NCBI GenBank assembly: GCA_020831845.1 | Contig: JAFIFV010000061.1 | Span: 1 to 64,000, forward strand | DNA: 64,000 bases | Origin: Ectothiorhodospiraceae bacterium | GTDB taxonomy: Bacteria; Pseudomonadota; Gammaproteobacteria; Nitrococcales; Aquisalimonadaceae | Direction of reading: 5' to 3' | Shown here: positions 1-64,000 of the stretch, in pieces | Layout of the letters: each line of letters starts with the position of its first letter | Numbering within the stretch: position 1 is the first letter of the stretch | The notes under the pieces: model-generated | What the model was told of the DNA's origin: nothing | Seen by the model: the letters and a program-made list of their open reading frames with translations, nothing else | The model's database searches: none | Made by a program: the position numbers and the translations under genes

Positions 1-141
1 AGGGGATAGCTACCGGCTGAAGGAGAAGCGCAAAGCAGGCGTCGTCAAACCCGCAGTGACCGTTTAGAACAGCGCTGGGTGGGTCAGTTTTCGATTTCCG
101 AATCACCGCCCAAGTGGGTCAGTTTTCAGTTGCCGTTGACA
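1..141 (+). mobile_element. 3' end of an IS21-family insertion sequence
   Basis: This is the right end of an element whose left part lies outside the window. It holds the last codons of an IstB-like ORF and then an end with two direct copies of TGGGTCAGTTTTC (80-92 and 115-127) and the terminus GTTGACA ending at 141. Repeated GGGTCAGTTTTC blocks inside the tips are typical of IS21-family ends. The base after the terminus continues directly into a helicase-like coding sequence on the other strand, so the insertion cut that gene. The family call is recognition from the IstB tail and the tip structure. Confidence 0.75.
2..67 (+). CDS. istB: IstB-like ATPase, C-terminal end only (partial)
   Basis: Only the last 21 codons are in the window, reading GDSYRLKEKRKAGVVKPAVTV followed by TAG at 65-67. 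SYRLKEKR-type tails are common in the IS21 transposition helper IstB, the AAA+ partner of the IstA transposase. The catalytic motifs lie to the left of the window, so activity cannot be judged. The stop is followed after about 12 bp by the repeated terminal sequence of the IS, as expected for istB as the last gene of the element. Confidence 0.6.
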   Translation, partial: GDSYRLKEKRKAGVVKPAVTV

Positions 142-1023
142 CTGGAGCATCTGGCCCTCGATCTCGACCGTATTGAGCGCCTCCCCGCGCCTTGGAGCAG
201 CGAGCGCCCGCCCTTAGAGAGGTCTACACGCTCTCGCAGTTTGAAGGCGTGGTAATTCGCGTGAGAATCTTGGCGCGTTCCAAGTCAGCAAACATGTCAC
301 CTGGCACAAGCTCACGACTCTGGTAGTAACTGTCCGGATCATTTGGCTGCAGGACGCGAAGGCGATCGCGTATCGTCAGGCCGGGCGCCACGATCAGAAA
401 ACCCCGAGTGAATCTCTTGTTCTGCGGATGACGGACGGCATCAATGGTCTGCCACGCAGTCAGCATCGTCATCACAATGGTCTTGCCGGCCCCCGTCGCG
501 AACTTTAGCGCGACTCGCATGAGCTCGGGATTGGCGTCGTTATTCGCGTTAGCAAGGTGTTCGATGAATCTCTTGCAGGCCCTCCCCGCACTAGGCGCAA
601 CCTCCACAGCCAGATCGCCTTTTCGATGGCCTCCCCCTGACAGAAGAAAGGGCGGATGCCGCTGAAATTGTGGTGCCTCAGGTGCTGGAGCAAGCGCGCC
701 GTCTCCGGTGTTACTTGCCACTGAGCTGGATTCGGCAACTGGCGCCAGCGATCGACCTCCTGGCGAACGCCATTGATGATGGCGGTATGGTCGTACGCTT
801 GATCCCCGGTTGGGAGCGCCCTCCCCTCGTCGAACAGCAGCGCGCCCTGCACCGCCGAATCCTTCCGCTTCCTGGGCTTGGGGATCGGGGTGAGGAACTC
901 CGCCAGCCGACGCGCTTCGATAATTTTCCGGGTTGGCTCGCCCGGCTCGTCGAGTTCCCAGTGACGCTATGGATATTCGTAGGGCGAGTTCAGTATCAGC
1001 TGCTCGAAATAAAGGCTAGCCAA
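142..1023 (-). pseudogene. Decayed DEAD/DEAH helicase, type III restriction (Res)-like
   Basis: Reading the minus strand in pieces gives one protein: ASLYFEQLILNSPYEYP, RHWELDEPGEPT, a middle part with HNFSGIRPFFCQ, then LKFATGAGKTIVMTML (Walker A) and NYHAFKLRERVDL. The pieces are separated by an in-frame TAG (967-969), a frameshift near 601-610 and another near 255-262. The 3' end is cut at 142 by the IS21 end, within GEALNTVEIEGQMLQ. The layout matches large restriction/helicase proteins with a type III Res domain. A TTG at 1021-1023 after GGAGCAAGG is a plausible original start. ORF-track entries 224..721 and 505..852 are fragments of this gene. It is clearly non-functional. Confidence 0.8.
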
Positions 1024-1228
1024 ACCTTGCTCCGATCAGGCTTCCCCAGGTGCGCGCAGAATACCGCCCGCGTCCCATGCTTTGCCCTTCGACCTGCTGT
1101 TTTCACTCTTAATGCAGGCAACTGTAACCGCAAATCTACAGCACGCCCAAGTGGTCGCACACAGTGAACCGCCCCAAGCAGGTTTGGCAAATCGAGCAGC
1201 CGGGCGGGCCCGCCGGCTAGCCGCAAGC

Positions 1229-2260
1229 TCAGACATGCGCACCGGCTTCCCCTGCGAGCAGGCTTTCGAAAGCGATCTTTTCGCTCCCTGGCCGCGGCAC
1301 CAAGGTGATCAGATTCGGCTTGTCGTCCTTGGCGATCCGCGGGGGAATCCGCTCCCAATGCACGGAGAGGTAACGCGCGCGGTCCTTCGTCGCTGCGGTG
1401 AAGAACACGAACCCGTCGCGTTCATTGAAGTAGAGCGAGGGCATTCTCTTGCCGTGCTTGAGCGTTTTGCCTTTCGCCGGCGCGACGAAGCCGAGCTGTT
1501 GAAACAGCAGGCGGTAGTCATCGAAGCCCCAGCGCCCCTGCTTCGGGGCCGCGGATCTTGCCGACTTCTCCAGAGCCACGGCTCTCAAGTGCGGGACTTG
1601 CTCGATGTCGCTGCGTGCGGCCGACCGCAGTGTCCGCCTCACCAAGTTCGCGACCGCCGCTCTGTTCTCCTGGCGTTGCTGGGTCGATAGGCTGCGCTGG
1701 CGATTGATGAACGCGCTGGGGATCCCGCGCCTCTTGAGCTCGGCCTCAACCAGCTGGTGCGACCACTTGCCGATGCACACCACGATGCGGGGCCCCAGCC
1801 AATCGAGCCAGCGCTTGAGGTGGCGCGTCACGCATTCCGCTGCCATGGGAGCTGGAGGCGCTGCATTGGCATGTGTTCGACAACGCACGGCGTTGGTGTA
1901 GGCAATATCCTCCAGCGTCAGGCCCGACTCGATTAGAGGAAAATGCATACCTACCGGCCAAGTCGGCACCACACGCAAATGAATGCGCTCAAGGTGCTCC
2001 AGCGCGTCAGCGTTTTCCTCCCGCGCAAGGTCAGCCAAGGCATCCGCCATCTGCCTGTCCTGGCTGTTGAAGCGATCGAGCGATACGCCAGGGTTTTGCC
2101 CCAGCAACAAGACCCGATTTTTCCAATAGTTCGGCCCGATATACCCCGGCCAAGGGAAGTTGAAGTCACCATCCCGGAGCACCTTCGGCAAGCCGCGACG
2201 GGTGCAGACATCGCAGCTGATGACAGAGCAGAATTCACGTACTTTTTCTTGGATGTTCAT
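1229..2260 (-). CDS. Uracil-DNA glycosylase superfamily-like protein with C-terminal extension
   Basis: 343 aa. The first about 210 residues look like the UDG fold: LLLGQNPG (residues about 51-58) corresponds to the GxxPG uracil-binding motif, YTNAVRC resembles the TNxVKC motif of family 4/5 enzymes, and VVCIGKWSHQ fits a core strand. A CDVC pair near residue 19 could be part of a cluster or zinc site, but the full four-Cys set of family 4 is not evident. The last about 110 residues (GFDDYRLLFQQLGF to the end) match nothing I recognise. ATG at 2260 follows GAGGAACACGA. It lies 84 bp downstream of the 555-aa gene on the same strand, so the two may be co-transcribed. The exact substrate is unknown. 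Confidence 0.6.
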   Translation of the reverse strand: MNIQEKVREFCSVISCDVCTRRGLPKVLRDGDFNFPWPGYIGPNYWKNRVLLLGQNPGVSLDRFNSQDRQMADALADLAREENADALEHLERIHLRVVPTWPVGMHFPLIESGLTLEDIAYTNAVRCRTHANAAPPAPMAAECVTRHLKRWLDWLGPRIVVCIGKWSHQLVEAELKRRGIPSAFINRQRSLSTQQRQENRAAVANLVRRTLRSAARSDIEQVPHLRAVALEKSARSAAPKQGRWGFDDYRLLFQQLGFVAPAKGKTLKHGKRMPSLYFNERDGFVFFTAATKDRARYLSVHWERIPPRIAKDDKPNLITLVPRPGSEKIAFESLLAGEAGAHV

Positions 2261-2344
2261 TCGTGTTCCTCGTACTTGTGAAAAATCATCCTATGCGCCG
2301 GTCGTCGCCAGACGCTGCGTATCCCGCGTCTTGAGAAGGTGACG

Positions 2345-4012
2345 TCAAGCTTCGCCGTCACCGTGGCGTTCCAGTCCCTCGAGAAAGCGCTGCTGCGCCG
2401 CATTCAGCGAACTCCTCACGGAATTCTCCAGCCGCTCGAACGTTGCGCGAATCCGCAGCGCATCCTTCTCGAGCTCGGCGATCAGGTGACTGCCTGCGCC
2501 CTCGTCGAGGAAATGCAACTGGAGCGCGCAAGCGGCGGTCGATGGGGGCGCCAAAGTCGGCATCATGCTGTTGAGGGGCAGCTCGATGAGCTCGTCCACT
2601 TCAGCAAGCGCGGGGCAGGAGCTAAAGGTATCGGGATAACGAAAGTCGAGACTGTATGGCTCGGTATACAAAGCATCTCCCAGGGTCTGCTTGACCACAA
2701 CGTCATTGACCGGCAGCACCCACCAGGGCCCGTCGCGAAGATCCGTGCGGAATCCGAAACTGTCGTAGGACTGTTCAGCGCTCACTTCGCCTAGGGCGCC
2801 GACTTGAAGCTCCTCCTCGTGGAACCACTCTAGAAACTGCTCCGGCAGGGAGGCGAGCCAATCAGTCGTGGAGTCCGAGCTCTCCCAGATCTCGCCGCCC
2901 TCGTCATCATCGCCGTACATCAGCAATGCCCTGAGCAAACCGGGCTTGCTGCCCAGCCAGAGCACCTGGTCACGGCCCGCCTTCGGCTCAGCGGTAACGG
3001 CAGGCCGGATTAGAAGGCACGCCCGGGTCAGCGCTGGCGTCGCGTGGTCGACGGCATCAGGCATGATCGCGAGCCAAGTTTCCAGGCGGAAGACCAGCCG
3101 CACGCTCGAAACAGCAGGTTCCGGTGGTGCGCTCCACCCTTTACATCCAAACGGCGAGCTAAGGCGCATGCGCACGTCCACCGCGCGAACCTCGGTCATC
3201 AGTTGAACACGGGGCACGAACAGGGCATCGCCGCACCATGGAGTCCCGTCCTCGGTTCGCGACAAGATTCGGTAAGTGTCCTGCTCCGAGGGCGCGAGAT
3301 GCCATATGGAAAGCTTGTGAAACGTTTCCGACAGCCATGACGTAGGCAGAAAATCCGGACTCCGGGAGTTATCACTCGCGAAAATATTCGCCTCATCCAT
3401 TCGGTCGAACAGCGGCCCAAGCTGGTTGCGCCGTGCAACAGCATCACATACCGCGTTTAGCATGGCGGCGAGCTCAGCGGCCCACTCCGCTGACTCCTCC
3501 CTCCTTCGTGATTCGCCCCCCAGGCGGGTATCCCGGAACAGGCGCGCCATGAAGTGATTGGGATCCGTTTCAACCCGGGAGCTTGTTACCAGCTCTCCGG
3601 CTGCGCGCGCTACCGAAATATACTTGCTTACGTACGGGGTGAGACGTCGCGCCAGCTCTGCAGCAGCCTCGGAACGAGAGGGACTAATGGCGACCCGGGT
3701 TACGTACTTGTTCGCGTCGCCCTTGGCAGCCGAATCCGGCCCCTTGGCAGCCTCAAGAGCATGCGCTCTCGTGCCGTGGGGCAGCTCGGCTAGGATCGCG
3801 CCCAGGTTACGCGCCAGTTGAATCAGGCTAGCTCGCTCCTCCGGCGACCTCTTGCGGAGCTTCCAGCCAGCCCAGTTCGGGCCGTACTGGCGGCGCTTCT
3901 CCTCGAGCCACTGCACAGTCCTCCCGTTGGCAGTCTCGCCCGACGCTCGGGCCCTCTCCTTGGTCGATCCGTCTATCGGCCGCCGCAAGCTGAAGTCGAT
4001 GATGTTCGCCAT
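2345..4012 (-). CDS. Hypothetical protein, 555 aa
   Basis: I do not recognise this protein. It is acidic and soluble, with no signal peptide or membrane segment. The N-terminus (MANIIDFSLRRP) leads into a basic stretch WLEEKRRQYGPNWAGWKLRKR, then a helical region rich in Ala/Arg (residues about 60-180). The middle and C-terminal parts look like beta-rich domains (WCGDALFVPRVQLM, WWVLPVNDVVVKQTL), followed by a final helix (ALRIRATFERLENSVRSSL). ATG at 4012 is preceded by GGAGGGAG at good spacing. It is the first gene inside the putative island, reading away from the tRNA fragment, and lies upstream of the UDG-like gene. A shared role with that gene is inference only. Confidence 0.75.
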   Translation of the reverse strand: MANIIDFSLRRPIDGSTKERARASGETANGRTVQWLEEKRRQYGPNWAGWKLRKRSPEERASLIQLARNLGAILAELPHGTRAHALEAAKGPDSAAKGDANKYVTRVAISPSRSEAAAELARRLTPYVSKYISVARAAGELVTSSRVETDPNHFMARLFRDTRLGGESRRREESAEWAAELAAMLNAVCDAVARRNQLGPLFDRMDEANIFASDNSRSPDFLPTSWLSETFHKLSIWHLAPSEQDTYRILSRTEDGTPWCGDALFVPRVQLMTEVRAVDVRMRLSSPFGCKGWSAPPEPAVSSVRLVFRLETWLAIMPDAVDHATPALTRACLLIRPAVTAEPKAGRDQVLWLGSKPGLLRALLMYGDDDEGGEIWESSDSTTDWLASLPEQFLEWFHEEELQVGALGEVSAEQSYDSFGFRTDLRDGPWWVLPVNDVVVKQTLGDALYTEPYSLDFRYPDTFSSCPALAEVDELIELPLNSMMPTLAPPSTAACALQLHFLDEGAGSHLIAELEKDALRIRATFERLENSVRSSLNAAQQRFLEGLERHGDGEA

Positions 4013-4541
4013 GTGGCACTCCCTCCGCAGTCAACAGACAGGAATCAGATCGCCCGTCTCTCCGGGCCGTCGCGCCTGACGCCGCGTTCGCGGGGTGGTC
4101 ACGAAAGGGGTTTCTCCGCCCACCCTGTCGGTGTTATCTGCGCGACCGCCGACTGCGCGCTGGCTGCACACGGAAAAGCACCGCTGCTAGGCAGACACTT
4201 TAAGCTGATAGGTAAATGACGTCCCCTTCTTTTTTGCGCTGGATAATTGCGCTGTAAATAACATATTTTTTGAGCTACATATTATCGAATTAATGAAGGG
4301 GTTCCTGGCATGGTCTGCGCTGCTCGCGAGGATTGTTCCAGAAAATGATTAGGAGACAGCGGGAGAAGGACGAGTTCGAGCTCCGTCTGGACGCGGGCGA
4401 CTAAGCAGCTGGGGCCGCGGCGAACCTCCGCCACACTACCAGCCAAATACACATTGCCGACGAGCAAGTGACAAAGGATGTACCGCACGCATTGTTCCTG
4501 ACACCTGGCCTCGCACAGAACTTGATCGCCAAGGGATAGGC
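4013..4541. other. Intergenic stretch at island edge
   Basis: No convincing gene lies between the 555-aa ORF and the tRNA fragment. The part around 4190-4310 is clearly AT-richer than the surroundings (tracts such as TTCTTTTTTG and ATATTTTTTGAG), as is common at the edges of integrated elements. It presumably contains the promoter of the minus-strand gene starting at 4012. ORF 4282..4488 has no recognisable content and no clear ribosome binding site. No integrase gene is visible here. Confidence 0.5.
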
Positions 4542-4581
4542 AATCACTGGGTCGGCGGTTCGAGCCCGTCCCGGGGAGCCA
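4542..4581 (+). other. Partial tRNA 3' end (probably tRNA-Asn), attachment-site remnant
   Basis: The sequence AATCACTGGGTCGGCGGTTC continuing to CCGGGGAGCCA is the 3' part of a tRNA. It includes the 3' side of the anticodon arm, a T arm (GGCGG, loop TTCGAGC, CCGTC), the acceptor strand CCGGGGA, discriminator G and encoded CCA. The predicted 5' partner TCCCCGG and the rest of the tRNA are absent upstream. The combination of acceptor, G discriminator and AATCACT fits tRNA-Asn(GUU). A 40-nt 3' copy starting in the anticodon loop is what tyrosine-recombinase integration into a tRNA gene leaves at the far end of an island. Confidence 0.75.
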
Positions 4582-4590
4582 AATCAGAAA

Positions 4591-4616
4591 GGCTCAGGTT
4601 CTCCTGAGCCTTTTTT
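4591..4616. terminator. Rho-independent terminator, probably bidirectional
   Basis: GGCTCAGG-TTCT-CCTGAGCC forms a perfect 8-bp stem followed by TTTTTT on the plus strand. Nine bases separate it from the tRNA CCA, so it is the original terminator of the tRNA transcription unit. On the minus strand the same hairpin is followed by TTTCTGATTT and lies just after the lpxD stop, so it can also end lpxD transcripts. Confidence 0.85.
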
Positions 4617-4625
4617 CGTTTCTGC

Positions 4626-5690
4626 TCAGTCGCTTCGGCCGCGTTTTCCCTGCTTTCCCGTCACCGCCTCCAGCTCGCGTTCCATCTTGATAACGCGACG
4701 AAACATGTCATCCAGTTGCGTGAAGCGCACCGTGTTGCGCCGCCATTCCCGCACCGGCTGTGCGGGCAGCGGGGAGGAATAAACGCCGGGCTCGCGGATG
4801 TGATTGGTGACGCCGGTCATGCCGGTGACCGTGGCACCGTCGACGATCTGGATATGGCCGGTGATGGCGGAGGCACCGCCGATGACGCAGTTGCTGCCAA
4901 TGGTGGTGCTGCCGGCCACCACGGTACAGCCGGCGATCACGGTGCGCTCGCCGATGTGCACGTTATGGGCGATGTGCACCAGGTTGTCGATCTTCACCCC
5001 GGGACCGATCACGGTATCTTCCAGCGCGCCGCGGTCGATGGTGCTGTTGGCGCCAATGTCCACATCATCCCCGATACGCACGGCCCCCAGTTGCGGGACC
5101 TTACGCCATCCCTGCGGTCCAGGAGCGAAACCGAAGCCGTCGGCGCCGATGATGACGCCGGGGTGGATCATGACGCGATCCCCCAGAGAGCAGTCGGCAC
5201 CGATACTGACGCCGTTCGCCAGCCAGCAATCCTCCCCCAGGCGCGTGCCATCGCCGATGAACGTGCCGGGGCCGACCTCGGTTCCTCGTCCCAGCCGGAC
5301 GCCGGCGCCGATGACTGCATGCGGGCCGACGGCGACGCCTGCCTCCAGTATGGCGTCAGATGCTACGATCGCGGAGGGATGGACGCCGGGGGCGGCTCTC
5401 TCGCGAGGATGCAGAGCGCTGGCAATGGCAGCATAGGCGTAGTACGGATCATCGACCACCAGCGCGGCAGTGGGGCAATACTGGCTGTGTTCTTCGCGAA
5501 CCACCGCCGCACCCGCGCCTGTGGAGCGCAGTTGATCCAGGTAACGTGCACTGGCACAGAAGCCGATTTCATCCCCAGTCGCCTTCCCCAGCAACCCGAC
5601 GCTGCGTATGCGGCGGCCAGCATCGCCAAACAGTTGGGCACCCACCAGCTCGGCAAGCTCTCCCAGGGTTCTGGAGGGTTGTTCAACCAT
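4626..5690 (-). CDS. lpxD: UDP-3-O-acylglucosamine N-acyltransferase LpxD
   Basis: Third step of lipid A synthesis: it transfers a hydroxyacyl chain from ACP to UDP-3-O-acylglucosamine in the cytosol. An N-terminal uridine-binding domain (about 1-100) precedes many left-handed beta-helix hexapeptide repeats ([26 protein letters not shown]). The catalytic-region motif [12 protein letters not shown] is intact, and a C-terminal helix follows. ATG at 5690 ([17 protein letters not shown]) gives 354 aa and matches the family N-terminus better than the track's 377-aa version. It stands alone, not in a bamA-skp-lpxD-fabZ-lpxA operon, so it may be a second copy. Confidence 0.93.
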
Positions 5691-5891
5691 TCTCGCTTGT
5701 CTCCTCCCACCTGCCGTGTCGGGGATAGACTCATTCAAACCAGCCACAGGCTCCGCCAACGGCCGATGATAATCGTATTGGCTGTCAGTTTGTCATGCGC
5801 CGGCTAACGGGTCGGCCGATGCGGCTCATGCTTCTCTGTAAACTACGCCGGGGCGGAGTGCGCAGTTCCGGGAGGTAGCGGCGGCGCGGCT

Positions 5892-7031
<1,140 letters not shown>

Positions 7032-7108
7032 TCATCCGCCAGTACGCAGAAGTGCACGTCCCGGAAATTCCTGCTGACGGGCGTCTGGGCGCAGTCACTC
7101 ACACAGAA

Positions 7109-7130
7109 AAGGGGGCGCAAGCGCCCCCTT
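7109..7130 (-). terminator. Terminator after the comEA-like gene
   Basis: AAGGGGGCGC-AA-GCGCCCCCTT is a perfect 10-bp stem with a 2-nt gap. Read on the minus strand it is followed by TTCTG, and it lies 57 bp past the stop of the small ComEA-like gene. It would separate that gene from the deaminase gene downstream. Confidence 0.75.
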
Positions 7131-7187
7131 TATAATTGACGATGCATCTCACGCCCGTCCGGGAACGCCCCCGGCGGGCGTGGACCG

Positions 7188-7457
7188 TCAGTCCACCAGG
7201 ATGCGATCCCGGTTGTTTTCCACGGTCGATGCACCGATTCCCGGCACATTGCTCAGCTCGTCGGCACTGGCGAACGGACCGTTGCCGTCGCGGTATTCCA
7301 CGATGGCGGCGGCCCGTGCCTCGCCCACCCCGGACAAGGCAGCAGCCAGCGCTTCTGCATCTGCAGTATTGATGTTCACCGGTCCTTCGGCAAACACCAG
7401 ACCACACCACAGCAGGGCGGCAGACAGAACGAACGTACGTACCTTGGGAAACGTCAT
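7188..7457 (-). CDS. ComEA-like helix-hairpin-helix DNA-binding protein, exported
   Basis: 89 aa. A signal peptide (MTFPKVRTFVLSAALLWCGLVFA, cleavage after about residue 23) precedes one ComEA-type helix-hairpin-helix domain: VNINTADAEALAAALSGVGEARAAAIVEYRDGNGPFASADEL...VPGIG. Proteins of this size in Gammaproteobacteria bind DNA in the periplasm and are linked to natural transformation. ATG at 7457 follows AAAAGGAGCATGCT. The ORF track shows it fused to an upstream shadow (7188..8033), but its own ribosome site and signal peptide decide the start. It lies downstream of pyrF, on the same strand. Confidence 0.85.
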   Translation of the reverse strand: MTFPKVRTFVLSAALLWCGLVFAEGPVNINTADAEALAAALSGVGEARAAAIVEYRDGNGPFASADELSNVPGIGASTVENNRDRILVD

Positions 7458-7534
7458 AGCATGCTCCTTTTGCTTGAGGTTCAGGCTTGAAGCCTGGCCC
7501 CGCCATCCCGGCAGGGCATCTAGAAAATAATCGT

Positions 7535-8275
7535 TCAGGCTCCCGCTGTCAAAACCTGCCCGATTTCGCGATTGATCTGCTCCAGCGCCACGACCGGATC
7601 CTGCGCCCGGGTAACGGGGCGGCCTACCACCAGAAAGCTGGAGCCCGCCGCAATGGCGGCCGCGGGCGTCAGGATCCGATGCTGATCCCCGCTCTCCGCT
7701 CCGGCAGGGCGGATTCCCGGAGTAACAAGGAGCGGCGCCTGGCCCAGCACCTCGCGCAGTTCGACCGCCTCCTGCGCGGAACAGACCACACCATCGAGCC
7801 CCGCATCCGCGCTCAACCTGGCCAGTCGGAGCACTTGGCGGCCGACATCGGTATCCGCCCCGGTTTCCGCCAGCACCTGGCTGCTGCTGCTGGTGAGCAC
7901 GGTGACGGCGATTAGCAAGGGACTGGATGCCCCTGCGGAATCCACCGCCTCCCGGGCCGCCTCCATCATGGCGCGCCCCCCGGAGGCATGAACGTTCACC
8001 ATCCAGACGCCCAACTGTGCAGCAGCCCGGCACGCGCCCGCCACAGTATTCGGTATATCGTGGAACTTGAGATCCAGGAACACCTCGAAGCCCCGACCAG
8101 TCAGTTTCTCAACCAGTGCCGGTCCCGCCCGCACAAACAGTTCCTTGCCCACCTTCAGGCGGCACTGGGTTGGATCCAGCTGATCGACCAGCGAAAGGGC
8201 ATCGCGGGCCTCTTGGAAATCAAGCGCCACCACGACACGGGGGCCTCGCACAGCGGGTATGTTCAACTCACTCAC
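7535..8275 (-). CDS. pyrF: Orotidine 5'-phosphate decarboxylase
   Basis: Last step of UMP synthesis: decarboxylates OMP in the cytosol. The TIM-barrel motifs are present: [42 protein letters not shown] (the catalytic Lys/Asp cluster DxKxxD), VTPGIRPAG and [13 protein letters not shown]. No suitable ATG exists. GTG at 8275 ([19 protein letters not shown]) gives 246 aa, the usual length, and overlaps the lapB stop as GTGAGTGA, which indicates translational coupling. The track's 307-aa version simply extends upstream into lapB. LapA-LapB-PyrF order is common in Gammaproteobacteria. Confidence 0.93.
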
Positions 8276-9443
8276 CTTCCACTCCGTGAATCGGCTTGAT
8301 CGTGCTCCAGGACCGGCAACTGGGGCAGTGCCAGTGCAGCGTCCGCGCGGTAAATCCACAGCGGCCACAGGCATAGGAGGGCTTGCTCTTGAGCAAGGTC
8401 TCGAACAGTTCCTGTAGCACCGGCAACGGTTGATTCTGAGCCGGCGCCTCCAGCACATCCCCAGCCAGGTTGAGTTGGATCAATCGGTTGAGACCGCGCA
8501 CCGATGGCCGCTGGCGCAGTTGCTGCTCGAGGTAATCCGCCGCTGCCTGGTCCCCATCCCGGAGGCGGATCTGCTCAGCCAGAGCCAGCAGCAACGAGGC
8601 GCCATGGTAATCCTGCTGCACCGCCTGCAGATAAGCCAGGTAGTCCTGCGGACGACCGAGTTCGCGGTAGCAGGCCTCCATCGGCTCCAGGACCTCCGGC
8701 AGGTATTCCACGTCCTGGTAGCGCACGCGCTGGTACGCCTTGAGCGCCTGCTTGTAGTTGCCAGCATAACGTTCCAGTTGCCCCTGCAAAAGGCTCGCTC
8801 GCACGCAGGAGGGATCACTGGTGAGTGCGCGCTTGAGCAGATTCCGCGCCCGGTTGCGCTCCCCGGAGGCCAAAGCCGCCTCCACCTGCTCGCAGTAGAA
8901 CTGCGCGATCATGGTCGCCATGGGCTGGCCCGAACGGGACTCAAGCCGCGCTGCGGCACTGATCGCTTTGGTCCATTCCTTTTCCTGCTGGTAGACATCC
9001 AGCAGGTGGGACAGGGCGGGCTCCACATGGGCATCGGCCTGTACCACTTCCTCGAACAGGTTCTCCGCCCTGTCCAGCAGGCCAGCCTTCAGATAGTCTT
9101 CGCCCAGTGCCAGCAGCGCCTGGATGCGCTGTTCCCGGGTCAGCGACGGCCGGGCAATGAGATTCTGGTGAATCCGTATGGCCCGATCCACCTCACCGCG
9201 CCGCCGGAACAGGCTGCCCAGCGCAAAATGTGTTTCCACCGTGTCGGCGTCCACCTCCACCATACGGGTGAACACCTCGATCGCCTTGTCCGGCTGCTCG
9301 TTCAACAGGTAGTTGAGCCCCTGAAAATAGGCGTCCTGCAGCCCTTCCGACGAACCGGAACCTCGGGTGTTGCGCCCCCGCCGACCGATAATCCAGCCGG
9401 ACAGGGCAGCAACGGGAAGCAGCAGCCAGAACAGCTCTACCAT
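8268..9443 (-). CDS. lapB: LPS assembly protein LapB (YciM)
   Basis: 391 aa. The N-terminal membrane anchor ([20 protein letters not shown]) is followed by TPR repeats across about residues 35-340 and a C-terminal rubredoxin-like metal domain ([20 protein letters not shown]). In E. coli LapB controls lipopolysaccharide synthesis by promoting FtsH-dependent turnover of LpxC. It lies 2 bp after lapA and overlaps pyrF, so the three genes form a tight unit. All four metal-binding cysteines are present. Confidence 0.95.
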
Positions 9444-9445
9444 GA

Positions 9446-9739
9446 TCAGGGTTGGTCTTTGAGGGGAAGTCGCCGAAGTTCGTTCAGTTCCTTTTCCGTT
9501 TCGGCCAGGCGGCGACGCACGGAACTGATCTCACGCCGCCGTCGGATCATCATCGTCATGGTCGCCAGGACGCCCAGAACCGCCCCGACGATGAGCACCA
9601 ACACCACCAGCAATGACAATGGCATGGAGACGCTGCCGAAGTAATAATCGAGTTCTGCGCTACCCGCATTGAGCAGGGCAAAGCTCAGCCCGAGCAGAAC
9701 CACGAGTAAAAGCAGGAACAGCCCGAGGACTCGGCGCAT
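9446..9739 (-). CDS. lapA: LPS assembly protein LapA
   Basis: 97 aa inner-membrane protein of the DUF1049 type. It has two hydrophobic segments (LGLFLLLLVVLLGLSFALLN and LSLLVVLVLIVGAVLGVLATM) separated by the short loop AELDYYFGSVSMP, then a basic cytosolic tail with a coiled-coil end (RRRREISSVRRRLAETEKELNELRRL). ATG at 9739 after AAGGAGTTCATGC was chosen over the track start, which adds 18 unrelated residues. It is the partner of LapB, encoded 2 bp downstream. Confidence 0.93.
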   Translation of the reverse strand: MRRVLGLFLLLLVVLLGLSFALLNAGSAELDYYFGSVSMPLSLLVVLVLIVGAVLGVLATMTMMIRRRREISSVRRRLAETEKELNELRRLPLKDQP

Positions 9740-9863
9740 GCATGAACTCCTTCCACAAGATGATGTTTGACGAGATCGGCCCCCATTCAGCATAGGTTAC
9801 CGAAAGGTCAGCAATCCAGTCGGGCATGGGGCGGGAAGACGGCGGCTCCCGGAGCTGTTGAAA

Positions 9864-9898
9864 CAAAAAAACGGCGCATTCAAGAGAACGCGCCGTTG
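9864..9898 (-). terminator. Terminator after ihfB
   Basis: On the minus strand the arms AACGGCGC and GCGCCGTT are separated by a short loop and followed by TTTTTTG. It begins 8 bp after the ihfB stop. It would separate ihfB from lapA. Confidence 0.85.
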
Positions 9899-9905
9899 AT
9901 GCCAT

Positions 9906-10202
9906 TCAGTTTGCCGAGTCGGCTTCGCCGTTCACTCGTTGCCGCATCTGCTTGCCGGGTTTGAAGTGCGGTACGTATTTCCCGGGCAGCGCCACCGGAT
10001 CGCCGGTCTTCGGGTTGCGCCCGATACGTGGTGGCCGATGGTGCAGCGAGAAACTCCCGAAACCGCGAATTTCGATGCGCTCTCCGGTGGACAGCGACTC
10101 GCTCATGTGCTCGAGCAATGTCTTGACTGCCAACTCGACGTCTCTGTACGCAAGATGCTGCTGTTTCGAGGCAATCAGTTCGATCAGCTCGGATTTCGTC
10201 AT
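9906..10202 (-). CDS. ihfB: Integration host factor beta subunit
   Basis: 98 aa nucleoid protein that bends DNA as a heterodimer with IhfA. It shows the full HU/IHF fold: [17 protein letters not shown], dimer helices [13 protein letters not shown], and the DNA-binding arm signature [22 protein letters not shown] with the conserved tip Pro. ATG at 10202 was chosen; the track's extra 16 residues have no counterpart in the family. It follows rpsA, the classical rpsA-ihfB order. IHF is a natural helper at sigma54 promoters such as the one proposed before acs. Confidence 0.96.
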
Positions 10203-10284
10203 CAGTGGTGTCCCCAAGCTTTCCACGCCGGAATCGCCCAGCCCTTTCACTGCGCGTTCGGCCTATTCCAAGGACAGGGGATAA

Positions 10285-10307
10285 CACGGGGCTGGAACAG
10301 CCCCGTG
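10285..10307 (-). terminator. Strong hairpin after rpsA, possible terminator
   Basis: CACGGGGCT-GGAAC-AGCCCCGTG is a perfect 9-bp stem, 17 bp past the rpsA stop. On the minus strand it is followed by TTATCCCC, not a T-run, so it may act as a weak terminator or a 3'-end stabiliser rather than a full stop before ihfB. Confidence 0.55.
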
Positions 10308-10323
10308 CCCGACCAGGAACCGA

Positions 10324-12000
10324 TCAGTCGTTCTGGTTGTCCATCTGCTCCTTGAGCAGATCCCCAAGTGTGGTCGTCCCGGCGCTGCTCGGCCGGCTGT
10401 ACTCCTGCACTACCTTGGCCTCGTCCTGGAAGTCCTTGGCCTTGATAGAGAGGCTGATCGCGCGGTTCTTGCGATCCACACCCACGAACTTCGCCTCGAC
10501 CTCTTCTCCTTCCTTGAGATAGTTGCGCACGTCCTCGACACGCTCGCGGGCCACATCGGCAGCACGCAGGTGCCCCTCGATGCCATCCCCCAGGTCGATC
10601 ACGGCAACCTTGGCGTCAACTTCCTTCACGGTACCCTTGATGATGGAGCCCTTGGGATTCTCGGCCATCCAGTTGGAGAAGGGATCCTGCTCCATCTGCT
10701 TGATGCCCAGGGAAATACGCTCCCGGTCCGCGTCCACCGAAAGCACAACGGCTTCGACTTCGTCGCCCTTCTTGTAGTGACGAACGGCTTCTTCACCGGT
10801 CTCGTCCCAGGACAGGTCGGAGAGGTGGACGAGGCCGTCGATACCACCGTCCAGGCCGACGAATATGCCGAAGTCGGTGATCGACTTGATGCCACCGGAA
10901 ACGCGGTCACCCTTGTTATGGGTAGCGGCAAACAGCTCCCAGGGGTTGGCCTGGCACTGCTTGACGCCCAGCGAGATACGACGACGCTCCTCGTCGATAT
11001 CCAGCACCATGACCTCGATCTCGTCGCCCACGGCAACAACCTTGGCCGGGTTGACGTTCTTGTTGGTCCAGTCCATTTCGGAGACATGCACCAGACCTTC
11101 CACGCCTTCCTCGATTTCCACGAAGCAGCCGTAGTCGGTGATGTTGGTCACGCGGCCCATGACCCGGGTGTTCTCCGGGTAGCGGGAGGCGATATTTTCC
11201 CACGGATCCTCGCCCAGCTGCTTGAGGCCCAGGGAAACGCGGTTGCGCTCGCGGTCGAACTTGAGAACCTTGACTTCAATTTCCTTGCCGACTTCCACCA
11301 CCTCGGAGGGATGCTTCACGCGGCGCCAGGCCATGTCCGTGATGTGCAGCAGACCGTCGATGCCGCCCAGATCCACGAAGGCGCCGTAGTCGGTGAGGTT
11401 CTTGACGATACCGTTGAGCACCTGGCCTTCCTGCAGCCGCTCCAGCAGCGCTTCGCGCTCGGCGCTGTACTCTTCCTCAACCACGGCACGGCGGGAGACG
11501 ACGACGTTGTTGCGGCGCTCGTCCAGCTTGATGACCTTGAATTCCAGCTCGCGGCCTTCCAGGTACGTGGTATCGCGAACAGGACGGATGTCAACCAGGG
11601 AACCGGGCAGAAACGCGCGGATGTGCTTGAGATCCACGGTAAAGCCGCCTTTGACCTTGCCACTGATCACGCCAGTGACGGTCTCGCTGGATTCATAAGC
11701 CTTCTCGAGATGTCTCCAGGCGTGCGCACGCTTGGCTTTCTCCCGGGACAGGCGAGTTTCCCCGAAACCGTCCTCCACGGCGTCGAGAGCCACCTCGACA
11801 TCATCACCGACTTCAACTTCCAGGTTGCCTGAGTCGCCGAAGAATTCGCTGGCCGGGATCACGGCCTCGGACTTCAGCCCGGCGTTGACCACCACGTGAT
11901 CGCCCTGGATGGCAACGATCTTGCCGGTGACAATGGAGCCAGGCCGCATGTCGGTCTTGGCAAGGCTCTCTTCAAACAGTTCAGCAAAGCTTTCGCTCAT
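10324..12000 (-). CDS. rpsA: 30S ribosomal protein S1
   Basis: 558 aa, the length of the six-repeat S1 of Gammaproteobacteria. It starts [26 protein letters not shown]. Six OB-fold S1 repeats follow, visible from recurring cores such as [51 protein letters not shown] and [24 protein letters not shown]1 recruits mRNA to the 30S subunit. ATG at 12000. It lies about 107 bp downstream of cmk, the conserved cmk-rpsA order. Confidence 0.97.
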
Positions 12001-12107
12001 TGGTCAGTCGATCCTAGACTGCGACGGAATGCCGCCGTCTGTGGTTAGAGGTTATACAAAAAACCCTCACACCCCATGGTGTGCGGGCCGCCCAACTTGC
12101 ATGCAAC

Positions 12108-12791
12108 TCATAATGATAGCCGGTTTTCCAGCAGAGTCATGACCTTGCCTACCACCTGCTCGACGGTCAGGCCTGTGGTATCGATCACCTCGGCGTCGGA
12201 GGCCGGCTTCAACGGCGCAGTGGCGCGCGTACTGTCCCGCTCGTCACGCTCGTTGATCTCCCGTAAAAGATCGGCAAGGTTACCATCGACCCCCTGCTCC
12301 TTCAACTGCTTATGGCGCCTCAGCGCGCGCTCCTCGGCACTGGCCGTGAGGAATACCTTGAGCTCCGCATCAGGGAAAACGACGGTGCCCATGTCGCGAC
12401 CGTCGGCCACTAGGCCGGGAGCGGCGCGGAAAGCCCGCTGGCGATCCAGCAACGCCTCCCTGACAGCCGGAATCACGGCCACCTGCGAAGCCAGGTTGCC
12501 TGTGCGTTCCTCGCGCAGCTCCAGCGTAACGTCGTCACCATCGACGGTGACACGGATCTGGCCATCGGAATCCGGCTCGAAAGACACGTCCAGATCACGG
12601 GCGAGCTGGACGATGCCATCGCCGCGCTGAGGGTCCACGCCGCGGCGGCGGGCGGCGAACGCCAGGGCCCGATAAATGGCGCCACTATCCAGCAGGTGCC
12701 AGCCGGTGGCCCGCTGCAGGGCGCGGCAGACGGTCCCCTTGCCGGATCCGCCGGGGCCATCCACGGCCACGACCGGGGCATCCCGGCTCAC
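12108..12791 (-). CDS. cmk: Cytidylate kinase
   Basis: 227 aa. Phosphorylates CMP and dCMP with ATP. It carries the P-loop VDGPGGSGKGT, the CMP-binding LLDSGAIYRALA region, GRDMGTVVFPDAELKVFLTAS, and the lid RAERR-type stretch EERALRRHKQL. No ATG fits. GTG at 12791 (VSRDAPVVAVDGPGG) overlaps the aroA stop as GTGA and has GGAGG upstream. The track's 256-aa version runs back into aroA. Coupled translation with aroA is likely. Confidence 0.94.
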   Translation of the reverse strand: MSRDAPVVAVDGPGGSGKGTVCRALQRATGWHLLDSGAIYRALAFAARRRGVDPQRGDGIVQLARDLDVSFEPDSDGQIRVTVDGDDVTLELREERTGNLASQVAVIPAVREALLDRQRAFRAAPGLVADGRDMGTVVFPDAELKVFLTASAEERALRRHKQLKEQGVDGNLADLLREINERDERDSTRATAPLKPASDAEVIDTTGLTVEQVVGKVMTLLENRLSL

Positions 12792-14131
12792 TGCGCGCCT
12801 CCGGTGGCATCCAGGCGCAGTCCGCTGCGCCTGGCGAGTCTGGCGAACCCCGGGAACGAGGTGACGACGTTGTCGCAATCAAGGATTTCGATCGGTGCGC
12901 TGGCGCGCAGCCCGGCCATCGCGAACGACATCGCGATGCGATGGTCGTGGTGGCTGTGGACGGTACCCCCACCAATCGGACCACCCTTGATGACCATGCC
13001 GTCATCGGTGGGGCGGGCATCCACGCCCAGCGTCTGCAAGCCTTCGGCCATCACCGCGATGCGGTCGCTTTCCTTGACCCGTAGCTCCTCCGCCCCACGC
13101 AGCACCGTGGTGCCTTCCGCGCAGGCCGCGGCAATGAAGAGCACCGGGAACTCGTCAATCGCCAGCGGCACCATACGCGCCGGGATCTCGATGCCACGCA
13201 GCCGGGCGGCGTGCACACGGATGTCGGCCACGGGCTCGCCGCCGACCGTTTTCCGGTTACGCAGCTCGATGTCCGCTCCCATCAACGACAGGATATCCAG
13301 TACCCCGGTCCGCGTCGGGTTGACGCCGACATGCTCGAGCACCACTTCGGAGCCCGAAGCAATGCTGGCCCCCACCAGGAAGAAGGCGGCAGAGGAGATA
13401 TCCGCAGGCACGTCGATGTCGCCACCCCGAAGGGCATGCCCACCGGCCACGCCGACCCAGCCCTGTTGCCGCAACACCGGATAACCGAAACCCTCGAGCA
13501 TGCGCTCGGTATGGTCGCGCGTTACCGCCGGCTCGCGCACCCAGGTTTCACCTTCGGCATAAAGTCCTGCCAGCAGCAGACTGGATTTCACCTGGGCGCT
13601 GGCCATCGGCATGTCGTAACGGATTCCCCGCAGCGGCTGGCCGCCGCGAATCCGCAGCGGCGCGGTGCCCTGCTCCGTGGTTTCCACGCTGGCGCCCATC
13701 AGCGCCAGAGGGTCGGTGACCCGACGCATGGGCCGACGGCTGAGGGAGGGATCACCGGTCAGTTCACTGTCGAACGCCTGGCCGGCGAGCAGCCCGGCCA
13801 ACAGACGCATCGAGGTGCCCGAGTTGCCCATGTCCATGGGACCCGCCGGGGCCTGCAGCCCGTGCAGGCCCACACCGCGAATGCGCAACCGGCCGGCATC
13901 CGGCCCGTCGATCTGCACCCCCATGGCGCGGAATGCGTTCAACGTTGCCAGCGCGTCGGCGCCCTCCAGAAACCCGCTAACCGCCGTCGTTCCATCGGCC
14001 AGCGACCCCAGCATGACAGAGCGGTGGGAGATGGACTTGTCCCCGGGCACTCGGAAACGGCCATGAAGCTCACCGCCGGGGTTGGCCGTGAACCGAAGGC
14101 CTGCTGTTTCGTGCTGATTCACCTGGTTCAT
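12788..14131 (-). CDS. aroA: 3-phosphoshikimate 1-carboxyvinyltransferase (EPSP synthase)
   Basis: 447 aa. Joins shikimate-3-phosphate and PEP in the shikimate pathway. Motifs include GDKSISHRSVMLGSLADGTT, GNSGTSMRLLAGLLAGQ, TGDPSLSRRPM and EELRVKESDRIAVMAEGL. The MGNSGTSMRLL form belongs to the glyphosate-site region of class II-like sequences, though class assignment is only by eye. It overlaps tyrA upstream (ATGA) and cmk downstream (GTGA). In Pseudomonas tyrA and aroA are a single fused protein; here they are separate. Confidence 0.95.
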   Translation of the reverse strand: MNQVNQHETAGLRFTANPGGELHGRFRVPGDKSISHRSVMLGSLADGTTAVSGFLEGADALATLNAFRAMGVQIDGPDAGRLRIRGVGLHGLQAPAGPMDMGNSGTSMRLLAGLLAGQAFDSELTGDPSLSRRPMRRVTDPLALMGASVETTEQGTAPLRIRGGQPLRGIRYDMPMASAQVKSSLLLAGLYAEGETWVREPAVTRDHTERMLEGFGYPVLRQQGWVGVAGGHALRGGDIDVPADISSAAFFLVGASIASGSEVVLEHVGVNPTRTGVLDILSLMGADIELRNRKTVGGEPVADIRVHAARLRGIEIPARMVPLAIDEFPVLFIAAACAEGTTVLRGAEELRVKESDRIAVMAEGLQTLGVDARPTDDGMVIKGGPIGGGTVHSHHDHRIAMSFAMAGLRASAPIEILDCDNVVTSFPGFARLARRSGLRLDATGGAQ

Positions 14132-15009
14132 CCTTCAAGCATGGCCAGGAAGCGCTCCCTGGCCTGACGCGCATTGCGGAATACCGCTTCCAGCCGCTCC
14201 CCGTCCCGCTGCCTCACGGCCTCGGTCAAGGCGTCGAGGTCCGCACTGTAGCGTTCAAGGGCATCCACCAGGGCCTCGTGATTGGCCAGGCAGATGTCCC
14301 GCCACATGACCGGATCGCTGGAAGCAATGCGGGTGAAGTCGCGGAAGCCACCGGCCGCATACTGGAAGATTTCCTCACGGTCGGTCCAGCGTGACAGGCT
14401 GTCCACCAGCCCGTAGGCCAATACATGTGGCAGATGTGAAGTGGCAGCCAGTACCTCGTCATGGTGCGCGACGCTCATGGTACTGACCATGGCGCCAGCC
14501 ACCTGCCACGCACGGCGCACCAGCTCCACGGCTTCGCTGCGGGTTTCGTCCAGCGGCGTCAGGATCACACGGCGACCGCGGTACAGGTCGGGGAAGGATG
14601 CTTCCACCCCACTCTTCTCGGTGCCGGCAATCGGATGACCGGGCACGAAATCGGCCAGGCGCTCGCCGAGCTTCGAACGCGCCTCGGCGACCACCGCCCC
14701 CTTGGCGCTGCCGACATCGGTAACCACCGCAGCGGCGGGAAGATGCCCGACGATGCGTTCGAACACCGCTCCAATGCTGCCAAGCGGCACCGCAACCACC
14801 ACCAGGTCCGCGTCCACCACGGCCAGCGCCGGGTCGGTGACGTAGCTATCGATCACCCCAAGCTGCTGTGCGCGTTTCAGGTTGTCCTCATTGCGACCGC
14901 AGCCCACCACGTGACCCACCTGGCCGGCCAGGCGCAGCGCCCTCACCCAGGATCCGCCGATCAGGCCAACGCCGATGACGGAGAGCCGGGGTATCAACGG
15001 CGCCGTCAT
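14128..15009 (-). CDS. tyrA: Prephenate/arogenate dehydrogenase
   Basis: 293 aa. Oxidative decarboxylation on the way to tyrosine. It has the NAD-binding start LSVIGVGLIGGSWVRALRLAG, then VTDVGSAKGAVV, FVPGHPIAGTEKSGVEAS (substrate-binding His region), and the helical dimer domain with ATSHLPHVLAYGLVD and GFRDFTRIASSDPVMWRDI. There is no fused chorismate mutase or ACT domain. The first four bases of aroA overlap its stop, and its own start overlaps the hisC stop. Confidence 0.94.
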   Translation of the reverse strand: MTAPLIPRLSVIGVGLIGGSWVRALRLAGQVGHVVGCGRNEDNLKRAQQLGVIDSYVTDPALAVVDADLVVVAVPLGSIGAVFERIVGHLPAAAVVTDVGSAKGAVVAEARSKLGERLADFVPGHPIAGTEKSGVEASFPDLYRGRRVILTPLDETRSEAVELVRRAWQVAGAMVSTMSVAHHDEVLAATSHLPHVLAYGLVDSLSRWTDREEIFQYAAGGFRDFTRIASSDPVMWRDICLANHEALVDALERYSADLDALTEAVRQRDGERLEAVFRNARQARERFLAMLEG

Positions 15010-16148
15010 GTTTCCCCCGTCAACAGTTCCGACAGCGCATCGATGAACCGCTGGTTCTCCGCCGGCAGCCCGACAGTCACACGCAGATAGCCCGGAAGCC
15101 CGTAGCCGGCCACCGGCCGGACGATGACGCCGCGCTCAAGCAGGCCCTGGTAGACCGCATCGGCCCGCGCGCCAACACGAAAACAGAGGAAGTTCGCCGC
15201 CGAGGGAAGCACGGTCAGACCCAGCGCCTGCAGTTTCCCGTGGAGCCAGTGGCGTTGCTCGCCATTCACCGCCACCGACTGCCGGATGTAATCCTGATCC
15301 GCCAGCGCGGCTTCGGCAGCTGCCTGGGCCACCAGGTTGACGTTGAACGGCTGCCGCACCCGGTTCAACAGCTCGGCGATACCCGGATGGGACAACGCAT
15401 AACCGACCCGAAACCCCGCCAAGCCGTAGGCCTTGGAAAACGTGCGCGTGACGACCAGGTTCGGGAACGCGGACAGCCACTGGGTGGCGTCGGGATAGCG
15501 ATCGGCATCGGCGTACTCGAAATAGGCCTCGTCCACCACGACGATGACGTCATCGGGCATGGCTCGCAGAAAATCCTTCAGCGGCTGCGATTCCAGCCAA
15601 GTGCCGGTGGGGTTGTTGGGGTTGGCGATGAACACCAGCCGGGTCGCCGGCCCGACCGCAGCGGCCATGGCCGCCAGATCGTGACCGAAGGGCATGTCCG
15701 AACCTTCCGGTAGCGCCTTCGCCACGCGCGCGGTGGCACCGACGGCCTGGGTCACGATGGGATAGACCGCGAAGGCATGCTCCGAGAACACGGCTTCACG
15801 GCCAGTGTCCAGAAAGGCGCCCGCCAGCAGGGCCAGCACATCGTTGCTGCCATTGCCGATAGTGATGCATTCCGGGGCCACGCCATGGTGCCGGGACAGT
15901 GCCAGCTTCAGACTGTAGCCGTTGCCATCCGGATAGCGGTGCACTTCGGTAAGCGCATCGCGCGCGGCGTTGATCGCCCTGGTACCAGGGCCCATGGGGT
16001 TCTCGTTGGACGCCAGCTTGACGATGCTGTCCAGTTCCAGGCCGAGTTCCCTCGCCAGTTCCTCGATCGGCTTGCCGGGCTGATAGGGTTGCAGGCCGCG
16101 GACACCCTCCACGGCCAGGTCCCGGAACGACGGTCTGATTTCGGTCAT
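15006..16148 (-). CDS. hisC: Histidinol-phosphate aminotransferase-family enzyme
   Basis: 380 aa PLP enzyme of fold type I. Motifs: KLASNENPMGPG at the N-terminus, NGSNDVLALLAGAFL, FIANPNNPTGTW, VVVDEAYFEYAD, and TRTFSKAYGLAGFRVGYAL with the PLP Lys. Its place between pheA and tyrA suggests that it also acts on aromatic keto acids or prephenate, as HisC2 does in pseudomonads. ATG at 16148 (MTEIRPSFRDLAVEGVRG) was chosen; the track's 24 extra residues read back towards pheA. The ribosome site is weak (GGTAGCG). The stop overlaps tyrA by four bases. Confidence 0.92.
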   Translation of the reverse strand: MTEIRPSFRDLAVEGVRGLQPYQPGKPIEELARELGLELDSIVKLASNENPMGPGTRAINAARDALTEVHRYPDGNGYSLKLALSRHHGVAPECITIGNGSNDVLALLAGAFLDTGREAVFSEHAFAVYPIVTQAVGATARVAKALPEGSDMPFGHDLAAMAAAVGPATRLVFIANPNNPTGTWLESQPLKDFLRAMPDDVIVVVDEAYFEYADADRYPDATQWLSAFPNLVVTRTFSKAYGLAGFRVGYALSHPGIAELLNRVRQPFNVNLVAQAAAEAALADQDYIRQSVAVNGEQRHWLHGKLQALGLTVLPSAANFLCFRVGARADAVYQGLLERGVIVRPVAGYGLPGYLRVTVGLPAENQRFIDALSELLTGET

Positions 16149-16164
16149 AGATTCGCTACCTGGT

Positions 16165-17250
16165 TTAACGTGCGGCGCGCGGATAGGAGCCCAGCACCCG
16201 AAACAGCGACGACTGTTCACGCATCTCCGTCAGCGCCTTTTTCACATGCTCGTCGTCGGCGTGGCCGAGGAAGTCGATGAAGAAGGCGTATTCCCAAACG
16301 CCTTGCCGGGAAGGCCGGGCATCCAGGCGGGTCATGTTGACGCCGTGGCGACCCAGCGGCTCCAGCAAGCGGCACAGGCCACCGGGCTGATCGGTCCGTG
16401 AGACCACGAGCGAGGTCTTGTCATCGCCGGTTGACGGCGGGGACTGGCGGCCGATGACCAGAAAGCGGGTGGTGTTTCCGCTGACGTCCTCGATGCCTTC
16501 GGCGAGGAGATTCAGGCGATAGAGCTCTCCCGCCGCTTCCGAAGCAATGGCGCCGGCGCCGTCCTCGGTAGCAGCCATGCGTGCCGCTTCCGCCGTGCTG
16601 CTGACCGTAATGCGTTCGACGCCGGCCAGATGGGTATCCAGCCACGCACGGCACTGGGCCAGACCCTGCGGGTGCGAGTACACGCGCTTGAGGTCGGAGA
16701 TCGCCTTTTCGCGGCTGACCAGGTTCTGCTGGATACGCAGCTCGACCTCGCCGACAATCTGCAGCGGCGAGTTCAGAAAGCAGTCCAGCGTATGGCTTAC
16801 GACGCCCTCGGTGGAGTTCTCCACCGGCACCACGCCATAGTTCAAGTCGCCGGCTTCCACCTCGTGGAAGATCGCATCAATGGAGGTCAGCGGCTGCAGA
16901 TGGATGTCATGGCCGAACTGCTTCAGCGCCGCCGCCTGGGTAAACGTGCCCTCCGGCCCCAGAAACCCCACCCGCAGCGGCTCCTGTAGCGCCAGGCAGG
17001 CCGACATGATCTCGCGGAAGAAACGCGCAACGGTCTCGTCCGGCAACGGCCCGGGATTCTCGGTCTGAATGCGACGCAGGATCGCCTGCTCCCGTTCCGG
17101 CCGGTAGAAATCGCCCTGCTCGCCTGCGGCCCGCTTGATGCGCGCCACTTCCTGGGCCAGTCGACCCCGTTCGCTCAGCAGCCGGAGTATCTCGCTGTCG
17201 ACCGTGTCGATCCGGCCGCGTACCTCTTTCAGCAGTTGTTCATCGGACAT
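16165..17250 (-). CDS. pheA: Chorismate mutase / prephenate dehydratase (P-protein)
   Basis: 361 aa bifunctional enzyme of phenylalanine synthesis. An AroQ chorismate mutase domain (residues about 1-90, with RGRIDTVDSEILRLLSERGRLAQEVARIK) precedes the dehydratase domain, which starts RVGFLGPEGTFTQAAAL and contains PVENSTEGVVSHTLDCF and the catalytic-region VSSTAEAARMAA. A C-terminal ACT domain follows (LVVSRTDQPGGLCRLLEPLGRHGVNMTRLDARPS), which binds phenylalanine for feedback control. It lies 26 bp after serA. Confidence 0.96.
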   Translation of the reverse strand: MSDEQLLKEVRGRIDTVDSEILRLLSERGRLAQEVARIKRAAGEQGDFYRPEREQAILRRIQTENPGPLPDETVARFFREIMSACLALQEPLRVGFLGPEGTFTQAAALKQFGHDIHLQPLTSIDAIFHEVEAGDLNYGVVPVENSTEGVVSHTLDCFLNSPLQIVGEVELRIQQNLVSREKAISDLKRVYSHPQGLAQCRAWLDTHLAGVERITVSSTAEAARMAATEDGAGAIASEAAGELYRLNLLAEGIEDVSGNTTRFLVIGRQSPPSTGDDKTSLVVSRTDQPGGLCRLLEPLGRHGVNMTRLDARPSRQGVWEYAFFIDFLGHADDEHVKKALTEMREQSSLFRVLGSYPRAAR

Positions 17251-17276
17251 GATGCGGCCCGCCCTGCGGTTTATCG

Positions 17277-18446
17277 CTATTTCAGTACCCGGACCGAGAG
17301 CACGCCGTCGATACGGCGAATGGCGGTCACCACCGCCTCGGAAATCTCGCCCTCCACGTCCACCAGCGTGTAGGCCAGATCACCCCGGGACTTGTTATAC
17401 ATATCATCGATGTTGAGGCCAGCATCGGCCAGCGTGGTGGACACCTGCCCCAGCATATTGGGCACATTCGCGTTGACCACCGCCATGCGGTCTCCCTTGC
17501 CGCCACGCGGCATGACCATGTCGGGGAAGTTCACCGAGTTGCGGACATTGCCGTTTTCCAGGTAGTCCCGCAGTTGATCCGCCACCATGACCGCGCAGTT
17601 CTCCTCCGCCTCGCGCGTGGACGCCCCCAGGTGCGGGAGCGTGATGCAGCGGGGGTGCGACTTGGTGAGGTTGCTGGGAAAGTCGTTGATATAGGCGGAC
17701 AGATGCCCTTCATCCAGCGCCTTCACCGCGGCTTCTTCGTCGACGATGCCCTCGCGCGCGAAGTTCAGCACCACACCACCTTCCGGCATCATGGCAATGC
17801 GGTCTGCATTGATGAGGTTGCGGGTGTGGTCGTTGACCGGCACATGCACGGTCACGAAATCCGAACGGCTGACCACGTCGTCCACGCTGTGCGCCTGCTG
17901 GACGCCACGGTCCAGCTCCCAGGCCCGGTTGACGGTGATGCCGGGGTCGAAGCCCACCACGTTCATGCCCAGCGCGTGGGCCGCATTGGCCACCTGCACA
18001 CCGATGGCACCCAGGCCGATGACCCCGAGCGTGCGGCCCGGAAGCTCGTAGCCCACGTATTGCTTCTTGCCGGCTTCCACCTGCTTGTGCAGTTCCGCGT
18101 CGCTGCCCTCCAGCCGCCGGGCGTAGTCCCAGGCCTGGCAGACGTTGCGGGCGGCCAGGAACAGGGATGCCAGCACCAGTTCCTTCACGGCATTGGCATT
18201 CGCCCCGGGGGCGTTGAACACGGCGATGCCCCGGCGGCTCATGGCGTCCACCGGGATGTTGTTGACGCCGGCGCCGGCCCGCCCGATGGCCATAACGGTG
18301 TCCGGTATGTCCATATCGTGCATCTTGAAGGAACGCACCAGGATGGCATCGGGATGACCGATCTCCGAGGCCACCTCGTAGCCGTCCCTGGGCAGCCGCT
18401 CCAGGCCCTTGACCGAGATATTGTTCAGTGTCTGGATCTTGTACAC
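17277..18446 (-). CDS. serA: D-3-phosphoglycerate dehydrogenase
   Basis: 389 aa. First step of serine synthesis. It has the Rossmann motif GVIGLGAIGVQVANAA, the active-site NFAREGIVDEEA (Arg) and LPHLGASTREAEENCA (His), then a C-terminal ACT domain (NVPNMLGQVSTTLADAGLNIDDM) without the extra intervening domain of long forms. GTG at 18446 (VYKIQTLNNISVKGLERLP) has AGGAG eight bases upstream and is preferred over the track ATG at 18473. Its place between serC and pheA groups serine and aromatic synthesis in one block. Confidence 0.95.
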   Translation of the reverse strand: MYKIQTLNNISVKGLERLPRDGYEVASEIGHPDAILVRSFKMHDMDIPDTVMAIGRAGAGVNNIPVDAMSRRGIAVFNAPGANANAVKELVLASLFLAARNVCQAWDYARRLEGSDAELHKQVEAGKKQYVGYELPGRTLGVIGLGAIGVQVANAAHALGMNVVGFDPGITVNRAWELDRGVQQAHSVDDVVSRSDFVTVHVPVNDHTRNLINADRIAMMPEGGVVLNFAREGIVDEEAAVKALDEGHLSAYINDFPSNLTKSHPRCITLPHLGASTREAEENCAVMVADQLRDYLENGNVRNSVNFPDMVMPRGGKGDRMAVVNANVPNMLGQVSTTLADAGLNIDDMYNKSRGDLAYTLVDVEGEISEAVVTAIRRIDGVLSVRVLK

Positions 18447-18514
18447 GTGGAACTCCTGCTTGCTCGGAAACACGCGCCCGGCAATGCTTGAAGCATGCGG
18501 AGCGCGGGGCGGGT

Positions 18515-19591
18515 TCAGCCGTTGCGGCGCTCGAATTCCGCCATGAATTCCACCAGGCGATCAACACCGGCTTCCGGCATGGCGTTGTAGATGCTGGCAC
18601 GCATGCCGCCGACACTGCGGTGGCCCTTGAGCGTGGTCAGGCCGGCCTGCCTGGCTTCCGCCAGGAAGGTATCATCCAGCGCGTCATCGGCCAGCACGAA
18701 CGGCACGTTCATCCACGAGCGGCAGTTCGGGTCCACCGGGTTGCTGTAGAAATCCGAGCCGTCGATGGCCTGATACAGCTTTTCCGCCTTGCGGCGGTTC
18801 AGCGTGGCCATGGCCTCCAGGCCACCCTGGTCCTTGATCCACTGGAACACCAGCCCGGCGATGTACCACGCGTAGGTCGGCGGGGTATTGGACATGGAAT
18901 CGGCTTCCGCCATGGCCTGGTAGTCCCAGATGGACGGCGTGCCCGGCAGGGTTTCACCGATCAGGTCATCCCGCACGATCACCAGCGTGATGCCGGCCGG
19001 ACCGATGTTCTTCTGGGCGCCGGCGTAGATCAGGCCGTACTTGGACACGTCCACCGGCCGCGACAGTATGGTGGACGACATGTCCGCCACCAGCGGCGCA
19101 TCCACCTCGGGCACCCAGTGGAACTCCACCCCGGAAATGGTCTCGTTCGGGGTGTAGTGCACATAAGCCGCATCGCCAGCGAGTTTCCAGCTCTCGCGCG
19201 GCGGGATGGTCAACACATCATCCGGGCTCGCAGCCGCAACGTTGACGTCACAATAGGCCTTCGCCTCCTTGATCGCCTTCTTCGACCAGGAACCGGTATT
19301 GATGTAGTCGGCAGCTTTCCTGCCCCGTAGCAGGTTCATAGGAATGGCGGCGAACTGGCCAGTGGCGCCACCCTGCAGGAACAGCACCTTGTAGTTTTCG
19401 GGTATGCCCATCAGCTCGCGCAGGGTCTGCTCGGCCCGGGCAGCAATGGATACGAATTCCTTGCCGCGATGACTCATCTCCATCACCGACATGCCGCTGC
19501 CCTGCCAGTCCAGCATTTCCTCTGCGGCCTGCTTCAGCACGGCTTCCGGCAGCATGGCCGGCCCGGCGCTAAAGTTGTACACACGTGCCAT
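18515..19591 (-). CDS. serC: Phosphoserine aminotransferase
   Basis: 358 aa PLP enzyme. Converts 3-phosphohydroxypyruvate to phosphoserine and also serves pyridoxal phosphate synthesis. Family hallmarks are [70 protein letters not shown] with the PLP Lys, and the C-terminal [17 protein letters not shown]. Start ATG at 19591. It lies about 95 bp downstream of gyrA and 68 bp upstream of the serA start, the usual gyrA-serC order. Confidence 0.97.
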
Positions 19592-19686
19592 TGCAAATGA
19601 CTCCTCGAAGCAGATTGAATTCAGCGGGAGGCCGCCGGCAACCGAACTGTTCGTGCCACCGCGGCCTCACCCAGCGCAGGGGGCGC

Positions 19687-22269
<2,583 letters not shown>

Positions 22270-22459
22270 CGACGCTCTCTGCTTTTTTCAGGATCAACCG
22301 GTGTGCTGCCGCCGGACGGCGGGACAGGACTCGGGAAAACGCAGGATCATACCACAGCGCCGCCGGGGCGGGCATGCACCGAAAGGCCCTTTGGACATCA
22401 CGGCGGAGTGACGGCCTCGGCGCTTCCTCTGCTCCCCGACGACGGTGTTCCGGGGCGGC

Positions 22460-23041
22460 CTATTCCTTGCGATAGGCCCGGGAAACCACCACCGGCTCCC
22501 GCGGCACGTTCTGGTGTGGGCCGTGTGAGCCGGTAGGCACCTGGGCGATCTCGTCCACCACATCCATGCCCTCCACCACCCGGGCGAACACGGCATAGCC
22601 GAAATCCCGCGAGCCGTGATTCAGGAAGGCATTGTCGTTCAGGTTGATGAAGAACTGCGAGGTGGCGCTATTGACCTGCTGGGTGCGCGCCATCGACAAC
22701 GTGCCGCGGTCGTTCTTCAGACCATTGTCGGCTTCGTTCTTGATGGGATCACGCGTGTCCTTCTGGTTCATGTCGGCGTCAAAACCGCCGCCCTGGATCA
22801 CGAAACCGGGCATGACGCGGTGGAAGATCGTGCCGTCGAAGAAGCCGTCATCCACATAGGAGAGAAAATTCTCCACGGTGACTGGCGCTTCATCGGGGAA
22901 CATTTCAATCGTGATATCGCCGTGGCTAGTCTCGAATACCACCATGGGTACATCTCCTTCGTTGTCGGAATCGGCGGCCCAGGCACTCCCCAGAGACAGG
23001 CTGACAGCCAGGGCCAGAAACAAACGTGCAATCACTCTCAT
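22460..23041 (-). CDS. ppiA: Periplasmic peptidyl-prolyl cis-trans isomerase (cyclophilin)
   Basis: 193 aa. A signal peptide (MRVIARLFLALAVSLSLGSAWA) precedes a compact cyclophilin domain: MVVFETSHGDITIEMFPDEAPVTVENFLSYVDDGFFDGTIFHRVMPGFVIQGGGF, then QFFINLNDNAFLNHG and YAVFARVVEGMDVVDEIAQ. The active-site Arg in FHRVMPGF and the Gln in VIQGG are present. The export signal argues for PpiA, not the cytosolic PpiB. ATG at 23041; the track's 256-aa start runs back into the DUF3301 gene. Confidence 0.92.
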   Translation of the reverse strand: MRVIARLFLALAVSLSLGSAWAADSDNEGDVPMVVFETSHGDITIEMFPDEAPVTVENFLSYVDDGFFDGTIFHRVMPGFVIQGGGFDADMNQKDTRDPIKNEADNGLKNDRGTLSMARTQQVNSATSQFFINLNDNAFLNHGSRDFGYAVFARVVEGMDVVDEIAQVPTGSHGPHQNVPREPVVVSRAYRKE

Positions 23042-23046
23042 GCTTT

Positions 23047-23385
23047 TCACTCCACAGATGGCCTGCCGGGCTCCTCCGGCAATGCGTGCGGCTCCAGTTC
23101 CACCTTCATGACGCGCCTTCCAACCACGTCCACCCAGCCCCGGTAGCGGCGATCCCCCAGGGTGGCAAACTCGAAGCCATACCGTCGGCGCAACCGCATC
23201 CAGCCACCGGCACCGCGCTCCAGGCGCCACTGCAGCCGTACCACGCTGTCGTCCAGAAACTGTACCTCAGCCTGCCGACAGGCCCGGCGCCCGGCGGCGC
23301 GCGCTGCCTCCAGCGCGCGCGTGGCCTGCAGCCACCACACCACGACCGCGGCCAGGGCCAGCCCCCACCACAGCTCGTTAGGCAT
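23047..23385 (-). CDS. DUF3301 family membrane-anchored protein
   Basis: 112 aa. One N-terminal membrane segment (ELWWGLALAAVVVWWLQA) is followed by a basic region with ACRQAEVQFLDDSVVRLQWRLERG and RRYGFEFATLGDRRYRGWVDVVGRRV, the pattern of the DUF3301 family found in Gammaproteobacteria. Function is unknown. Its ATG overlaps the stop of the NYN gene as TGATG, and it ends 5 bp before ppiA, so the three are probably one unit. Confidence 0.8.
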   Translation of the reverse strand: MPNELWWGLALAAVVVWWLQATRALEAARAAGRRACRQAEVQFLDDSVVRLQWRLERGAGGWMRLRRRYGFEFATLGDRRYRGWVDVVGRRVMKVELEPHALPEEPGRPSVE

Positions 23386-24215
23386 CAGGGTTGGCCCACC
23401 TGCCGGATGTTGGTGGCCTGCAAGCCGCCCTCCTTGACGGTGGACGGCTGTATATCGAACTCGAACAGCAGCTTGTGGCTCGGCAGATCAGTGCCACGGA
23501 CACCGTCGGGCAGGTCGCCATCCCGGAAGAAGACCGAAGCATAGGGGGAATCCGGGTTGCGGGTGTCGGTAATCCAGAGCTCGTCGGAGATCCTGCGCAG
23601 GAAACGCATGAAGCCGAAACCGTCACTGTTGCGATGGTAGCAGATGCCCCGGACCCGGGATCCCGGCTCCCCCCAGGCCGGCCGTTCCCCGTTGCGCCCG
23701 GTGGGCAGCAGATTCGGGACAAGGTAACCGGACAGGTACACATCGGCTTCGCGACGCAGATCCGACGACACATTGTCGAATGCCAGCACCTCCACACGGC
23801 AACCCTGATTCTGCAGCGCACGGACCACCTGTACGAAATCGCCGTCACCGGTGGCCAGCAGCACGCGCCCCAGGCTCTGGGACTGCAGCAGCGCATCCAC
23901 CGCCATGTCCAGGTCCGCATTGGCCTTGGCGTAGGCGTTGCCTTCGTCGTCCTTGTACCACTTGTACTGCTTGATGATCACCTTGTAGCCGAACTCGCGG
24001 ATGGTGGAGAAGAAGTTGTTCGCCCGCGTGGCGTACTGACGGTCGCGCTTGCCCCGCTCCTCGTCGTAGGTGACATAGGCGTTCAGCCGGATCGGTTCGC
24101 CGTATCCGCGGCAGGCGTATTCCCGCAACACGTCGTACTGCATGCCGAACCCGCCGTTGATCTGGATATTGGCGGCATCCACGTAGATGCCGACCGCCGT
24201 CCTGTAACCCGCCAT
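23385..24215 (-). CDS. NYN/LabA-like domain protein (PIN-fold, DUF88)
   Basis: 276 aa. The N-terminal NYN domain has the acidic residues expected for a PIN-like metal site: VGIYVDAANIQ, KANADLDMAVDALL and LLATGDGDFVQVVRALQ. The C-terminal about 90 residues (GICYHRNSDGFGFMRFLRRISDELWITDTRN) look like a small beta-barrel, possibly of cold-shock/OB type. NYN proteins are suspected RNases, and the fold is shared with LabA. The cellular target is unknown. Stop and next start overlap (TGATG). Confidence 0.82.
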   Translation of the reverse strand: MAGYRTAVGIYVDAANIQINGGFGMQYDVLREYACRGYGEPIRLNAYVTYDEERGKRDRQYATRANNFFSTIREFGYKVIIKQYKWYKDDEGNAYAKANADLDMAVDALLQSQSLGRVLLATGDGDFVQVVRALQNQGCRVEVLAFDNVSSDLRREADVYLSGYLVPNLLPTGRNGERPAWGEPGSRVRGICYHRNSDGFGFMRFLRRISDELWITDTRNPDSPYASVFFRDGDLPDGVRGTDLPSHKLLFEFDIQPSTVKEGGLQATNIRQVGQP

Positions 24216-24254
24216 GGGATATCCGTTGTTATGGTTGGTGGTATCCGGGGGCGA

Positions 24255-25322
24255 TCACCTGGCATTGACCGGCACCCGGTTGCGGACTGTATCACGCCCG
24301 AACAACTCTGCCATGCGTTCGGCATTCGGCGCTTGCACCACACCGCGCTCCGTGACCAGGACATCCACCAGCTCGGCCGGAGTTACGTCGAACACCGGGT
24401 TCCAGGCATCGGCCCCGTCGGGAGCCACCCGCCTGCCGGCGATGGACAGCAGTTCTTCCGCGCCGCGATGCTCCAGCGGAATGGCGGACCCCTCACCGAG
24501 CTGCATATCCACCGTGGACGCGGGCGCCACCACCATGAATCCGATGCCATGATAGCGTGCCGCCACGGCGAGACCGTAAGTGCCGATCTTGTTGGCCACG
24601 TCCCCATTCGCCGTGACACGGTCAGCGCCGACCACCACCCAGGCAACCTTGCCTTGGAGCATCAGCAATGGGGCGGCAGCATCCGCGAGCAATGTGACCG
24701 GCACGCCATCCTGCTGAAGCTCCCAGGCGGTCAACCTGGCACCCTGCAGCCAGGGTCGGGTTTCATCGGCATAGACGGCGGTAAGCCGCTGCTCGGCCCA
24801 AGCCTGACGGATCACACCGAGCGCGGTCCCGAAACCGCCTGTGGCCAGCGACCCGGTATTGCAATGCGTCAGCACGCCACTGCCCGGGGGGATCAAAGCC
24901 GCGCCCAGGCGGCCCATGCGATGATTCGCAGCCAGATCCTCCTGTTCGATGGCCCGCGCCTCCTCCAGCAGGCGAGGCTCCGGGCTCGCAGCCTCGTCCA
25001 GCTCCACGGCGGCCATGCGTTCGAGCGCCCACGCCAGGTTCACCGCGGTGGGGCGGGATTCGGCCAGCACGCGCAGGGCCTGCAGCCAGGCCGGCCGGCC
25101 GCCGTGGCTCCAGCACTCGCGCGCAGCCAGCACCGCACCGTAGGCCGCTGCGATGCCGATCGCCGGGGCCCCGCGTACCACCATATCGGTGATTGCGCCT
25201 GCCACCGCCCGGTAGTCCGCGCACAATACCTCCCTCACCTCTGCGGGGAGCAGGCGCTGGTCCAGCAGGTACAGGCCATCTTCCCGCCATCGAATGGGAC
25301 GCACGGTGTCGTGGGGTTGCAT
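24255..25322 (-). CDS. mtnA: S-methyl-5-thioribose-1-phosphate isomerase
   Basis: 355 aa. Isomerises methylthioribose-1-phosphate to the ribulose form in methionine salvage. Signature stretches: [43 protein letters not shown] with the catalytic Cys, and [25 protein letters not shown] with the catalytic Asp. ATG at 25322 follows GGAGG. It is divergent from mtaD, which feeds the same salvage route. mtnA near gyrA, mtaD and ubiG is also the Pseudomonas arrangement. Confidence 0.96.
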
Positions 25323-25474
25323 TGCATCCTCCGTCGAATAGTCGGTGATATTTTCTCACAGTTCGGCGCGTGACCAAGAAAAACACCGAAGCAAACACGG
25401 CCTCGGGGCCATGCGCGGTATACTGCGCGCGGAGACGCCAAGGCCTGACACTACCCGCGATAAGGTTCGCCAAC

Positions 25475-26806
25475 ATGGAACAGATAGATACGCTGATCAA
25501 CGCGCGCTGGGTCATTCCGGTGGAACCGGATGGCTCCGTGCTGGAAAACCACAGCGTCGCGATCCGCGATGGCCGCGTTGAGGCGGTCCTGCCGACGGCG
25601 GACGCCGACGCGCGTTACGAAACCGACCGACGCGTGGAGCTGCCGCATCACGCGCTGATTCCCGGCTTGATCAACGCCCACACTCATGCGGCCATGAACC
25701 TGCTCCGCGGACTGGGCGATGACCTGCCGCTGATGCAATGGCTGCAGGAACATATCTGGCCGGCGGAACAGCGCCACGTCAGCCCCGAATTCGTTCACGA
25801 CGGAGTGGAAGCCGCTTGCGCCGAGATGCTGCGTGGAGGCGTCACCGCGTTCAATGACATGTACTTCTTTCCGGACGTGACCGCCCGCGTGGCCAATCAG
25901 GTGGGCATGCGCGCCTCGGTAGGCATGATCGTGATCGACCTTCCCAGCGCTTACGGCGACGGCCCGGACGACTACCTGGACAAGGGGCTCGCCATGCGCG
26001 ACCAGTGGCGCGACAGCCCGCTGATCTCCACCGTCTTCGCCCCACACGCACCCTACACGGTAGGAGAAGCCGCCCTGTCGCGTATCGCCATGCTGGCGGG
26101 AGAGCTGGACGTGCCCGTGCACATGCACGTGCACGAAACCGCGTTCGAGGTGGCACAGAGCGTGGAGCAGGCCGGCAAGCGCCCGCTGCAGCGGTTGCAA
26201 GAGTCAGGGCTGATCGGTCCCGCCTTCATGGCCGTGCACATGACCCAGCTCACCGATGACGAGATCGCAATGGTGGCCCAGGCCAACGCCAGCGTCATCC
26301 ATTGCCCGGAATCCAATCTGAAGCTGGCCAGCGGCTTCTGCCCCGTGCAGGCGCTGTGCGAGGCAGGCGTCAACGTCGCGCTGGGTACCGATGGCGCCGC
26401 CAGCAACAACGATCTGGACATGTTCGGCGAGATGCGGACGGCGGCACTGCTCGCGAAAGCCGTATCCGGCAACGCCGCCGCCCTGCCGGCCGCTGCCGCA
26501 CTGCGGATGGCCACCCTGAACGGCGCGCGCGCGCTGGGGCTGGAGCACATCACCGGCTCCATCGTCCCCGGCAAGTTTGCCGACCTGACGGCGGTGGATA
26601 TGTCCGGCCTTGACGCCGAACCGGTCTACGACCCGCTCTCCCACCTGGTCTATGTCGGCAATCGCCTCCATGTCACCGACACCTGGGTCGCCGGGCGACA
26701 ACTCTTGCGCGAGCGCGAACTGACCACCATTAATCGAGAAACGGTTCTCGGAAAGGTGCGCGACTGGCGAGAGAAGATACTTGCAAGTGATACGCAACGG
26801 GAATAG
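25475..26806 (+). CDS. mtaD: 5'-methylthioadenosine/S-adenosylhomocysteine deaminase
   Basis: 443 aa amidohydrolase of the TRZ/ATZ group. Metal motifs: LINAHTHAAMNLLRG, VHMHVHETAFEV, MAVHMTQLTDDE and LGTDGAASNNDLDMF. The PGKFADLTAVDM end is typical. Deaminating methylthioadenosine gives methylthioinosine; its phosphorolysis supplies the substrate of MtnA, which is encoded divergently 150 bp away. ATG at 25475 (MEQIDTLINARWVIPVEPDG) was preferred to the track start, which adds 35 unrelated residues. Confidence 0.9.
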   Translation: MEQIDTLINARWVIPVEPDGSVLENHSVAIRDGRVEAVLPTADADARYETDRRVELPHHALIPGLINAHTHAAMNLLRGLGDDLPLMQWLQEHIWPAEQRHVSPEFVHDGVEAACAEMLRGGVTAFNDMYFFPDVTARVANQVGMRASVGMIVIDLPSAYGDGPDDYLDKGLAMRDQWRDSPLISTVFAPHAPYTVGEAALSRIAMLAGELDVPVHMHVHETAFEVAQSVEQAGKRPLQRLQESGLIGPAFMAVHMTQLTDDEIAMVAQANASVIHCPESNLKLASGFCPVQALCEAGVNVALGTDGAASNNDLDMFGEMRTAALLAKAVSGNAAALPAAAALRMATLNGARALGLEHITGSIVPGKFADLTAVDMSGLDAEPVYDPLSHLVYVGNRLHVTDTWVAGRQLLRERELTTINRETVLGKVRDWREKILASDTQRE

Positions 26807-26870
26807 GAAATTTTCGCCAAACACGCTACATTAAGTAGTAGACGTTATCCATTGAATATTAAGGGTCGTC

Positions 26871-27599
26871 ATGAACGCCAGCCCGAACGTCAATCCATCC
26901 GAAGTCGCCAAGTTCGAGGCGTCTGCGAGCCGCTGGTGGGATCCGGAGGGCGAGTTTCGCCCCCTGCATGAAATCAACCCGCTGCGACTTGGCTACATCG
27001 AGGTCTGGGCGGACCTGGGCGGCCGCAAGGTACTGGATGTCGGCTGCGGCGGCGGCATCCTTTCGGAGAGCATGGCGCTGAAGGGAGCCGACGTCACAGG
27101 CATCGACATGGGCGAAGGGCCGCTCAACGTCGCCCGGCTGCACGCTATGGAAAGCGGTGCCACTGTGGACTACCAGCGCAGCACGGTGGAAGAGCTGGCC
27201 TCGTCCCGGCCCGGAACGTTCCAGGTGATCACCTGCATGGAGATGCTGGAGCACGTGCCCGATCCCGCCTCGGTCGTTGAAGCCTGCGCGCGCCTCACGG
27301 TACCTGGGGGCAAACTGTTTTTCTCCACACTCAACCGCACCCCCAAAGCCTATCTGCAGGCCATCATCGGGGCGGAATACATGCTGGGCATGCTACCGCG
27401 CGGCACCCATGACTACAGTCAGTTCATCCGACCGTCCGAGCTTTGCGCCTGGGCGCGGGCCGCCGGCCTGGTGCTGCGCGATCTCACCGGCATGCGTTAC
27501 AACCCGCTGAGCCGCCGGTACAGTCTCGGCAAGAATGTGGACGTGAACTACCTGGCCTGTTTCGAGAAGCCGGGGGAGGACGAGCACGGTGAACGCTAG
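26871..27599 (+). CDS. ubiG: Ubiquinone biosynthesis O-methyltransferase
   Basis: 242 aa SAM-dependent methyltransferase that performs both O-methylations of ubiquinone synthesis. It starts [36 protein letters not shown], a UbiG hallmark. SAM motif I is [16 protein letters not shown], with [13 protein letters not shown] as the following motif, and [10 protein letters not shown] ends the fold. Start ATG at 26871 after AAGGGTCGTC. The stop overlaps the GTG start of the phosphatase gene downstream. Confidence 0.97.
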
Positions 27600-28395
27600 C
27601 GGTTCCGCGGCCTGGCATCATGCCTGCGGCATCGGCATCCCGCTGATCGCGGCCGAGCCCGCGCCGGCGCCCGTCCGTCGTACCGGGCTGCCCGCCGACA
27701 CGATCAAGGCGGTGTTGTTCGACCTGGACGGCACCCTGCTGGACACGGCCCCCGACCTGATCCATGCAGCCAACCAGTTACGCGTCGAACACGGGCTTGA
27801 ACCGCTGGTGGACGGCATCTATGGCCCGGTCGTCTCGCACGGCAGTGCGGCGATGATCCAGCGCAGTTTCAATATCGCACTGGATGACCCGCGCATGCAG
27901 CTCCTGCGCAGCCGTTTTCTGGAGCTCTACAGCGCCTCGGTCAGTCAGTCCACGCGGCCGTTCGACGGTATGTTGCCGCTACTGGACGGTATCGAAGAGC
28001 GGGGCCTGCTGTGGGGCGTGGTCACCAACAAGCCCGGTTGGCTCACCCACCCACTGCTGCGCGCGCTGGGACTTGAAGAACGATGTGCCTGTATCGTCTC
28101 AGGAGATACCCTGCCCTGTCGCAAGCCGGATCCGGCTCCCGTGTCCCACGCCTGCGAACTCCTGGGTGTTCAGCCGTCGGAGGCCGTCATCCTGGGCGAC
28201 GCGATGCGCGATGTGGATGCCGGCCAGCGCGCCGGAACCGCCACCCTGGTCGCGCTATTCGGTTACATCTGCGCCGAGGATCGTCCCACGGAATGGGGCG
28301 CGGACGGCCTCATCGGCCATCCGCTGGACCTGCTCCCCTGGCTGGATTCAAGAGCGGGCGATGCGCTGATGTCCACTGTCGCCGCCGCCCGCTAG
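27589..28395 (+). CDS. mupP: HAD-family phosphatase, MupP/Gph-like
   Basis: 268 aa as drawn. The HAD core is complete: [16 protein letters not shown] (motif I, nucleophile Asp), VVTNKPGW (II), CRKPDPAPV (III) and [17 protein letters not shown] (IV). In Pseudomonas the ubiG-linked copy next to yciK is MupP, an N-acetylmuramate-6-phosphate phosphatase of wall recycling; the family is also called Gph (phosphoglycolate phosphatase). The neighbours here favour MupP. GTG at 27589 has GGGGGAGGA upstream and overlaps ubiG, but it gives an unusual 37-residue leader before the HAD core, so the true start may lie further in. Confidence 0.82.
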
Positions 28396-28404
28396 GGGAC
28401 GCCC

Positions 28405-29703
28405 ATGACCACCCTGCCCGACCAGCCGGAGGTGCTTGCCCTGGTTGCCGCCGCCATGCTCCTCGGTGCGATCATCGCCGGCCTGCTGGTACACCACCGC
28501 TCCCAGCGCCGTTTGCAGGCCCTCCAGCACGAGAACACCATGCTCCGTTCCCGGCTTGATGCGGAACAACGCATCGCGGAAGAGCGCAATGCCTCGTTCC
28601 GGACTGCCCGCGAGCAACTGGCGGAAAGCTTCCGCGCCATGTCCAGCGACGCGCTGCGCCACAACAACGAGGAGTTTCTCCGCCTGGCGCAGCAGAAGCT
28701 GGCACAGTTCCAGGTGCAGGCAAAGGCCGAACTGGGCGATCGGGAAAAAGCCGTGGAAGCCCTGGTAAGGCCGATCCGGGAGGCACTGGGCAAGACCGAG
28801 GCGCAGTTGCAGGCCATGGAGAAGGAACGTCAGAGCAACCACGGCGCCTTGCAGGAACAGCTCAAGCGCATGACTCAGGACCAGGACCGCCTGCGCGACG
28901 AGACGCATAATCTGGTGAAGGCGCTGCGCCGACCCGAGGTGCGCGGCCGCTGGGGCGAACTGACGCTGCGACGGCTGGTGGAGCTGGCCGGCATGGTGGA
29001 ACACTGCGACTTCACCGAGCAGCCCAGTGTCCGCGGGGAGACGGGCGCCGTGCGCCCGGACATGGTTGTCCGGCTGCCCAACGGACGCGCCGTGATCGTC
29101 GACGCCAAGACACCCCTGGACGCCTATCTCGAGGCCATGGAGGCGCCGGATGAAACCAGCCGCAATCAGGCCCTGTCCCGGCATGCCCGCAAGCTGAGGG
29201 AGCGCGTGCGGGAGCTGGCAGCCAAGAATTACTGGCAGCAGTTCAGCAATACACCGGATTTCGTCGTGCTCTTCATCCCCGGCGACCAGTTTCTCACCGC
29301 AGCACAGGATCTGGATCGCGACCTGCTGGAACACGCGCTGGACCAGCGCGTGATACTGGCCAGCCCAACCACGCTGGTCGCCCTGCTCCGCGCCGTGGCA
29401 TTCGGCTGGCAGCAGGAGGTGGTCGCCGAACACGCGGAGCGGATACGGGAACTGGGAGAGGCGCTCTACGACCGGGTGGTGACCTTCTCCGAACACATGG
29501 AAAAACTGGGCCGGAGCCTGGGCTCGTCGGTCGACGCCTACAACAAGGCCGTGGGCTCGATGGAGCGGCAGGTCCTGTCCGGCGCTCGCCGCTTCACGGA
29601 ACTGGGGCTACGCCCGCGCAAGGCACTGGGCACGCCCGATGCGCTGGAGAAATCGGTACGTCCGGTGACCGTCGTGACCGCGGAGGACGCCGGCAACTCC
29701 TAG
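28405..29703 (+). CDS. rmuC: DNA recombination protein RmuC
   Basis: 432 aa. An N-terminal membrane segment (VLALVAAAMLLGAIIAGLLV) and a long coiled coil (residues about 30-170) precede the RmuC domain: RPEVRGRWGELTLRRLVELAGM, RPDMVVRLPNGRAVIVDAKTPLDAYLEA and DFVVLFIPGDQFLTAAQ. The domain has a restriction-endonuclease-like fold, and RmuC limits inversions at short inverted repeats in E. coli. It starts 9 bp after mupP. Confidence 0.95.
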   Translation: MTTLPDQPEVLALVAAAMLLGAIIAGLLVHHRSQRRLQALQHENTMLRSRLDAEQRIAEERNASFRTAREQLAESFRAMSSDALRHNNEEFLRLAQQKLAQFQVQAKAELGDREKAVEALVRPIREALGKTEAQLQAMEKERQSNHGALQEQLKRMTQDQDRLRDETHNLVKALRRPEVRGRWGELTLRRLVELAGMVEHCDFTEQPSVRGETGAVRPDMVVRLPNGRAVIVDAKTPLDAYLEAMEAPDETSRNQALSRHARKLRERVRELAAKNYWQQFSNTPDFVVLFIPGDQFLTAAQDLDRDLLEHALDQRVILASPTTLVALLRAVAFGWQQEVVAEHAERIRELGEALYDRVVTFSEHMEKLGRSLGSSVDAYNKAVGSMERQVLSGARRFTELGLRPRKALGTPDALEKSVRPVTVVTAEDAGNS

Positions 29704-29807
29704 AGTGTGCCACCCCGTACATGCTTCCTGAAAGATCATCAAGTGTACCTTTGCGCTGAAGGCGGGCTTGTGTTCTTATCCCGCCACCGGAACAGCTCAG
29801 AATTTCC

Positions 29808-30650
29808 ATGCAGCCACTGGACTACTGTCAGGACAAGGCGGCCCCACCGGGCTCCGACCGCTACTATGCGCTACGCATGGCGGCGCCGGACCGTCGTGCC
29901 GACCTGCTCGCACTGCACACCTACCACGCGGAAATCATGGCCATTCCGCTGGAGGTCTCGGACCCCGGCGTTGCCAGCGTGAAACTCAACTGGTGGCGGG
30001 AAGAGCTGGACCGCATATTCAGCAACCAGGCCCGGCACCCGGCCGGACAGTTGCTGCAGGAGACAGTGCGCCGCCACGGACTGCCACGGGAACCTTTCAC
30101 GCATATCCAGGAAGCGGCGGCCATGGACCTGGAATACGGTGCCTACCCAAGCTTTCGCGAACTTTCGGTGTATTGCCACCATAGCGGCGGTGCGCTGATG
30201 CAGCTGCTGGTTACCGTGAGCGGCTACACCGAGGAGGCGACGCTGGCCTTCGCCCATGACCTCGGCATGGCGCTGACCCTGGATGACCGGCTGCACCACC
30301 TGCGCGCTCACGCCCTCGCGGGTCGCAGCTATATTCCCGAGGACGAAATGCGGGTGGCCGGGGTGCATCGCGACGATTTCCTGCAACCTCAGGGCCAGGA
30401 ACAGCTGCGGGAACTACTCGCGCAACAGGGGGAACGGGTGCTGGAATTCCTGCAGCAGGCGGAGCAACGGCTGCCGCGTGACGATGCACCGGCACAGCGC
30501 AGTCAGCTCGTACTCGCGGCCCTGGCCCGTACGCTGCAACAGGAAATGCAGCGGGACGGCTACCCGGTGCTGGAGCAGTCCTACGAACTCACCCCCATCC
30601 GCAAACTCTGGATTGCCTGGCGGACAGCCCGGCGAGCCGGCAAACGCTGA
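29808..30650 (+). CDS. Squalene/phytoene synthase-fold protein lacking the Asp-rich motifs
   Basis: 280 aa, all-helical. The overall pattern fits the family (DRYYALRMAAPDRRADLLALHTYHAEI, VKLNWWREEL, FAHDLGMALTLDDRLHHLRAHALAGRSYIPEDEM). At the position of the first catalytic DxxxD (normally CREVDDIVDE) it reads YHAEIMAIPLEVSD, and at the second (normally NIIRDVGEDARRGR) it reads RLHHLRAHALAGR. Both magnesium-binding Asp clusters are therefore gone. Proteins of this kind are related to NDUFAF6, a non-catalytic complex I assembly factor. A carotenoid or hopanoid function is unlikely. It lies just upstream of yciK. Confidence 0.75.
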   Translation: MQPLDYCQDKAAPPGSDRYYALRMAAPDRRADLLALHTYHAEIMAIPLEVSDPGVASVKLNWWREELDRIFSNQARHPAGQLLQETVRRHGLPREPFTHIQEAAAMDLEYGAYPSFRELSVYCHHSGGALMQLLVTVSGYTEEATLAFAHDLGMALTLDDRLHHLRAHALAGRSYIPEDEMRVAGVHRDDFLQPQGQEQLRELLAQQGERVLEFLQQAEQRLPRDDAPAQRSQLVLAALARTLQQEMQRDGYPVLEQSYELTPIRKLWIAWRTARRAGKR

Positions 30651-30663
30651 CAGGAAGCACATC

Positions 30664-31452
30664 ATGACGAACCAAACAGCAGAATCGGTCGGCCAGCTCA
30701 CTGAGCTGCCGGCCACGCCACCAGCCATCGCCGATCAGCTCAGGGACAGAGTCATCCTGATCACCGGCGTCGCTCGCGGATTAGGCAAGGCAGCCGCCGA
30801 GGCCTGCGCCTGCGCCGGCGCCACCGTGATCCTGCTGGACAAGGAGCTGAAGCCGCTGGAAAAGCTCTATGACCACATCGTCGCCCAGGGCTGGCCCGAA
30901 CCTGTGATTCACCCGATGAATCTGGAAGGCGTGGGGCCCGCCGAATTCCTGGAACTGGCAACGGCCATCGACCAGCATTTCGGCAAGTTGGACGGTCTGC
31001 TGCACAACGCGGCGTTCCTCGGCGAGCTGTCGCCGATGATGAACTATGATCCCGAAATCTGGGCCAGAGTGCTGCACGTCAACATCAACGCGCCATTCCT
31101 GCTGAATCATGTCTGTCTGCCGCTGATGCAACGTGCGACGGACGCCAGACTGGTGTTTGTCAGCGACGCCGTCGGACGGCGCGGGAAGGCGTTCTGGGGT
31201 GCCTACGGCGCATCCAAGGCCGCGGTCGAGAACATGATGGAAACCCTGTCATTGGAACTGGGGCGCGGCCCGGTCAAGGTGATGAGCTTCGACCCCGGCG
31301 CTGTCGACACGGCCATGCGCCGCAAGGCATACCCCGCTGAAAGTACGGATGGCCAGCGCCAGCCCGAAGACCTGGCCGCTTGGTTCGTCTATCTGATGGG
31401 GCCGGACAGTGGACACCTGCACGGTCGCCGGACGCGGCTCGGGGAAAGCTGA
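30664..31452 (+). CDS. yciK: YciK-like short-chain dehydrogenase
   Basis: 262 aa SDR. NAD(P)-binding ILITGVARGLGKAAAEACA; LLHNAAFLGELSPM corresponds to NNAG; the active site is S in VFVSDAVGRRGKAFWGAYGASKAAVENMM, with the YxxxK Tyr and Lys present. The natural substrate of YciK is not established. ATG at 30664 follows AGGAAG; the track's 389-aa version extends through the preceding gene in another frame. Position downstream of ubiG/mupP agrees with the Pseudomonas layout. Confidence 0.88.
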   Translation: MTNQTAESVGQLTELPATPPAIADQLRDRVILITGVARGLGKAAAEACACAGATVILLDKELKPLEKLYDHIVAQGWPEPVIHPMNLEGVGPAEFLELATAIDQHFGKLDGLLHNAAFLGELSPMMNYDPEIWARVLHVNINAPFLLNHVCLPLMQRATDARLVFVSDAVGRRGKAFWGAYGASKAAVENMMETLSLELGRGPVKVMSFDPGAVDTAMRRKAYPAESTDGQRQPEDLAAWFVYLMGPDSGHLHGRRTRLGES

Positions 31453-31504
31453 CCGACACTGCCATACCTCGGCTTGCGCCCGGAGAAAGGAACCGGTTGC
31501 CCAG

Positions 31505-31544
31505 TCTGGCGCGCTTGTTATGAAGTGTGTCACACTTCGCCAGA
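31505..31544. promoter_or_regulatory. Nested inverted repeats between yciK and the next gene
   Basis: GAAGTGTGTCACACTTC (31522-31538) is a perfect palindrome around one central base. Outside it, TCTGGCG (31505-31511) pairs with CGCCAGA (31538-31544). No T-run follows, so this is not a standard terminator. It could be an operator for the gene starting at 31679 or a transcript-end hairpin for yciK. Confidence 0.45.
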
Positions 31545-31615
31545 GTCAAAACCGATACTGTGCATGCTCAAAGCAGAAATAGTTGCTACATAACTCAATC
31601 AAGGGAAGCGCTGAG

Positions 31616-31641
31616 GTTCTCACACGATCGTGCTTGAGAAC
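31616..31641. promoter_or_regulatory. Inverted repeat upstream of the 151-aa gene
   Basis: GTTCTCACACGATCGTGCTTGAGAAC has outer arms GTTCTCA/TGAGAAC and the inner perfect palindrome CACGATCGTG, with a 2-base asymmetry. It lies 38 bp before the ATG at 31679, a position suited to an operator or a 5' hairpin. Confidence 0.45.
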
Positions 31642-31678
31642 ATCAGCCCAGGGAACGCGCTAGCAGGATGGCAAACCA

Positions 31679-32134
31679 ATGGTAGAAAGTCTCAGTCTGT
31701 CAAATGTCATTGAATCGGAATTCCGCCTGGCCGTGCTGGAGACCGACAGCCCCGAACGCCTGTTCGAGGTCTTCAAGCGGCTGACGCTGACGACCGGCCG
31801 CGCGGTGTATGGCTGGTCTCCGGACGACGGCCTCTACCGGCTGGGAACCGAGCGGATCTTCATCCCGCAGACCCGCAGCGTGGGCGATGCACTGGGCTAT
31901 ATCGCCGCCAGCCGCCATTACGGTATCTACCTGCTCCAGAACATCGGCAGCAGCATCACGAAACCGAGCATCCAGCGGGCATTGGGCCGCATCCTGGCCA
32001 AGAACGACAATGTCCGGCGCCTGGTGATCATGCTGGACACCAGCTTCGAGGTGCCCCAGGAACTGAAGAAGGACGTCGTGCGCATCAAGCACAGCGTCTC
32101 CAATCGTCAGCTCAACGGCCACGTTCCGACCTGA
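31679..32134 (+). CDS. Hypothetical protein resembling the N-domain of Ycf46-type AAA ATPases
   Basis: 151 aa with no signal or membrane segment. The order of blocks is AVYGWSPDDGLYRL, VGDALGYIAASRHYGIYLLQNI, IQRALGRILAKNDNVRRLVIMLDTSFEVPQELKKDVVRI. This resembles the N-terminal region of Ycf46/AAA proteins (VYVWS...GL, ALE.I, IFLLKDF, LRDL, PPELEK), but the ATPase domain itself is absent. It is therefore a free-standing N-domain, if the resemblance holds. It is monocistronic, followed by its own terminator, with two inverted repeats upstream. Function unknown. Confidence 0.6.
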   Translation: MVESLSLSNVIESEFRLAVLETDSPERLFEVFKRLTLTTGRAVYGWSPDDGLYRLGTERIFIPQTRSVGDALGYIAASRHYGIYLLQNIGSSITKPSIQRALGRILAKNDNVRRLVIMLDTSFEVPQELKKDVVRIKHSVSNRQLNGHVPT

Positions 32135-32157
32135 CACCCCGGGTCACCGTTGAGGCG

Positions 32158-32192
32158 AAGCCCCGTCTGCCGGCAACGGCGCGGGGCTTTTC
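32158..32192 (+). terminator. Rho-independent terminator after the 151-aa gene
   Basis: AAGCCCCG (32158-32165) pairs with CGGGGCTT (32182-32189), followed by TTC on the plus strand, 24 bp after the stop. On the minus strand it lies after rluB, but the T-run is poor in that direction. Confidence 0.75.
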
Positions 32193-32206
32193 AGTTTCCC
32201 TTTCGG

Positions 32207-33028
32207 TCAGCGTCGGCGTTTCTTTTGACGCGCTGTCGGCTTGCGCGCCGGCCGGTGCCGCAGTTCAGGCTTGCCCACGGGCTGCTCCGGGTCCATCTCG
32301 ACGCAGCGGCACAACTCCGCCACCGCCTCCCTGTCGAGAAATCGCCATTCCCCGCGCGCCAGATCCTTGGGCAGTTGCACCGGCCCATAGGCCACCCGGA
32401 TCAGGCGGCTGACCTGCACACCCTGGGACTCCCACAACCGCCGGACCTCACGCTGCCGTCCCTCCCGAAGCGTGACCCTGTACCACTGGTTGCCGCCATC
32501 GCCACCGCCCGGCTGCACCGTCTCGAAACGGGCCTCGCCGTCCTCCAGCCGGACGCCGCTCACCAGCCGCTGCAGCTTGGCCTGGTCCACCTGGCCGAAG
32601 ATGCGCACCGCGTACTCGCGCAGCAGCTGATGCCTTGGATGCATCAGGCGATTGGCCAGTTCGCCGTCATTGGTGAACAGCAGCAGCCCCAGCGTATTCA
32701 CATCCAGGCGCCCCACACTGACCCAGCGCCCGCTGCCGATTCTGGGGAGGCTGGCAAACACCGTGGGGCGCCCTTCCGGGTCTGACCGCGTGCTCACCTC
32801 GCCCACCGGCTTGTGGTAGATAAGTACCCGCCGGTCTGGCCCCGCCAACCGGTTGGTCGGTATCAGGCGGCCATCGAGCTTGATCTTCTCGTGACCGGTG
32901 ACCCGATCCCCCAACCGTGCCGGTTCGCCGTTCACCAGCACCCGCCCCTGGCTGATCAGTTCCTCGAGCTGGCGACGGGAGCCAAGCCCGGCGCGCGCCA
33001 GAACCTTCTGCAGCTTCTCGTCACTCAT
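32207..33028 (-). CDS. rluB: 23S rRNA pseudouridine synthase B
   Basis: 273 aa. An N-terminal S4 RNA-binding domain (EKLQKVLARAGLGSRRQLEELISQGRVLVNG) precedes the RsuA-type catalytic domain with GRLDVNTLGLLLFTNDGELANRLMHP (catalytic Asp) and LREGRQREVRRLWESQG. The very basic tail (RHRPARKPTARQKKRRR) fits RluB better than RsuA. ATG at 33028 overlaps the scpB stop (ATGA), and the track's 389-aa start lies in scpB. It modifies 23S rRNA near the peptidyl transferase region. Confidence 0.93.
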   Translation of the reverse strand: MSDEKLQKVLARAGLGSRRQLEELISQGRVLVNGEPARLGDRVTGHEKIKLDGRLIPTNRLAGPDRRVLIYHKPVGEVSTRSDPEGRPTVFASLPRIGSGRWVSVGRLDVNTLGLLLFTNDGELANRLMHPRHQLLREYAVRIFGQVDQAKLQRLVSGVRLEDGEARFETVQPGGGDGGNQWYRVTLREGRQREVRRLWESQGVQVSRLIRVAYGPVQLPKDLARGEWRFLDREAVAELCRCVEMDPEQPVGKPELRHRPARKPTARQKKRRR

Positions 33029-33618
33029 TGCTGTTCGGTCTCCGCAGGCACGTCCTCGGGGAAGCGGAGGTCCAGTTCCGGGTGCACCTGGTCCAGGTCC
33101 TTCAGCTCCATCAGGGTGGGCAACTGGTCGAGGCTCTTCAAGTTGAAGTAATCGAGGAACTGCCGTGAGGTGCCGTACATCGCCGGACGACCGGGGACGT
33201 CGCGATGCCCCACGGTACGAATCCAGCCCCGCTCCTGCAGCGTGCGCATGATGGAGGTGCTGACGCTGACGCCGCGGATTTCCTCGATCTCGCCCCGCGT
33301 AACGGGCTGTCGGTAGGCGATGATGGCCAGCGTCTCCAGCAGCGCCCGGGAGTAGCGCCCGGGCTTTTCCTCCCACAGCCTGGAGACCCAGTCGGCATAC
33401 GCCGAGCGCACCTGAATGCGCCAGCCCGAAGCCACTTCCACGACTTCAACGGCCCGGCCCTCGTAGTCCTGCGACAACTCCGCCAGCGCCTCCTTGAGCC
33501 GCGGCTTTTCCGGAATACCGGCGGCGGGAAACAGTGTCTGCATGTGATCCAGCGACAGCGGGCCGCCGGCCGCCAGCAGCGCCGCCTCCAGGATGAATTT
33601 CAAAGGTGGTTCCGACAT
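33025..33618 (-). CDS. scpB: Segregation and condensation protein B
   Basis: 197 aa. Winged-helix kleisin partner of the Smc-ScpAB condensin. It starts MSEPPLKFILEAALLAAGGPLSLDHM and contains the signature RALLETLAIIAYRQPVTRGEIEEIRGVSVS, LQERGWIRTVGHRDVPGRPAMYGTSRQFLDYF. ATG at 33618 follows AGGAAAGGAACCCGG; a GTG at 33636 is an alternative. It lies between scpA and rluB with overlapping or adjacent ends. The Smc partner is encoded about 13 kb away in the same window. Confidence 0.94.
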   Translation of the reverse strand: MSEPPLKFILEAALLAAGGPLSLDHMQTLFPAAGIPEKPRLKEALAELSQDYEGRAVEVVEVASGWRIQVRSAYADWVSRLWEEKPGRYSRALLETLAIIAYRQPVTRGEIEEIRGVSVSTSIMRTLQERGWIRTVGHRDVPGRPAMYGTSRQFLDYFNLKSLDQLPTLMELKDLDQVHPELDLRFPEDVPAETEQQ

Positions 33619-33632
33619 CCGGGTTCCTTTCC

Positions 33633-34448
33633 TCACGCCCTGGCGCGCAGATAGATGGGTGCGAACGGCTCCGTCTGCACCAGCTCGATCAGCGACGCCT
33701 TGATCAGTTCCAGAATGGCAAGAAACCCTACCACAACACCCAGCCGCCCCTCCTCGGGATTGAGCAGGTCGGCGAAGGCGGTGAATTCTTCGCTGTTCAA
33801 TTGCTCCAGCGTGCGTGACATGCGTTCCCGCACCGACAAGGCTTCCTTGCGCACATGGTGGTGGGTGAACATCTCCGCCCGGCCGAGCACCTCGGCCAGG
33901 GCGCCCAGCAACTCCCGCAGACTGACCTCCGGCTCCCGCTGGCGCGGTTCGGCGCCAGGAGCCGGGGCGGCGGCGGGGAAGACATCCCTCCCCTGCCGCG
34001 GCAGGACGTCCAGGTCTTCAGCGGCGGTCTTGTAGCGCTCGTACTCCTGCAGGCGACGCACCAGCTCAGCCCGTGGGTCGATGTCCTCTTCCTCGTCCAC
34101 GGGTGGACGCGGCAACAGCATCCGCGATTTGATCTCCGCCAGCATGGCCGCCATCACCAGATATTCCGCGGCAAGCTCCAACCGCAGATCCTTCATCAGC
34201 TCAACGTATTCCATGTACTGCTTGGTGATGGAGGCAATGGGAATGTCCAACACATCCAGATTCTGGCGCCGGATCAGGTACAGCAACAGATCCAGCGGGC
34301 CCTCGAAGGTTTCGAGAAAGACTTCCAGGGCGTCGGGGGGGATATACAGGTCGTGAGGCAATTCCTTCAGCGGTTCGCCGCGAACGAGTGCCCGTAGCCG
34401 GGCCGGATCATCCGCCAGCAGCTCGGCTGCTTCCACGCCCTCGGTCAT
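33633..34448 (-). CDS. scpA: Segregation and condensation protein A
   Basis: 271 aa kleisin that bridges the Smc heads. The N-terminal signature is FLETFEGPLDLLLYLIRRQNLDVLDIPIASITKQYMEYVELMK, with EYLVMAAMLAEIKSRMLLPRP following. A C-terminal winged helix ends EEGRLGVVVGFLAILELIKASLIELVQTEPFAPIYL. ATG at 34448 sits 6 nt after GGGGGG; the track ATG at 34454 is directly against the ribosome site and less likely. Confidence 0.94.
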   Translation of the reverse strand: MTEGVEAAELLADDPARLRALVRGEPLKELPHDLYIPPDALEVFLETFEGPLDLLLYLIRRQNLDVLDIPIASITKQYMEYVELMKDLRLELAAEYLVMAAMLAEIKSRMLLPRPPVDEEEDIDPRAELVRRLQEYERYKTAAEDLDVLPRQGRDVFPAAAPAPGAEPRQREPEVSLRELLGALAEVLGRAEMFTHHHVRKEALSVRERMSRTLEQLNSEEFTAFADLLNPEEGRLGVVVGFLAILELIKASLIELVQTEPFAPIYLRARA

Positions 34449-34484
34449 TACCATCCCCCCGAGCCCGCAGGCAGGCTCGCTGGC

Positions 34485-35702
34485 TCAGCTGTAGTTGATT
34501 CCCATCACGCGCCGTACTTCCTCCAGGGTCTCCCTGGCGGTGCTACGCGCCTTTTCCGCACCCTCGGCCACAATGGTGCGCACCGTTTCCGGGTCCTCCT
34601 CGTATTCCCTGGCGCGGCGGCGAATCGGCTCCAGTTCCGCCAGCACGCCCTCGATCACCGGCTTCTTGCAGTCCAGACAGCCGATACCGGCAGTGGTACA
34701 GCCCTTCTGGACCCAGTCCCGCGTGTCCTGATCGGAGTACACCTTGTGGAATTCCCAGACCGGGCACTTCTCGGGGGTGCCGGGGTCCGTGCGCCGGACA
34801 CGCGCCGGATCTGTGGGCATGGTGCGTATCTTCTGTTCCACTTCAGCCGGATCATCGCGCAGGGCGATGGTGTTGCCGTAAGACTTGGACATCTTCTGTC
34901 CATCCAGGCCCGGCATTTTCGCGGCCGGCGTGAGCATTGCCTGCGGCTCCGGCAGAATGACCACACCGCTGCCGTCCAGATAACCGTGCAGGCGCTCACG
35001 GTCGGCCAGGGTGATGTTCTGCTGGCCCTGTACCAGGGCCCGGGCAACTTCCAGCGCCTCCTGGTCACCCTGCTCCTGATACTTCTTCCGCAGGCCGTGG
35101 TAGATCTTGTTGTTCTTCTTGCCCATCTTGCGGGCCGCTTCCTCGGCTTTCGCCTCGAAACCGGGCTCCCGCCCGAACTGGTGGTTGAAGCGTCGCGCGA
35201 TCTCGCGGGTCAGCTCCACATGGGCCACCTGGTCCTCGCCCACCGGCACGGCGGTGGCCCGGTAGATGAGAATATCGGCTGACTGCAGCAGCGGATAGCC
35301 CAGGAACCCATAGGTGGCGAGATCCTTTTCCCGCAGCTTCTCCTGCTGGTCCTTGTAGGTAGGGACCCGTTCCAGCCAACCCAGCGGCGTAATCATGGAG
35401 AGCAACAGGTGCAATTCGGCATGCTCGGGCACCTGGGACTGGATGAACAGCTTGGCCAGGCTGGGGTTCACCCCGCAGGCAAGCCAGTCGATGAGCATGT
35501 CCCAGACATGATCGGCGATGACTTCACGCTCATCGTAGTGCGTGGTCAGCGCATGCCAGTCGGCAATGAAGAAGTAGCATTCGTGTTCCTGCTGCAGCTT
35601 GACCCAGTTCTTCAGGACGCCGTGATAGTGCCCGAGGTGGAGCTTGCCCGTGGGCCGCATACCGGACAGCACACGGTTCTGACGTGATCCTAGCGAACTC
35701 AA
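34485..35702 (-). CDS. trpS: Tryptophanyl-tRNA synthetase (long form)
   Basis: 405 aa class I enzyme that charges tRNA-Trp. Motifs: GMRPTGKLHLGHYHG (HIGH region), LLQSADILIYRATAVPVGEDQVAHVELTREIARRFN, and GLDGQKMSKSYGNTI (KMSKS). About 60 extra residues lie between the core and KMSKS (RKMGKKNNKIYHGLRKKYQEQGDQEALEVARALV), as in the long TrpRS of many Gammaproteobacteria. The start codon is TTG at 35702 after GAGGAGGCCAT. The C-terminal region contains CTTAGIGCLDCK, an unusual Cys set that may bind metal. Confidence 0.94.
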   Translation of the reverse strand: MSSLGSRQNRVLSGMRPTGKLHLGHYHGVLKNWVKLQQEHECYFFIADWHALTTHYDEREVIADHVWDMLIDWLACGVNPSLAKLFIQSQVPEHAELHLLLSMITPLGWLERVPTYKDQQEKLREKDLATYGFLGYPLLQSADILIYRATAVPVGEDQVAHVELTREIARRFNHQFGREPGFEAKAEEAARKMGKKNNKIYHGLRKKYQEQGDQEALEVARALVQGQQNITLADRERLHGYLDGSGVVILPEPQAMLTPAAKMPGLDGQKMSKSYGNTIALRDDPAEVEQKIRTMPTDPARVRRTDPGTPEKCPVWEFHKVYSDQDTRDWVQKGCTTAGIGCLDCKKPVIEGVLAELEPIRRRAREYEEDPETVRTIVAEGAEKARSTARETLEEVRRVMGINYS

Positions 35703-35859
35703 ATGGCCTCCTCGCCGATTCGGGTACCGATACGTTTCGAAGCGTCGGATGATAACGCAGATTCATACGGATCAGGCAGTCTCGCCTTTGCCAAGCCACA
35801 TCGCGGGAACAGGATGCCCACTGCAGCGACAACAGGACAAGCCGGGGCCATCTGGACGC

Positions 35860-36483
35860 TCATGTCTCGAAAACGCTGGCATCCCCCTTGCCATGACGTA
35901 TCACCTCCGGGGCGCCGTCATAGAGGTCCACCACGGTGGAGGGTTCCATGCCGCAGGCGCCGCCATCGATGATCAGGTCCACCAGCTTGCCGATACGATC
36001 ACGGATATCCGGCGCCTCGGTAAACGGCATGTCCTGCTCCGGCAGCAGCAGACTGGTGGTCATCAGCGGTTCACTCAACTCCTCGAGCAGGGCCCGGCTG
36101 ATGGGGTGATCCGGCACACGGATGCCGATGGACTTCCGCTTCGGGTGCTGCAACCGCCGCGGCACTTCGCTGGTGGCCCGCAGGATGAAGGTGTATGGCC
36201 CCGGGGTGAAAGCCTTGAGCAGACGGTAGGCGGTGTTCTCCACCCGCGCGTAGGTGCCGATTTCCGACAGGTCGCGGCAGGCCAGCGTGAAATTGTGGCG
36301 ATCGCCCAACTGCCTGATCTGACGGATGCGATCCACCGCCGACTTCTCACCCATGCGGCAACCCAGGGCATACGTCGAATCCGTGGGGTAGACGATCACA
36401 CCGCCCTCCTCCAGGATCTTCACGGCCTGGCGGATCAGGCGCGGCTGGGGGGTTTCGGGGTGAATGTCGAAATACTGGCTCAT
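35860..36483 (-). CDS. yciO: YciO-type Sua5/YciO/YrdC family protein
   Basis: 207 aa. The YrdC fold is seen in [56 protein letters not shown] and [27 protein letters not shown]. The length and the [13 protein letters not shown] start fit YciO rather than TsaC, so a role in tRNA threonylcarbamoyl-adenosine formation is uncertain. ATG at 36483 ([19 protein letters not shown]) after GAGAG. It lies downstream of yciI in the divergent direction and upstream of trpS. Confidence 0.88.
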
Positions 36484-36668
36484 GCTCTCTCCCGGCGACC
36501 GACCAGCCCCGGGGGGGTGGTCTTGCACCGTCAATCAGTGTGTTAAGCTCGGCTCCGGATCGCAGCGCAGCGCGCCCGCCATCAGGAAACTCCGACCCTG
36601 CCGCGGTCGCGTGGACGCTACAGCGTTTCCTCGGGAAACAGTCTGGCACATCGGGGAGTCAATTAACC

Positions 36669-36968
36669 ATGTACTACGCCATTATCTCGCAGGACGTGGA
36701 AAACAGCCTGCCGCTGCGCAAGCAGGCGCGTCCAGCGCATATCGAACGCCTGGAGACACTGAAGGCCGAAGGCCGTCTACTGATCGCCGGGCCGTTTCCG
36801 GCCATGGACAGCCCGGATCCCGGCGAGGCGGGCTTCACCGGCAGCCTGGTGGTGGCAGAGTTCGCCTCACTGGAACAGGCGCAGACCTGGGCCAACGCCG
36901 ATCCCTACGTCGCCGCCGGCGTCTACGCCGATGTGACGGTAAAGCCCTACAAGAAGGTGCTGCCATGA
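36669..36968 (+). CDS. yciI: YciI family protein
   Basis: 99 aa ferredoxin-like fold protein. It starts [45 protein letters not shown]. The His and Asp that mark the YciI active-site pair are visible in PAHIERL and MDSPDPG. The reaction is unknown. Its stop overlaps the bolA start (ATGA), the usual yciI-bolA pairing. The track ORF starts 129 bp too early. Confidence 0.93.
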
Positions 36969-37255
36969 GCGAGGCACGGGTACGCATGATCGAGGAGCGG
37001 CTGCGCTCGGCGATGGCCGCGGAGCATCTGGACGTGGAGGATGAATCCCACCTGCACGCCGGCCACGCCGGTGCCCGGGACGGACGCGGCCACTTCCGCG
37101 TTGTGGTGGTCAGCGACGCGTTTGCGGGCAAGTCCCCGCTCCAGCGCCACAGGCTGGTCTACCAGGCCATGGGGGAGGCCATGGAGACGGACATCCACGC
37201 ATTGAGCATTCAGGCGCTGACGCTGTCGGAACATCAGAGGGTTTCGGGGGACTAA
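36965..37255 (+). CDS. bolA: BolA family protein
   Basis: 96 aa. BolA fold with [66 protein letters not shown]. The conserved HxxH-like residues that co-bind an Fe-S cluster with monothiol glutaredoxins (SHLHAGH and the later QRHR) are present. BolA proteins link iron status to morphology and stress. Its start overlaps yciI by four bases. Its stop is followed at once by the repeated motif TAAGGAAACGCTGAT. Confidence 0.92.
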
Positions 37256-37467
37256 GGAAACGCTGATCGTTCCCCGAGGTCTTCCCGTAGCCGGACGCAG
37301 TTCCGATATTGTCCCTCACGGGAATCGGGCGCCTGGATCCTCCTTCTCCACCCGTGAAGGCGTGCGACAGCGCCACGGATGATGCGGCCGGGTCCGCCGG
37401 AAGACCAGCGCGCCGCGTGGCTCCGGCACTAGCATGCCGGCCGGCAATCAACAACAACAGGGTCGTC

Positions 37468-40682
<3,215 letters not shown>

Positions 40683-42623
40683 ATGGTTGATCAGTCCAAG
40701 CGCCAGAATTCCTTCGTCGATTCCCTCGTCAGTTACGCGAACGAGCACAAGGCCAAGCACTGGGAGGGCACGTTCGACCAGTTCATGCGGGATATCTTCC
40801 CGACCCAGCCGGCTGCGCTCAGCCGAACCAGCCATCAGTACAACTGGGACATGATCCGCTGGCATGGCGCAAAGGAATCGGGCAACGGTGACGACACCGT
40901 CCGTTACGGCCTGTTCTCCCGGGACCTGTTCGGCATGGACGAGTCGCTGGACCGTGTGGCCAACTATTTCAAGGCAGCCAGCGAAGGATCGGAGGTGGGC
41001 CGGCGCCTGCTATTGCTGCTGGGGCCGCCGTCCGGCGGCAAATCCAGCCTGGTGACGCTGCTCAAGCGCGGCCTGGAGGAGTACAGCCTGACCGATGAGG
41101 GTGCGCTGTATGCCATCAAGGGCAGCCCCGTGCACGAAAATCCGCTTCTGCTGATCCCCCACAGCAAGCGCGCCGAGTTCCGCGACACCTATGGCGTCAC
41201 CATCGAAGGGGAGCTTTCCCCCTACGCACGCGCCATGCTGGAAGAGGATTACGAGGGGGACTTCACGCGCGTTCCGGTGGAACGCATCTTCATCAGCGAG
41301 GCCGGCCGGGTGGGCGTGGGCACCTATGCCCCACATGACCCGACCACCGCGGACATCGCTGACCTGGTGGGGTCGGTCGACCTCTCCAAGGTGGCGGACT
41401 ACGGCGATGAGGGCAACCCTCGCGCCTGGTCATGGTCCGGTGCTGTCTACGCCGCCAGTCGCGGCCTGCTGGAGATGATCGAAATCCTGAAAGTGAAGCG
41501 GGAGTTCCTCTACCTGCTGCTGACACTGACCCAGGAAAAGAACATCAAGGTCTCTCGCTTCCCGCTGATCTACATGGATCAGACCATCGTCGCCCACACC
41601 AATCTGGCGGAATTCCGCAAGTTCCTGCAGGAAAAGGAGAACGAAGCGCTGCTGGACCGCATGGTCATCATCCAGGTGCCGTACACGCTGCGCTATACCG
41701 AGGAAGCGAGGATCTACCAGAAGCTCACCTCATCCACGCCGACCTTCCGTGAGGTGCATCTGGATCCGCACGCCCTGCGCGTGGCGGCGGTATTCGCGGT
41801 GCTGACCAGGCTGAAGCCCTCCGAGCGACCGGATCTGGATCTGAGCAAGAAGGTGCGGCTGCACAATGCCGAGGATGTGGAAGGCGTCTCCAGCTCCGAA
41901 CTGGAGAAGATCCGCAACGAGAATCCGGACGAGGGCATGGAGGGCGTGTCCCCCCGTTTCGTCGTCAACGCCCTGGCCGGTGCCATCAGCAGCAGCGAAC
42001 GAAAGAGCCTTACTGCCATCGACGTGCTGCTGGCGCTGAAGGACACCATCGAATCCGATGCCCGCATGGACGGCAAGCAGAAGAAAGCCTGGATGGACCT
42101 GCTGGTCACCACGCGCAAGGACTTCTACAACCGCTGGGTGAAGGAAGACGTACACAAGGCGCTATTCGTCTCCTTTGAGGAAGAAGCGCAGGAATTGCTG
42201 GACAAATACCTGGACGAGGTGGAAGCGGTGCTGGACAACCGCCAGCTCACCGACCCCATCACCGGCGAGGAACGCGACGCCGACGAACGCTTCCTGCGCG
42301 GCGTGGAGGAGAAGATCGGCATCTCCGACGCCGGCAAGCACTCGTTCCGGCAGGAGGTGGTGCGCAAGGCCATGGCCGCCTACAAGCGGGGCGAGAGCTT
42401 CAGCCTGCAGAGCCATGCGCGCCTGAACGAGGCCGTGGAAAGCTATCTGTTCGAGGAACGCCGGGACGTACTGCGGTTGGTCACATCCTCCGCCCGCCCG
42501 GACGACGAATCCCGCCGCAAGGTGTCGGCGGTGCAGGATCGACTGGTATCCGACTACGGGTATGACGCGCACAGCGCCAACGAGGCGCTGAGCTACGTGA
42601 CCACCCTGTTGTCGCAGGAGTAG
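40683..42623 (+). CDS. prkA: PrkA/YeaG serine protein kinase
   Basis: 646 aa cytosolic protein. The N-terminal AAA-like domain has the P-loop LLLLGPPSGGKSSLVTLLKRGLEEYS, and the C-terminal part is the PrkA kinase-like domain. YeaG in E. coli acts in nitrogen-starvation and stress survival, and PrkA in Bacillus in sporulation-linked control. ATG at 40683 follows GGGGGTCCGT. It leads a module with yeaH and spoVR, a conserved trio across proteobacteria. Confidence 0.94.
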   Translation: MVDQSKRQNSFVDSLVSYANEHKAKHWEGTFDQFMRDIFPTQPAALSRTSHQYNWDMIRWHGAKESGNGDDTVRYGLFSRDLFGMDESLDRVANYFKAASEGSEVGRRLLLLLGPPSGGKSSLVTLLKRGLEEYSLTDEGALYAIKGSPVHENPLLLIPHSKRAEFRDTYGVTIEGELSPYARAMLEEDYEGDFTRVPVERIFISEAGRVGVGTYAPHDPTTADIADLVGSVDLSKVADYGDEGNPRAWSWSGAVYAASRGLLEMIEILKVKREFLYLLLTLTQEKNIKVSRFPLIYMDQTIVAHTNLAEFRKFLQEKENEALLDRMVIIQVPYTLRYTEEARIYQKLTSSTPTFREVHLDPHALRVAAVFAVLTRLKPSERPDLDLSKKVRLHNAEDVEGVSSSELEKIRNENPDEGMEGVSPRFVVNALAGAISSSERKSLTAIDVLLALKDTIESDARMDGKQKKAWMDLLVTTRKDFYNRWVKEDVHKALFVSFEEEAQELLDKYLDEVEAVLDNRQLTDPITGEERDADERFLRGVEEKIGISDAGKHSFRQEVVRKAMAAYKRGESFSLQSHARLNEAVESYLFEERRDVLRLVTSSARPDDESRRKVSAVQDRLVSDYGYDAHSANEALSYVTTLLSQE

Positions 42624-42668
42624 GGAGCAGGCATCCGTCTCCGCAATCCCGCAACCGGGGGAGCCAAC

Positions 42669-43844
42669 ATGAAGGACGAGGACCGGGCTACCATTTCCGG
42701 CATGGCAAGCCAGAACCGCTGGTACGACCTGTTTTCCCGAGGCGCCCGTGACTGGCTGCGGCACAACGAAAAAGTGCGCGAGGCGGTACGGGAGCAGCTT
42801 CCGGATCTGGTCGCCGGGGCAGACGTACTGTCCCGACCCGGCGACCGTACGCTGCAGGTGCCGGTGCGCTTTCTCGAACACTACCGCTTCCGCCTCCGCG
42901 ACCAACATCAGGGCGAAGGCGTGGGTCAGGGTCCCGGTAAGCCGGGAGATGTCTATCGCCGCGGGCAACCCGGCGGCCAGGGTGACCAATCCGGCGGTGG
43001 CGGCAGTGGCGGCGGCGAATACCGCTTCATGCTGGAACTGAAGATCGACGACATCGTGGACTGGCTCTGGGAGGAGTTGAAGCTGCCGGACCTGAAGCCG
43101 AAATCCACCGATGCGCTGACCGACGAAGCGGTGATCCCGGAAGGCTGGGACCGCCGCGGCCCCCGGGCCAGGCTGGACCGCCGCCGCACCGTGAAGGAAG
43201 CGATCAAGCGTCGCAGCATCCAGCCCGACCGACCCGCCTTTACCGACGACGACCTCCGCTTTCGCCAACTAGCCAGGCGCAAGCGTCCCGCCGTGAACGC
43301 GGTTGTGGCTTTCGTGCTGGATGTCTCGGCCAGCATGGATCCCGGCCGGCGCAAGCTGGCCAAGGCCTTCTTCTTCTGGGCCGCGCAAGGCCTGCGCCGG
43401 CAGTATGGTCAACTTGACACCGTGTTCATTGCCCATACCAACGAAGCCTGGGAGTTCGACGAGGAAGCCTTTTTCCAGGTCACCGCCACCGGCGGCACCG
43501 TCGCCTCCAGCGCCTTCCGGCTGGTGAGCGAGGTATTCGCCGACCGCTATCCGCCGGCGCTCTACAATCAGTACGTGTTCTATGCCTCCGACGGCGACAA
43601 CTTCGCCGATGACCGCCATGCGGCCGAGGCCCTGCTACTGCAACTGGCCTCGCAGGTGAACTTCATGGGCTTTGTGGAGACGCCGCAAAACCGGTTTGAA
43701 TCGTCACGCTCCGAAACGGGGCGGCTGTTCAAGTCGCTGGAAGCGCGCAATCACCCCGTATCCAGCTTCACCGTGCATGGCGACAGCGATATCTGGGAGG
43801 CGATTCGCGCCTTCTTCCAGCAACAGGCGTCTTCAGCCGCCTGA
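42669..43844 (+). CDS. yeaH: YeaH/YhbH family protein (DUF444)
   Basis: 391 aa. A Gly-rich linker (GVGQGPGKPGDVYRRGQPGGQGDQSGGGGSGGG, residues about 80-115) precedes a von Willebrand A-like domain with a MIDAS-type motif VVAFVLDVSASMD. The family is always near prkA and is thought to work with it. RBS GGGGGAGCCAAC precedes ATG at 42669; an ATG further in (MASQNRWYDLFSRG) is possible. Confidence 0.94.
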   Translation: MKDEDRATISGMASQNRWYDLFSRGARDWLRHNEKVREAVREQLPDLVAGADVLSRPGDRTLQVPVRFLEHYRFRLRDQHQGEGVGQGPGKPGDVYRRGQPGGQGDQSGGGGSGGGEYRFMLELKIDDIVDWLWEELKLPDLKPKSTDALTDEAVIPEGWDRRGPRARLDRRRTVKEAIKRRSIQPDRPAFTDDDLRFRQLARRKRPAVNAVVAFVLDVSASMDPGRRKLAKAFFFWAAQGLRRQYGQLDTVFIAHTNEAWEFDEEAFFQVTATGGTVASSAFRLVSEVFADRYPPALYNQYVFYASDGDNFADDRHAAEALLLQLASQVNFMGFVETPQNRFESSRSETGRLFKSLEARNHPVSSFTVHGDSDIWEAIRAFFQQQASSAA

Positions 43845-43877
43845 GCGGGGTACGACAACCGCAACAGGAGCCGAATC

Positions 43878-45299
43878 ATGGGGCACCACCACGATCACGC
43901 CGACTGCCCGGCCACAGGCAATGACGCCCTCTCCGACTATGTTCCGCGACTGGAGGGCATGGCGCGCGATCACGGTCTGAGCTTCTACCCGGTGGACTTC
44001 GAACTGGTCCCCAACACCTTCATGATGGAGGTGGCGGTGTACGGGCTGCCGGTACGCATGCCGCACTGGTCCTTCGGCGTCCGCTATATCTATCAGTACG
44101 TGCAACACCGCATGGGCAACAGCCGCATCTTCGAGGTGGTGTTCCCCGGCGATCCTAACCGTGCCTATCTGGTCAACGACAACGCGTTGCCGGAGAACAC
44201 GCTGGTCACCGCCCACGTGCTCGGCCATGCCGATTTCTCCAAGAACAACAGCCTGTTCCACCGCATGCAGCACCAGGTTGGCTTCCGCATCGTGGAACAG
44301 GCTGCCGCCCGGGCCAACCGCATCCAGGCGGCCATAGAAGAACACGGCACCTCCCGTGTCGAGGCGGTGCTGGATGCGGCGCTGGCACTGGAGCAGCACA
44401 TTGACGTCAACCAGGATCTGAACCGCCCGCCCTACCCCGCCATGTACACACCGAAACCGGCGCGCGCCCCCAGGGACAGCTATGAGGCCCGCTACCGACA
44501 GTTACCCGGGGAGCACACCGACGACCCGGCACCACGCCCGGTGAAGTCAGCCGTCCCTCCGCGGCCGGAGTACGACCTGCTCTGGTTCATCGCGCGCTAC
44601 GCGCCGGAGCTGGAAGACTGGGAACGGGACATCTTCCTGGCCGTAAGAGAGGAATCGTTCTACTTCTATCCGGTCTTCGCCTGCCAGATCATGAACGAGG
44701 GCTGGGCCAGCTACTGGCATGCCCGGCTGCTCCGCGAGGCCAATTTCCTGCCCGGCCAGGTGTATCTGGACGCCATAAAGACCCACTCGGACGTGGTGCG
44801 GCCGTATGGCGGCGGCGAAGCCGTGTCCCTGCAGGTAAACCCGTATCACCTGGGCTTCCGCATGTGGGAGCGCCTGATCGATGACCACGGGCTGGACCGG
44901 GCACTGCAGATACGCAGCGAGGAGGATGATTTCGGCTTCATCCGCAATTATCTGGACCAGGACCTGGCCCGCGAACTGGAATTGTTCAACTACACGCGCA
45001 GGCCCGGGGCTGGCGGCGAGGAGCGCTTCATGGTCAAGGACCGGGATCTGCGCGACCTGCGCGAGAATATCCTGCTGCCCAAGTTCAACTACGGCGCCCC
45101 CCGAATCTACGCCCGCAGCGTGGGCCTGAACGGCAGCCTGACGCTAACGCACGATCATGTCTCCGATGGCCGCGGGCTGGACCTGGCCCGTGCGCGCAAG
45201 GTACTGGACTACATACACCGGGTCTGGCGGCGCACCGTCCGCCTGGAGACCGTGGACCACAGCGGCGAGATCAAGGTGCTCGAAACCGGAGAACCCTGA
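43878..45299 (+). CDS. spoVR: SpoVR family protein (YcgB-like)
   Basis: 473 aa. SpoVR signatures are MGNSRIFEVVFPGDPNRAYLVNDNALPENTLVTAHVLGHADFSKNN, EYDLLWFIARYAPELEDWERDIFLAVREESFYFYP and QIMNEGWASYWHARLL. The His/Glu patterns suggest a metal site, but the reaction is unknown. It is the last gene of the prkA-yeaH-spoVR module, and its 3' end overlaps the 3' end of the sufE-like gene by 29 bp on the other strand. Confidence 0.93.
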   Translation: MGHHHDHADCPATGNDALSDYVPRLEGMARDHGLSFYPVDFELVPNTFMMEVAVYGLPVRMPHWSFGVRYIYQYVQHRMGNSRIFEVVFPGDPNRAYLVNDNALPENTLVTAHVLGHADFSKNNSLFHRMQHQVGFRIVEQAAARANRIQAAIEEHGTSRVEAVLDAALALEQHIDVNQDLNRPPYPAMYTPKPARAPRDSYEARYRQLPGEHTDDPAPRPVKSAVPPRPEYDLLWFIARYAPELEDWERDIFLAVREESFYFYPVFACQIMNEGWASYWHARLLREANFLPGQVYLDAIKTHSDVVRPYGGGEAVSLQVNPYHLGFRMWERLIDDHGLDRALQIRSEEDDFGFIRNYLDQDLARELELFNYTRRPGAGGEERFMVKDRDLRDLRENILLPKFNYGAPRIYARSVGLNGSLTLTHDHVSDGRGLDLARARKVLDYIHRVWRRTVRLETVDHSGEIKVLETGEP

Positions 45300-45786
45300 C
45301 CCCCTTCTCGTTCCGCTCGGCGCGCGAACCGCCGCCAACCGGGATGCGCGCCTCCACCAGGCATCGCAAAGCCAGGTCGCGCATGCGCTCCACCATCGTG
45401 CAAAGTCCCCGCAACCTCTGGTGAGTGAACCTGCCCTCCAGGCCCGCCTCGTCGATGAACCGCGGGGGCATGGCCACGATGTCCTCGGCGCTGCGTCCCG
45501 AATACACGCTCATGGCCAACGCCATCAGGCCGGCGTCCATGGGGCATTGCGCCGCTCCCAGGTAACCGAACAGCAGGGCGTCGCCGCTGGGCGCGATCCA
45601 CACGCCGGATGCGCAGCCGGGCACCCTGTAGCAACCCTGGCAACGTGAGGCAGGCAGCGAGGGCATGCGCTCCCCCAGGTCCAGCAGATAGTGATAGCGC
45701 TCGTTCCAGTCCGTTAACGCCCGCAGGGTATCGAGGGCGGCAACCTGGTGGCAGACAGGGGTGGGGGTAATCGTGGACAACTGCAT
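45271..45786 (-). CDS. SufE-like Fe-S cluster assembly protein
   Basis: 171 aa. SufE fold: ALTDWNERYHYLLDLGERMPSLP, VPGCASGVWI with the sulfur-accepting Cys, and FIDEAGLEGRFTHQRLRGLCTMVERMRDLA. SufE/CsdE takes sulfur from a cysteine desulfurase. Compared with the family it has extra cysteines just before the active one (RCQGCYRVPGC, AAQCPMD). No sufS/csdA is in the window. ATG at 45786. A strong Fur-box-like palindrome lies 38 bp upstream, so iron-starvation control is likely. Confidence 0.85.
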   Translation of the reverse strand: MQLSTITPTPVCHQVAALDTLRALTDWNERYHYLLDLGERMPSLPASRCQGCYRVPGCASGVWIAPSGDALLFGYLGAAQCPMDAGLMALAMSVYSGRSAEDIVAMPPRFIDEAGLEGRFTHQRLRGLCTMVERMRDLALRCLVEARIPVGGGSRAERNEKGVRVLRFRAP

Positions 45787-45823
45787 AGCTCAGACTCCAT
45801 TGAGACCATGCAGTCGACTTTAA

Positions 45824-45844
45824 TGCGAATAATTCTTATTTGCA
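45824..45844. promoter_or_regulatory. Fur-box-like palindrome upstream of the sufE-like gene
   Basis: TGCGAATAA-TTC-TTATTTGCA is a 9+3+9 inverted repeat with one mismatch, and the symmetry extends into flanking TAA/TTA. Base content and spacing match Fur operators of the TGCAAATNATTTGCA type. It is an AT-rich island in GC-rich DNA, 38 bp before the minus-strand ATG at 45786. Repression by Fur-Fe is inference. Confidence 0.65.
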
Positions 45845-45849
45845 ATTAT

Positions 45850-46713
45850 TTATCCGTGCTGTTTCCTTGCTGCCAGGTGAGCCAGCCGACGATACTCTCG
45901 CAGCTCCTCCCGGATATGCTCCACCGACTGCTGCGTCAGATCGCAGCGCTGGGCATCCAGCACATGGCCGTCCAGTTTGTCCGCCAGACGCCGCGCGGTC
46001 TCCAGCATCTGCTCGAAAGCGGTGAGGCCATCGAACGGCGCCGGCAGTTGCATGAACAGCGCAACCCCCGGTGTTTCCATTTCTTCCACACGGTCGGGTT
46101 CGAAGGTGCCGGGCTCCACCATGCTGGCCATGCTGTAGACCGCGACCCGCCCGGAGCGGGTGTCCATGGTGTGATGGAAGATGGAATGCTCCCCGTGGCG
46201 CAGCCCGACGCGCTTGGCCGCATCGACGAGCGCGGGACCGGTGAAGCAATAACCGGCGCCGGCCACCACATGTAGCACGACGATCTTCTGGCCGGCGTCC
46301 TGAAGCACGTCATCGGTGGGTGGGCGCTCGAAACCCGGCAGTTCCGCCTGTCCTCGCTCCACCGGTTCCTGGCGACCGCCCTCTGGCTCGTCCGGAAGCG
46401 AGGAACTGCGCACTCTGGGCGCCGATACCGTCTCGGTGGGGTCGTCGCGAAAACGCCGATCATCCACCGCGTCGTCCACCGGGATGTCCAGATCCACGTC
46501 CAGATCGCCGGAAACGGCATCCGGATCGTCGATCACCAGGTCATCAAGATCCTTCAGCGCGCTATCCACATCATGGTCGGGCCGCCTGCGTTTGCTGCCG
46601 GAACGTCTGCCCAGCCGCAGGCTGCCGCCATTCTCCTGCCAGCGGTAGTAGCCGTACAGACCGGCAATCACCAGCAAGCCGACCAGTAACAGTATCCAGC
46701 GAAGCATATCCAT
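45850..46713 (-). CDS. zipA: Cell division protein ZipA
   Basis: 287 aa. An N-terminal membrane anchor (MDMLRWILLLVGLLVIAGLYGYYRW) is followed by a basic patch, a long acidic linker rich in Asp/Pro (residues about 45-150), and the C-terminal FtsZ-binding domain (IVVLHVVAGAGYCFTGPALVDAAKRVGLRHGEHSIFHH...FMQLPAPFDGLTAFEQMLETARRLADKLDGHVLDAQRCDLTQQSVEHIREEL). It tethers FtsZ to the membrane at division. ATG at 46713, or 46707 two codons on. It lies 83 bp downstream of smc. Confidence 0.94.
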   Translation of the reverse strand: MDMLRWILLLVGLLVIAGLYGYYRWQENGGSLRLGRRSGSKRRRPDHDVDSALKDLDDLVIDDPDAVSGDLDVDLDIPVDDAVDDRRFRDDPTETVSAPRVRSSSLPDEPEGGRQEPVERGQAELPGFERPPTDDVLQDAGQKIVVLHVVAGAGYCFTGPALVDAAKRVGLRHGEHSIFHHTMDTRSGRVAVYSMASMVEPGTFEPDRVEEMETPGVALFMQLPAPFDGLTAFEQMLETARRLADKLDGHVLDAQRCDLTQQSVEHIREELREYRRLAHLAARKQHG

Positions 46714-46796
46714 CAGATCGTCCGTCTCATTGATCGGGTCATTATCAAGACTCCCAAGGTTCAACCGTCCCCGGCCGGCTTCCACGAAGGCTCATA

Positions 46797-49700
46797 CTAC
46801 GCCACCGCCATGTCCGCTGCTTCATCCACGTCCACGGCCACCAGCCGCGAAACGCCGGGCTCGTGCATGGTAACCCCCATCAGGTGGGTGGCCACCTCCA
46901 TGGTCGCCTTGTTATGGGTGATGAAGATGAACTGCACACGGCTGGACATCTCCTTTACCAGTTGCGAGAAGCGCCCCACATTGGCCTCATCCAGCGGTGC
47001 ATCCACCTCGTCCAGCATGCAGAACGGCGCCGGGTTCAGCTCGAAGATCGAAAAGATCATCGCCACTGCGGTAAGCGCCTTCTCACCGCCGGACAGCAGA
47101 TGGATGTTGGTAATCCGCTTCCCCGGCGGACGCGCCAGGATGGTGATGCCGGTTTCCAGCAGGTCCTCGCCGGTCATCTCCAGATACGCTTCGCCGCCGC
47201 CGAACAGGCGCGGATACATCCGCTGCAGGCCCGCATTGACCTTGTCGAAGGTTTCCTTGAACCGCTGCCGGGTTTCCCGGTCGATCTTGCGGATGGCACT
47301 CTCCAGCGTCTCCAGGGCCTGGCTCAGATCCTCGTGCTGCTGATCCAGATATTCCTTGCGTTCCGCCAGCTGTTCGCTTTCCTCGATCGCCGCCAGGTTG
47401 ATGGAGCCCAGCCGGTTGATACGCTGCTCCACGTCCGACAGGCGCTTCAGCCACTCCCCTTCGGCGGCATCCACCGGCAGGTTATCCTGCAATGTCTCCA
47501 GATCGTAGCCCATCTCCAGCAGTTGCTCCGACTGCGTCTGCCGCCGCACCCGCAGTTCCTGATGCTGCAGTCGAACGGCTTCCAGTTGCTGACGCAACTC
47601 CTCCACCGCCTGCTCCGCTTCCAGGCGGCTGCGATCCAGGCTACGCAACTGTTCGTCGATTTCCGACAGCCGCGCTCTCGCCTCGTTCAGTGCGCGCTCC
47701 GCGTCCAGCCGTTGAGCCAGCAGCGTTTCCCGCTGGGCAGCCAGATCCTCCTCGGGATCGCCGCGGTCGGACTCCAATGCTTCGCGAAGTTCCTCCGAAC
47801 GATGCAGCAGCCGCTCCCTCTGCTCTTCCAGGCGGCGCAACTGCTCGCGCAACGATTCGGCGGCGGTGCTAGCGCTCTCCAGTTTCAGAGACAGGCCATG
47901 CCGGGATTCGCGGCGCTCCCGCATCGCATCCCTGGCCTCCGTCACCGCACGCTGGTGCTTGTCCCGCTGCTGTTGCAGGACGTCGCGCTGCTCCTCCATT
48001 TCCTCGTTGCGCTCCAGCGCGGCCTGCAAGCGCTGGCGAGATTCGCGTACACCGGCAGCGGCCTCGTCAATCTGCTCGGCAAGCTCGCGCACCTCGTGCT
48101 CGAGCTGCTGGTGACGGGACTGCTGCTGCTCGAGGCGCTGCTGGCGGTTGCCGATGCCCGCGCGCAGGTCTGCCAGTTGCTCGCCGACGTCTTCCCGGGC
48201 CTGCTGCACCGCCTGGCGGGATTCCTCGAGATCCAGCCGCTGTTCCTCCACCCCCTGCTGGCGTTCCGCCAGTTCATCCAGCCGGGACCGCTGCTCGGAA
48301 AGCGACTCCTCCAGCGCCTGGATGTCGCGCTCGCGCGCAAGCACGCCCTGGCGGCCATCGTCCGAGCGGCCGGGGAGCCAGCTCCAGCGGGCACCTAGCC
48401 AGTAACCATCCCGGGTCACAATGGATTCATGCGGCCCCAGCGCATCGCGGCCGGACAGCGCCTCCGCGAGATTTCCGGCCAGGTGAATGCCGCCCAGCAG
48501 ATCCGGCAGCGGCCACGGTGCCTCCACATGGTCCATCAGCAGTGGCAACGGGACACGGCCCGCGGGCCACGCACCCGGATCAGCGGAGGTGCCGATGAAC
48601 ATGGGCCGGCCAGCCTCCGGTGCGTCCGCGAGCCAGTCCGCGGAGACAGGCTCGGTAATGCAGAGCGCCTGAAGCCGCTCTGCCAGTACGGTTTCCACCG
48701 CCTGCTCGACCCCCGGTTCCACACGTATTTCGTGGGCCAGGCGGGGCAATGCATCCAGCCCGTGACGGGCCAGCCATTCGTTCATGGCCTGATCGGACTC
48801 GCCGAGGGCATTCTGCTGTATTGTCTGCAGTGACGTCAGCCGGGCCTCATGCTGTTGCAGGACACCGCGCAGATCATGCAACGAGTCCGTCAACTGATCT
48901 TCCTGCTCCCGCATCTCGCCCAGCCGCTGATCCAGCGCGTCCAACTCGCCCAGCAGTTGATCGCGGCGTTCGCTGACCTCGGCTTCCTGCTCGCGATACT
49001 GCTCCAACTCCTCCACCAGGGCTGCGGTATCAAGACCGTCCAGTTCGTCCTGCAAACGACGGCGGCGGCGTTCCATGTCCTGCTGACGCTGTTCCAGGCC
49101 CTCGATTCGCGCACGTTCCACCTGGGCTGCCTGGACGCTCTCGGCGCTGTCCCGGTTGAAACGTTCCCAGGACTCCCGCCAGGCATCCAGCGCCTGCTGG
49201 GTTTCGATCACGCGGTCCGAGGCCTCGGCCTCAAGCTCATCCGCCTCTGCAATCTCTTCGCGAAGCTCCCCCAGCCTCTGCTCCAGCAACTGGAGCTTCT
49301 CGCGGTCCTGCTCCAGTGTGCGATCCACGTCGGAGAGCGCATCGGCATTCACCTGCAGATCACGTTCATGACGCTGGCGCAGTTCCCTGCGATGGCTGAT
49401 CTGTTGTTCGATGCGTGCGATGTCGCTGCCGAGGCTGTAGTAGCGCCCCTGCACGGCATTCAGCTGTTCGGAGTATTCGGACTGCCGTTCGCGGGATTCC
49501 ACCTGCTGGCGTTCCGCGCCACGCTGCTGGGCCAACCTGGCCTCCAGCGCGTTTTCCTGCTCCTGAATGGCTGACTGGCCGGCCTGCACCTGCACCCCCA
49601 GGTCACGCAGTCGCATCGCGAGCAACTCGGCGCGCAGTTGCCGTTCGTCCTTTTTCAGGGTCTTGTAGCGCTCGGCTGTCTGCGCCTGGCGCCTCAGTTT

Positions 49701-50318
49701 CTCCAGTTGCGAGCCGACCTCGTCCCGAACGTCGTTCAGCCGTTCCATGTTTTCCCGGGTGCCGCGAATCCTGCGCTCGGTTTCCTTGCGGCGCTCCTTG
49801 TAAAGCGAGATTCCCGCGGCCTCCTCGAGGTAGACGCGCAACTCTTCGGGCTTGGCCTCGATGATGCGTGAAATCATGCCCTGCTCGATGATCGCATAGC
49901 TGCGCGGCCCGAGCCCTGTCCCCAGGAATACGTCGGTGATGTCCCTGCGACGGCAACGGGTGCCGTTGAGCAGGTATTGCGATTGGCCGTCCCGATTGAC
50001 CACGCGCTTTACCGAGATCTCGGCAAAGCTGGCGTACTGCCCGCCAAGGCTGCCGTCGGCATTGTCGAAAATCAGTTCGATGGAAGCCTGGCTGACCGGC
50101 TTGCGGCTGCTGGAGCCGTTAAAGATGACATCGGTCATGGATTCGCCGCGCAGATAACGGGCAGAACTCTCACCCATGACCCAACGCACCGCATCAATTA
50201 CGTTGGACTTGCCGCAACCGTTGGGGCCCACGATCCCGACCAGACTGCTGGGCAAATCCACCGTCGTCGGATCGACGAAGGACTTGAACCCTGCCAGTTT
50301 GATCTTCTTCAAGCGCAT
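46797..50318 (-). CDS. smc: Chromosome segregation protein SMC
   Basis: 1173 aa condensin ATPase. Head N: MRLKKIKLAGFKSFVDPT with Walker A IVGPNGCGKSNVIDAVRWVMGESSARYLRGESM. Two long coiled coils (about 170-500 and 670-1000) flank a hinge near residues 510-660, and the C head has HLLSGGEKALTAVAMIF (signature) and PFCMLDEVDAPLDEANVGRF (Walker B). It works with ScpA and ScpB, both encoded in this window. ATG at 50318. It probably shares a transcript with zipA. Confidence 0.97.
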   Translation of the reverse strand: MRLKKIKLAGFKSFVDPTTVDLPSSLVGIVGPNGCGKSNVIDAVRWVMGESSARYLRGESMTDVIFNGSSSRKPVSQASIELIFDNADGSLGGQYASFAEISVKRVVNRDGQSQYLLNGTRCRRRDITDVFLGTGLGPRSYAIIEQGMISRIIEAKPEELRVYLEEAAGISLYKERRKETERRIRGTRENMERLNDVRDEVGSQLEKLRRQAQTAERYKTLKKDERQLRAELLAMRLRDLGVQVQAGQSAIQEQENALEARLAQQRGAERQQVESRERQSEYSEQLNAVQGRYYSLGSDIARIEQQISHRRELRQRHERDLQVNADALSDVDRTLEQDREKLQLLEQRLGELREEIAEADELEAEASDRVIETQQALDAWRESWERFNRDSAESVQAAQVERARIEGLEQRQQDMERRRRRLQDELDGLDTAALVEELEQYREQEAEVSERRDQLLGELDALDQRLGEMREQEDQLTDSLHDLRGVLQQHEARLTSLQTIQQNALGESDQAMNEWLARHGLDALPRLAHEIRVEPGVEQAVETVLAERLQALCITEPVSADWLADAPEAGRPMFIGTSADPGAWPAGRVPLPLLMDHVEAPWPLPDLLGGIHLAGNLAEALSGRDALGPHESIVTRDGYWLGARWSWLPGRSDDGRQGVLARERDIQALEESLSEQRSRLDELAERQQGVEEQRLDLEESRQAVQQAREDVGEQLADLRAGIGNRQQRLEQQQSRHQQLEHEVRELAEQIDEAAAGVRESRQRLQAALERNEEMEEQRDVLQQQRDKHQRAVTEARDAMRERRESRHGLSLKLESASTAAESLREQLRRLEEQRERLLHRSEELREALESDRGDPEEDLAAQRETLLAQRLDAERALNEARARLSEIDEQLRSLDRSRLEAEQAVEELRQQLEAVRLQHQELRVRRQTQSEQLLEMGYDLETLQDNLPVDAAEGEWLKRLSDVEQRINRLGSINLAAIEESEQLAERKEYLDQQHEDLSQALETLESAIRKIDRETRQRFKETFDKVNAGLQRMYPRLFGGGEAYLEMTGEDLLETGITILARPPGKRITNIHLLSGGEKALTAVAMIFSIFELNPAPFCMLDEVDAPLDEANVGRFSQLVKEMSSRVQFIFITHNKATMEVATHLMGVTMHEPGVSRLVAVDVDEAADMAVA

Positions 50319-50812
50319 CGCAGTTGTCCCCGAGGTCTTGCCAAAAACACCGTTCCGTCGGTCATTCTGGGAATAAGTCCGGCGTTTCCCTGGTTATCGT
50401 GAAAACCGGTGTGCTGTAGCGCAAGCGGCAATCATGTCATCCCGGCCCTGCCACTTGGGATCGTTCATTGCTCACGCAACGCCGAGTCACGTTTCCTCGC
50501 CGAGAATCACCAGGACACGCCGCCGAGCCTCGCTCCGGGCGAATTCCGACCCGCCGACGGGCACCCTGTTGATGTGACGGCACACCGGCCATTATCCCGG
50601 TGACAGCCCCGCTTGGAAAGACACGCGACAGGGAATGGATCCAGTCGCCAATGCCCCGTCGGATCAATGAATAACATTGTGGCGCCGGCACCACATGCTG
50701 TCTCCGACCGGCAACGGGATGCCGGCCGTTTCGTCTTCGTCTAGACTCAGTTTTAGAAAGCGCAAGCCCCCGTGGTCGGGAAGGATCTGCCTTGCGCTGC
50801 TCTGGAGGGGTC
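50319..50812. other. Intergenic, divergent smc / PilZ-like gene
   Basis: 494 bases without a gene I can support. ORF 50437..51036 on the minus strand overlaps the PilZ gene antiparallel and has a composition typical of a shadow. The region must contain the smc promoter and that of the plus-strand gene at 50813. No hairpin or repeat stood out. Confidence 0.4.
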
Positions 50813-51232
50813 ATGCGAGAATCGGAAGATGTCAGGCACTCTTTCCCCAAGGCGGTCATCCAGCAGGAAATCCGCCTGATCCGGGAAAACGGGGAAATGC
50901 TGCACGCCCAGAGCGAATCACTGCTGAATGGCGGGCTCGCGATCCAGCTCTGGAAGCCGCTGCTCTCCGGCGAGCAGGTCCGGCTGGAGGCACTGCTGCC
51001 CAACCATGAATCACACCGGCTGGAACCGGTCGCCATGACCTGCCGCGTGAGTTACCTGGTGGAACTTACCCATCCTCCCGGCGCGTTACGCGCCGGGTTG
51101 TCGATAACCGAAATCGGCGAACAGGACCGGCAACGGCTGCTGCGCTATGCACGCGAGCACCTGCGTCGATTCCGCGCCGGCATGCGTCAGGAACGGGTGC
51201 AATCGGACTCGCACGACCAGTACCAGGCGTGA
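50813..51232 (+). CDS. PilZ-domain-like protein with degenerate c-di-GMP motifs
   Basis: 139 aa. The beta-barrel-like order RHSFPKAVIQQEIRLIREN, ESLLNGGLAIQLWKPLLSGEQVRLEALLPN, VAMTCRVSYLVE resembles a PilZ domain, and a helix RQRLLRYAREHLRRFRAGMRQ follows. The RxxxR motif and the (D/N)xSxxG motif of c-di-GMP binders are not clearly present (SESLLNGGL at the second position), so it may not bind the nucleotide. ATG at 50813 follows CTGGAGGGGTC. The call is by fold pattern only. Confidence 0.55.
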   Translation: MRESEDVRHSFPKAVIQQEIRLIRENGEMLHAQSESLLNGGLAIQLWKPLLSGEQVRLEALLPNHESHRLEPVAMTCRVSYLVELTHPPGALRAGLSITEIGEQDRQRLLRYAREHLRRFRAGMRQERVQSDSHDQYQA

Positions 51233-51418
51233 TGAGGCGCTGAGGCAACTCCCGCCAGCGCAGCAATCGTTCGGCGCCTCTGATGTGTGCATCGGACCGT
51301 TCCCGGCTCCCGCGATAAGGCCGGAGTTCCCGACTGTTGTTGCGTGCCTGCTCTCCGTGGAATCACCATGTCCTGCCGATGGGCGCCGGGCAAGCACCTC
51401 CCTTGATCTGCGCGAACA

Positions 51419-51446
51419 CTGACGCACAAAATGGTCATTGCGTCAG
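51419..51446. promoter_or_regulatory. Perfect 8-bp inverted repeat before gluQRS
   Basis: CTGACGCA (51419-51426) and TGCGTCAG (51439-51446) are perfect inverted copies separated by 12 bases, ending 18 bp before the gluQRS ATG. This could be an operator or a 5'-UTR hairpin near the ribosome site. No T-run follows. Confidence 0.45.
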
Positions 51447-51464
51447 CATATTAATCGGAGAGGC

Positions 51465-52385
51465 ATGGCGAGTACTCCGGAAACCCAGGAAATCTATCGT
51501 GGCCGCTTCGCTCCCAGCCCGACCGGGCCGCTGCATTTCGGCTCCCTGATCGCCGCCACCGGCAGCTACCTGGAAGCACGCACACGGGGTGGCGAATGGT
51601 TGCTGCGCATCGACGACATCGATCCGCCCCGTGAACAGCCCGGCGCGTCGGAGGAGATACCCCGGACGCTGGAACTGTTCGGCTTCCAGTGGGATGGGCC
51701 CGTCCACTACCAGAGCAGCCGCACCGAGCGATACCGCGAGGTGGTGCAGACGCTGATCGGCCGGGAACTCGCCTATGGCTGCGGCTGCACCCGAAAGGAC
51801 ATCGCGGCGGCGGGAAAGTCCGGGCCGAATGGCCTGGTCTATCCAGGCACCTGCCGGAACGGCCTGGCCCCGGGCCGCCGCACCCGGGCACTGCGGGTGC
51901 GCACCGAGCACCAGCACATTCGATTCGACGACCTGTTCCAGGGCATCGTTCGTTGCGATCTGGAAGGCATGCTGGGCGATTTCGTCATCCGTCGCGCGGA
52001 CGGCTATTACGCCTACCACCTGGCGGCGGCGGTGGACGACGGGGACAGCGGGATCACCCACGTCATCCGGGGTCATGACCTGCTCTGGTGTACCCCGCCA
52101 CAACTCTACCTGCAGCAATTGCTGAGACTTCCCCAGCCCCGCTACGGACATCTGCCGGTGGCCGTCAATGCCCAGGGCCAGAAACTCAGCAAGCAAACCT
52201 TCGCGCCCGCGCTGGACGTAAGCCTGGCCTCCACCCAGCTTTGGCAGGCGCTGGATTTTCTGCTGCAGTCCCCCCCGGAAGCGCTGGCCGGGGAACCGCT
52301 GGATATCGTGTGGGAGTGGGCATTGGCCCACTGGGACCCGGCACCGTTACGACACCGCCAGCAGGCCCCTGCCCCTGACGCATAA
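51465..52385 (+). CDS. gluQ: Glutamyl-Q tRNA(Asp) synthetase
   Basis: 306 aa truncated GluRS paralogue that attaches glutamate to queuosine in tRNA-Asp. HIGH-like RFAPSPTGPLHFGSLIAATGSYLEA, then LLRIDDIDPPREQPGASEEIPRTLELFGFQWDG. The zinc site is CGCTRKDIAAAGKSGPNGLVYPGTCR, and a KMSKS-like AVNAQGQKLSKQTFAPAL is present. It lacks the anticodon-binding domain, as expected. ATG at 51465 after CGGAGAGGC. The usual neighbour dksA is not present here. Confidence 0.94.
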   Translation: MASTPETQEIYRGRFAPSPTGPLHFGSLIAATGSYLEARTRGGEWLLRIDDIDPPREQPGASEEIPRTLELFGFQWDGPVHYQSSRTERYREVVQTLIGRELAYGCGCTRKDIAAAGKSGPNGLVYPGTCRNGLAPGRRTRALRVRTEHQHIRFDDLFQGIVRCDLEGMLGDFVIRRADGYYAYHLAAAVDDGDSGITHVIRGHDLLWCTPPQLYLQQLLRLPQPRYGHLPVAVNAQGQKLSKQTFAPALDVSLASTQLWQALDFLLQSPPEALAGEPLDIVWEWALAHWDPAPLRHRQQAPAPDA

Positions 52386-52397
52386 GGAAGCGCTGAT
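52383..52397 (+). repeat. Short repeat TAAGGARRCGCTGAT, copy after gluQ
   Basis: TAAGGAAGCGCTGAT begins at the gluQ stop codon. TAAGGAAACGCTGAT at 37253-37267 begins at the bolA stop and differs by one base. A similar AAGGGAAGCGCTGA lies at 31601-31614. Two copies that start exactly at stop codons suggest a dispersed short element, or chance; only these copies were seen. Confidence 0.35.
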
Positions 52398-52490
52398 TCA
52401 CTCCGGCGCTCATGTTGCGGCCGGCTTTTTCGCGCTGCGCCGTTGCCGCAAGCCACCGCCCATCCGACTGTCGCCTCAGGACAGCAGACG

Positions 52491-52507
52491 TGCTACCTTT
52501 GGTAACA
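52491..52507. promoter_or_regulatory. Palindrome TGCTACC-TTT-GGTAACA upstream of cbrX
   Basis: This 17-bp site is 7+3+7 with one mismatch and lies 102 bp before the cbrX-like start. It matches the sites before acs (57208) and before the receiver gene (59526) in both arms and spacing. It is probably an operator or upstream activating site of one of the local regulators. Confidence 0.6.
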
Positions 52508-52608
52508 ACAATAAATGCGAAGCCCTGTCGCAGGCACTGGCCGGATACCGGAATCGATCAGCGCCTCTCCCGACGTTCGCGGCTATCGCTATGGCTGGAG
52601 GAGCCACC

Positions 52609-52809
52609 ATGCCGCAGTCCCAGGATTCTGGTGCGGGCTCGTACAGTGTACTGATTTTTCTGCTGGCCTTGTTCCTGCTGGTGTCGCCATTCGCGCTCTG
52701 GTGGATGGGGGCGATGCCACCCTGGTATTTCCCGTTTCTGCTCTGGTTGGGGATCATCCTCCTGACCGCCTTGCTCTCCCGCAGCCTGATCCGCCGCCAT
52801 GACCCTTGA
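52609..52809 (+). CDS. CbrX-like small membrane protein
   Basis: 66 aa with two membrane segments (YSVLIFLLALFLLVSPFALWWM and WYFPFLLWLGIILLTALLSRSL) and a basic end. Small proteins overlapping the start of cbrA are called CbrX in Pseudomonas. ATG at 52609 (MPQSQDSGAG) after GGAGGAGCCACC. The stop overlaps the cbrA start by 11 bp, so translation is coupled. A similar small gene precedes the second transporter-kinase at 62325. Confidence 0.65.
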   Translation: MPQSQDSGAGSYSVLIFLLALFLLVSPFALWWMGAMPPWYFPFLLWLGIILLTALLSRSLIRRHDP

Positions 52810-55747
52810 CCTGGGCACGCTGTTCGTCGCGGCGGTCCTCTATCTGCTGCTGCTGTTCCTGATTGCCCATGCGGTGGAGAGCCGCTGGCTGCCCGCGCGG
52901 CTCACCCGCCACCCGGCCGTCTACGTGCTCTCGCTCGGTGTGTACGCCACCACCTGGAGCTACTACGGCAGCGTCGGCTTCGCCCAGGATCATGGCCTGA
53001 ACTACCTGACCATCTACCTGGGCGTGACGCTGGCGTTCGTCCTGGCACCGGTGCTGCTGATGCCGATCCTGCGGCTGACTCGCACCTACCAGTTGACCTC
53101 GGTGGCCGACCTGTTCGCGTTTCGTTTCAACAGCCAGGCGGCCGGCATCATCGTCACACTGCTGATGCTCGCCGGCGTGCTGCCCTACGTTGCGCTGCAG
53201 ATTCGCGCGGTCGCGGAATCCACGGCCGTGCTCACTGGCGAGACTTCAGCCCCACCGGTCATCGCCTTCTGGTTCGTTCTGCTGGTGACCGTATTCACCA
53301 TCATGTTCGGCGCGCGGCATGTATCACCGCGGGAGAAGCACGAGGGCCTGGTCACGGCCATCGCCTTCGAGTCGCTGATGAAGCTGATGGCATTGGCGCT
53401 GGTGGCAATTGTGGCCGTGTGGCAGGCGTTTGGCGGATTGGGAGGCATGCACGACTGGCTGCGGGAAAACCCGGAACATCTGGAGGCTTTCTATCAGCCC
53501 GCCATGGAGGGGCCGTGGACCAGTCTGCTGGTGCTGGCCTTCGCCGCCGGGTTCCTGCTGCCGCGACAGTTCCAGATGCTGTTCACTGAAAACATCAAGC
53601 CCCGGCATCTCTATACCGCCGCCTGGGCCTTCCCGCTGTTCCTGCTCGCGCTGACACTGCTGATCCCGCCCATTCTCTGGGCCGGCACCGTGCTCAACAC
53701 CGGAACCTCGGCCGATTACTATGTGCTTGGGCTGTCGCTGCTCAGCGGCTCGCCCTCACTGGCCATCCTGGCGTATCTTGGCGGCATCTCCGCAGCCAGC
53801 GCGATGATCGTGGTTACCACGCTGGCGATCTCATCCATGACGCTGAACCATCTGATCCTGCCGCTGGCAGGCCCCAACCCGGAACGCGATCTGTACGGCT
53901 CGCTGCGCTGGCTGCGCCGCATCGTCATTGCTGCGGTCATCGCCGCCGGCTTCGGCTTCTACCTGGTGCTCCAGCCCATGGGTGGGCTAGTGGGCTGGGG
54001 CCTGATCTCGTTCCTGGCTATGGCGCAACTCCTCCCCGGGATCGTGGGGTTGCTGTTCTGGCAACGGGCGACCGCCACCGGGTTCATTACCGGACTGCTG
54101 GCAGGCTCGACGGTGTGGGCATTCACCGTGCTGCTGCCACCGGTGACCGGCAGCAGCGTGATGACCCTGCTCGGCTTCGGCAGCCCCGATCCCAGCATCG
54201 GCATGGACCAGTCCGCCACTTTCTGGTCGCTCAGCATCAATGCCTTCCTGTTCGTCATCGTGTCGCTGCTGACCCGCCCGGACAAGCAGGAGCAGGAGGC
54301 GGCCGCCGCCTGCCGGGAACTGACACCGGTGCTGCCCATCGGCGATCTGCACGCCCGTTCGCCGGATCAGTTCGTGGAGCAGCTGAGTGCGGTGATGGGC
54401 TCTGAAACAGCCTTTGCCGAGGTGGACAAGGCGCTGCGGGAACTGGGCCTGAGCTGGCAGGAGAACCGTCCGAATCATCTACACGGCCTGCGCTCGCAGA
54501 TCCAACGCAACCTCTCCGGCATCATGGGCCCGGTGCTCGCGCGCATGATCGTGGACGAGCGGCTGGAACTTGACACCGAAAACCGGACGGCGCTGGCACA
54601 GAACGTACGTCTGATCGAGGACCGGCTGGAGACCTCGCAAACCCGTCTCAAGGGCCTGGCGGCGGAACTGGACAGGCTTCGCCGCTACCATCGCCAGATC
54701 ATCGAGAACCTGCCGCTGGGCGTCTGCGCGGTGGCCCAGGGCGGGCGGCTGGTGCGCTGGAACCCGGCCATGGCGCAGATCACCGGCATCCCCATGGCGG
54801 AGGTGATCGGCCGCCGCCTGGACGAGCTGGCACCGCCATGGGGGCCGCTGCTGGTGGATTTCGTGGACAAGACTGACAACCATCTGCGCAAACAGCCGGT
54901 GGAATCGGAGAACCGGATCTACTGGTACAGCCTGCACAAGGCCAAGGTGGCCCCACCCGGTCGCACGCGCAGCGGCGAGGATACCGTAATCCTCGTGGAG
55001 GATCTGACGGAACTGCAGTTACTGGAACAGGAACTGACGCACAGCGCCCGCCTGGCCTCCATAGGCCGGCTCGCAGCCGGCGTCGCCCACGAGATAGGCA
55101 ATCCGGTCACCGGAATTTCCTGCCTGGCCCAGGAGCTCAAGGAGGAAGCGACGGACAACCGCAGCGTGCTGCACTACGCCGAGGACATCCTGCAACAGGC
55201 CCAGCGTATCAATACCATCGTCCAGAGCCTGGTGCGCTACGCCCACGGCGGCAACAACGGGCGGCAGCACCTCGTGCCGGTCGACCTGCACGAGGCGGCG
55301 GCCGAAGCGCTGCGGCTCACCATGCTGAGCCGTCGGGCCCAGCGACTGCGTTTCGAGAACCGGGTGCCCGTGGGCCATTTCGCGCTGGGCGACAGCCAGC
55401 AGTTGATCCAGGTGTTCGTGAACTTGCTGACCAACGCCGTGGACGCCTGCGGCGAGGACGGAATGATCACTATCCGCAGCCTGCACAGCGGGGACTGGCT
55501 GGAAATCAGCGTACAGGACAACGGCTGCGGCATCACCCGTGATGCCATGGACTATGTTCTGGACCCGTTCTACACCACCAAACCCCCTGGCAAGGGCACC
55601 GGTCTCGGCCTTCCCCTGGCCTACAACATCATCAAGAACACCGGCGGAGACCTGCAGATCGCCAGCGACGAGGGGGGCACCCGCGTCACCATTCGATTGC
55701 GATCGGCGGACCGGGAACGTGCGGAGGAGGTGCAGCGTGCTACGTGA
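52799..55747 (+). CDS. cbrA: CbrA-like sensor: SSS transporter domain fused to histidine kinase
   Basis: 982 aa, the length of Pseudomonas CbrA. Residues about 1-490 form a sodium:solute symporter domain with about 13 membrane segments (YVLSLGVYATTWSYYGSVGFAQ, LLPRQFQMLFTENIKP). A cytosolic linker of the STAC type follows (about 500-620), then PAS (ENLPLGVCAVAQGGRLVRWNPAMAQITG), HisKA with His764 in GVAHEIGNPVTGI, and HATPase with VFVNLLTNAVDAC, VQDNGCGI and GTGLGLPLAY. All kinase boxes are intact. It likely senses or transports a small solute (histidine in Pseudomonas CbrA) and phosphorylates the CbrB-like regulator downstream. Confidence 0.88.
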   Translation: MTLDLGTLFVAAVLYLLLLFLIAHAVESRWLPARLTRHPAVYVLSLGVYATTWSYYGSVGFAQDHGLNYLTIYLGVTLAFVLAPVLLMPILRLTRTYQLTSVADLFAFRFNSQAAGIIVTLLMLAGVLPYVALQIRAVAESTAVLTGETSAPPVIAFWFVLLVTVFTIMFGARHVSPREKHEGLVTAIAFESLMKLMALALVAIVAVWQAFGGLGGMHDWLRENPEHLEAFYQPAMEGPWTSLLVLAFAAGFLLPRQFQMLFTENIKPRHLYTAAWAFPLFLLALTLLIPPILWAGTVLNTGTSADYYVLGLSLLSGSPSLAILAYLGGISAASAMIVVTTLAISSMTLNHLILPLAGPNPERDLYGSLRWLRRIVIAAVIAAGFGFYLVLQPMGGLVGWGLISFLAMAQLLPGIVGLLFWQRATATGFITGLLAGSTVWAFTVLLPPVTGSSVMTLLGFGSPDPSIGMDQSATFWSLSINAFLFVIVSLLTRPDKQEQEAAAACRELTPVLPIGDLHARSPDQFVEQLSAVMGSETAFAEVDKALRELGLSWQENRPNHLHGLRSQIQRNLSGIMGPVLARMIVDERLELDTENRTALAQNVRLIEDRLETSQTRLKGLAAELDRLRRYHRQIIENLPLGVCAVAQGGRLVRWNPAMAQITGIPMAEVIGRRLDELAPPWGPLLVDFVDKTDNHLRKQPVESENRIYWYSLHKAKVAPPGRTRSGEDTVILVEDLTELQLLEQELTHSARLASIGRLAAGVAHEIGNPVTGISCLAQELKEEATDNRSVLHYAEDILQQAQRINTIVQSLVRYAHGGNNGRQHLVPVDLHEAAAEALRLTMLSRRAQRLRFENRVPVGHFALGDSQQLIQVFVNLLTNAVDACGEDGMITIRSLHSGDWLEISVQDNGCGITRDAMDYVLDPFYTTKPPGKGTGLGLPLAYNIIKNTGGDLQIASDEGGTRVTIRLRSADRERAEEVQRAT

Positions 55748-55835
55748 CCGACCAGCAACGCCGTCCACAGCGGCACAGACAGCCACCCGCACAACGGCGC
55801 TGAGACATGACAACACACTCGAAAAGGTGAGTACC

Positions 55836-57176
55836 ATGGCGCGCATACTGATCATCGAAGACGAAGACATCATCCGCCGCTCGCTGCGGCGCCTGCTGGA
55901 AAAACAGGGCTACCAGGTGGCCGATGCCGGATCAGTGGAGGACGCCAGCGAAAACCATCACCCCGGCGACTTCGAACTGATCATTGCCGACCTGCGCCTG
56001 CCCGGCGCCGATGGTACCCGCATGCTGGAGCTGGCGCCGGAGGTACCCACCATCATCATGACCAGTTATGCCAGTGTGCGCTCCGCAGTGGAGGCCATGA
56101 AGCTGGGTGCGCTGGACTACATTGCAAAGCCCTTCGACAACGACGATCTGGTACTCACGGTTCAGCGCGCGCTGAAGGAGAACCAGTTGCGGAGGCAGAA
56201 CGCCGCATTGAAGGCGGACGTGGAACGCACCTACCCCGTGGCCGGCATCGTCGGTGAATCCGCAGTAATGAAATCCGTATTCGGTCGGATTGCCAAGGTG
56301 GCTCCCACCGGAACGACGGTACTGATCCTGGGTGAGTCAGGCACGGGCAAGGAACTGGTTGCACGCGCTCTGCATGAACACAGCAGCCGCCGTGACGGGC
56401 CGCTGATCACCGTGAACTGCGCCGCCATCCCGGACACGCTGATAGAGGCGGAACTGTTCGGCCACGAGAAGGGCGCCTTCACCGGTGCGGTCAGCACGCG
56501 CCAGGGATTGGTGGAGGCCGCTGACGGCGGCACGCTGTTCCTGGACGAAATCGGTGAACTGCCCTTCGCCGCACAGGCGCGTCTGCTGCGCGTCCTGCAG
56601 GAAGGCGAGATCCGGCGCGTCGGGGCTTCCCGGTCACGCCGGGTGGATGTCCGCCTGATCGCGGCCACGCACCGTGATCTGGAGAAGAGGGTCAGCAAAG
56701 GCGAGTTCCGGGAAGACCTGTATTTCCGGATCAATGTCATGGAAATCCGCCTGCCACCGCTGCGGGAGCGCGGCGATGACATACTGCTGCTGGCCAAGCA
56801 CCTGCTGGAACGTGCCTGCCAGCGCCTGAAACAGCCCCCGCTGCGCTTCAGCAAGGAAGCCCTGAGCAGCCTGCGCAACTACAGCTGGCCGGGCAATGTG
56901 CGCGAGATGGAAAACGCCATTGAGCGCGCGGTGATACTGACGGACAGCGCCAGCATCACGCCCGATCTGCTGGGGCTGCCAAGCGAAAACGCGGCGGGTG
57001 TCTCGACGATGACGCCGGACCTTTCCCTGGAAGATTATTTCCGCCAGTTCGTGCTGGAAAACCAGGACCAATGCACCGAGACCGAACTGGCGCGCCGGCT
57101 GGGAATCAGCCGCAAGGCGCTGTGGGAGAAGCGGCACAGGCTGGGCATTCCCCGCCCGGCTGCGGTCCGCCGCTGA
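55836..57176 (+). CDS. cbrB: CbrB-like NtrC-family response regulator
   Basis: 446 aa. Receiver with Asp52 ([14 protein letters not shown]); sigma54-activating AAA+ domain with [16 protein letters not shown] (Walker A), the sigma54-contact loop GAFTGA, and [14 protein letters not shown] (Walker B); C-terminal Fis-type HTH ([24 protein letters not shown]). It activates sigma54 promoters from distance. ATG at 55836 after GAAAAGGTGAGTACC; the track start at 55539 lies inside cbrA. acs, with a sigma54-like promoter, is the next gene. Confidence 0.9.
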
Positions 57177-57207
57177 GATGCCGGGTGCGCCAGAGATGTC
57201 GCAACTC

Positions 57208-57224
57208 TGTTACCGACGGTGACA
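57208..57224. promoter_or_regulatory. Palindrome TGTTACC-GAC-GGTGACA upstream of acs
   Basis: 7+3+7 inverted repeat with one mismatch. Its centre is about 99 bp upstream of the start expected from the -24/-12 element at 57289, a standard position for an upstream activating site of a sigma54 activator. It shares both arms with the sites at 52491 and 59526. Confidence 0.65.
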
Positions 57225-57288
57225 TCGTCCTGGCACACACGGTGGCGCGCCCGAGCCGCGGCTTAAACAAAACAATGACTTGCATTTC

Positions 57289-57304
57289 TGGCAAGGGGTT
57301 TGCT
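57289..57304 (+). promoter_or_regulatory. Sigma54 (-24/-12) promoter of acs
   Basis: TGGCAAGGGGTTTGCT matches the sigma54 consensus TGGCACGN4TTGCW at all invariant positions, with GG and GC spaced 12 apart. Transcription should start near 57315, giving a leader of about 165 nt before the acs ATG at 57479. The gene directly upstream encodes a sigma54 activator. Confidence 0.8.
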
Positions 57305-57406
57305 TGGAAATCATGAGACACCGGTAAGCCTGCAACAGGGCTTCCGCAGACAGGTCGGCCAGCCGGCCCGTGCGCCGGAAACGCGCACCGGGCGGTTAAT
57401 CGCCAC

Positions 57407-57426
57407 AAGCCTGCTAGGCTTTTTTT
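57407..57426 (+). terminator. Terminator-like hairpin in the acs leader
   Basis: AAGCCT-GCT-AGGCTT is followed by TTTTT. The stem is only 6 bp. It lies between the proposed sigma54 start and acs, so it may be an attenuator or a terminator for transcripts from cbrB. Confidence 0.5.
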
Positions 57427-57478
57427 CAGAAGGGGACCGTCCGCACTGGCCGGAACCCCGAGAACAGGAGGAGTTCCC

Positions 57479-59419
57479 ATGTCCGACAGCAAGGTTTACC
57501 CCGTGCCCCCGGAAACCGCCAAACAGGCGCTGCTTCGCCAGGAAGACTACCTGCGCATGTACAAGCAGTCTCTGGACGATCCGGATGGTTTCTGGGGTGA
57601 GCAGGCGGAGAAGCAACTGACCTGGTTCAAGCGCTGGGACAAGGTCAATGGGTCCGATCTCGGCAAGGGCGAAATCCGCTGGTTCGAGGGCGGGAAGCTG
57701 AACGCCGCCTACAACTGCCTGGATCGCCACCTGGACAGCCGCGGTGACCAGACCGCGATCATCTGGGAACCGGATGACCCGAAGGCCGAAGCGCTGCACA
57801 TCAGCTATCGCGATATGCACGAGCGCGTCTGCCGCTTCGCCAACGCGCTGAAAGAGCACGGTGTGAAGAAGGGTGATCGCGTCTGCATCTATCTGCCGAT
57901 GATTCCGGAAGCAGCCGTGGCCATGCTGGCCTGCGCTCGCATCGGCGCGATTCATTCGGTCGTGTTCGGTGGCTTCTCGCCGCAGGCCCTGCAAGACCGG
58001 GTGCTCAACTCCGACTGCCAGGTCGTGGTGACCGCAGATGAAAGTGTACGCGGCGGCCGTAGCTTCCCGCTGAAAACCAACGCTGACCAGGCGCTGAAGC
58101 AGTGTCCGAACGTGCGTACCGTTTTCGTGGTACAGCGTACCGGCGGCAAGATCGACTGGAATGACGGCCGGGACGTCTGGTATCACGAAGCAGTCCAGAA
58201 AGTCTCCGCCGATTGCCCCGCGGAGGAAAACGACGCCGAAGATCCGCTCTTCATCCTCTACACCTCCGGTTCGACCGGCAAGCCCAAGGGCGTGCTGCAC
58301 ACCACCGGCGGCTACATGCTGGGCGCAAGCCTCACCCACCGTTACGTGTTCGACTACCACGAAGGCGAGGTGTACTGGTGCACCGCCGACGTGGGCTGGG
58401 TCACCGGTCATTCCTATATCGTCTACGGTCCGCTGGCGAACGGTGCGATCAGCCTGATGTTCGAGGGTGTTCCCACCTACCCGGACGCCGGCCGTTTCTG
58501 GGACGTGGTGGACAAGCACAACGTGGCCATCTTCTATACCGCCCCCACCGCCATCCGGGCCCTTATGGGCCAGGGCAACGACTTCGTCACCCGCGCCAAG
58601 CGCTCCTCGCTGCGGCTGCTCGGGACGGTGGGCGAACCCATCAATCCCGAGGCCTGGGAGTGGTACTACAACGTGGTGGGCGACAAGCGCTGCCAGATTG
58701 TCGATACCTGGTGGCAGACCGAGACCGGCTCCATCCTGATCACGCCGCTGCCCGGCTGCACCGACCTGAAACCCGGTTCGGCCACGCGGCCGTTCTTCGG
58801 GATCGAGCCGCAACTGGTGGATAACGACGGCAAGGTACTGGAAGGGGTAGCCTCCGGCAACCTGTGCATTGCGCGCTCCTGGCCGTCCATGATGCGCACC
58901 GTCTATGGCGACCACAAGCGCTTCATGGAAACCTACCTGTCGGCCTACGAGGGCAAGTACTTCACGGGTGACGGGGCCAGACGCGACGAGGACGGGTACT
59001 ACTGGATCACCGGCCGGGTGGATGATGTGCTGAACGTCTCGGGCCACCGGATGGGAACAGCCGAGGTGGAGAGCGCCCTGGTGCTGCATCCGAAGGTGGC
59101 GGAAGCCGCCGTGGTCGGATTCCCCCACGACGTCAAGGGCCAGGGCATCTATGCCTACGTCACACTGATGTCTGGTGCCGAGCCATCGGAGGAACTGCAG
59201 AAGGAACTGCTGGATCTGGTCCGCAAGGAAATCGGCGCGATCGCCAAGCCCGACTTCATCCAGTGGGCGCCCGGCCTGCCGAAAACCCGGTCCGGCAAGA
59301 TCATGCGCCGTATCCTGCGCAAGGTCGCCTGCAACGAGCTGGACAGCCTGGGCGACACCAGCACGCTGGCCGACCCGGCAGTGGTGGACGAGCTGATAGA
59401 ACACCGCGCCAACCGGTAA
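57479..59419 (+). CDS. acs: Acetyl-CoA synthetase
   Basis: 646 aa. Activates acetate to acetyl-CoA through acetyl-AMP in the cytosol. It has the AMP-binding motif [74 protein letters not shown], and the regulatory Lys in [17 protein letters not shown], a target of protein acetylation. ATG at 57479 follows AACAGGAGGAGTTCCC. It sits between two transporter-type sensor systems and has a sigma54-like promoter. Confidence 0.97.
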
Positions 59420-59525
59420 GGCGTTCCCTCCCCGGGCCCGCGCAGAGGGGCACGGGGATACGGAACCCACATTCCCGGCTGTGCCCACCTTTACGCAGCC
59501 GGGTCTCTTGTAACTGCCGGGCCGG

Positions 59526-59542
59526 CGTTACCCTCGGTAACA
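59526..59542. promoter_or_regulatory. Palindrome CGTTACC-CTC-GGTAACA upstream of the receiver operon
   Basis: Perfect in the six inner bases of each arm (GTTACC/GGTAAC). A further half-site, GGTAACA, lies at 59557-59563. It lies between acs and the receiver gene, 112 bp before its GTG start. Same motif as at 52491 and 57208. Confidence 0.65.
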
Positions 59543-59653
59543 CCCCTCTGCGCGGGGGTAACACCCGGCCAGCGGCATCGAAGGCGAAAGGTGCGGTTCC
59601 GGACCGGAGCCGCACAATCAACCAGCCCCGCCCCGGGGCTACTGGAAGCGGCC

Positions 59654-60022
59654 GTGGCGAAGACCGTGCTTATCGTGGATGATGAACCCAATATTCTGCT
59701 TTCTCTGGAATTCCTGATGAAACAGTCCGGTTATGTCGTGCAGACCGCGGAAAACGGGGAGCAGGCGCTGGAGATGATCCGGCAGGCGCCTCCTGATCTC
59801 GTGCTACTGGATGTGATGATGCCCCGCAAGGATGGCTTCCAGGTGTGCCAGGAGATCAGGCAGGAGCACGATACCGGGTCAGTCCGCATCATCATGCTGA
59901 CCGCCAAGGGGAGACACTCCGAACAGGAAACGGGCCTGGGCCTTGGGGCCGACGATTACGTCACCAAACCCTTCTCCACCCAGGATGTGGTCCACAAGGT
60001 CCAACGGCTGCTGGGGGACTGA
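59654..60022 (+). CDS. Single-domain response regulator
   Basis: 122 aa, receiver only. VAKTVLIVDDEPNILLSLEFL with the acidic pair, phospho-acceptor Asp53 in DLVLLDVMMPRKDGF, MLTAKGR (Thr) and DDYVTKPFST (Lys). There is no output domain, so it must act by protein contact or as a phosphate sink. GTG at 59654 after TGGAAGCGGCC; no ATG fits. The next gene starts directly after its stop. The acs-linked LuxR-type regulators of Vibrio and Pseudomonas (CrbR/ErdR) have an HTH, unlike this one. Confidence 0.9.
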   Translation: MAKTVLIVDDEPNILLSLEFLMKQSGYVVQTAENGEQALEMIRQAPPDLVLLDVMMPRKDGFQVCQEIRQEHDTGSVRIIMLTAKGRHSEQETGLGLGADDYVTKPFSTQDVVHKVQRLLGD

Positions 60023-62098
60023 ATGCCCGCGCCGTTGACCCCTCGCGCGAAGCTGGGGCTGGCCTTCCTGCTCCTGGCCGGCGGTGTTGCGGCCACCTTT
60101 ATCCTCATCGGTCTGATCGTGCGGCCTGCGCTGGCCTCCCTGCCTGCACTGCCACTGGTACTGGCAGCCTCGATGCTGGTGCTGGGCCTGCTGCTGCTCG
60201 TGGTCTGGGCCGCGCTTGACCGCCGGCTGATCAGGCCTGTCATGGAACTGACGGAGGCAAGCCGGCAGTTGCTGCTCGGCAAGCCGCCTCCCCCCCTTTC
60301 ACCGCCACGCATCAGCATGCTTGATGAACTTTCGGAGAACATGGGACTGCTGGCCGCCGATCTGCAGCAGAGCAGACAGGACATCAACCGCGCGGTGGCC
60401 TCCGGTGCCGCCGGCCTGCAGGATGAGCAGAAACGCCTGCAGGCCGTGCTGTCGGACATGGATGACGGTGCGCTGATCTGCGACCGCGAAGGCGGGATCC
60501 TGCTCTTCAACCGCACCGCCGCGCAACTGCACGGCGATGACGTGCGGCCTGGCCGCTCCATTTACGAACTTTGGGCCCGGGCCGCTCTGGAACAGAACGT
60601 GCGCGCCTTGCAGAGGCCGCGGGCCACGACCAGCACCGAGGGCCAGCCCGGAGAGCTCTCGGAGTTTCTCTGCGCAACGCTGGAGCGCGGCGAGCTGATG
60701 CGGTGCCGTGTGCGGCTGCTGCCCGCCAGCGCCGCGCTTCGCCCCGGTTTTCTGATCACCTTCAGGCCCGCCAGCGACGAGGCAAACGGGCTGATGGACG
60801 CCCAGCCCAGCCTGCAAGCGGCAGTGGAAGCCTTGCGTTCTCCCCTGGCCAGCCTGCGCGCCGCCGCCGAAAACCTGGTCAGGGAGCAGGACATGGACGA
60901 GGAAGATCGTCAGCGCTTCCAGAGCATGATCGTCCGGGAGAGCCGGGAACTGTCCCAACGCGTGGACTGGATCAGCGAGACCAGCCAGCGCTTCCTGTTC
61001 AACCCCGCGCACATGGCTGATGTCCTGACATCTGACATGCTGCTGAGCGTACGCCTGGCACAACAGGACGGCATTCGGTTGCCCCACATACTGGAAACCG
61101 GCCACCCCCTCTGGCTGCACGCCGACGGCTACGCGATCAGGCGTTTGTTGCTCAACCTGCTGCACCATCTGCGCGACGACCATCATGTGGGCGACGTCGA
61201 GGCCGAGGCGCTGCTGGGCGACCGCCGTATCTACATCGATCTTCGCTGGCGCGGGGAGCCGACGCCAGTCACGGTACTGGATCAATGGCTCGGCGAACCG
61301 CTGGCGGGAAGCCCCGAGAACCTGACCGGTCGCATGGTGCTGGAAAACCATGGGTCGGTGTGCTGGAGCCAGTGGGACAGACGCCGATCCGGGATCAGCA
61401 CGCTGCGTATTCCGCTGCCAGCGGCCCGGGGGCAGCGGAATGCCTGGGCACCGGCCGCTTCCCACACATCGTCCAGCGCCCCCTCCCTGTCCCCCATGCG
61501 GCGGGAAAGCGGCGACCAGCGGCCGCGGCCGCTGTCGGACTCTTCCCTGTTCGACCTCGGACACACTGCCCTGGCTGTGCGGTTCACCCCTGCCGACTCT
61601 CCGGGCGGCTTGCCGGTGCTTAGCGAATTCGCCGCACGCCGGGTAGTCAAGGGCCGGCGGGTGCCAGGCACTGGCTTGCACCTGTTGCTGGGGGACGGAT
61701 CCGGAAAAGTGCCGCTGGACGAGGCCCTGCTACGGCTGCATGCCTTCAGTCGCGGCACGGCACTGGTCGGCCACGAAACCGGGCCGATCATGCAGTTCCT
61801 GCACATGCATCAGGCCGAATCCGGCGCCCGCTTCGAGCATCCGGTGCTGGACATCGCGCTGCTTTCTGCCCTGCTGCACGACCATACCGCCGATCACTCG
61901 TTCGAATCCCTGATCTGGCGGATGGGCCTGGAGCGACCGGAGTCCAGGCCCAGCGTCGCCGATGACGCGGACGGCGTCGCCGACATCTTCTGCCGCATGC
62001 TGCCGCTGCTGCGGCAACGGGGTATCGAACGCGTGAGCGAAGCCGTCGAGGCCTGCAGGCAATTAATGACCGTGCAACAGGCAGGAGGTCACCCATGA
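60023..62098 (+). CDS. Membrane protein fusing a degenerate histidine kinase and a degenerate DnaQ-like exonuclease
   Basis: 691 aa. Two membrane segments (residues about 13-33 and 45-65), a HAMP/coiled region, and a PAS-like domain (about 140-245: LQAVLSDMDDGALICDREGGILLFNRTAAQLHG). A DHp-like helix follows in which the usual HELRTPL reads EALRSPL, so the phospho-acceptor is Glu269. The ATPase-like part (about 340-455) has no clear G boxes. From residue 508 the sequence follows DEDDh exonucleases, but FDTETTGL reads FDLGHTAL, the second motif VGHETGPIMQFL lacks its Asp, and the third reads PSVADDA without His. Both halves therefore look catalytically dead. ATG follows the receiver stop directly; its own stop overlaps the next gene (ATGA). 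Confidence 0.8.
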   Translation: MPAPLTPRAKLGLAFLLLAGGVAATFILIGLIVRPALASLPALPLVLAASMLVLGLLLLVVWAALDRRLIRPVMELTEASRQLLLGKPPPPLSPPRISMLDELSENMGLLAADLQQSRQDINRAVASGAAGLQDEQKRLQAVLSDMDDGALICDREGGILLFNRTAAQLHGDDVRPGRSIYELWARAALEQNVRALQRPRATTSTEGQPGELSEFLCATLERGELMRCRVRLLPASAALRPGFLITFRPASDEANGLMDAQPSLQAAVEALRSPLASLRAAAENLVREQDMDEEDRQRFQSMIVRESRELSQRVDWISETSQRFLFNPAHMADVLTSDMLLSVRLAQQDGIRLPHILETGHPLWLHADGYAIRRLLLNLLHHLRDDHHVGDVEAEALLGDRRIYIDLRWRGEPTPVTVLDQWLGEPLAGSPENLTGRMVLENHGSVCWSQWDRRRSGISTLRIPLPAARGQRNAWAPAASHTSSSAPSLSPMRRESGDQRPRPLSDSSLFDLGHTALAVRFTPADSPGGLPVLSEFAARRVVKGRRVPGTGLHLLLGDGSGKVPLDEALLRLHAFSRGTALVGHETGPIMQFLHMHQAESGARFEHPVLDIALLSALLHDHTADHSFESLIWRMGLERPESRPSVADDADGVADIFCRMLPLLRQRGIERVSEAVEACRQLMTVQQAGGHP

Positions 62099-62325
62099 GC
62101 GCCACCCGCGGACAACCCCGCCGCCGGGAGAGACTGATCGCATTGGCGATCATCGGCTTCCTGCTACTGAATTACCCGCTGCTGGCGATCTTTGCGACGG
62201 ATATCCGTGTGCTGGGCCTGCCGCTGCTCTGGGTCTACCTGTTCGCCGCCTGGGTGCTTATCATCGCCTGCACCGGCTTTCTGCTGCGACGCGGCCGCGG
62301 CCCACGGCAGGACGGGCAGCCCTGA
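62095..62325 (+). CDS. Small two-helix membrane protein
   Basis: 76 aa. A basic N-terminus (MSATRGQPRRRERLIA) is followed by two membrane segments (LAIIGFLLLNYPLLAIFAT and LGLPLLWVYLFAAWVLIIACTGFLL) and a basic tail. It overlaps the genes on both sides (ATGA and TGATG). Like the CbrX-like protein at 52609 it directly precedes a transporter-kinase, so it may be an accessory subunit or regulator of that protein. Confidence 0.75.
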   Translation: MSATRGQPRRRERLIALAIIGFLLLNYPLLAIFATDIRVLGLPLLWVYLFAAWVLIIACTGFLLRRGRGPRQDGQP

Positions 62326-64000
62326 TGCCGCAGTGGGCGATCCTGCTGACCCCATTTCTGTACCTGGGGCTGCTGTTCGCCATTGCCTACTGGGCCGACC
62401 TGCGCGCCCGAAGCTCCCGCTCGCTGGTCAACAACCCCTATGTGTACACCCTGTCCATTGCCGTCTACTGCACGGCCTGGACATTCTACGGCAGCGTCGG
62501 CCGCGCAACCCAGGACGGGGTGACGTTTCTGACCATCTACCTGGGCCCCACACTGGCGGCGGTCCTCTGGTGGGTGGTGCTGCGCAAGATCATTCGCATA
62601 GCCCATATTCACCGTATTACCTCCATCGCCGATTTCATCGCCTCGCGCTACGGCAAAAGCATGCTGCTCGGCGGCCTGGCCACCTTCATCGCGGTGGTCG
62701 GCATCACCCCCTACATCGCGCTGCAGTTGAAAGCGGTCTCCGCCAGCTTCGACGTACTGCTCTACTACCCGGAGGCCACCACCGGGGCCGCCACCGGCGG
62801 GCTGCTGGAAGACAAGGCGTTATGGGTGGCCGCGGTACTTGCGCTGTTTGCCATCCTGTTCGGCACCCGACACGTTGACGCCACGGAACGGCTGGAGGGC
62901 ATGGTGGTGGCGGTGGCTTTCGAGTCGATCGTCAAACTGATCGCCTTTCTGTCGGTGGGGATATTCGTCACCTACATACTGTTCAATGGCCCGATGGATC
63001 TGGTGGACCGAGTGGCCGCCGAACCGGCCATGCGGGAAATGCTGAACCCCTCCGGCCTGCCTGGAGGCTACACCAGTTGGGTGGCGATGATCGTGCTCTC
63101 CATGGCCGCCATCCTGTTCCTGCCCCGGCAATTCCAGGTCACGGTGGTGGAGAACGTCAACGAAGACCACCTGCGCACCGCCGCATGGCTGTTCCCGCTC
63201 TATCTCCTGCTGATCAACCTGTTCGTGCTGCCCATTGCCATGGCCGGGCTGATCTACTTCGGCGACGCACCGGTGGACCCCGACAACTACGTACTCGCCC
63301 TGCCCCTGGCGGAAGGCCGTGAACTGCTGGCGCTGTTCGTCTACCTGGGGGGGTTCTCGGCGGCCACCGGCATGGTCATCGTGGCCAGCATCGCCCTGGC
63401 GATCATGGTCAGCAACGATCTCGTCATGCCCACACTGCTCCGGTTCCGACACATGCCGTTGATCGAGCGGATCGGACTGCGTCGACTGATCGTCTACCTG
63501 CGCCGGCTGATTCTGATCCTGCTGCTGATGCTGGGCTACACTTATTTCCGACTCACCGCGGATGCCTTCGCGCTGGTCAGCATCGGGCTGATCTCCTTCG
63601 TGGCGGTGGCCCAGTTCGCCCCCCCCATACTCCTGGGCATGTACTGGAAAGGCGCCAGCCGCGCCGGCGCGCTGATCGGACTGACCGGCGGTTTCATCAT
63701 CTGGCTTTATACTCTGTTCATCCCGTCCCTGGTTGATCCCGCGTGGCTCCCCGGGATGACACCGGACGGCCTGTTCGAGGGCCTGCATCTGCTCAATCCA
63801 CAGGCGCTGTTCGGACTCACGGGACTGGACGCCATCACCCATGCGCTGTTCTGGAGCATGCTCTTCAACATTGGCGGCATGGTGCTGGTATCCCTGTTCA
63901 CCCGGCAAAGCAACATTGAACGCATCCAGGCAGCCCTGTTCGTGGATGTGTTCGAACGATCGGAGCGTGACGCCCGTTTCTGGCAGGGCACCGCCACCGT
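62325..64000 (+). CDS. SSS transporter / probable sensor kinase (CrbS/MxtR-like), 3' end beyond window
   Basis: 558 codons are visible and the frame stays open to the window end. MPQWAILLTPFLYLGLLFAIAYWAD begins a sodium:solute symporter domain with about 13 membrane segments (YTLSIAVYCTAWTFYGSVGRATQDGVTFLTIYLG, FLPRQFQVTVVENVNEDHLRTAAW). It is parallel to the CbrA-like protein but clearly diverged. By context and length it is probably the acs-linked kinase CrbS/MxtR, but the kinase part is outside the window, so a plain transporter cannot be excluded. The ORF track missed it and shows only shadows here. Confidence 0.8.
   Translation, partial: MPQWAILLTPFLYLGLLFAIAYWADLRARSSRSLVNNPYVYTLSIAVYCTAWTFYGSVGRATQDGVTFLTIYLGPTLAAVLWWVVLRKIIRIAHIHRITSIADFIASRYGKSMLLGGLATFIAVVGITPYIALQLKAVSASFDVLLYYPEATTGAATGGLLEDKALWVAAVLALFAILFGTRHVDATERLEGMVVAVAFESIVKLIAFLSVGIFVTYILFNGPMDLVDRVAAEPAMREMLNPSGLPGGYTSWVAMIVLSMAAILFLPRQFQVTVVENVNEDHLRTAAWLFPLYLLLINLFVLPIAMAGLIYFGDAPVDPDNYVLALPLAEGRELLALFVYLGGFSAATGMVIVASIALAIMVSNDLVMPTLLRFRHMPLIERIGLRRLIVYLRRLILILLLMLGYTYFRLTADAFALVSIGLISFVAVAQFAPPILLGMYWKGASRAGALIGLTGGFIIWLYTLFIPSLVDPAWLPGMTPDGLFEGLHLLNPQALFGLTGLDAITHALFWSMLFNIGGMVLVSLFTRQSNIERIQAALFVDVFERSERDARFWQGTAT

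Follow-up and report, generated by a model that had tools for sequence, protein, structure and literature searches.

A very probable decayed remnant of an integrative element in the tRNA-Asn gene of an Ectothiorhodospiraceae bacterium

An island in the tRNA-Asn gene of this bacterium is, very probably, the immobile and decayed remnant of an integrative element. The stretch of DNA analysed here (64,000 nt, hereafter the window) covers positions 1-64000 of the 69.9-kb contig C123, from a 4.69-Mb genome (G000) available as 158 contigs with 89% completeness. C123 has no sequence to the left of the window, which starts at its base 1, and the other half of the island is found on contig C27. The island's own DNA amounts to ~5.9 kb, with 1,527 nt on C27 (C27:139-1665) and 4,400 nt in the window (142-4541), in addition to ~2 kb of an insertion sequence (IS). 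In order from the tRNA, it consists of ~0.5 kb of non-coding DNA, an ankyrin-repeat gene, a broken restriction gene carrying the IS, a gene of the uracil-DNA glycosylase (UDG) superfamily, a gene for a 555-aa protein, 0.53 kb of non-coding DNA and a tRNA fragment (Table 1). Its GC content is 60.7% in the window part and 56.2% in the C27 part, compared to 64.1% and 62.7% in the flanks. A tRNA-targeted island of this kind is already well known and the principle is textbook; here, both ends have been fixed for an island that would escape automatic searching, because it has no integrase and is split over two contigs.

Table 1. Features of the island, its flanks and related elements. Positions are those of the window unless a contig or locus is named.
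Feature	Position	Strand	Basis or remark
Right end of IS21-family insertion (istB end and terminal repeats); contig breaks inside	1..141	+	77% identity to G002:C92 IS right end
CTGG, 4-bp target duplication beside IS	142..145	.	Other copy C27:139-142 (CCAG on + strand)
Broken 5' part of BPTD_3080-type restriction endonuclease gene (ResIII helicase part), frameshifted	142..810	-	NF046055
Intact 343-aa gene, uracil-DNA glycosylase superfamily domain; island cargo	1229..2260	-	Pfam UDG 1.3e-7
Island cargo: intact gene of 555 aa, no relatives known	2345..4012	-	
Non-coding island end beside tRNA fragment	4013..4541	.	No integrase trace in six-frame search with HMM of related integrases
Displaced 3' tRNA-Asn fragment (right attachment repeat)	4542..4583	+	42/42 identity to C27:1666-1741
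Original terminator of host tRNA-Asn gene	4586..4615	+	Similar to the one that follows tRNA-Asn in G014
Additional, solo lpxD paralog immediately beyond the island end	4626..5759	-	TIGR01853 4.8e-111
pyrF	7535-8458	-	Conserved right flank, as downstream of tRNA-Asn in relatives
rpsA	10324-12000	-	Conserved right flank, as downstream of tRNA-Asn in relatives
cmk	12108-12878	-	Conserved right flank, as downstream of tRNA-Asn in relatives
Island gene with ankyrin repeats (300 aa), close to the tRNA end	C27:274-1176 (L006)	+	
Elements at tRNA-Asn in four relatives	L058 9202-16608; L077 4081-12494; L078 2667-12493; L075/L076		

The right end of the island is marked by the displaced tRNA fragment. 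Window 4542-4583, which reads AATCACTGGGTCGGCGGTTCGAGCCCGTCCCGGGGAGCCA followed by AA, is identical at all 42 positions to the 3' part of the intact tRNA-Asn(GTT) called by ARAGORN at C27:1666-1741 (minus strand), and the two copies have the same orientation. The first two bases of the repeat are the final two of the anticodon loop, and it includes CCA, which ends at 4581. A wider match of 85% (E 7.9e-17) extends over window 4542-4616 and C27:1627-1705 (minus strand). The initial annotation had described a 40-nt 3' fragment of tRNA-Asn running to CCA, followed by the original terminator, and had proposed a search for an identical copy in an intact tRNA-Asn to the left; this description holds, with an identity of 42 nt instead of 40, and the intact gene is present on C27. 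No complete tRNA was called by ARAGORN in the 64-kb window, and the tRNA-Asn on C27 is the only one found in the genome. A 21-base core of the repeat, with up to two mismatches allowed, is present in the genome only at the window fragment, at tRNA-Asn and at tRNA-Phe. A 42/42 match to the sole tRNA-Asn found is far beyond chance. The fragment is followed by a terminator with a 13-bp stem, a 4-nt loop and a T-run (-20.6 kcal/mol), which differs from the one after the intact tRNA-Asn on C27 (-22.4 kcal/mol). The separate terminators at the two copies indicate that the displaced end kept the host terminator, while the restored tRNA uses one brought in by the element.

The order of genes in relatives places the two contigs on either side of one locus. 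On C27, uvrB and aat (an aspartate transaminase-type gene) precede tRNA-Asn, and this uvrB-aat-tRNA-Asn order is kept in nine relatives (G001, G003, G004, G005, G009, G010, G011, G012 and G014). Downstream of tRNA-Asn, pyrF follows at ~1.5 to 5 kb in G001, G002, G004, G005, G010 and G014, with rpsA and cmk also beyond it wherever the examined stretch extends far enough. The empty order is thus uvrB-aat-tRNA-Asn-(variable genes)-pyrF-rpsA-cmk, of which C27 is the left half and the window the right half, and the element therefore entered tRNA-Asn between them. Both flanks are colinear in G001, G004, G005, G010 and G014, and the right half in G002. None of the uninserted relatives has a displaced fragment; each gave one match to the tRNA-Asn end, except G004, in which a second complete tRNA-Asn is located in a tRNA cluster elsewhere. 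These relatives are at genus-to-order level, so that the empty site, for which a check in sister strains had been suggested, is seen in other species only. Together with the identical repeat, the uninserted order bears out the earlier reading of this fragment as the far end of an element in tRNA-Asn. In G001, a reading frame of 1,075 aa, which by eye resembles a sensor gene, is located between aat and tRNA-Asn (L043 3545-6772, minus strand), whereas this gap is well under 200 nt in other relatives.

Four relatives carry elements of their own at this gene. In G009, G026, G018 and G046, a displaced tRNA-Asn fragment is found 7.3, 8.3, 9.8 and 24.9 kb downstream, respectively, with repeats of 53, 47, 46 and 51 nt. 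These 7-25 kb elements share with the island the target gene, the side of integration and an overlapping direct repeat, and tRNA-Asn is thus used repeatedly as an integration site within the order. The repeat of the island starts 6 to 9 nt later than theirs, which may reflect an eroded left end of the attachment core or a different integrase. Unlike the island, at least the element of G009 carries genes resembling those for phage packaging, with a match to a Sf6-type small terminase and a weak match to a scaffold protein. Three of the four elements (G009, G026 and G018) keep a related tyrosine integrase ~100-200 nt from the displaced fragment, reading away from it, whereas the island has none.

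It is very unlikely that the fragment arose from a chromosomal rearrangement or a partial duplication of tRNA-Asn instead of site-specific integration. Such an origin would agree with the lack of any integrase left in the island, and with the gene content between tRNA-Asn and pyrF, which differs from relative to relative. However, the flanks are still colinear with those of the relatives, and the fragment spans the part from the anticodon loop to the tRNA 3' end with its terminator, as in the four elements at the same gene.

The two parts of the island are connected by an insertion of the IS21 family. Its left end is C27:1-138 and its right end window 1-141, and both ends match a complete istA-istB element in G002 (on C92; ~2.0 kb, with ~1.98 kb between the matched ends), the orientation of which fits a single IS spanning C27 and C123. 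A short target duplication, of 4 bp, flanks the IS, as in the IS21 family. Unlike the complete G002 homologue, in which istA and istB are both seen, only the IS ends are assembled in G000, and a genome search found no assembled IS21 transposase gene, as would be the case for a collapsed repeat. One partial match was obtained when plasmids were searched with the IS ends. As an independent line of evidence, the NF046055 profile of the broken restriction gene covers positions 60-265 on the window and its next piece, positions 285-309, is found directly past the IS on C27. The continuation of this profile across the IS, the matching ends and the CTGG/CCAG duplication all argue that C27 and C123 are neighbours. 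There is a high likelihood that the two contigs adjoin via one IS, a join that is drawn from these sequence features and not from a spanning read, and as neighbours they make the island fully readable except for the IS interior. It is most improbable that C27 and C123 are not neighbours and that a larger island has its integrase in sequence that was missed by the assembly or binned elsewhere: the assembly is fragmented (158 contigs, 89% completeness) and the IS right end has at least one other copy in the genome (C5:1-145, the only other one found), but the restriction-gene profile runs from the window into C27 across the IS, and the CTGG duplication matches C27 exactly, in contrast to ATGG after the IS at C5.

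With this join, the 1.5-kb stretch from the tRNA to the IS and the 4.4-kb window side make up the whole island apart from the IS, and both are without an integrase. Ten Pfam matches to tyrosine integrases were found in the genome, none of them on C27 or C123, and an HMM of the related integrases detected neither an integrase nor a remnant in six frames of both pieces. The initial annotation had expected the integrase beside the intact tRNA. Its position by the displaced fragment in three relatives indicates that this arrangement is not the rule at the tRNA-Asn site, and no integrase was found at either end of the island. A 44-position C-terminal piece of a Phage_integrase domain is located elsewhere in the genome, just downstream of tRNA-Phe (C152:15408-15539; L072, L082), and is probably another island relic.

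Tyrosine integrases are known to insert elements into tRNA genes, the element supplying the tRNA end that makes the target whole again (PMC4383910), and the anatomy of the island fits this process. An integrative element very probably entered the 3' half of tRNA-Asn by site-specific recombination, breaking the gene within the anticodon loop or beside it. The attachment site of the element would have provided a terminator along with a 3' tRNA end identical to that of the host, restoring tRNA-Asn on the left (C27), and the host's original 3' end and terminator would have been pushed ~6-8 kb to the right (window 4542-4615). The element then very probably decayed: its restriction gene was frameshifted, hit by the IS21-family insertion and truncated at the 3' end, and any integrase disappeared. 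The repeat, the synteny to relatives without an insertion, the IS bridge and the lack of an integrase are shown by the sequences; we infer both the tyrosine integrase as the agent and its former presence in the element. The loss of the integrase and the decay of the restriction gene imply that the island is immobile and incapable of self-excision now; neither excision nor transfer is expected from it without an integrase. Either the island is old, or it was trimmed once it had arrived.

The arrangement agrees with the tRNA-gene (tDNA) islands collected by Islander (PMC4383910), in which an intact tRNA gene and, at the opposite end, its displaced 3' fragment share one orientation, with an attachment site in the anticodon region and a separation of 2-200 kb. 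Here, the intact tRNA-Asn and a 3' fragment of the same orientation are both present. The fragment is downstream of the intact tRNA, as given by the colinear order in relatives and the IS bridge, and the length of ~5.9 kb plus ~2 kb of IS, given the inferred join, falls within that range. The uninserted site is found in relatives, of other species only. The difference is in the integrase gene, which was not found in the searched island. The Islander integrase filter (PMC4383910) would reject the island, which is a decayed remnant and not a putatively active island, and it is filed here as a remnant only.

The contents of the island are partly in ruins. The restriction gene is recognisable, in order, over positions 60-309 of the BPTD_3080 family (NF046055), with window pieces that fall in different frames (positions 60-125, 125-238 and 240-265) and a further piece, at positions 285-309 of 970, on C27, where the gene continues past the IS and is then truncated. 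Compared to the family, the gene is frameshifted, interrupted and truncated, and is thus not functional. The IS end, this broken helicase-type gene and genes of unknown role to the left of the fragment had all been noted in the initial annotation, and all are real. For the ankyrin-repeat protein, a PADLOC match to PDC-M72A was not accepted as a function, since ankyrin repeats match broadly.

The pair of intact orphan genes is the island's only unexplained content. The 343-aa protein shows weak matches to family-4 UDGs, and the 555-aa protein has no Pfam, NCBIfam or PADLOC match. A search of 53 further genomes of the order found no relative of the 343-aa gene, and a sample of 368 further genomes of the class contained none of the 555-aa gene; no relatives of the 343-aa gene were found in phages either. 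Across GTDB contigs, viral contigs, plasmids and the class and order genomes, with contig scans that detect close relatives only, the two genes matched nothing but themselves, aside from another locus of G000, on C94, that matched the 343-aa protein weakly. Single-sequence structure models of the two proteins are of too low a quality to be used, with mean pLDDT values of 35 and 38. The adjoining genes could conceivably form an undescribed two-gene system for anti-phage defence or for sensing of DNA modification beside the dead restriction gene, although we consider this unlikely.

To the right of the fragment, "lpxD and core genes" had been reported. Core synteny does follow, although it begins at pyrF. 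The varying content between tRNA-Asn and pyrF in relatives makes the window lpxD and an adenosine deaminase gene part of the variable stretch. This lpxD is a second, solo copy and not that of the core operon; the canonical lpxD, with 47% amino acid identity to it, is located on C151 in the order bamA-lpxD-fabZ-lpxA-lpxB, the neighbours being named by eye from their sequences. In G001, an lpxD on C115 (L044) is 65% identical to the solo copy and is likewise without the usual operon neighbours.

Follow-up and report, generated by a model that had tools for sequence, protein, structure and literature searches.

According to the literature, CbrAB occurs only in Pseudomonadaceae and acts mainly through CrcZ/CrcY (PMC6296734; PMC8871633). 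In P. putida and P. aeruginosa, CbrB activates crcZ together with sigma-54; crcZ occupies the slot directly after cbrB, the half-sites (TGTTAC/GTAACA for P. putida CbrB) and the sigma-54 element precede it, and IHF comes between sites and promoter (PMC6296734). The subsites of P. putida CbrB are reported to be non-palindromic and spaced further apart (PMC6296734). P. aeruginosa needs CbrB for acsA expression and to grow on acetate, but the action is indirect, with CrcZ relieving the Crc repression of acsA mRNA (PMC3480352). CrbR of P. fluorescens works at ACTU motifs, through which it activates acs, actP, and Pflu5625 (cAMP-binding, CBS, nucleotidyltransferase); the promoters of acs and actP are of the RpoD type (PMC5715377). 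A literature search yielded no report of direct control of acs by CbrB with sigma-54.

The window (the whole 64-kb stretch of DNA analyzed), which to judge from relatives probably belongs to a gammaproteobacterium, presents such a candidate arrangement, in a locus with the following features.

52491–52507, + strand: CbrB-type palindrome TGCTACC-TTT-GGTAACA, upstream of cbrX-cbrA (sequence match)
52609–52809, + strand: small cbrX-like membrane protein of 66 aa, its gene overlapping the cbrA start (translation)
52799–55747, + strand: cbrA orthologue, 982 aa, with a transporter-like N-terminus and PAS-HisKA-HATPase (Pfam and alignment)
55836–57176, + strand: cbrB orthologue, 446 aa, with receiver, sigma-54 activator (GAFTGA), and Fis-type HTH (domains, tree)
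57208–57224, + strand: UAS TGTTACC-GAC-GGTGACA, 17 bp, predicted CbrB site (sequence)
57270–57282, + strand: IHF-like site AAACAATGACTTG in the UAS–promoter interval, differing from WATCAANNNNTTR at one position (weak alone)
57289–57304, + strand: predicted sigma-54 promoter TGGCAAGGGGTTTGCT (-24/-12), start expected near 57315 (sequence)
57407–57428, + strand: AAGCCTGCTAGGCTT and T-run in the acs leader, a terminator-like hairpin (57407–57421) containing TGCTAGGCTT (sequence)
57479–59419, + strand: acs, acetate–CoA ligase, 646 aa, predicted target (TIGR02188, 1037 bits)
59526–59542, + strand: CbrB-type palindrome CGTTACC-CTC-GGTAACA, upstream of the receiver gene, with a third half-site GTAACA at 59558
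59654–60022, + strand: stand-alone receiver-domain protein, GTG start assumed (domain search)
60023–62098, + strand: PAS protein with a kinase-like middle and a DNA polymerase III epsilon-like exonuclease C-terminus (domain search)
62325–64000, + strand: second SLC5-type histidine kinase, 918 aa in total, extending beyond the window end (domain search)

The original prediction placed a palindrome and a -24/-12 element in the gap between cbrB and acs, and both are present there (57208–57224 and 57289–57304). TGGCAAGGGGTTTGCT has the correct GG-N10-GC spacing and is the sole match in the 64 kb to TGGCACGN3TTTGCW at one mismatch or fewer; shuffling gives 0.16 expected matches per 64 kb, and the match by itself is only mildly unusual, not extraordinary. 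The element lies 73 bp beyond the palindrome centre (57216). With a start expected about 11 bp past the -12 GC, at about 57315, the palindrome sits about 99 bp upstream, the distance that had been given. The flanking genes are also those named in advance: directly upstream, an NtrC-type sigma-54 activator (REC, sigma-54 activation domain with GAFTGA, HTH) and, downstream, an acs that matches TIGR02188. A GG-N10-GC consensus, an upstream enhancer-like palindrome, and an encoded RpoN (rpoN is single-copy in the window's genome) are all read in the sequence, as for a sigma-54 promoter. The relative G002 has a perfect IHF match, AATCAAAGACTTG.

Judged by the tree, the recognition helix, and the cbrX/gluQ synteny, the neighboring regulator is a true CbrB orthologue. 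In the tree, it falls in a 45-member clade (support 100/99) with the CbrB of Pseudomonas, Halomonas, and Cellvibrionaceae, and other NtrC-type regulators lie outside. Its recognition helix matches the Pseudomonas LGISRKCLWER, and the longer helix region matches the Pseudomonas LGISRKCLWERRQRLGIPR. The gene order is gluQ-cbrX-cbrA-cbrB, with a cbrX-cbrA overlap of the same kind as in P. putida (PMC6591292). CbrA proteins are SLC5-STAC-PAS-histidine kinases. The window CbrA, encoded directly upstream of cbrB, is about 45% identical to Pseudomonas CbrA over the full length, the transporter part aligning end to end, and PAS, HisKA, and HATPase are recognized by Pfam.

The outer letters of the window palindrome are those of the P. 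putida CbrB half-sites, and TGTTAC/GTAACA subsites can be read in the sequence upstream of the predicted targets. The spacing is different. In this order, half-sites are 11 bp apart (one turn, giving a full palindrome), whereas in Pseudomonas they are about 20–22 bp apart; a further half-site often occurs here 19–23 bp upstream of the palindrome. With such spacings, the sites can share one helix face in both groups, with a full palindrome only in this order. These palindromic sites are relevant to the reported non-palindromic nature of CbrB sites and, cleaner than those of Pseudomonas, they make the disputed binding mode of CbrB testable.

In all 33 relatives with a contig reaching far enough, acs is directly downstream of cbrB. 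Gaps of 200 bp or more, that of the window among them, were searched for a palindrome with at least 11/14 matches and, 50–110 bp downstream of it, a GG-N10-GC element with at least 10/13 matches, thresholds chosen after inspecting the sequences; the pair occurs in 15 of 21 gaps, against 0.0 in dinucleotide shuffles. The distance from palindrome centre to -24 varies between 60 and 103 bp across gaps and is 73–74 bp in the window's genus. A recognizable pair is absent from six gaps (G006, G007, G010, G012, G022, and G038) and, in the small-genome genus g9, acs follows cbrB after about 55 bp without such a promoter; the wiring is therefore not universal. In 14 relatives without a CbrB orthologue (13 of the same order, with acs 69–77% identical), the pair was found upstream of acs in none. 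RpoN is nearly universal in the set searched (55 of 59 genomes). The direct wiring of acs to the neighboring CbrB-like protein that had been proposed gains support from the CbrB orthology, the half-site letters, and the co-occurrence of promoter and regulator.

The same layout is seen upstream of a DUF294-symporter operon. In six genomes, a palindrome is present there, in most cases preceded by one or two extra half-sites, and a GG-N10-GC element starts 68–70 bp further on, counted from the palindrome start. This is an independent second case of the acs-type layout.

Palindromes with at most one mismatch number three in the 64-kb window (0.00 expected) and only four in the whole genome (4.69 Mb), with none for the reversed-pattern control; their occurrence is not due to chance. 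Three are in one cluster, upstream of cbrX-cbrA, of acs, and of the receiver/PAS-exonuclease genes. The fourth (C18:13698–13714) follows a thiolase gene where its contig ends. In G002, the same thiolase is followed by the palindrome and then by cNMP-CBS-DUF294, DUF4212, and sodium:solute symporter genes, so that the missing neighbor of the fourth palindrome in the window's genome should be the DUF294/DUF4212/symporter operon. The site upstream of cbrX is found also in 20 relatives (at most two mismatches). The sites point to a small regulon around the acs promoter, beyond one promoter. We did not find a sigma-54 element at the palindromes before cbrX and before the receiver gene (59526–59542) and, in some families, the palindromes of the symporter genes are likewise without one. 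At such boxes, CbrB may repress or use another form of the polymerase, or the site may be shared with another factor.

The reading we favor, with a probability of roughly four in five, is that acs has a conserved CbrB/sigma-54 promoter and that CbrAB, in this order, is the direct regulator of a regulon for acetate use. From the arrangement of the elements, we infer the following steps. The CbrA-type sensor kinase would signal poor carbon supply, or a substrate, to CbrB. CbrB would bind the 17-bp palindrome at 57208–57224, together with weaker half-sites, and oligomerize. It would then contact the RNA polymerase–sigma-54 at 57289–57304, probably through an IHF bend, and its ATPase would open the promoter, with acs transcribed from about 57315. 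The same boxes before the DUF294/DUF4212/symporter operon (with a sigma-54 element in relatives), cbrX-cbrA, and the receiver/PAS-exonuclease genes are what would make CbrAB a direct regulator of the regulon as a whole.

Compared with crcZ activation in Pseudomonas, the regulator is orthologous and the slot after cbrB, the sigma-54 element, the half-sites, and a possible IHF site between sites and promoter are alike, but the product there is a CA-motif sRNA and here, as predicted, the acs mRNA. Compared with the CbrAB-CrcZ-Crc chain of P. aeruginosa, where CbrB acts indirectly, the action on the acs promoter is predicted to be direct. CrbS/CrbR (MxtR/ErdR) has the same kinds of target: acs, an acetate-type symporter operon, and a cNMP-CBS-nucleotidyltransferase protein. 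In that system, a LuxR-type activator and an ACTU inverted repeat adjoining an RpoD promoter are used, whereas here we find an NtrC-type CbrB, TGTTACC-N3-GGTAACA, and sigma-54; the symporter partner is DUF485 there and DUF4212 here. The best reading of the putative CbrB/sigma-54 acetate regulon is a new wiring of known parts. It would be a clear case of one metabolic regulon served by different types of regulator and sigma factor in related bacteria.

Other readings of the acs promoter can be compared with this one. The product of the sigma-54 promoter could be a short RNA of the CrcZ kind or a leader attenuated at the hairpin 57407–57421, with acs transcribed mainly from a separate promoter. 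In Pseudomonas, Halomonas, and Cellvibrionaceae, a promoter at the same position is indeed followed by a CA-motif-rich, sRNA-like stretch, and the terminator-like hairpin with its T-run is about 92 nt beyond the expected start. However, the TGCTAGGCTT part of the hairpin is kept in relatives without the T-run and is thus not a conserved terminator but more likely an extended -10. Further, no CA motifs and no AAnAAnAA-rich sRNA were found after the window promoter, Rfam gave no CrcZ match, and in relatives the sigma-54 element precedes acs with varied leaders. An attenuator or CrcZ-like sRNA at 57407–57421 was dropped on account of the element being kept without T-run and CA motifs, and the reading as a whole appears improbable. 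The conserved extended -10-like TGCTAGGCTT suggests that acs probably has a second, sigma-70 promoter in addition. The presence of Crc does not discriminate between the readings: a Crc/ExoIII-like protein (42%) occurs here and also in Cellvibrionaceae with CA-motif sRNAs (the Crc query sequence was checked against PDB 2myi).

Control of acs by CrbS/CrbR as in Pseudomonas and Vibrio, using an ACTU motif with a sigma-70 promoter and the kinase at 62325 as CrbS, would agree with what CrbR regulates in P. fluorescens (the cNMP-CBS-nucleotidyltransferase gene, acs, and actP; PMC5715377) and with the presence of an SLC5 kinase 3 kb downstream of acs. Yet no ACTU-like motif was found before acs in the window, and on this motif search the control was set aside. 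Among the 33 CbrB-bearing relatives, there are two weak matches with three mismatches (31/33 have none) and, among the 14 CbrB-less ones, there is one (13/14 have none). The second kinase (full gene L119:2326–5082) is without a C-terminal receiver, whereas CrbS has one (PMC5436829). The palindrome and the ACTU motif also differ in letters and in centre. We regard this control as very unlikely.

Equally little weight can be given to another enhancer-binding protein, for example NtrC, using the palindrome, with the adjacent CbrB incidental. Close to twenty sigma-54 activators are encoded in the genome. NtrC sites (TGCACC-N5-GGTGCA) have the same 17-bp geometry as the window palindrome, and the likeness extends to sigma-54 and to an enhancer some 100 bp before the start. 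But the half-site letters are those of CbrB (TGTTAC) and not of NtrC, the arrangement is lost where CbrB is lost although RpoN stays, and three of the four genomic sites flank the cbrAB-acs cluster. Slimmest of all is the chance that the arrangement is a relic or fortuitous, with acs running from the conserved extended -10 promoter: a lone GG-N10-GC match is not rare and TGCTAGGCTT is conserved in relatives, but the palindrome and the -24/-12 element are kept jointly across several families (0 expected) and recur with the same layout at the DUF294-symporter operon.

Under the favored reading of a CbrB/sigma-54 promoter, acs is one occupant of the slot behind cbrB. In Pseudomonas, Serpens, Halomonas, Litchfieldella, Gilvimarinus, and a Cellvibrionaceae MAG, the post-cbrB sigma-54 promoter is followed by an AAYAAYAA-rich, CrcZ-like sequence. 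Families elsewhere in the class have a DUF294-DUF4212-symporter operon (G143) or a symporter (G133) in the slot. In G191 (L144), a palindrome and a sigma-54 element follow cbrB and precede genes adjoining a branched-chain-type ABC transporter, not acs. These three slots again carry half-sites and a GG-N10-GC element. In the CbrB tree, the members with the sRNA form a nested subclade (99/94) with G143, G133, and G191 branching outside, so that an output of the metabolic kind may have come first. Besides the window's genome, 16 of 139 others sampled from the class have CbrAB orthologues; those in Gilvimarinus, Halomonas-type, and Cellvibrionaceae genomes argue against exclusivity to Pseudomonadaceae. 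The range of CbrAB is thereby widened, and the conserved, predicted direct line to acetate activation suggests what the older output may have been.

A broader scenario joins two parts. In the first, the acetate regulon (acs, the DUF294-DUF4212-symporter operon, and the receiver/PAS-exonuclease genes) would be run by CbrAB and sigma-54 instead of CrbR and sigma-70. In the second, the post-cbrB slot would be old and exchangeable (acs, the DUF294-symporter operon, another symporter, ABC transporter genes) and the source of the crcZ sRNA in the Pseudomonas/Halomonas/Cellvibrionaceae line. For both parts to hold together, the odds seem to us about even.

At five loci of Gilvimarinus, Halomonas-type, and Cellvibrionaceae genomes (L003, L004, L006, L008, and L011), CbrAB precedes a sigma-54 promoter, after which comes a CrcZ-like RNA rich in CA motifs. 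In most relatives, the box before cbrX (52491–52507 in the window) is TGCTACCTTNGGTAACA or near it. Within this box, TGCTACCTT resembles an extended -10, which suggests an operator over a sigma-70 promoter and a possible autoregulation.
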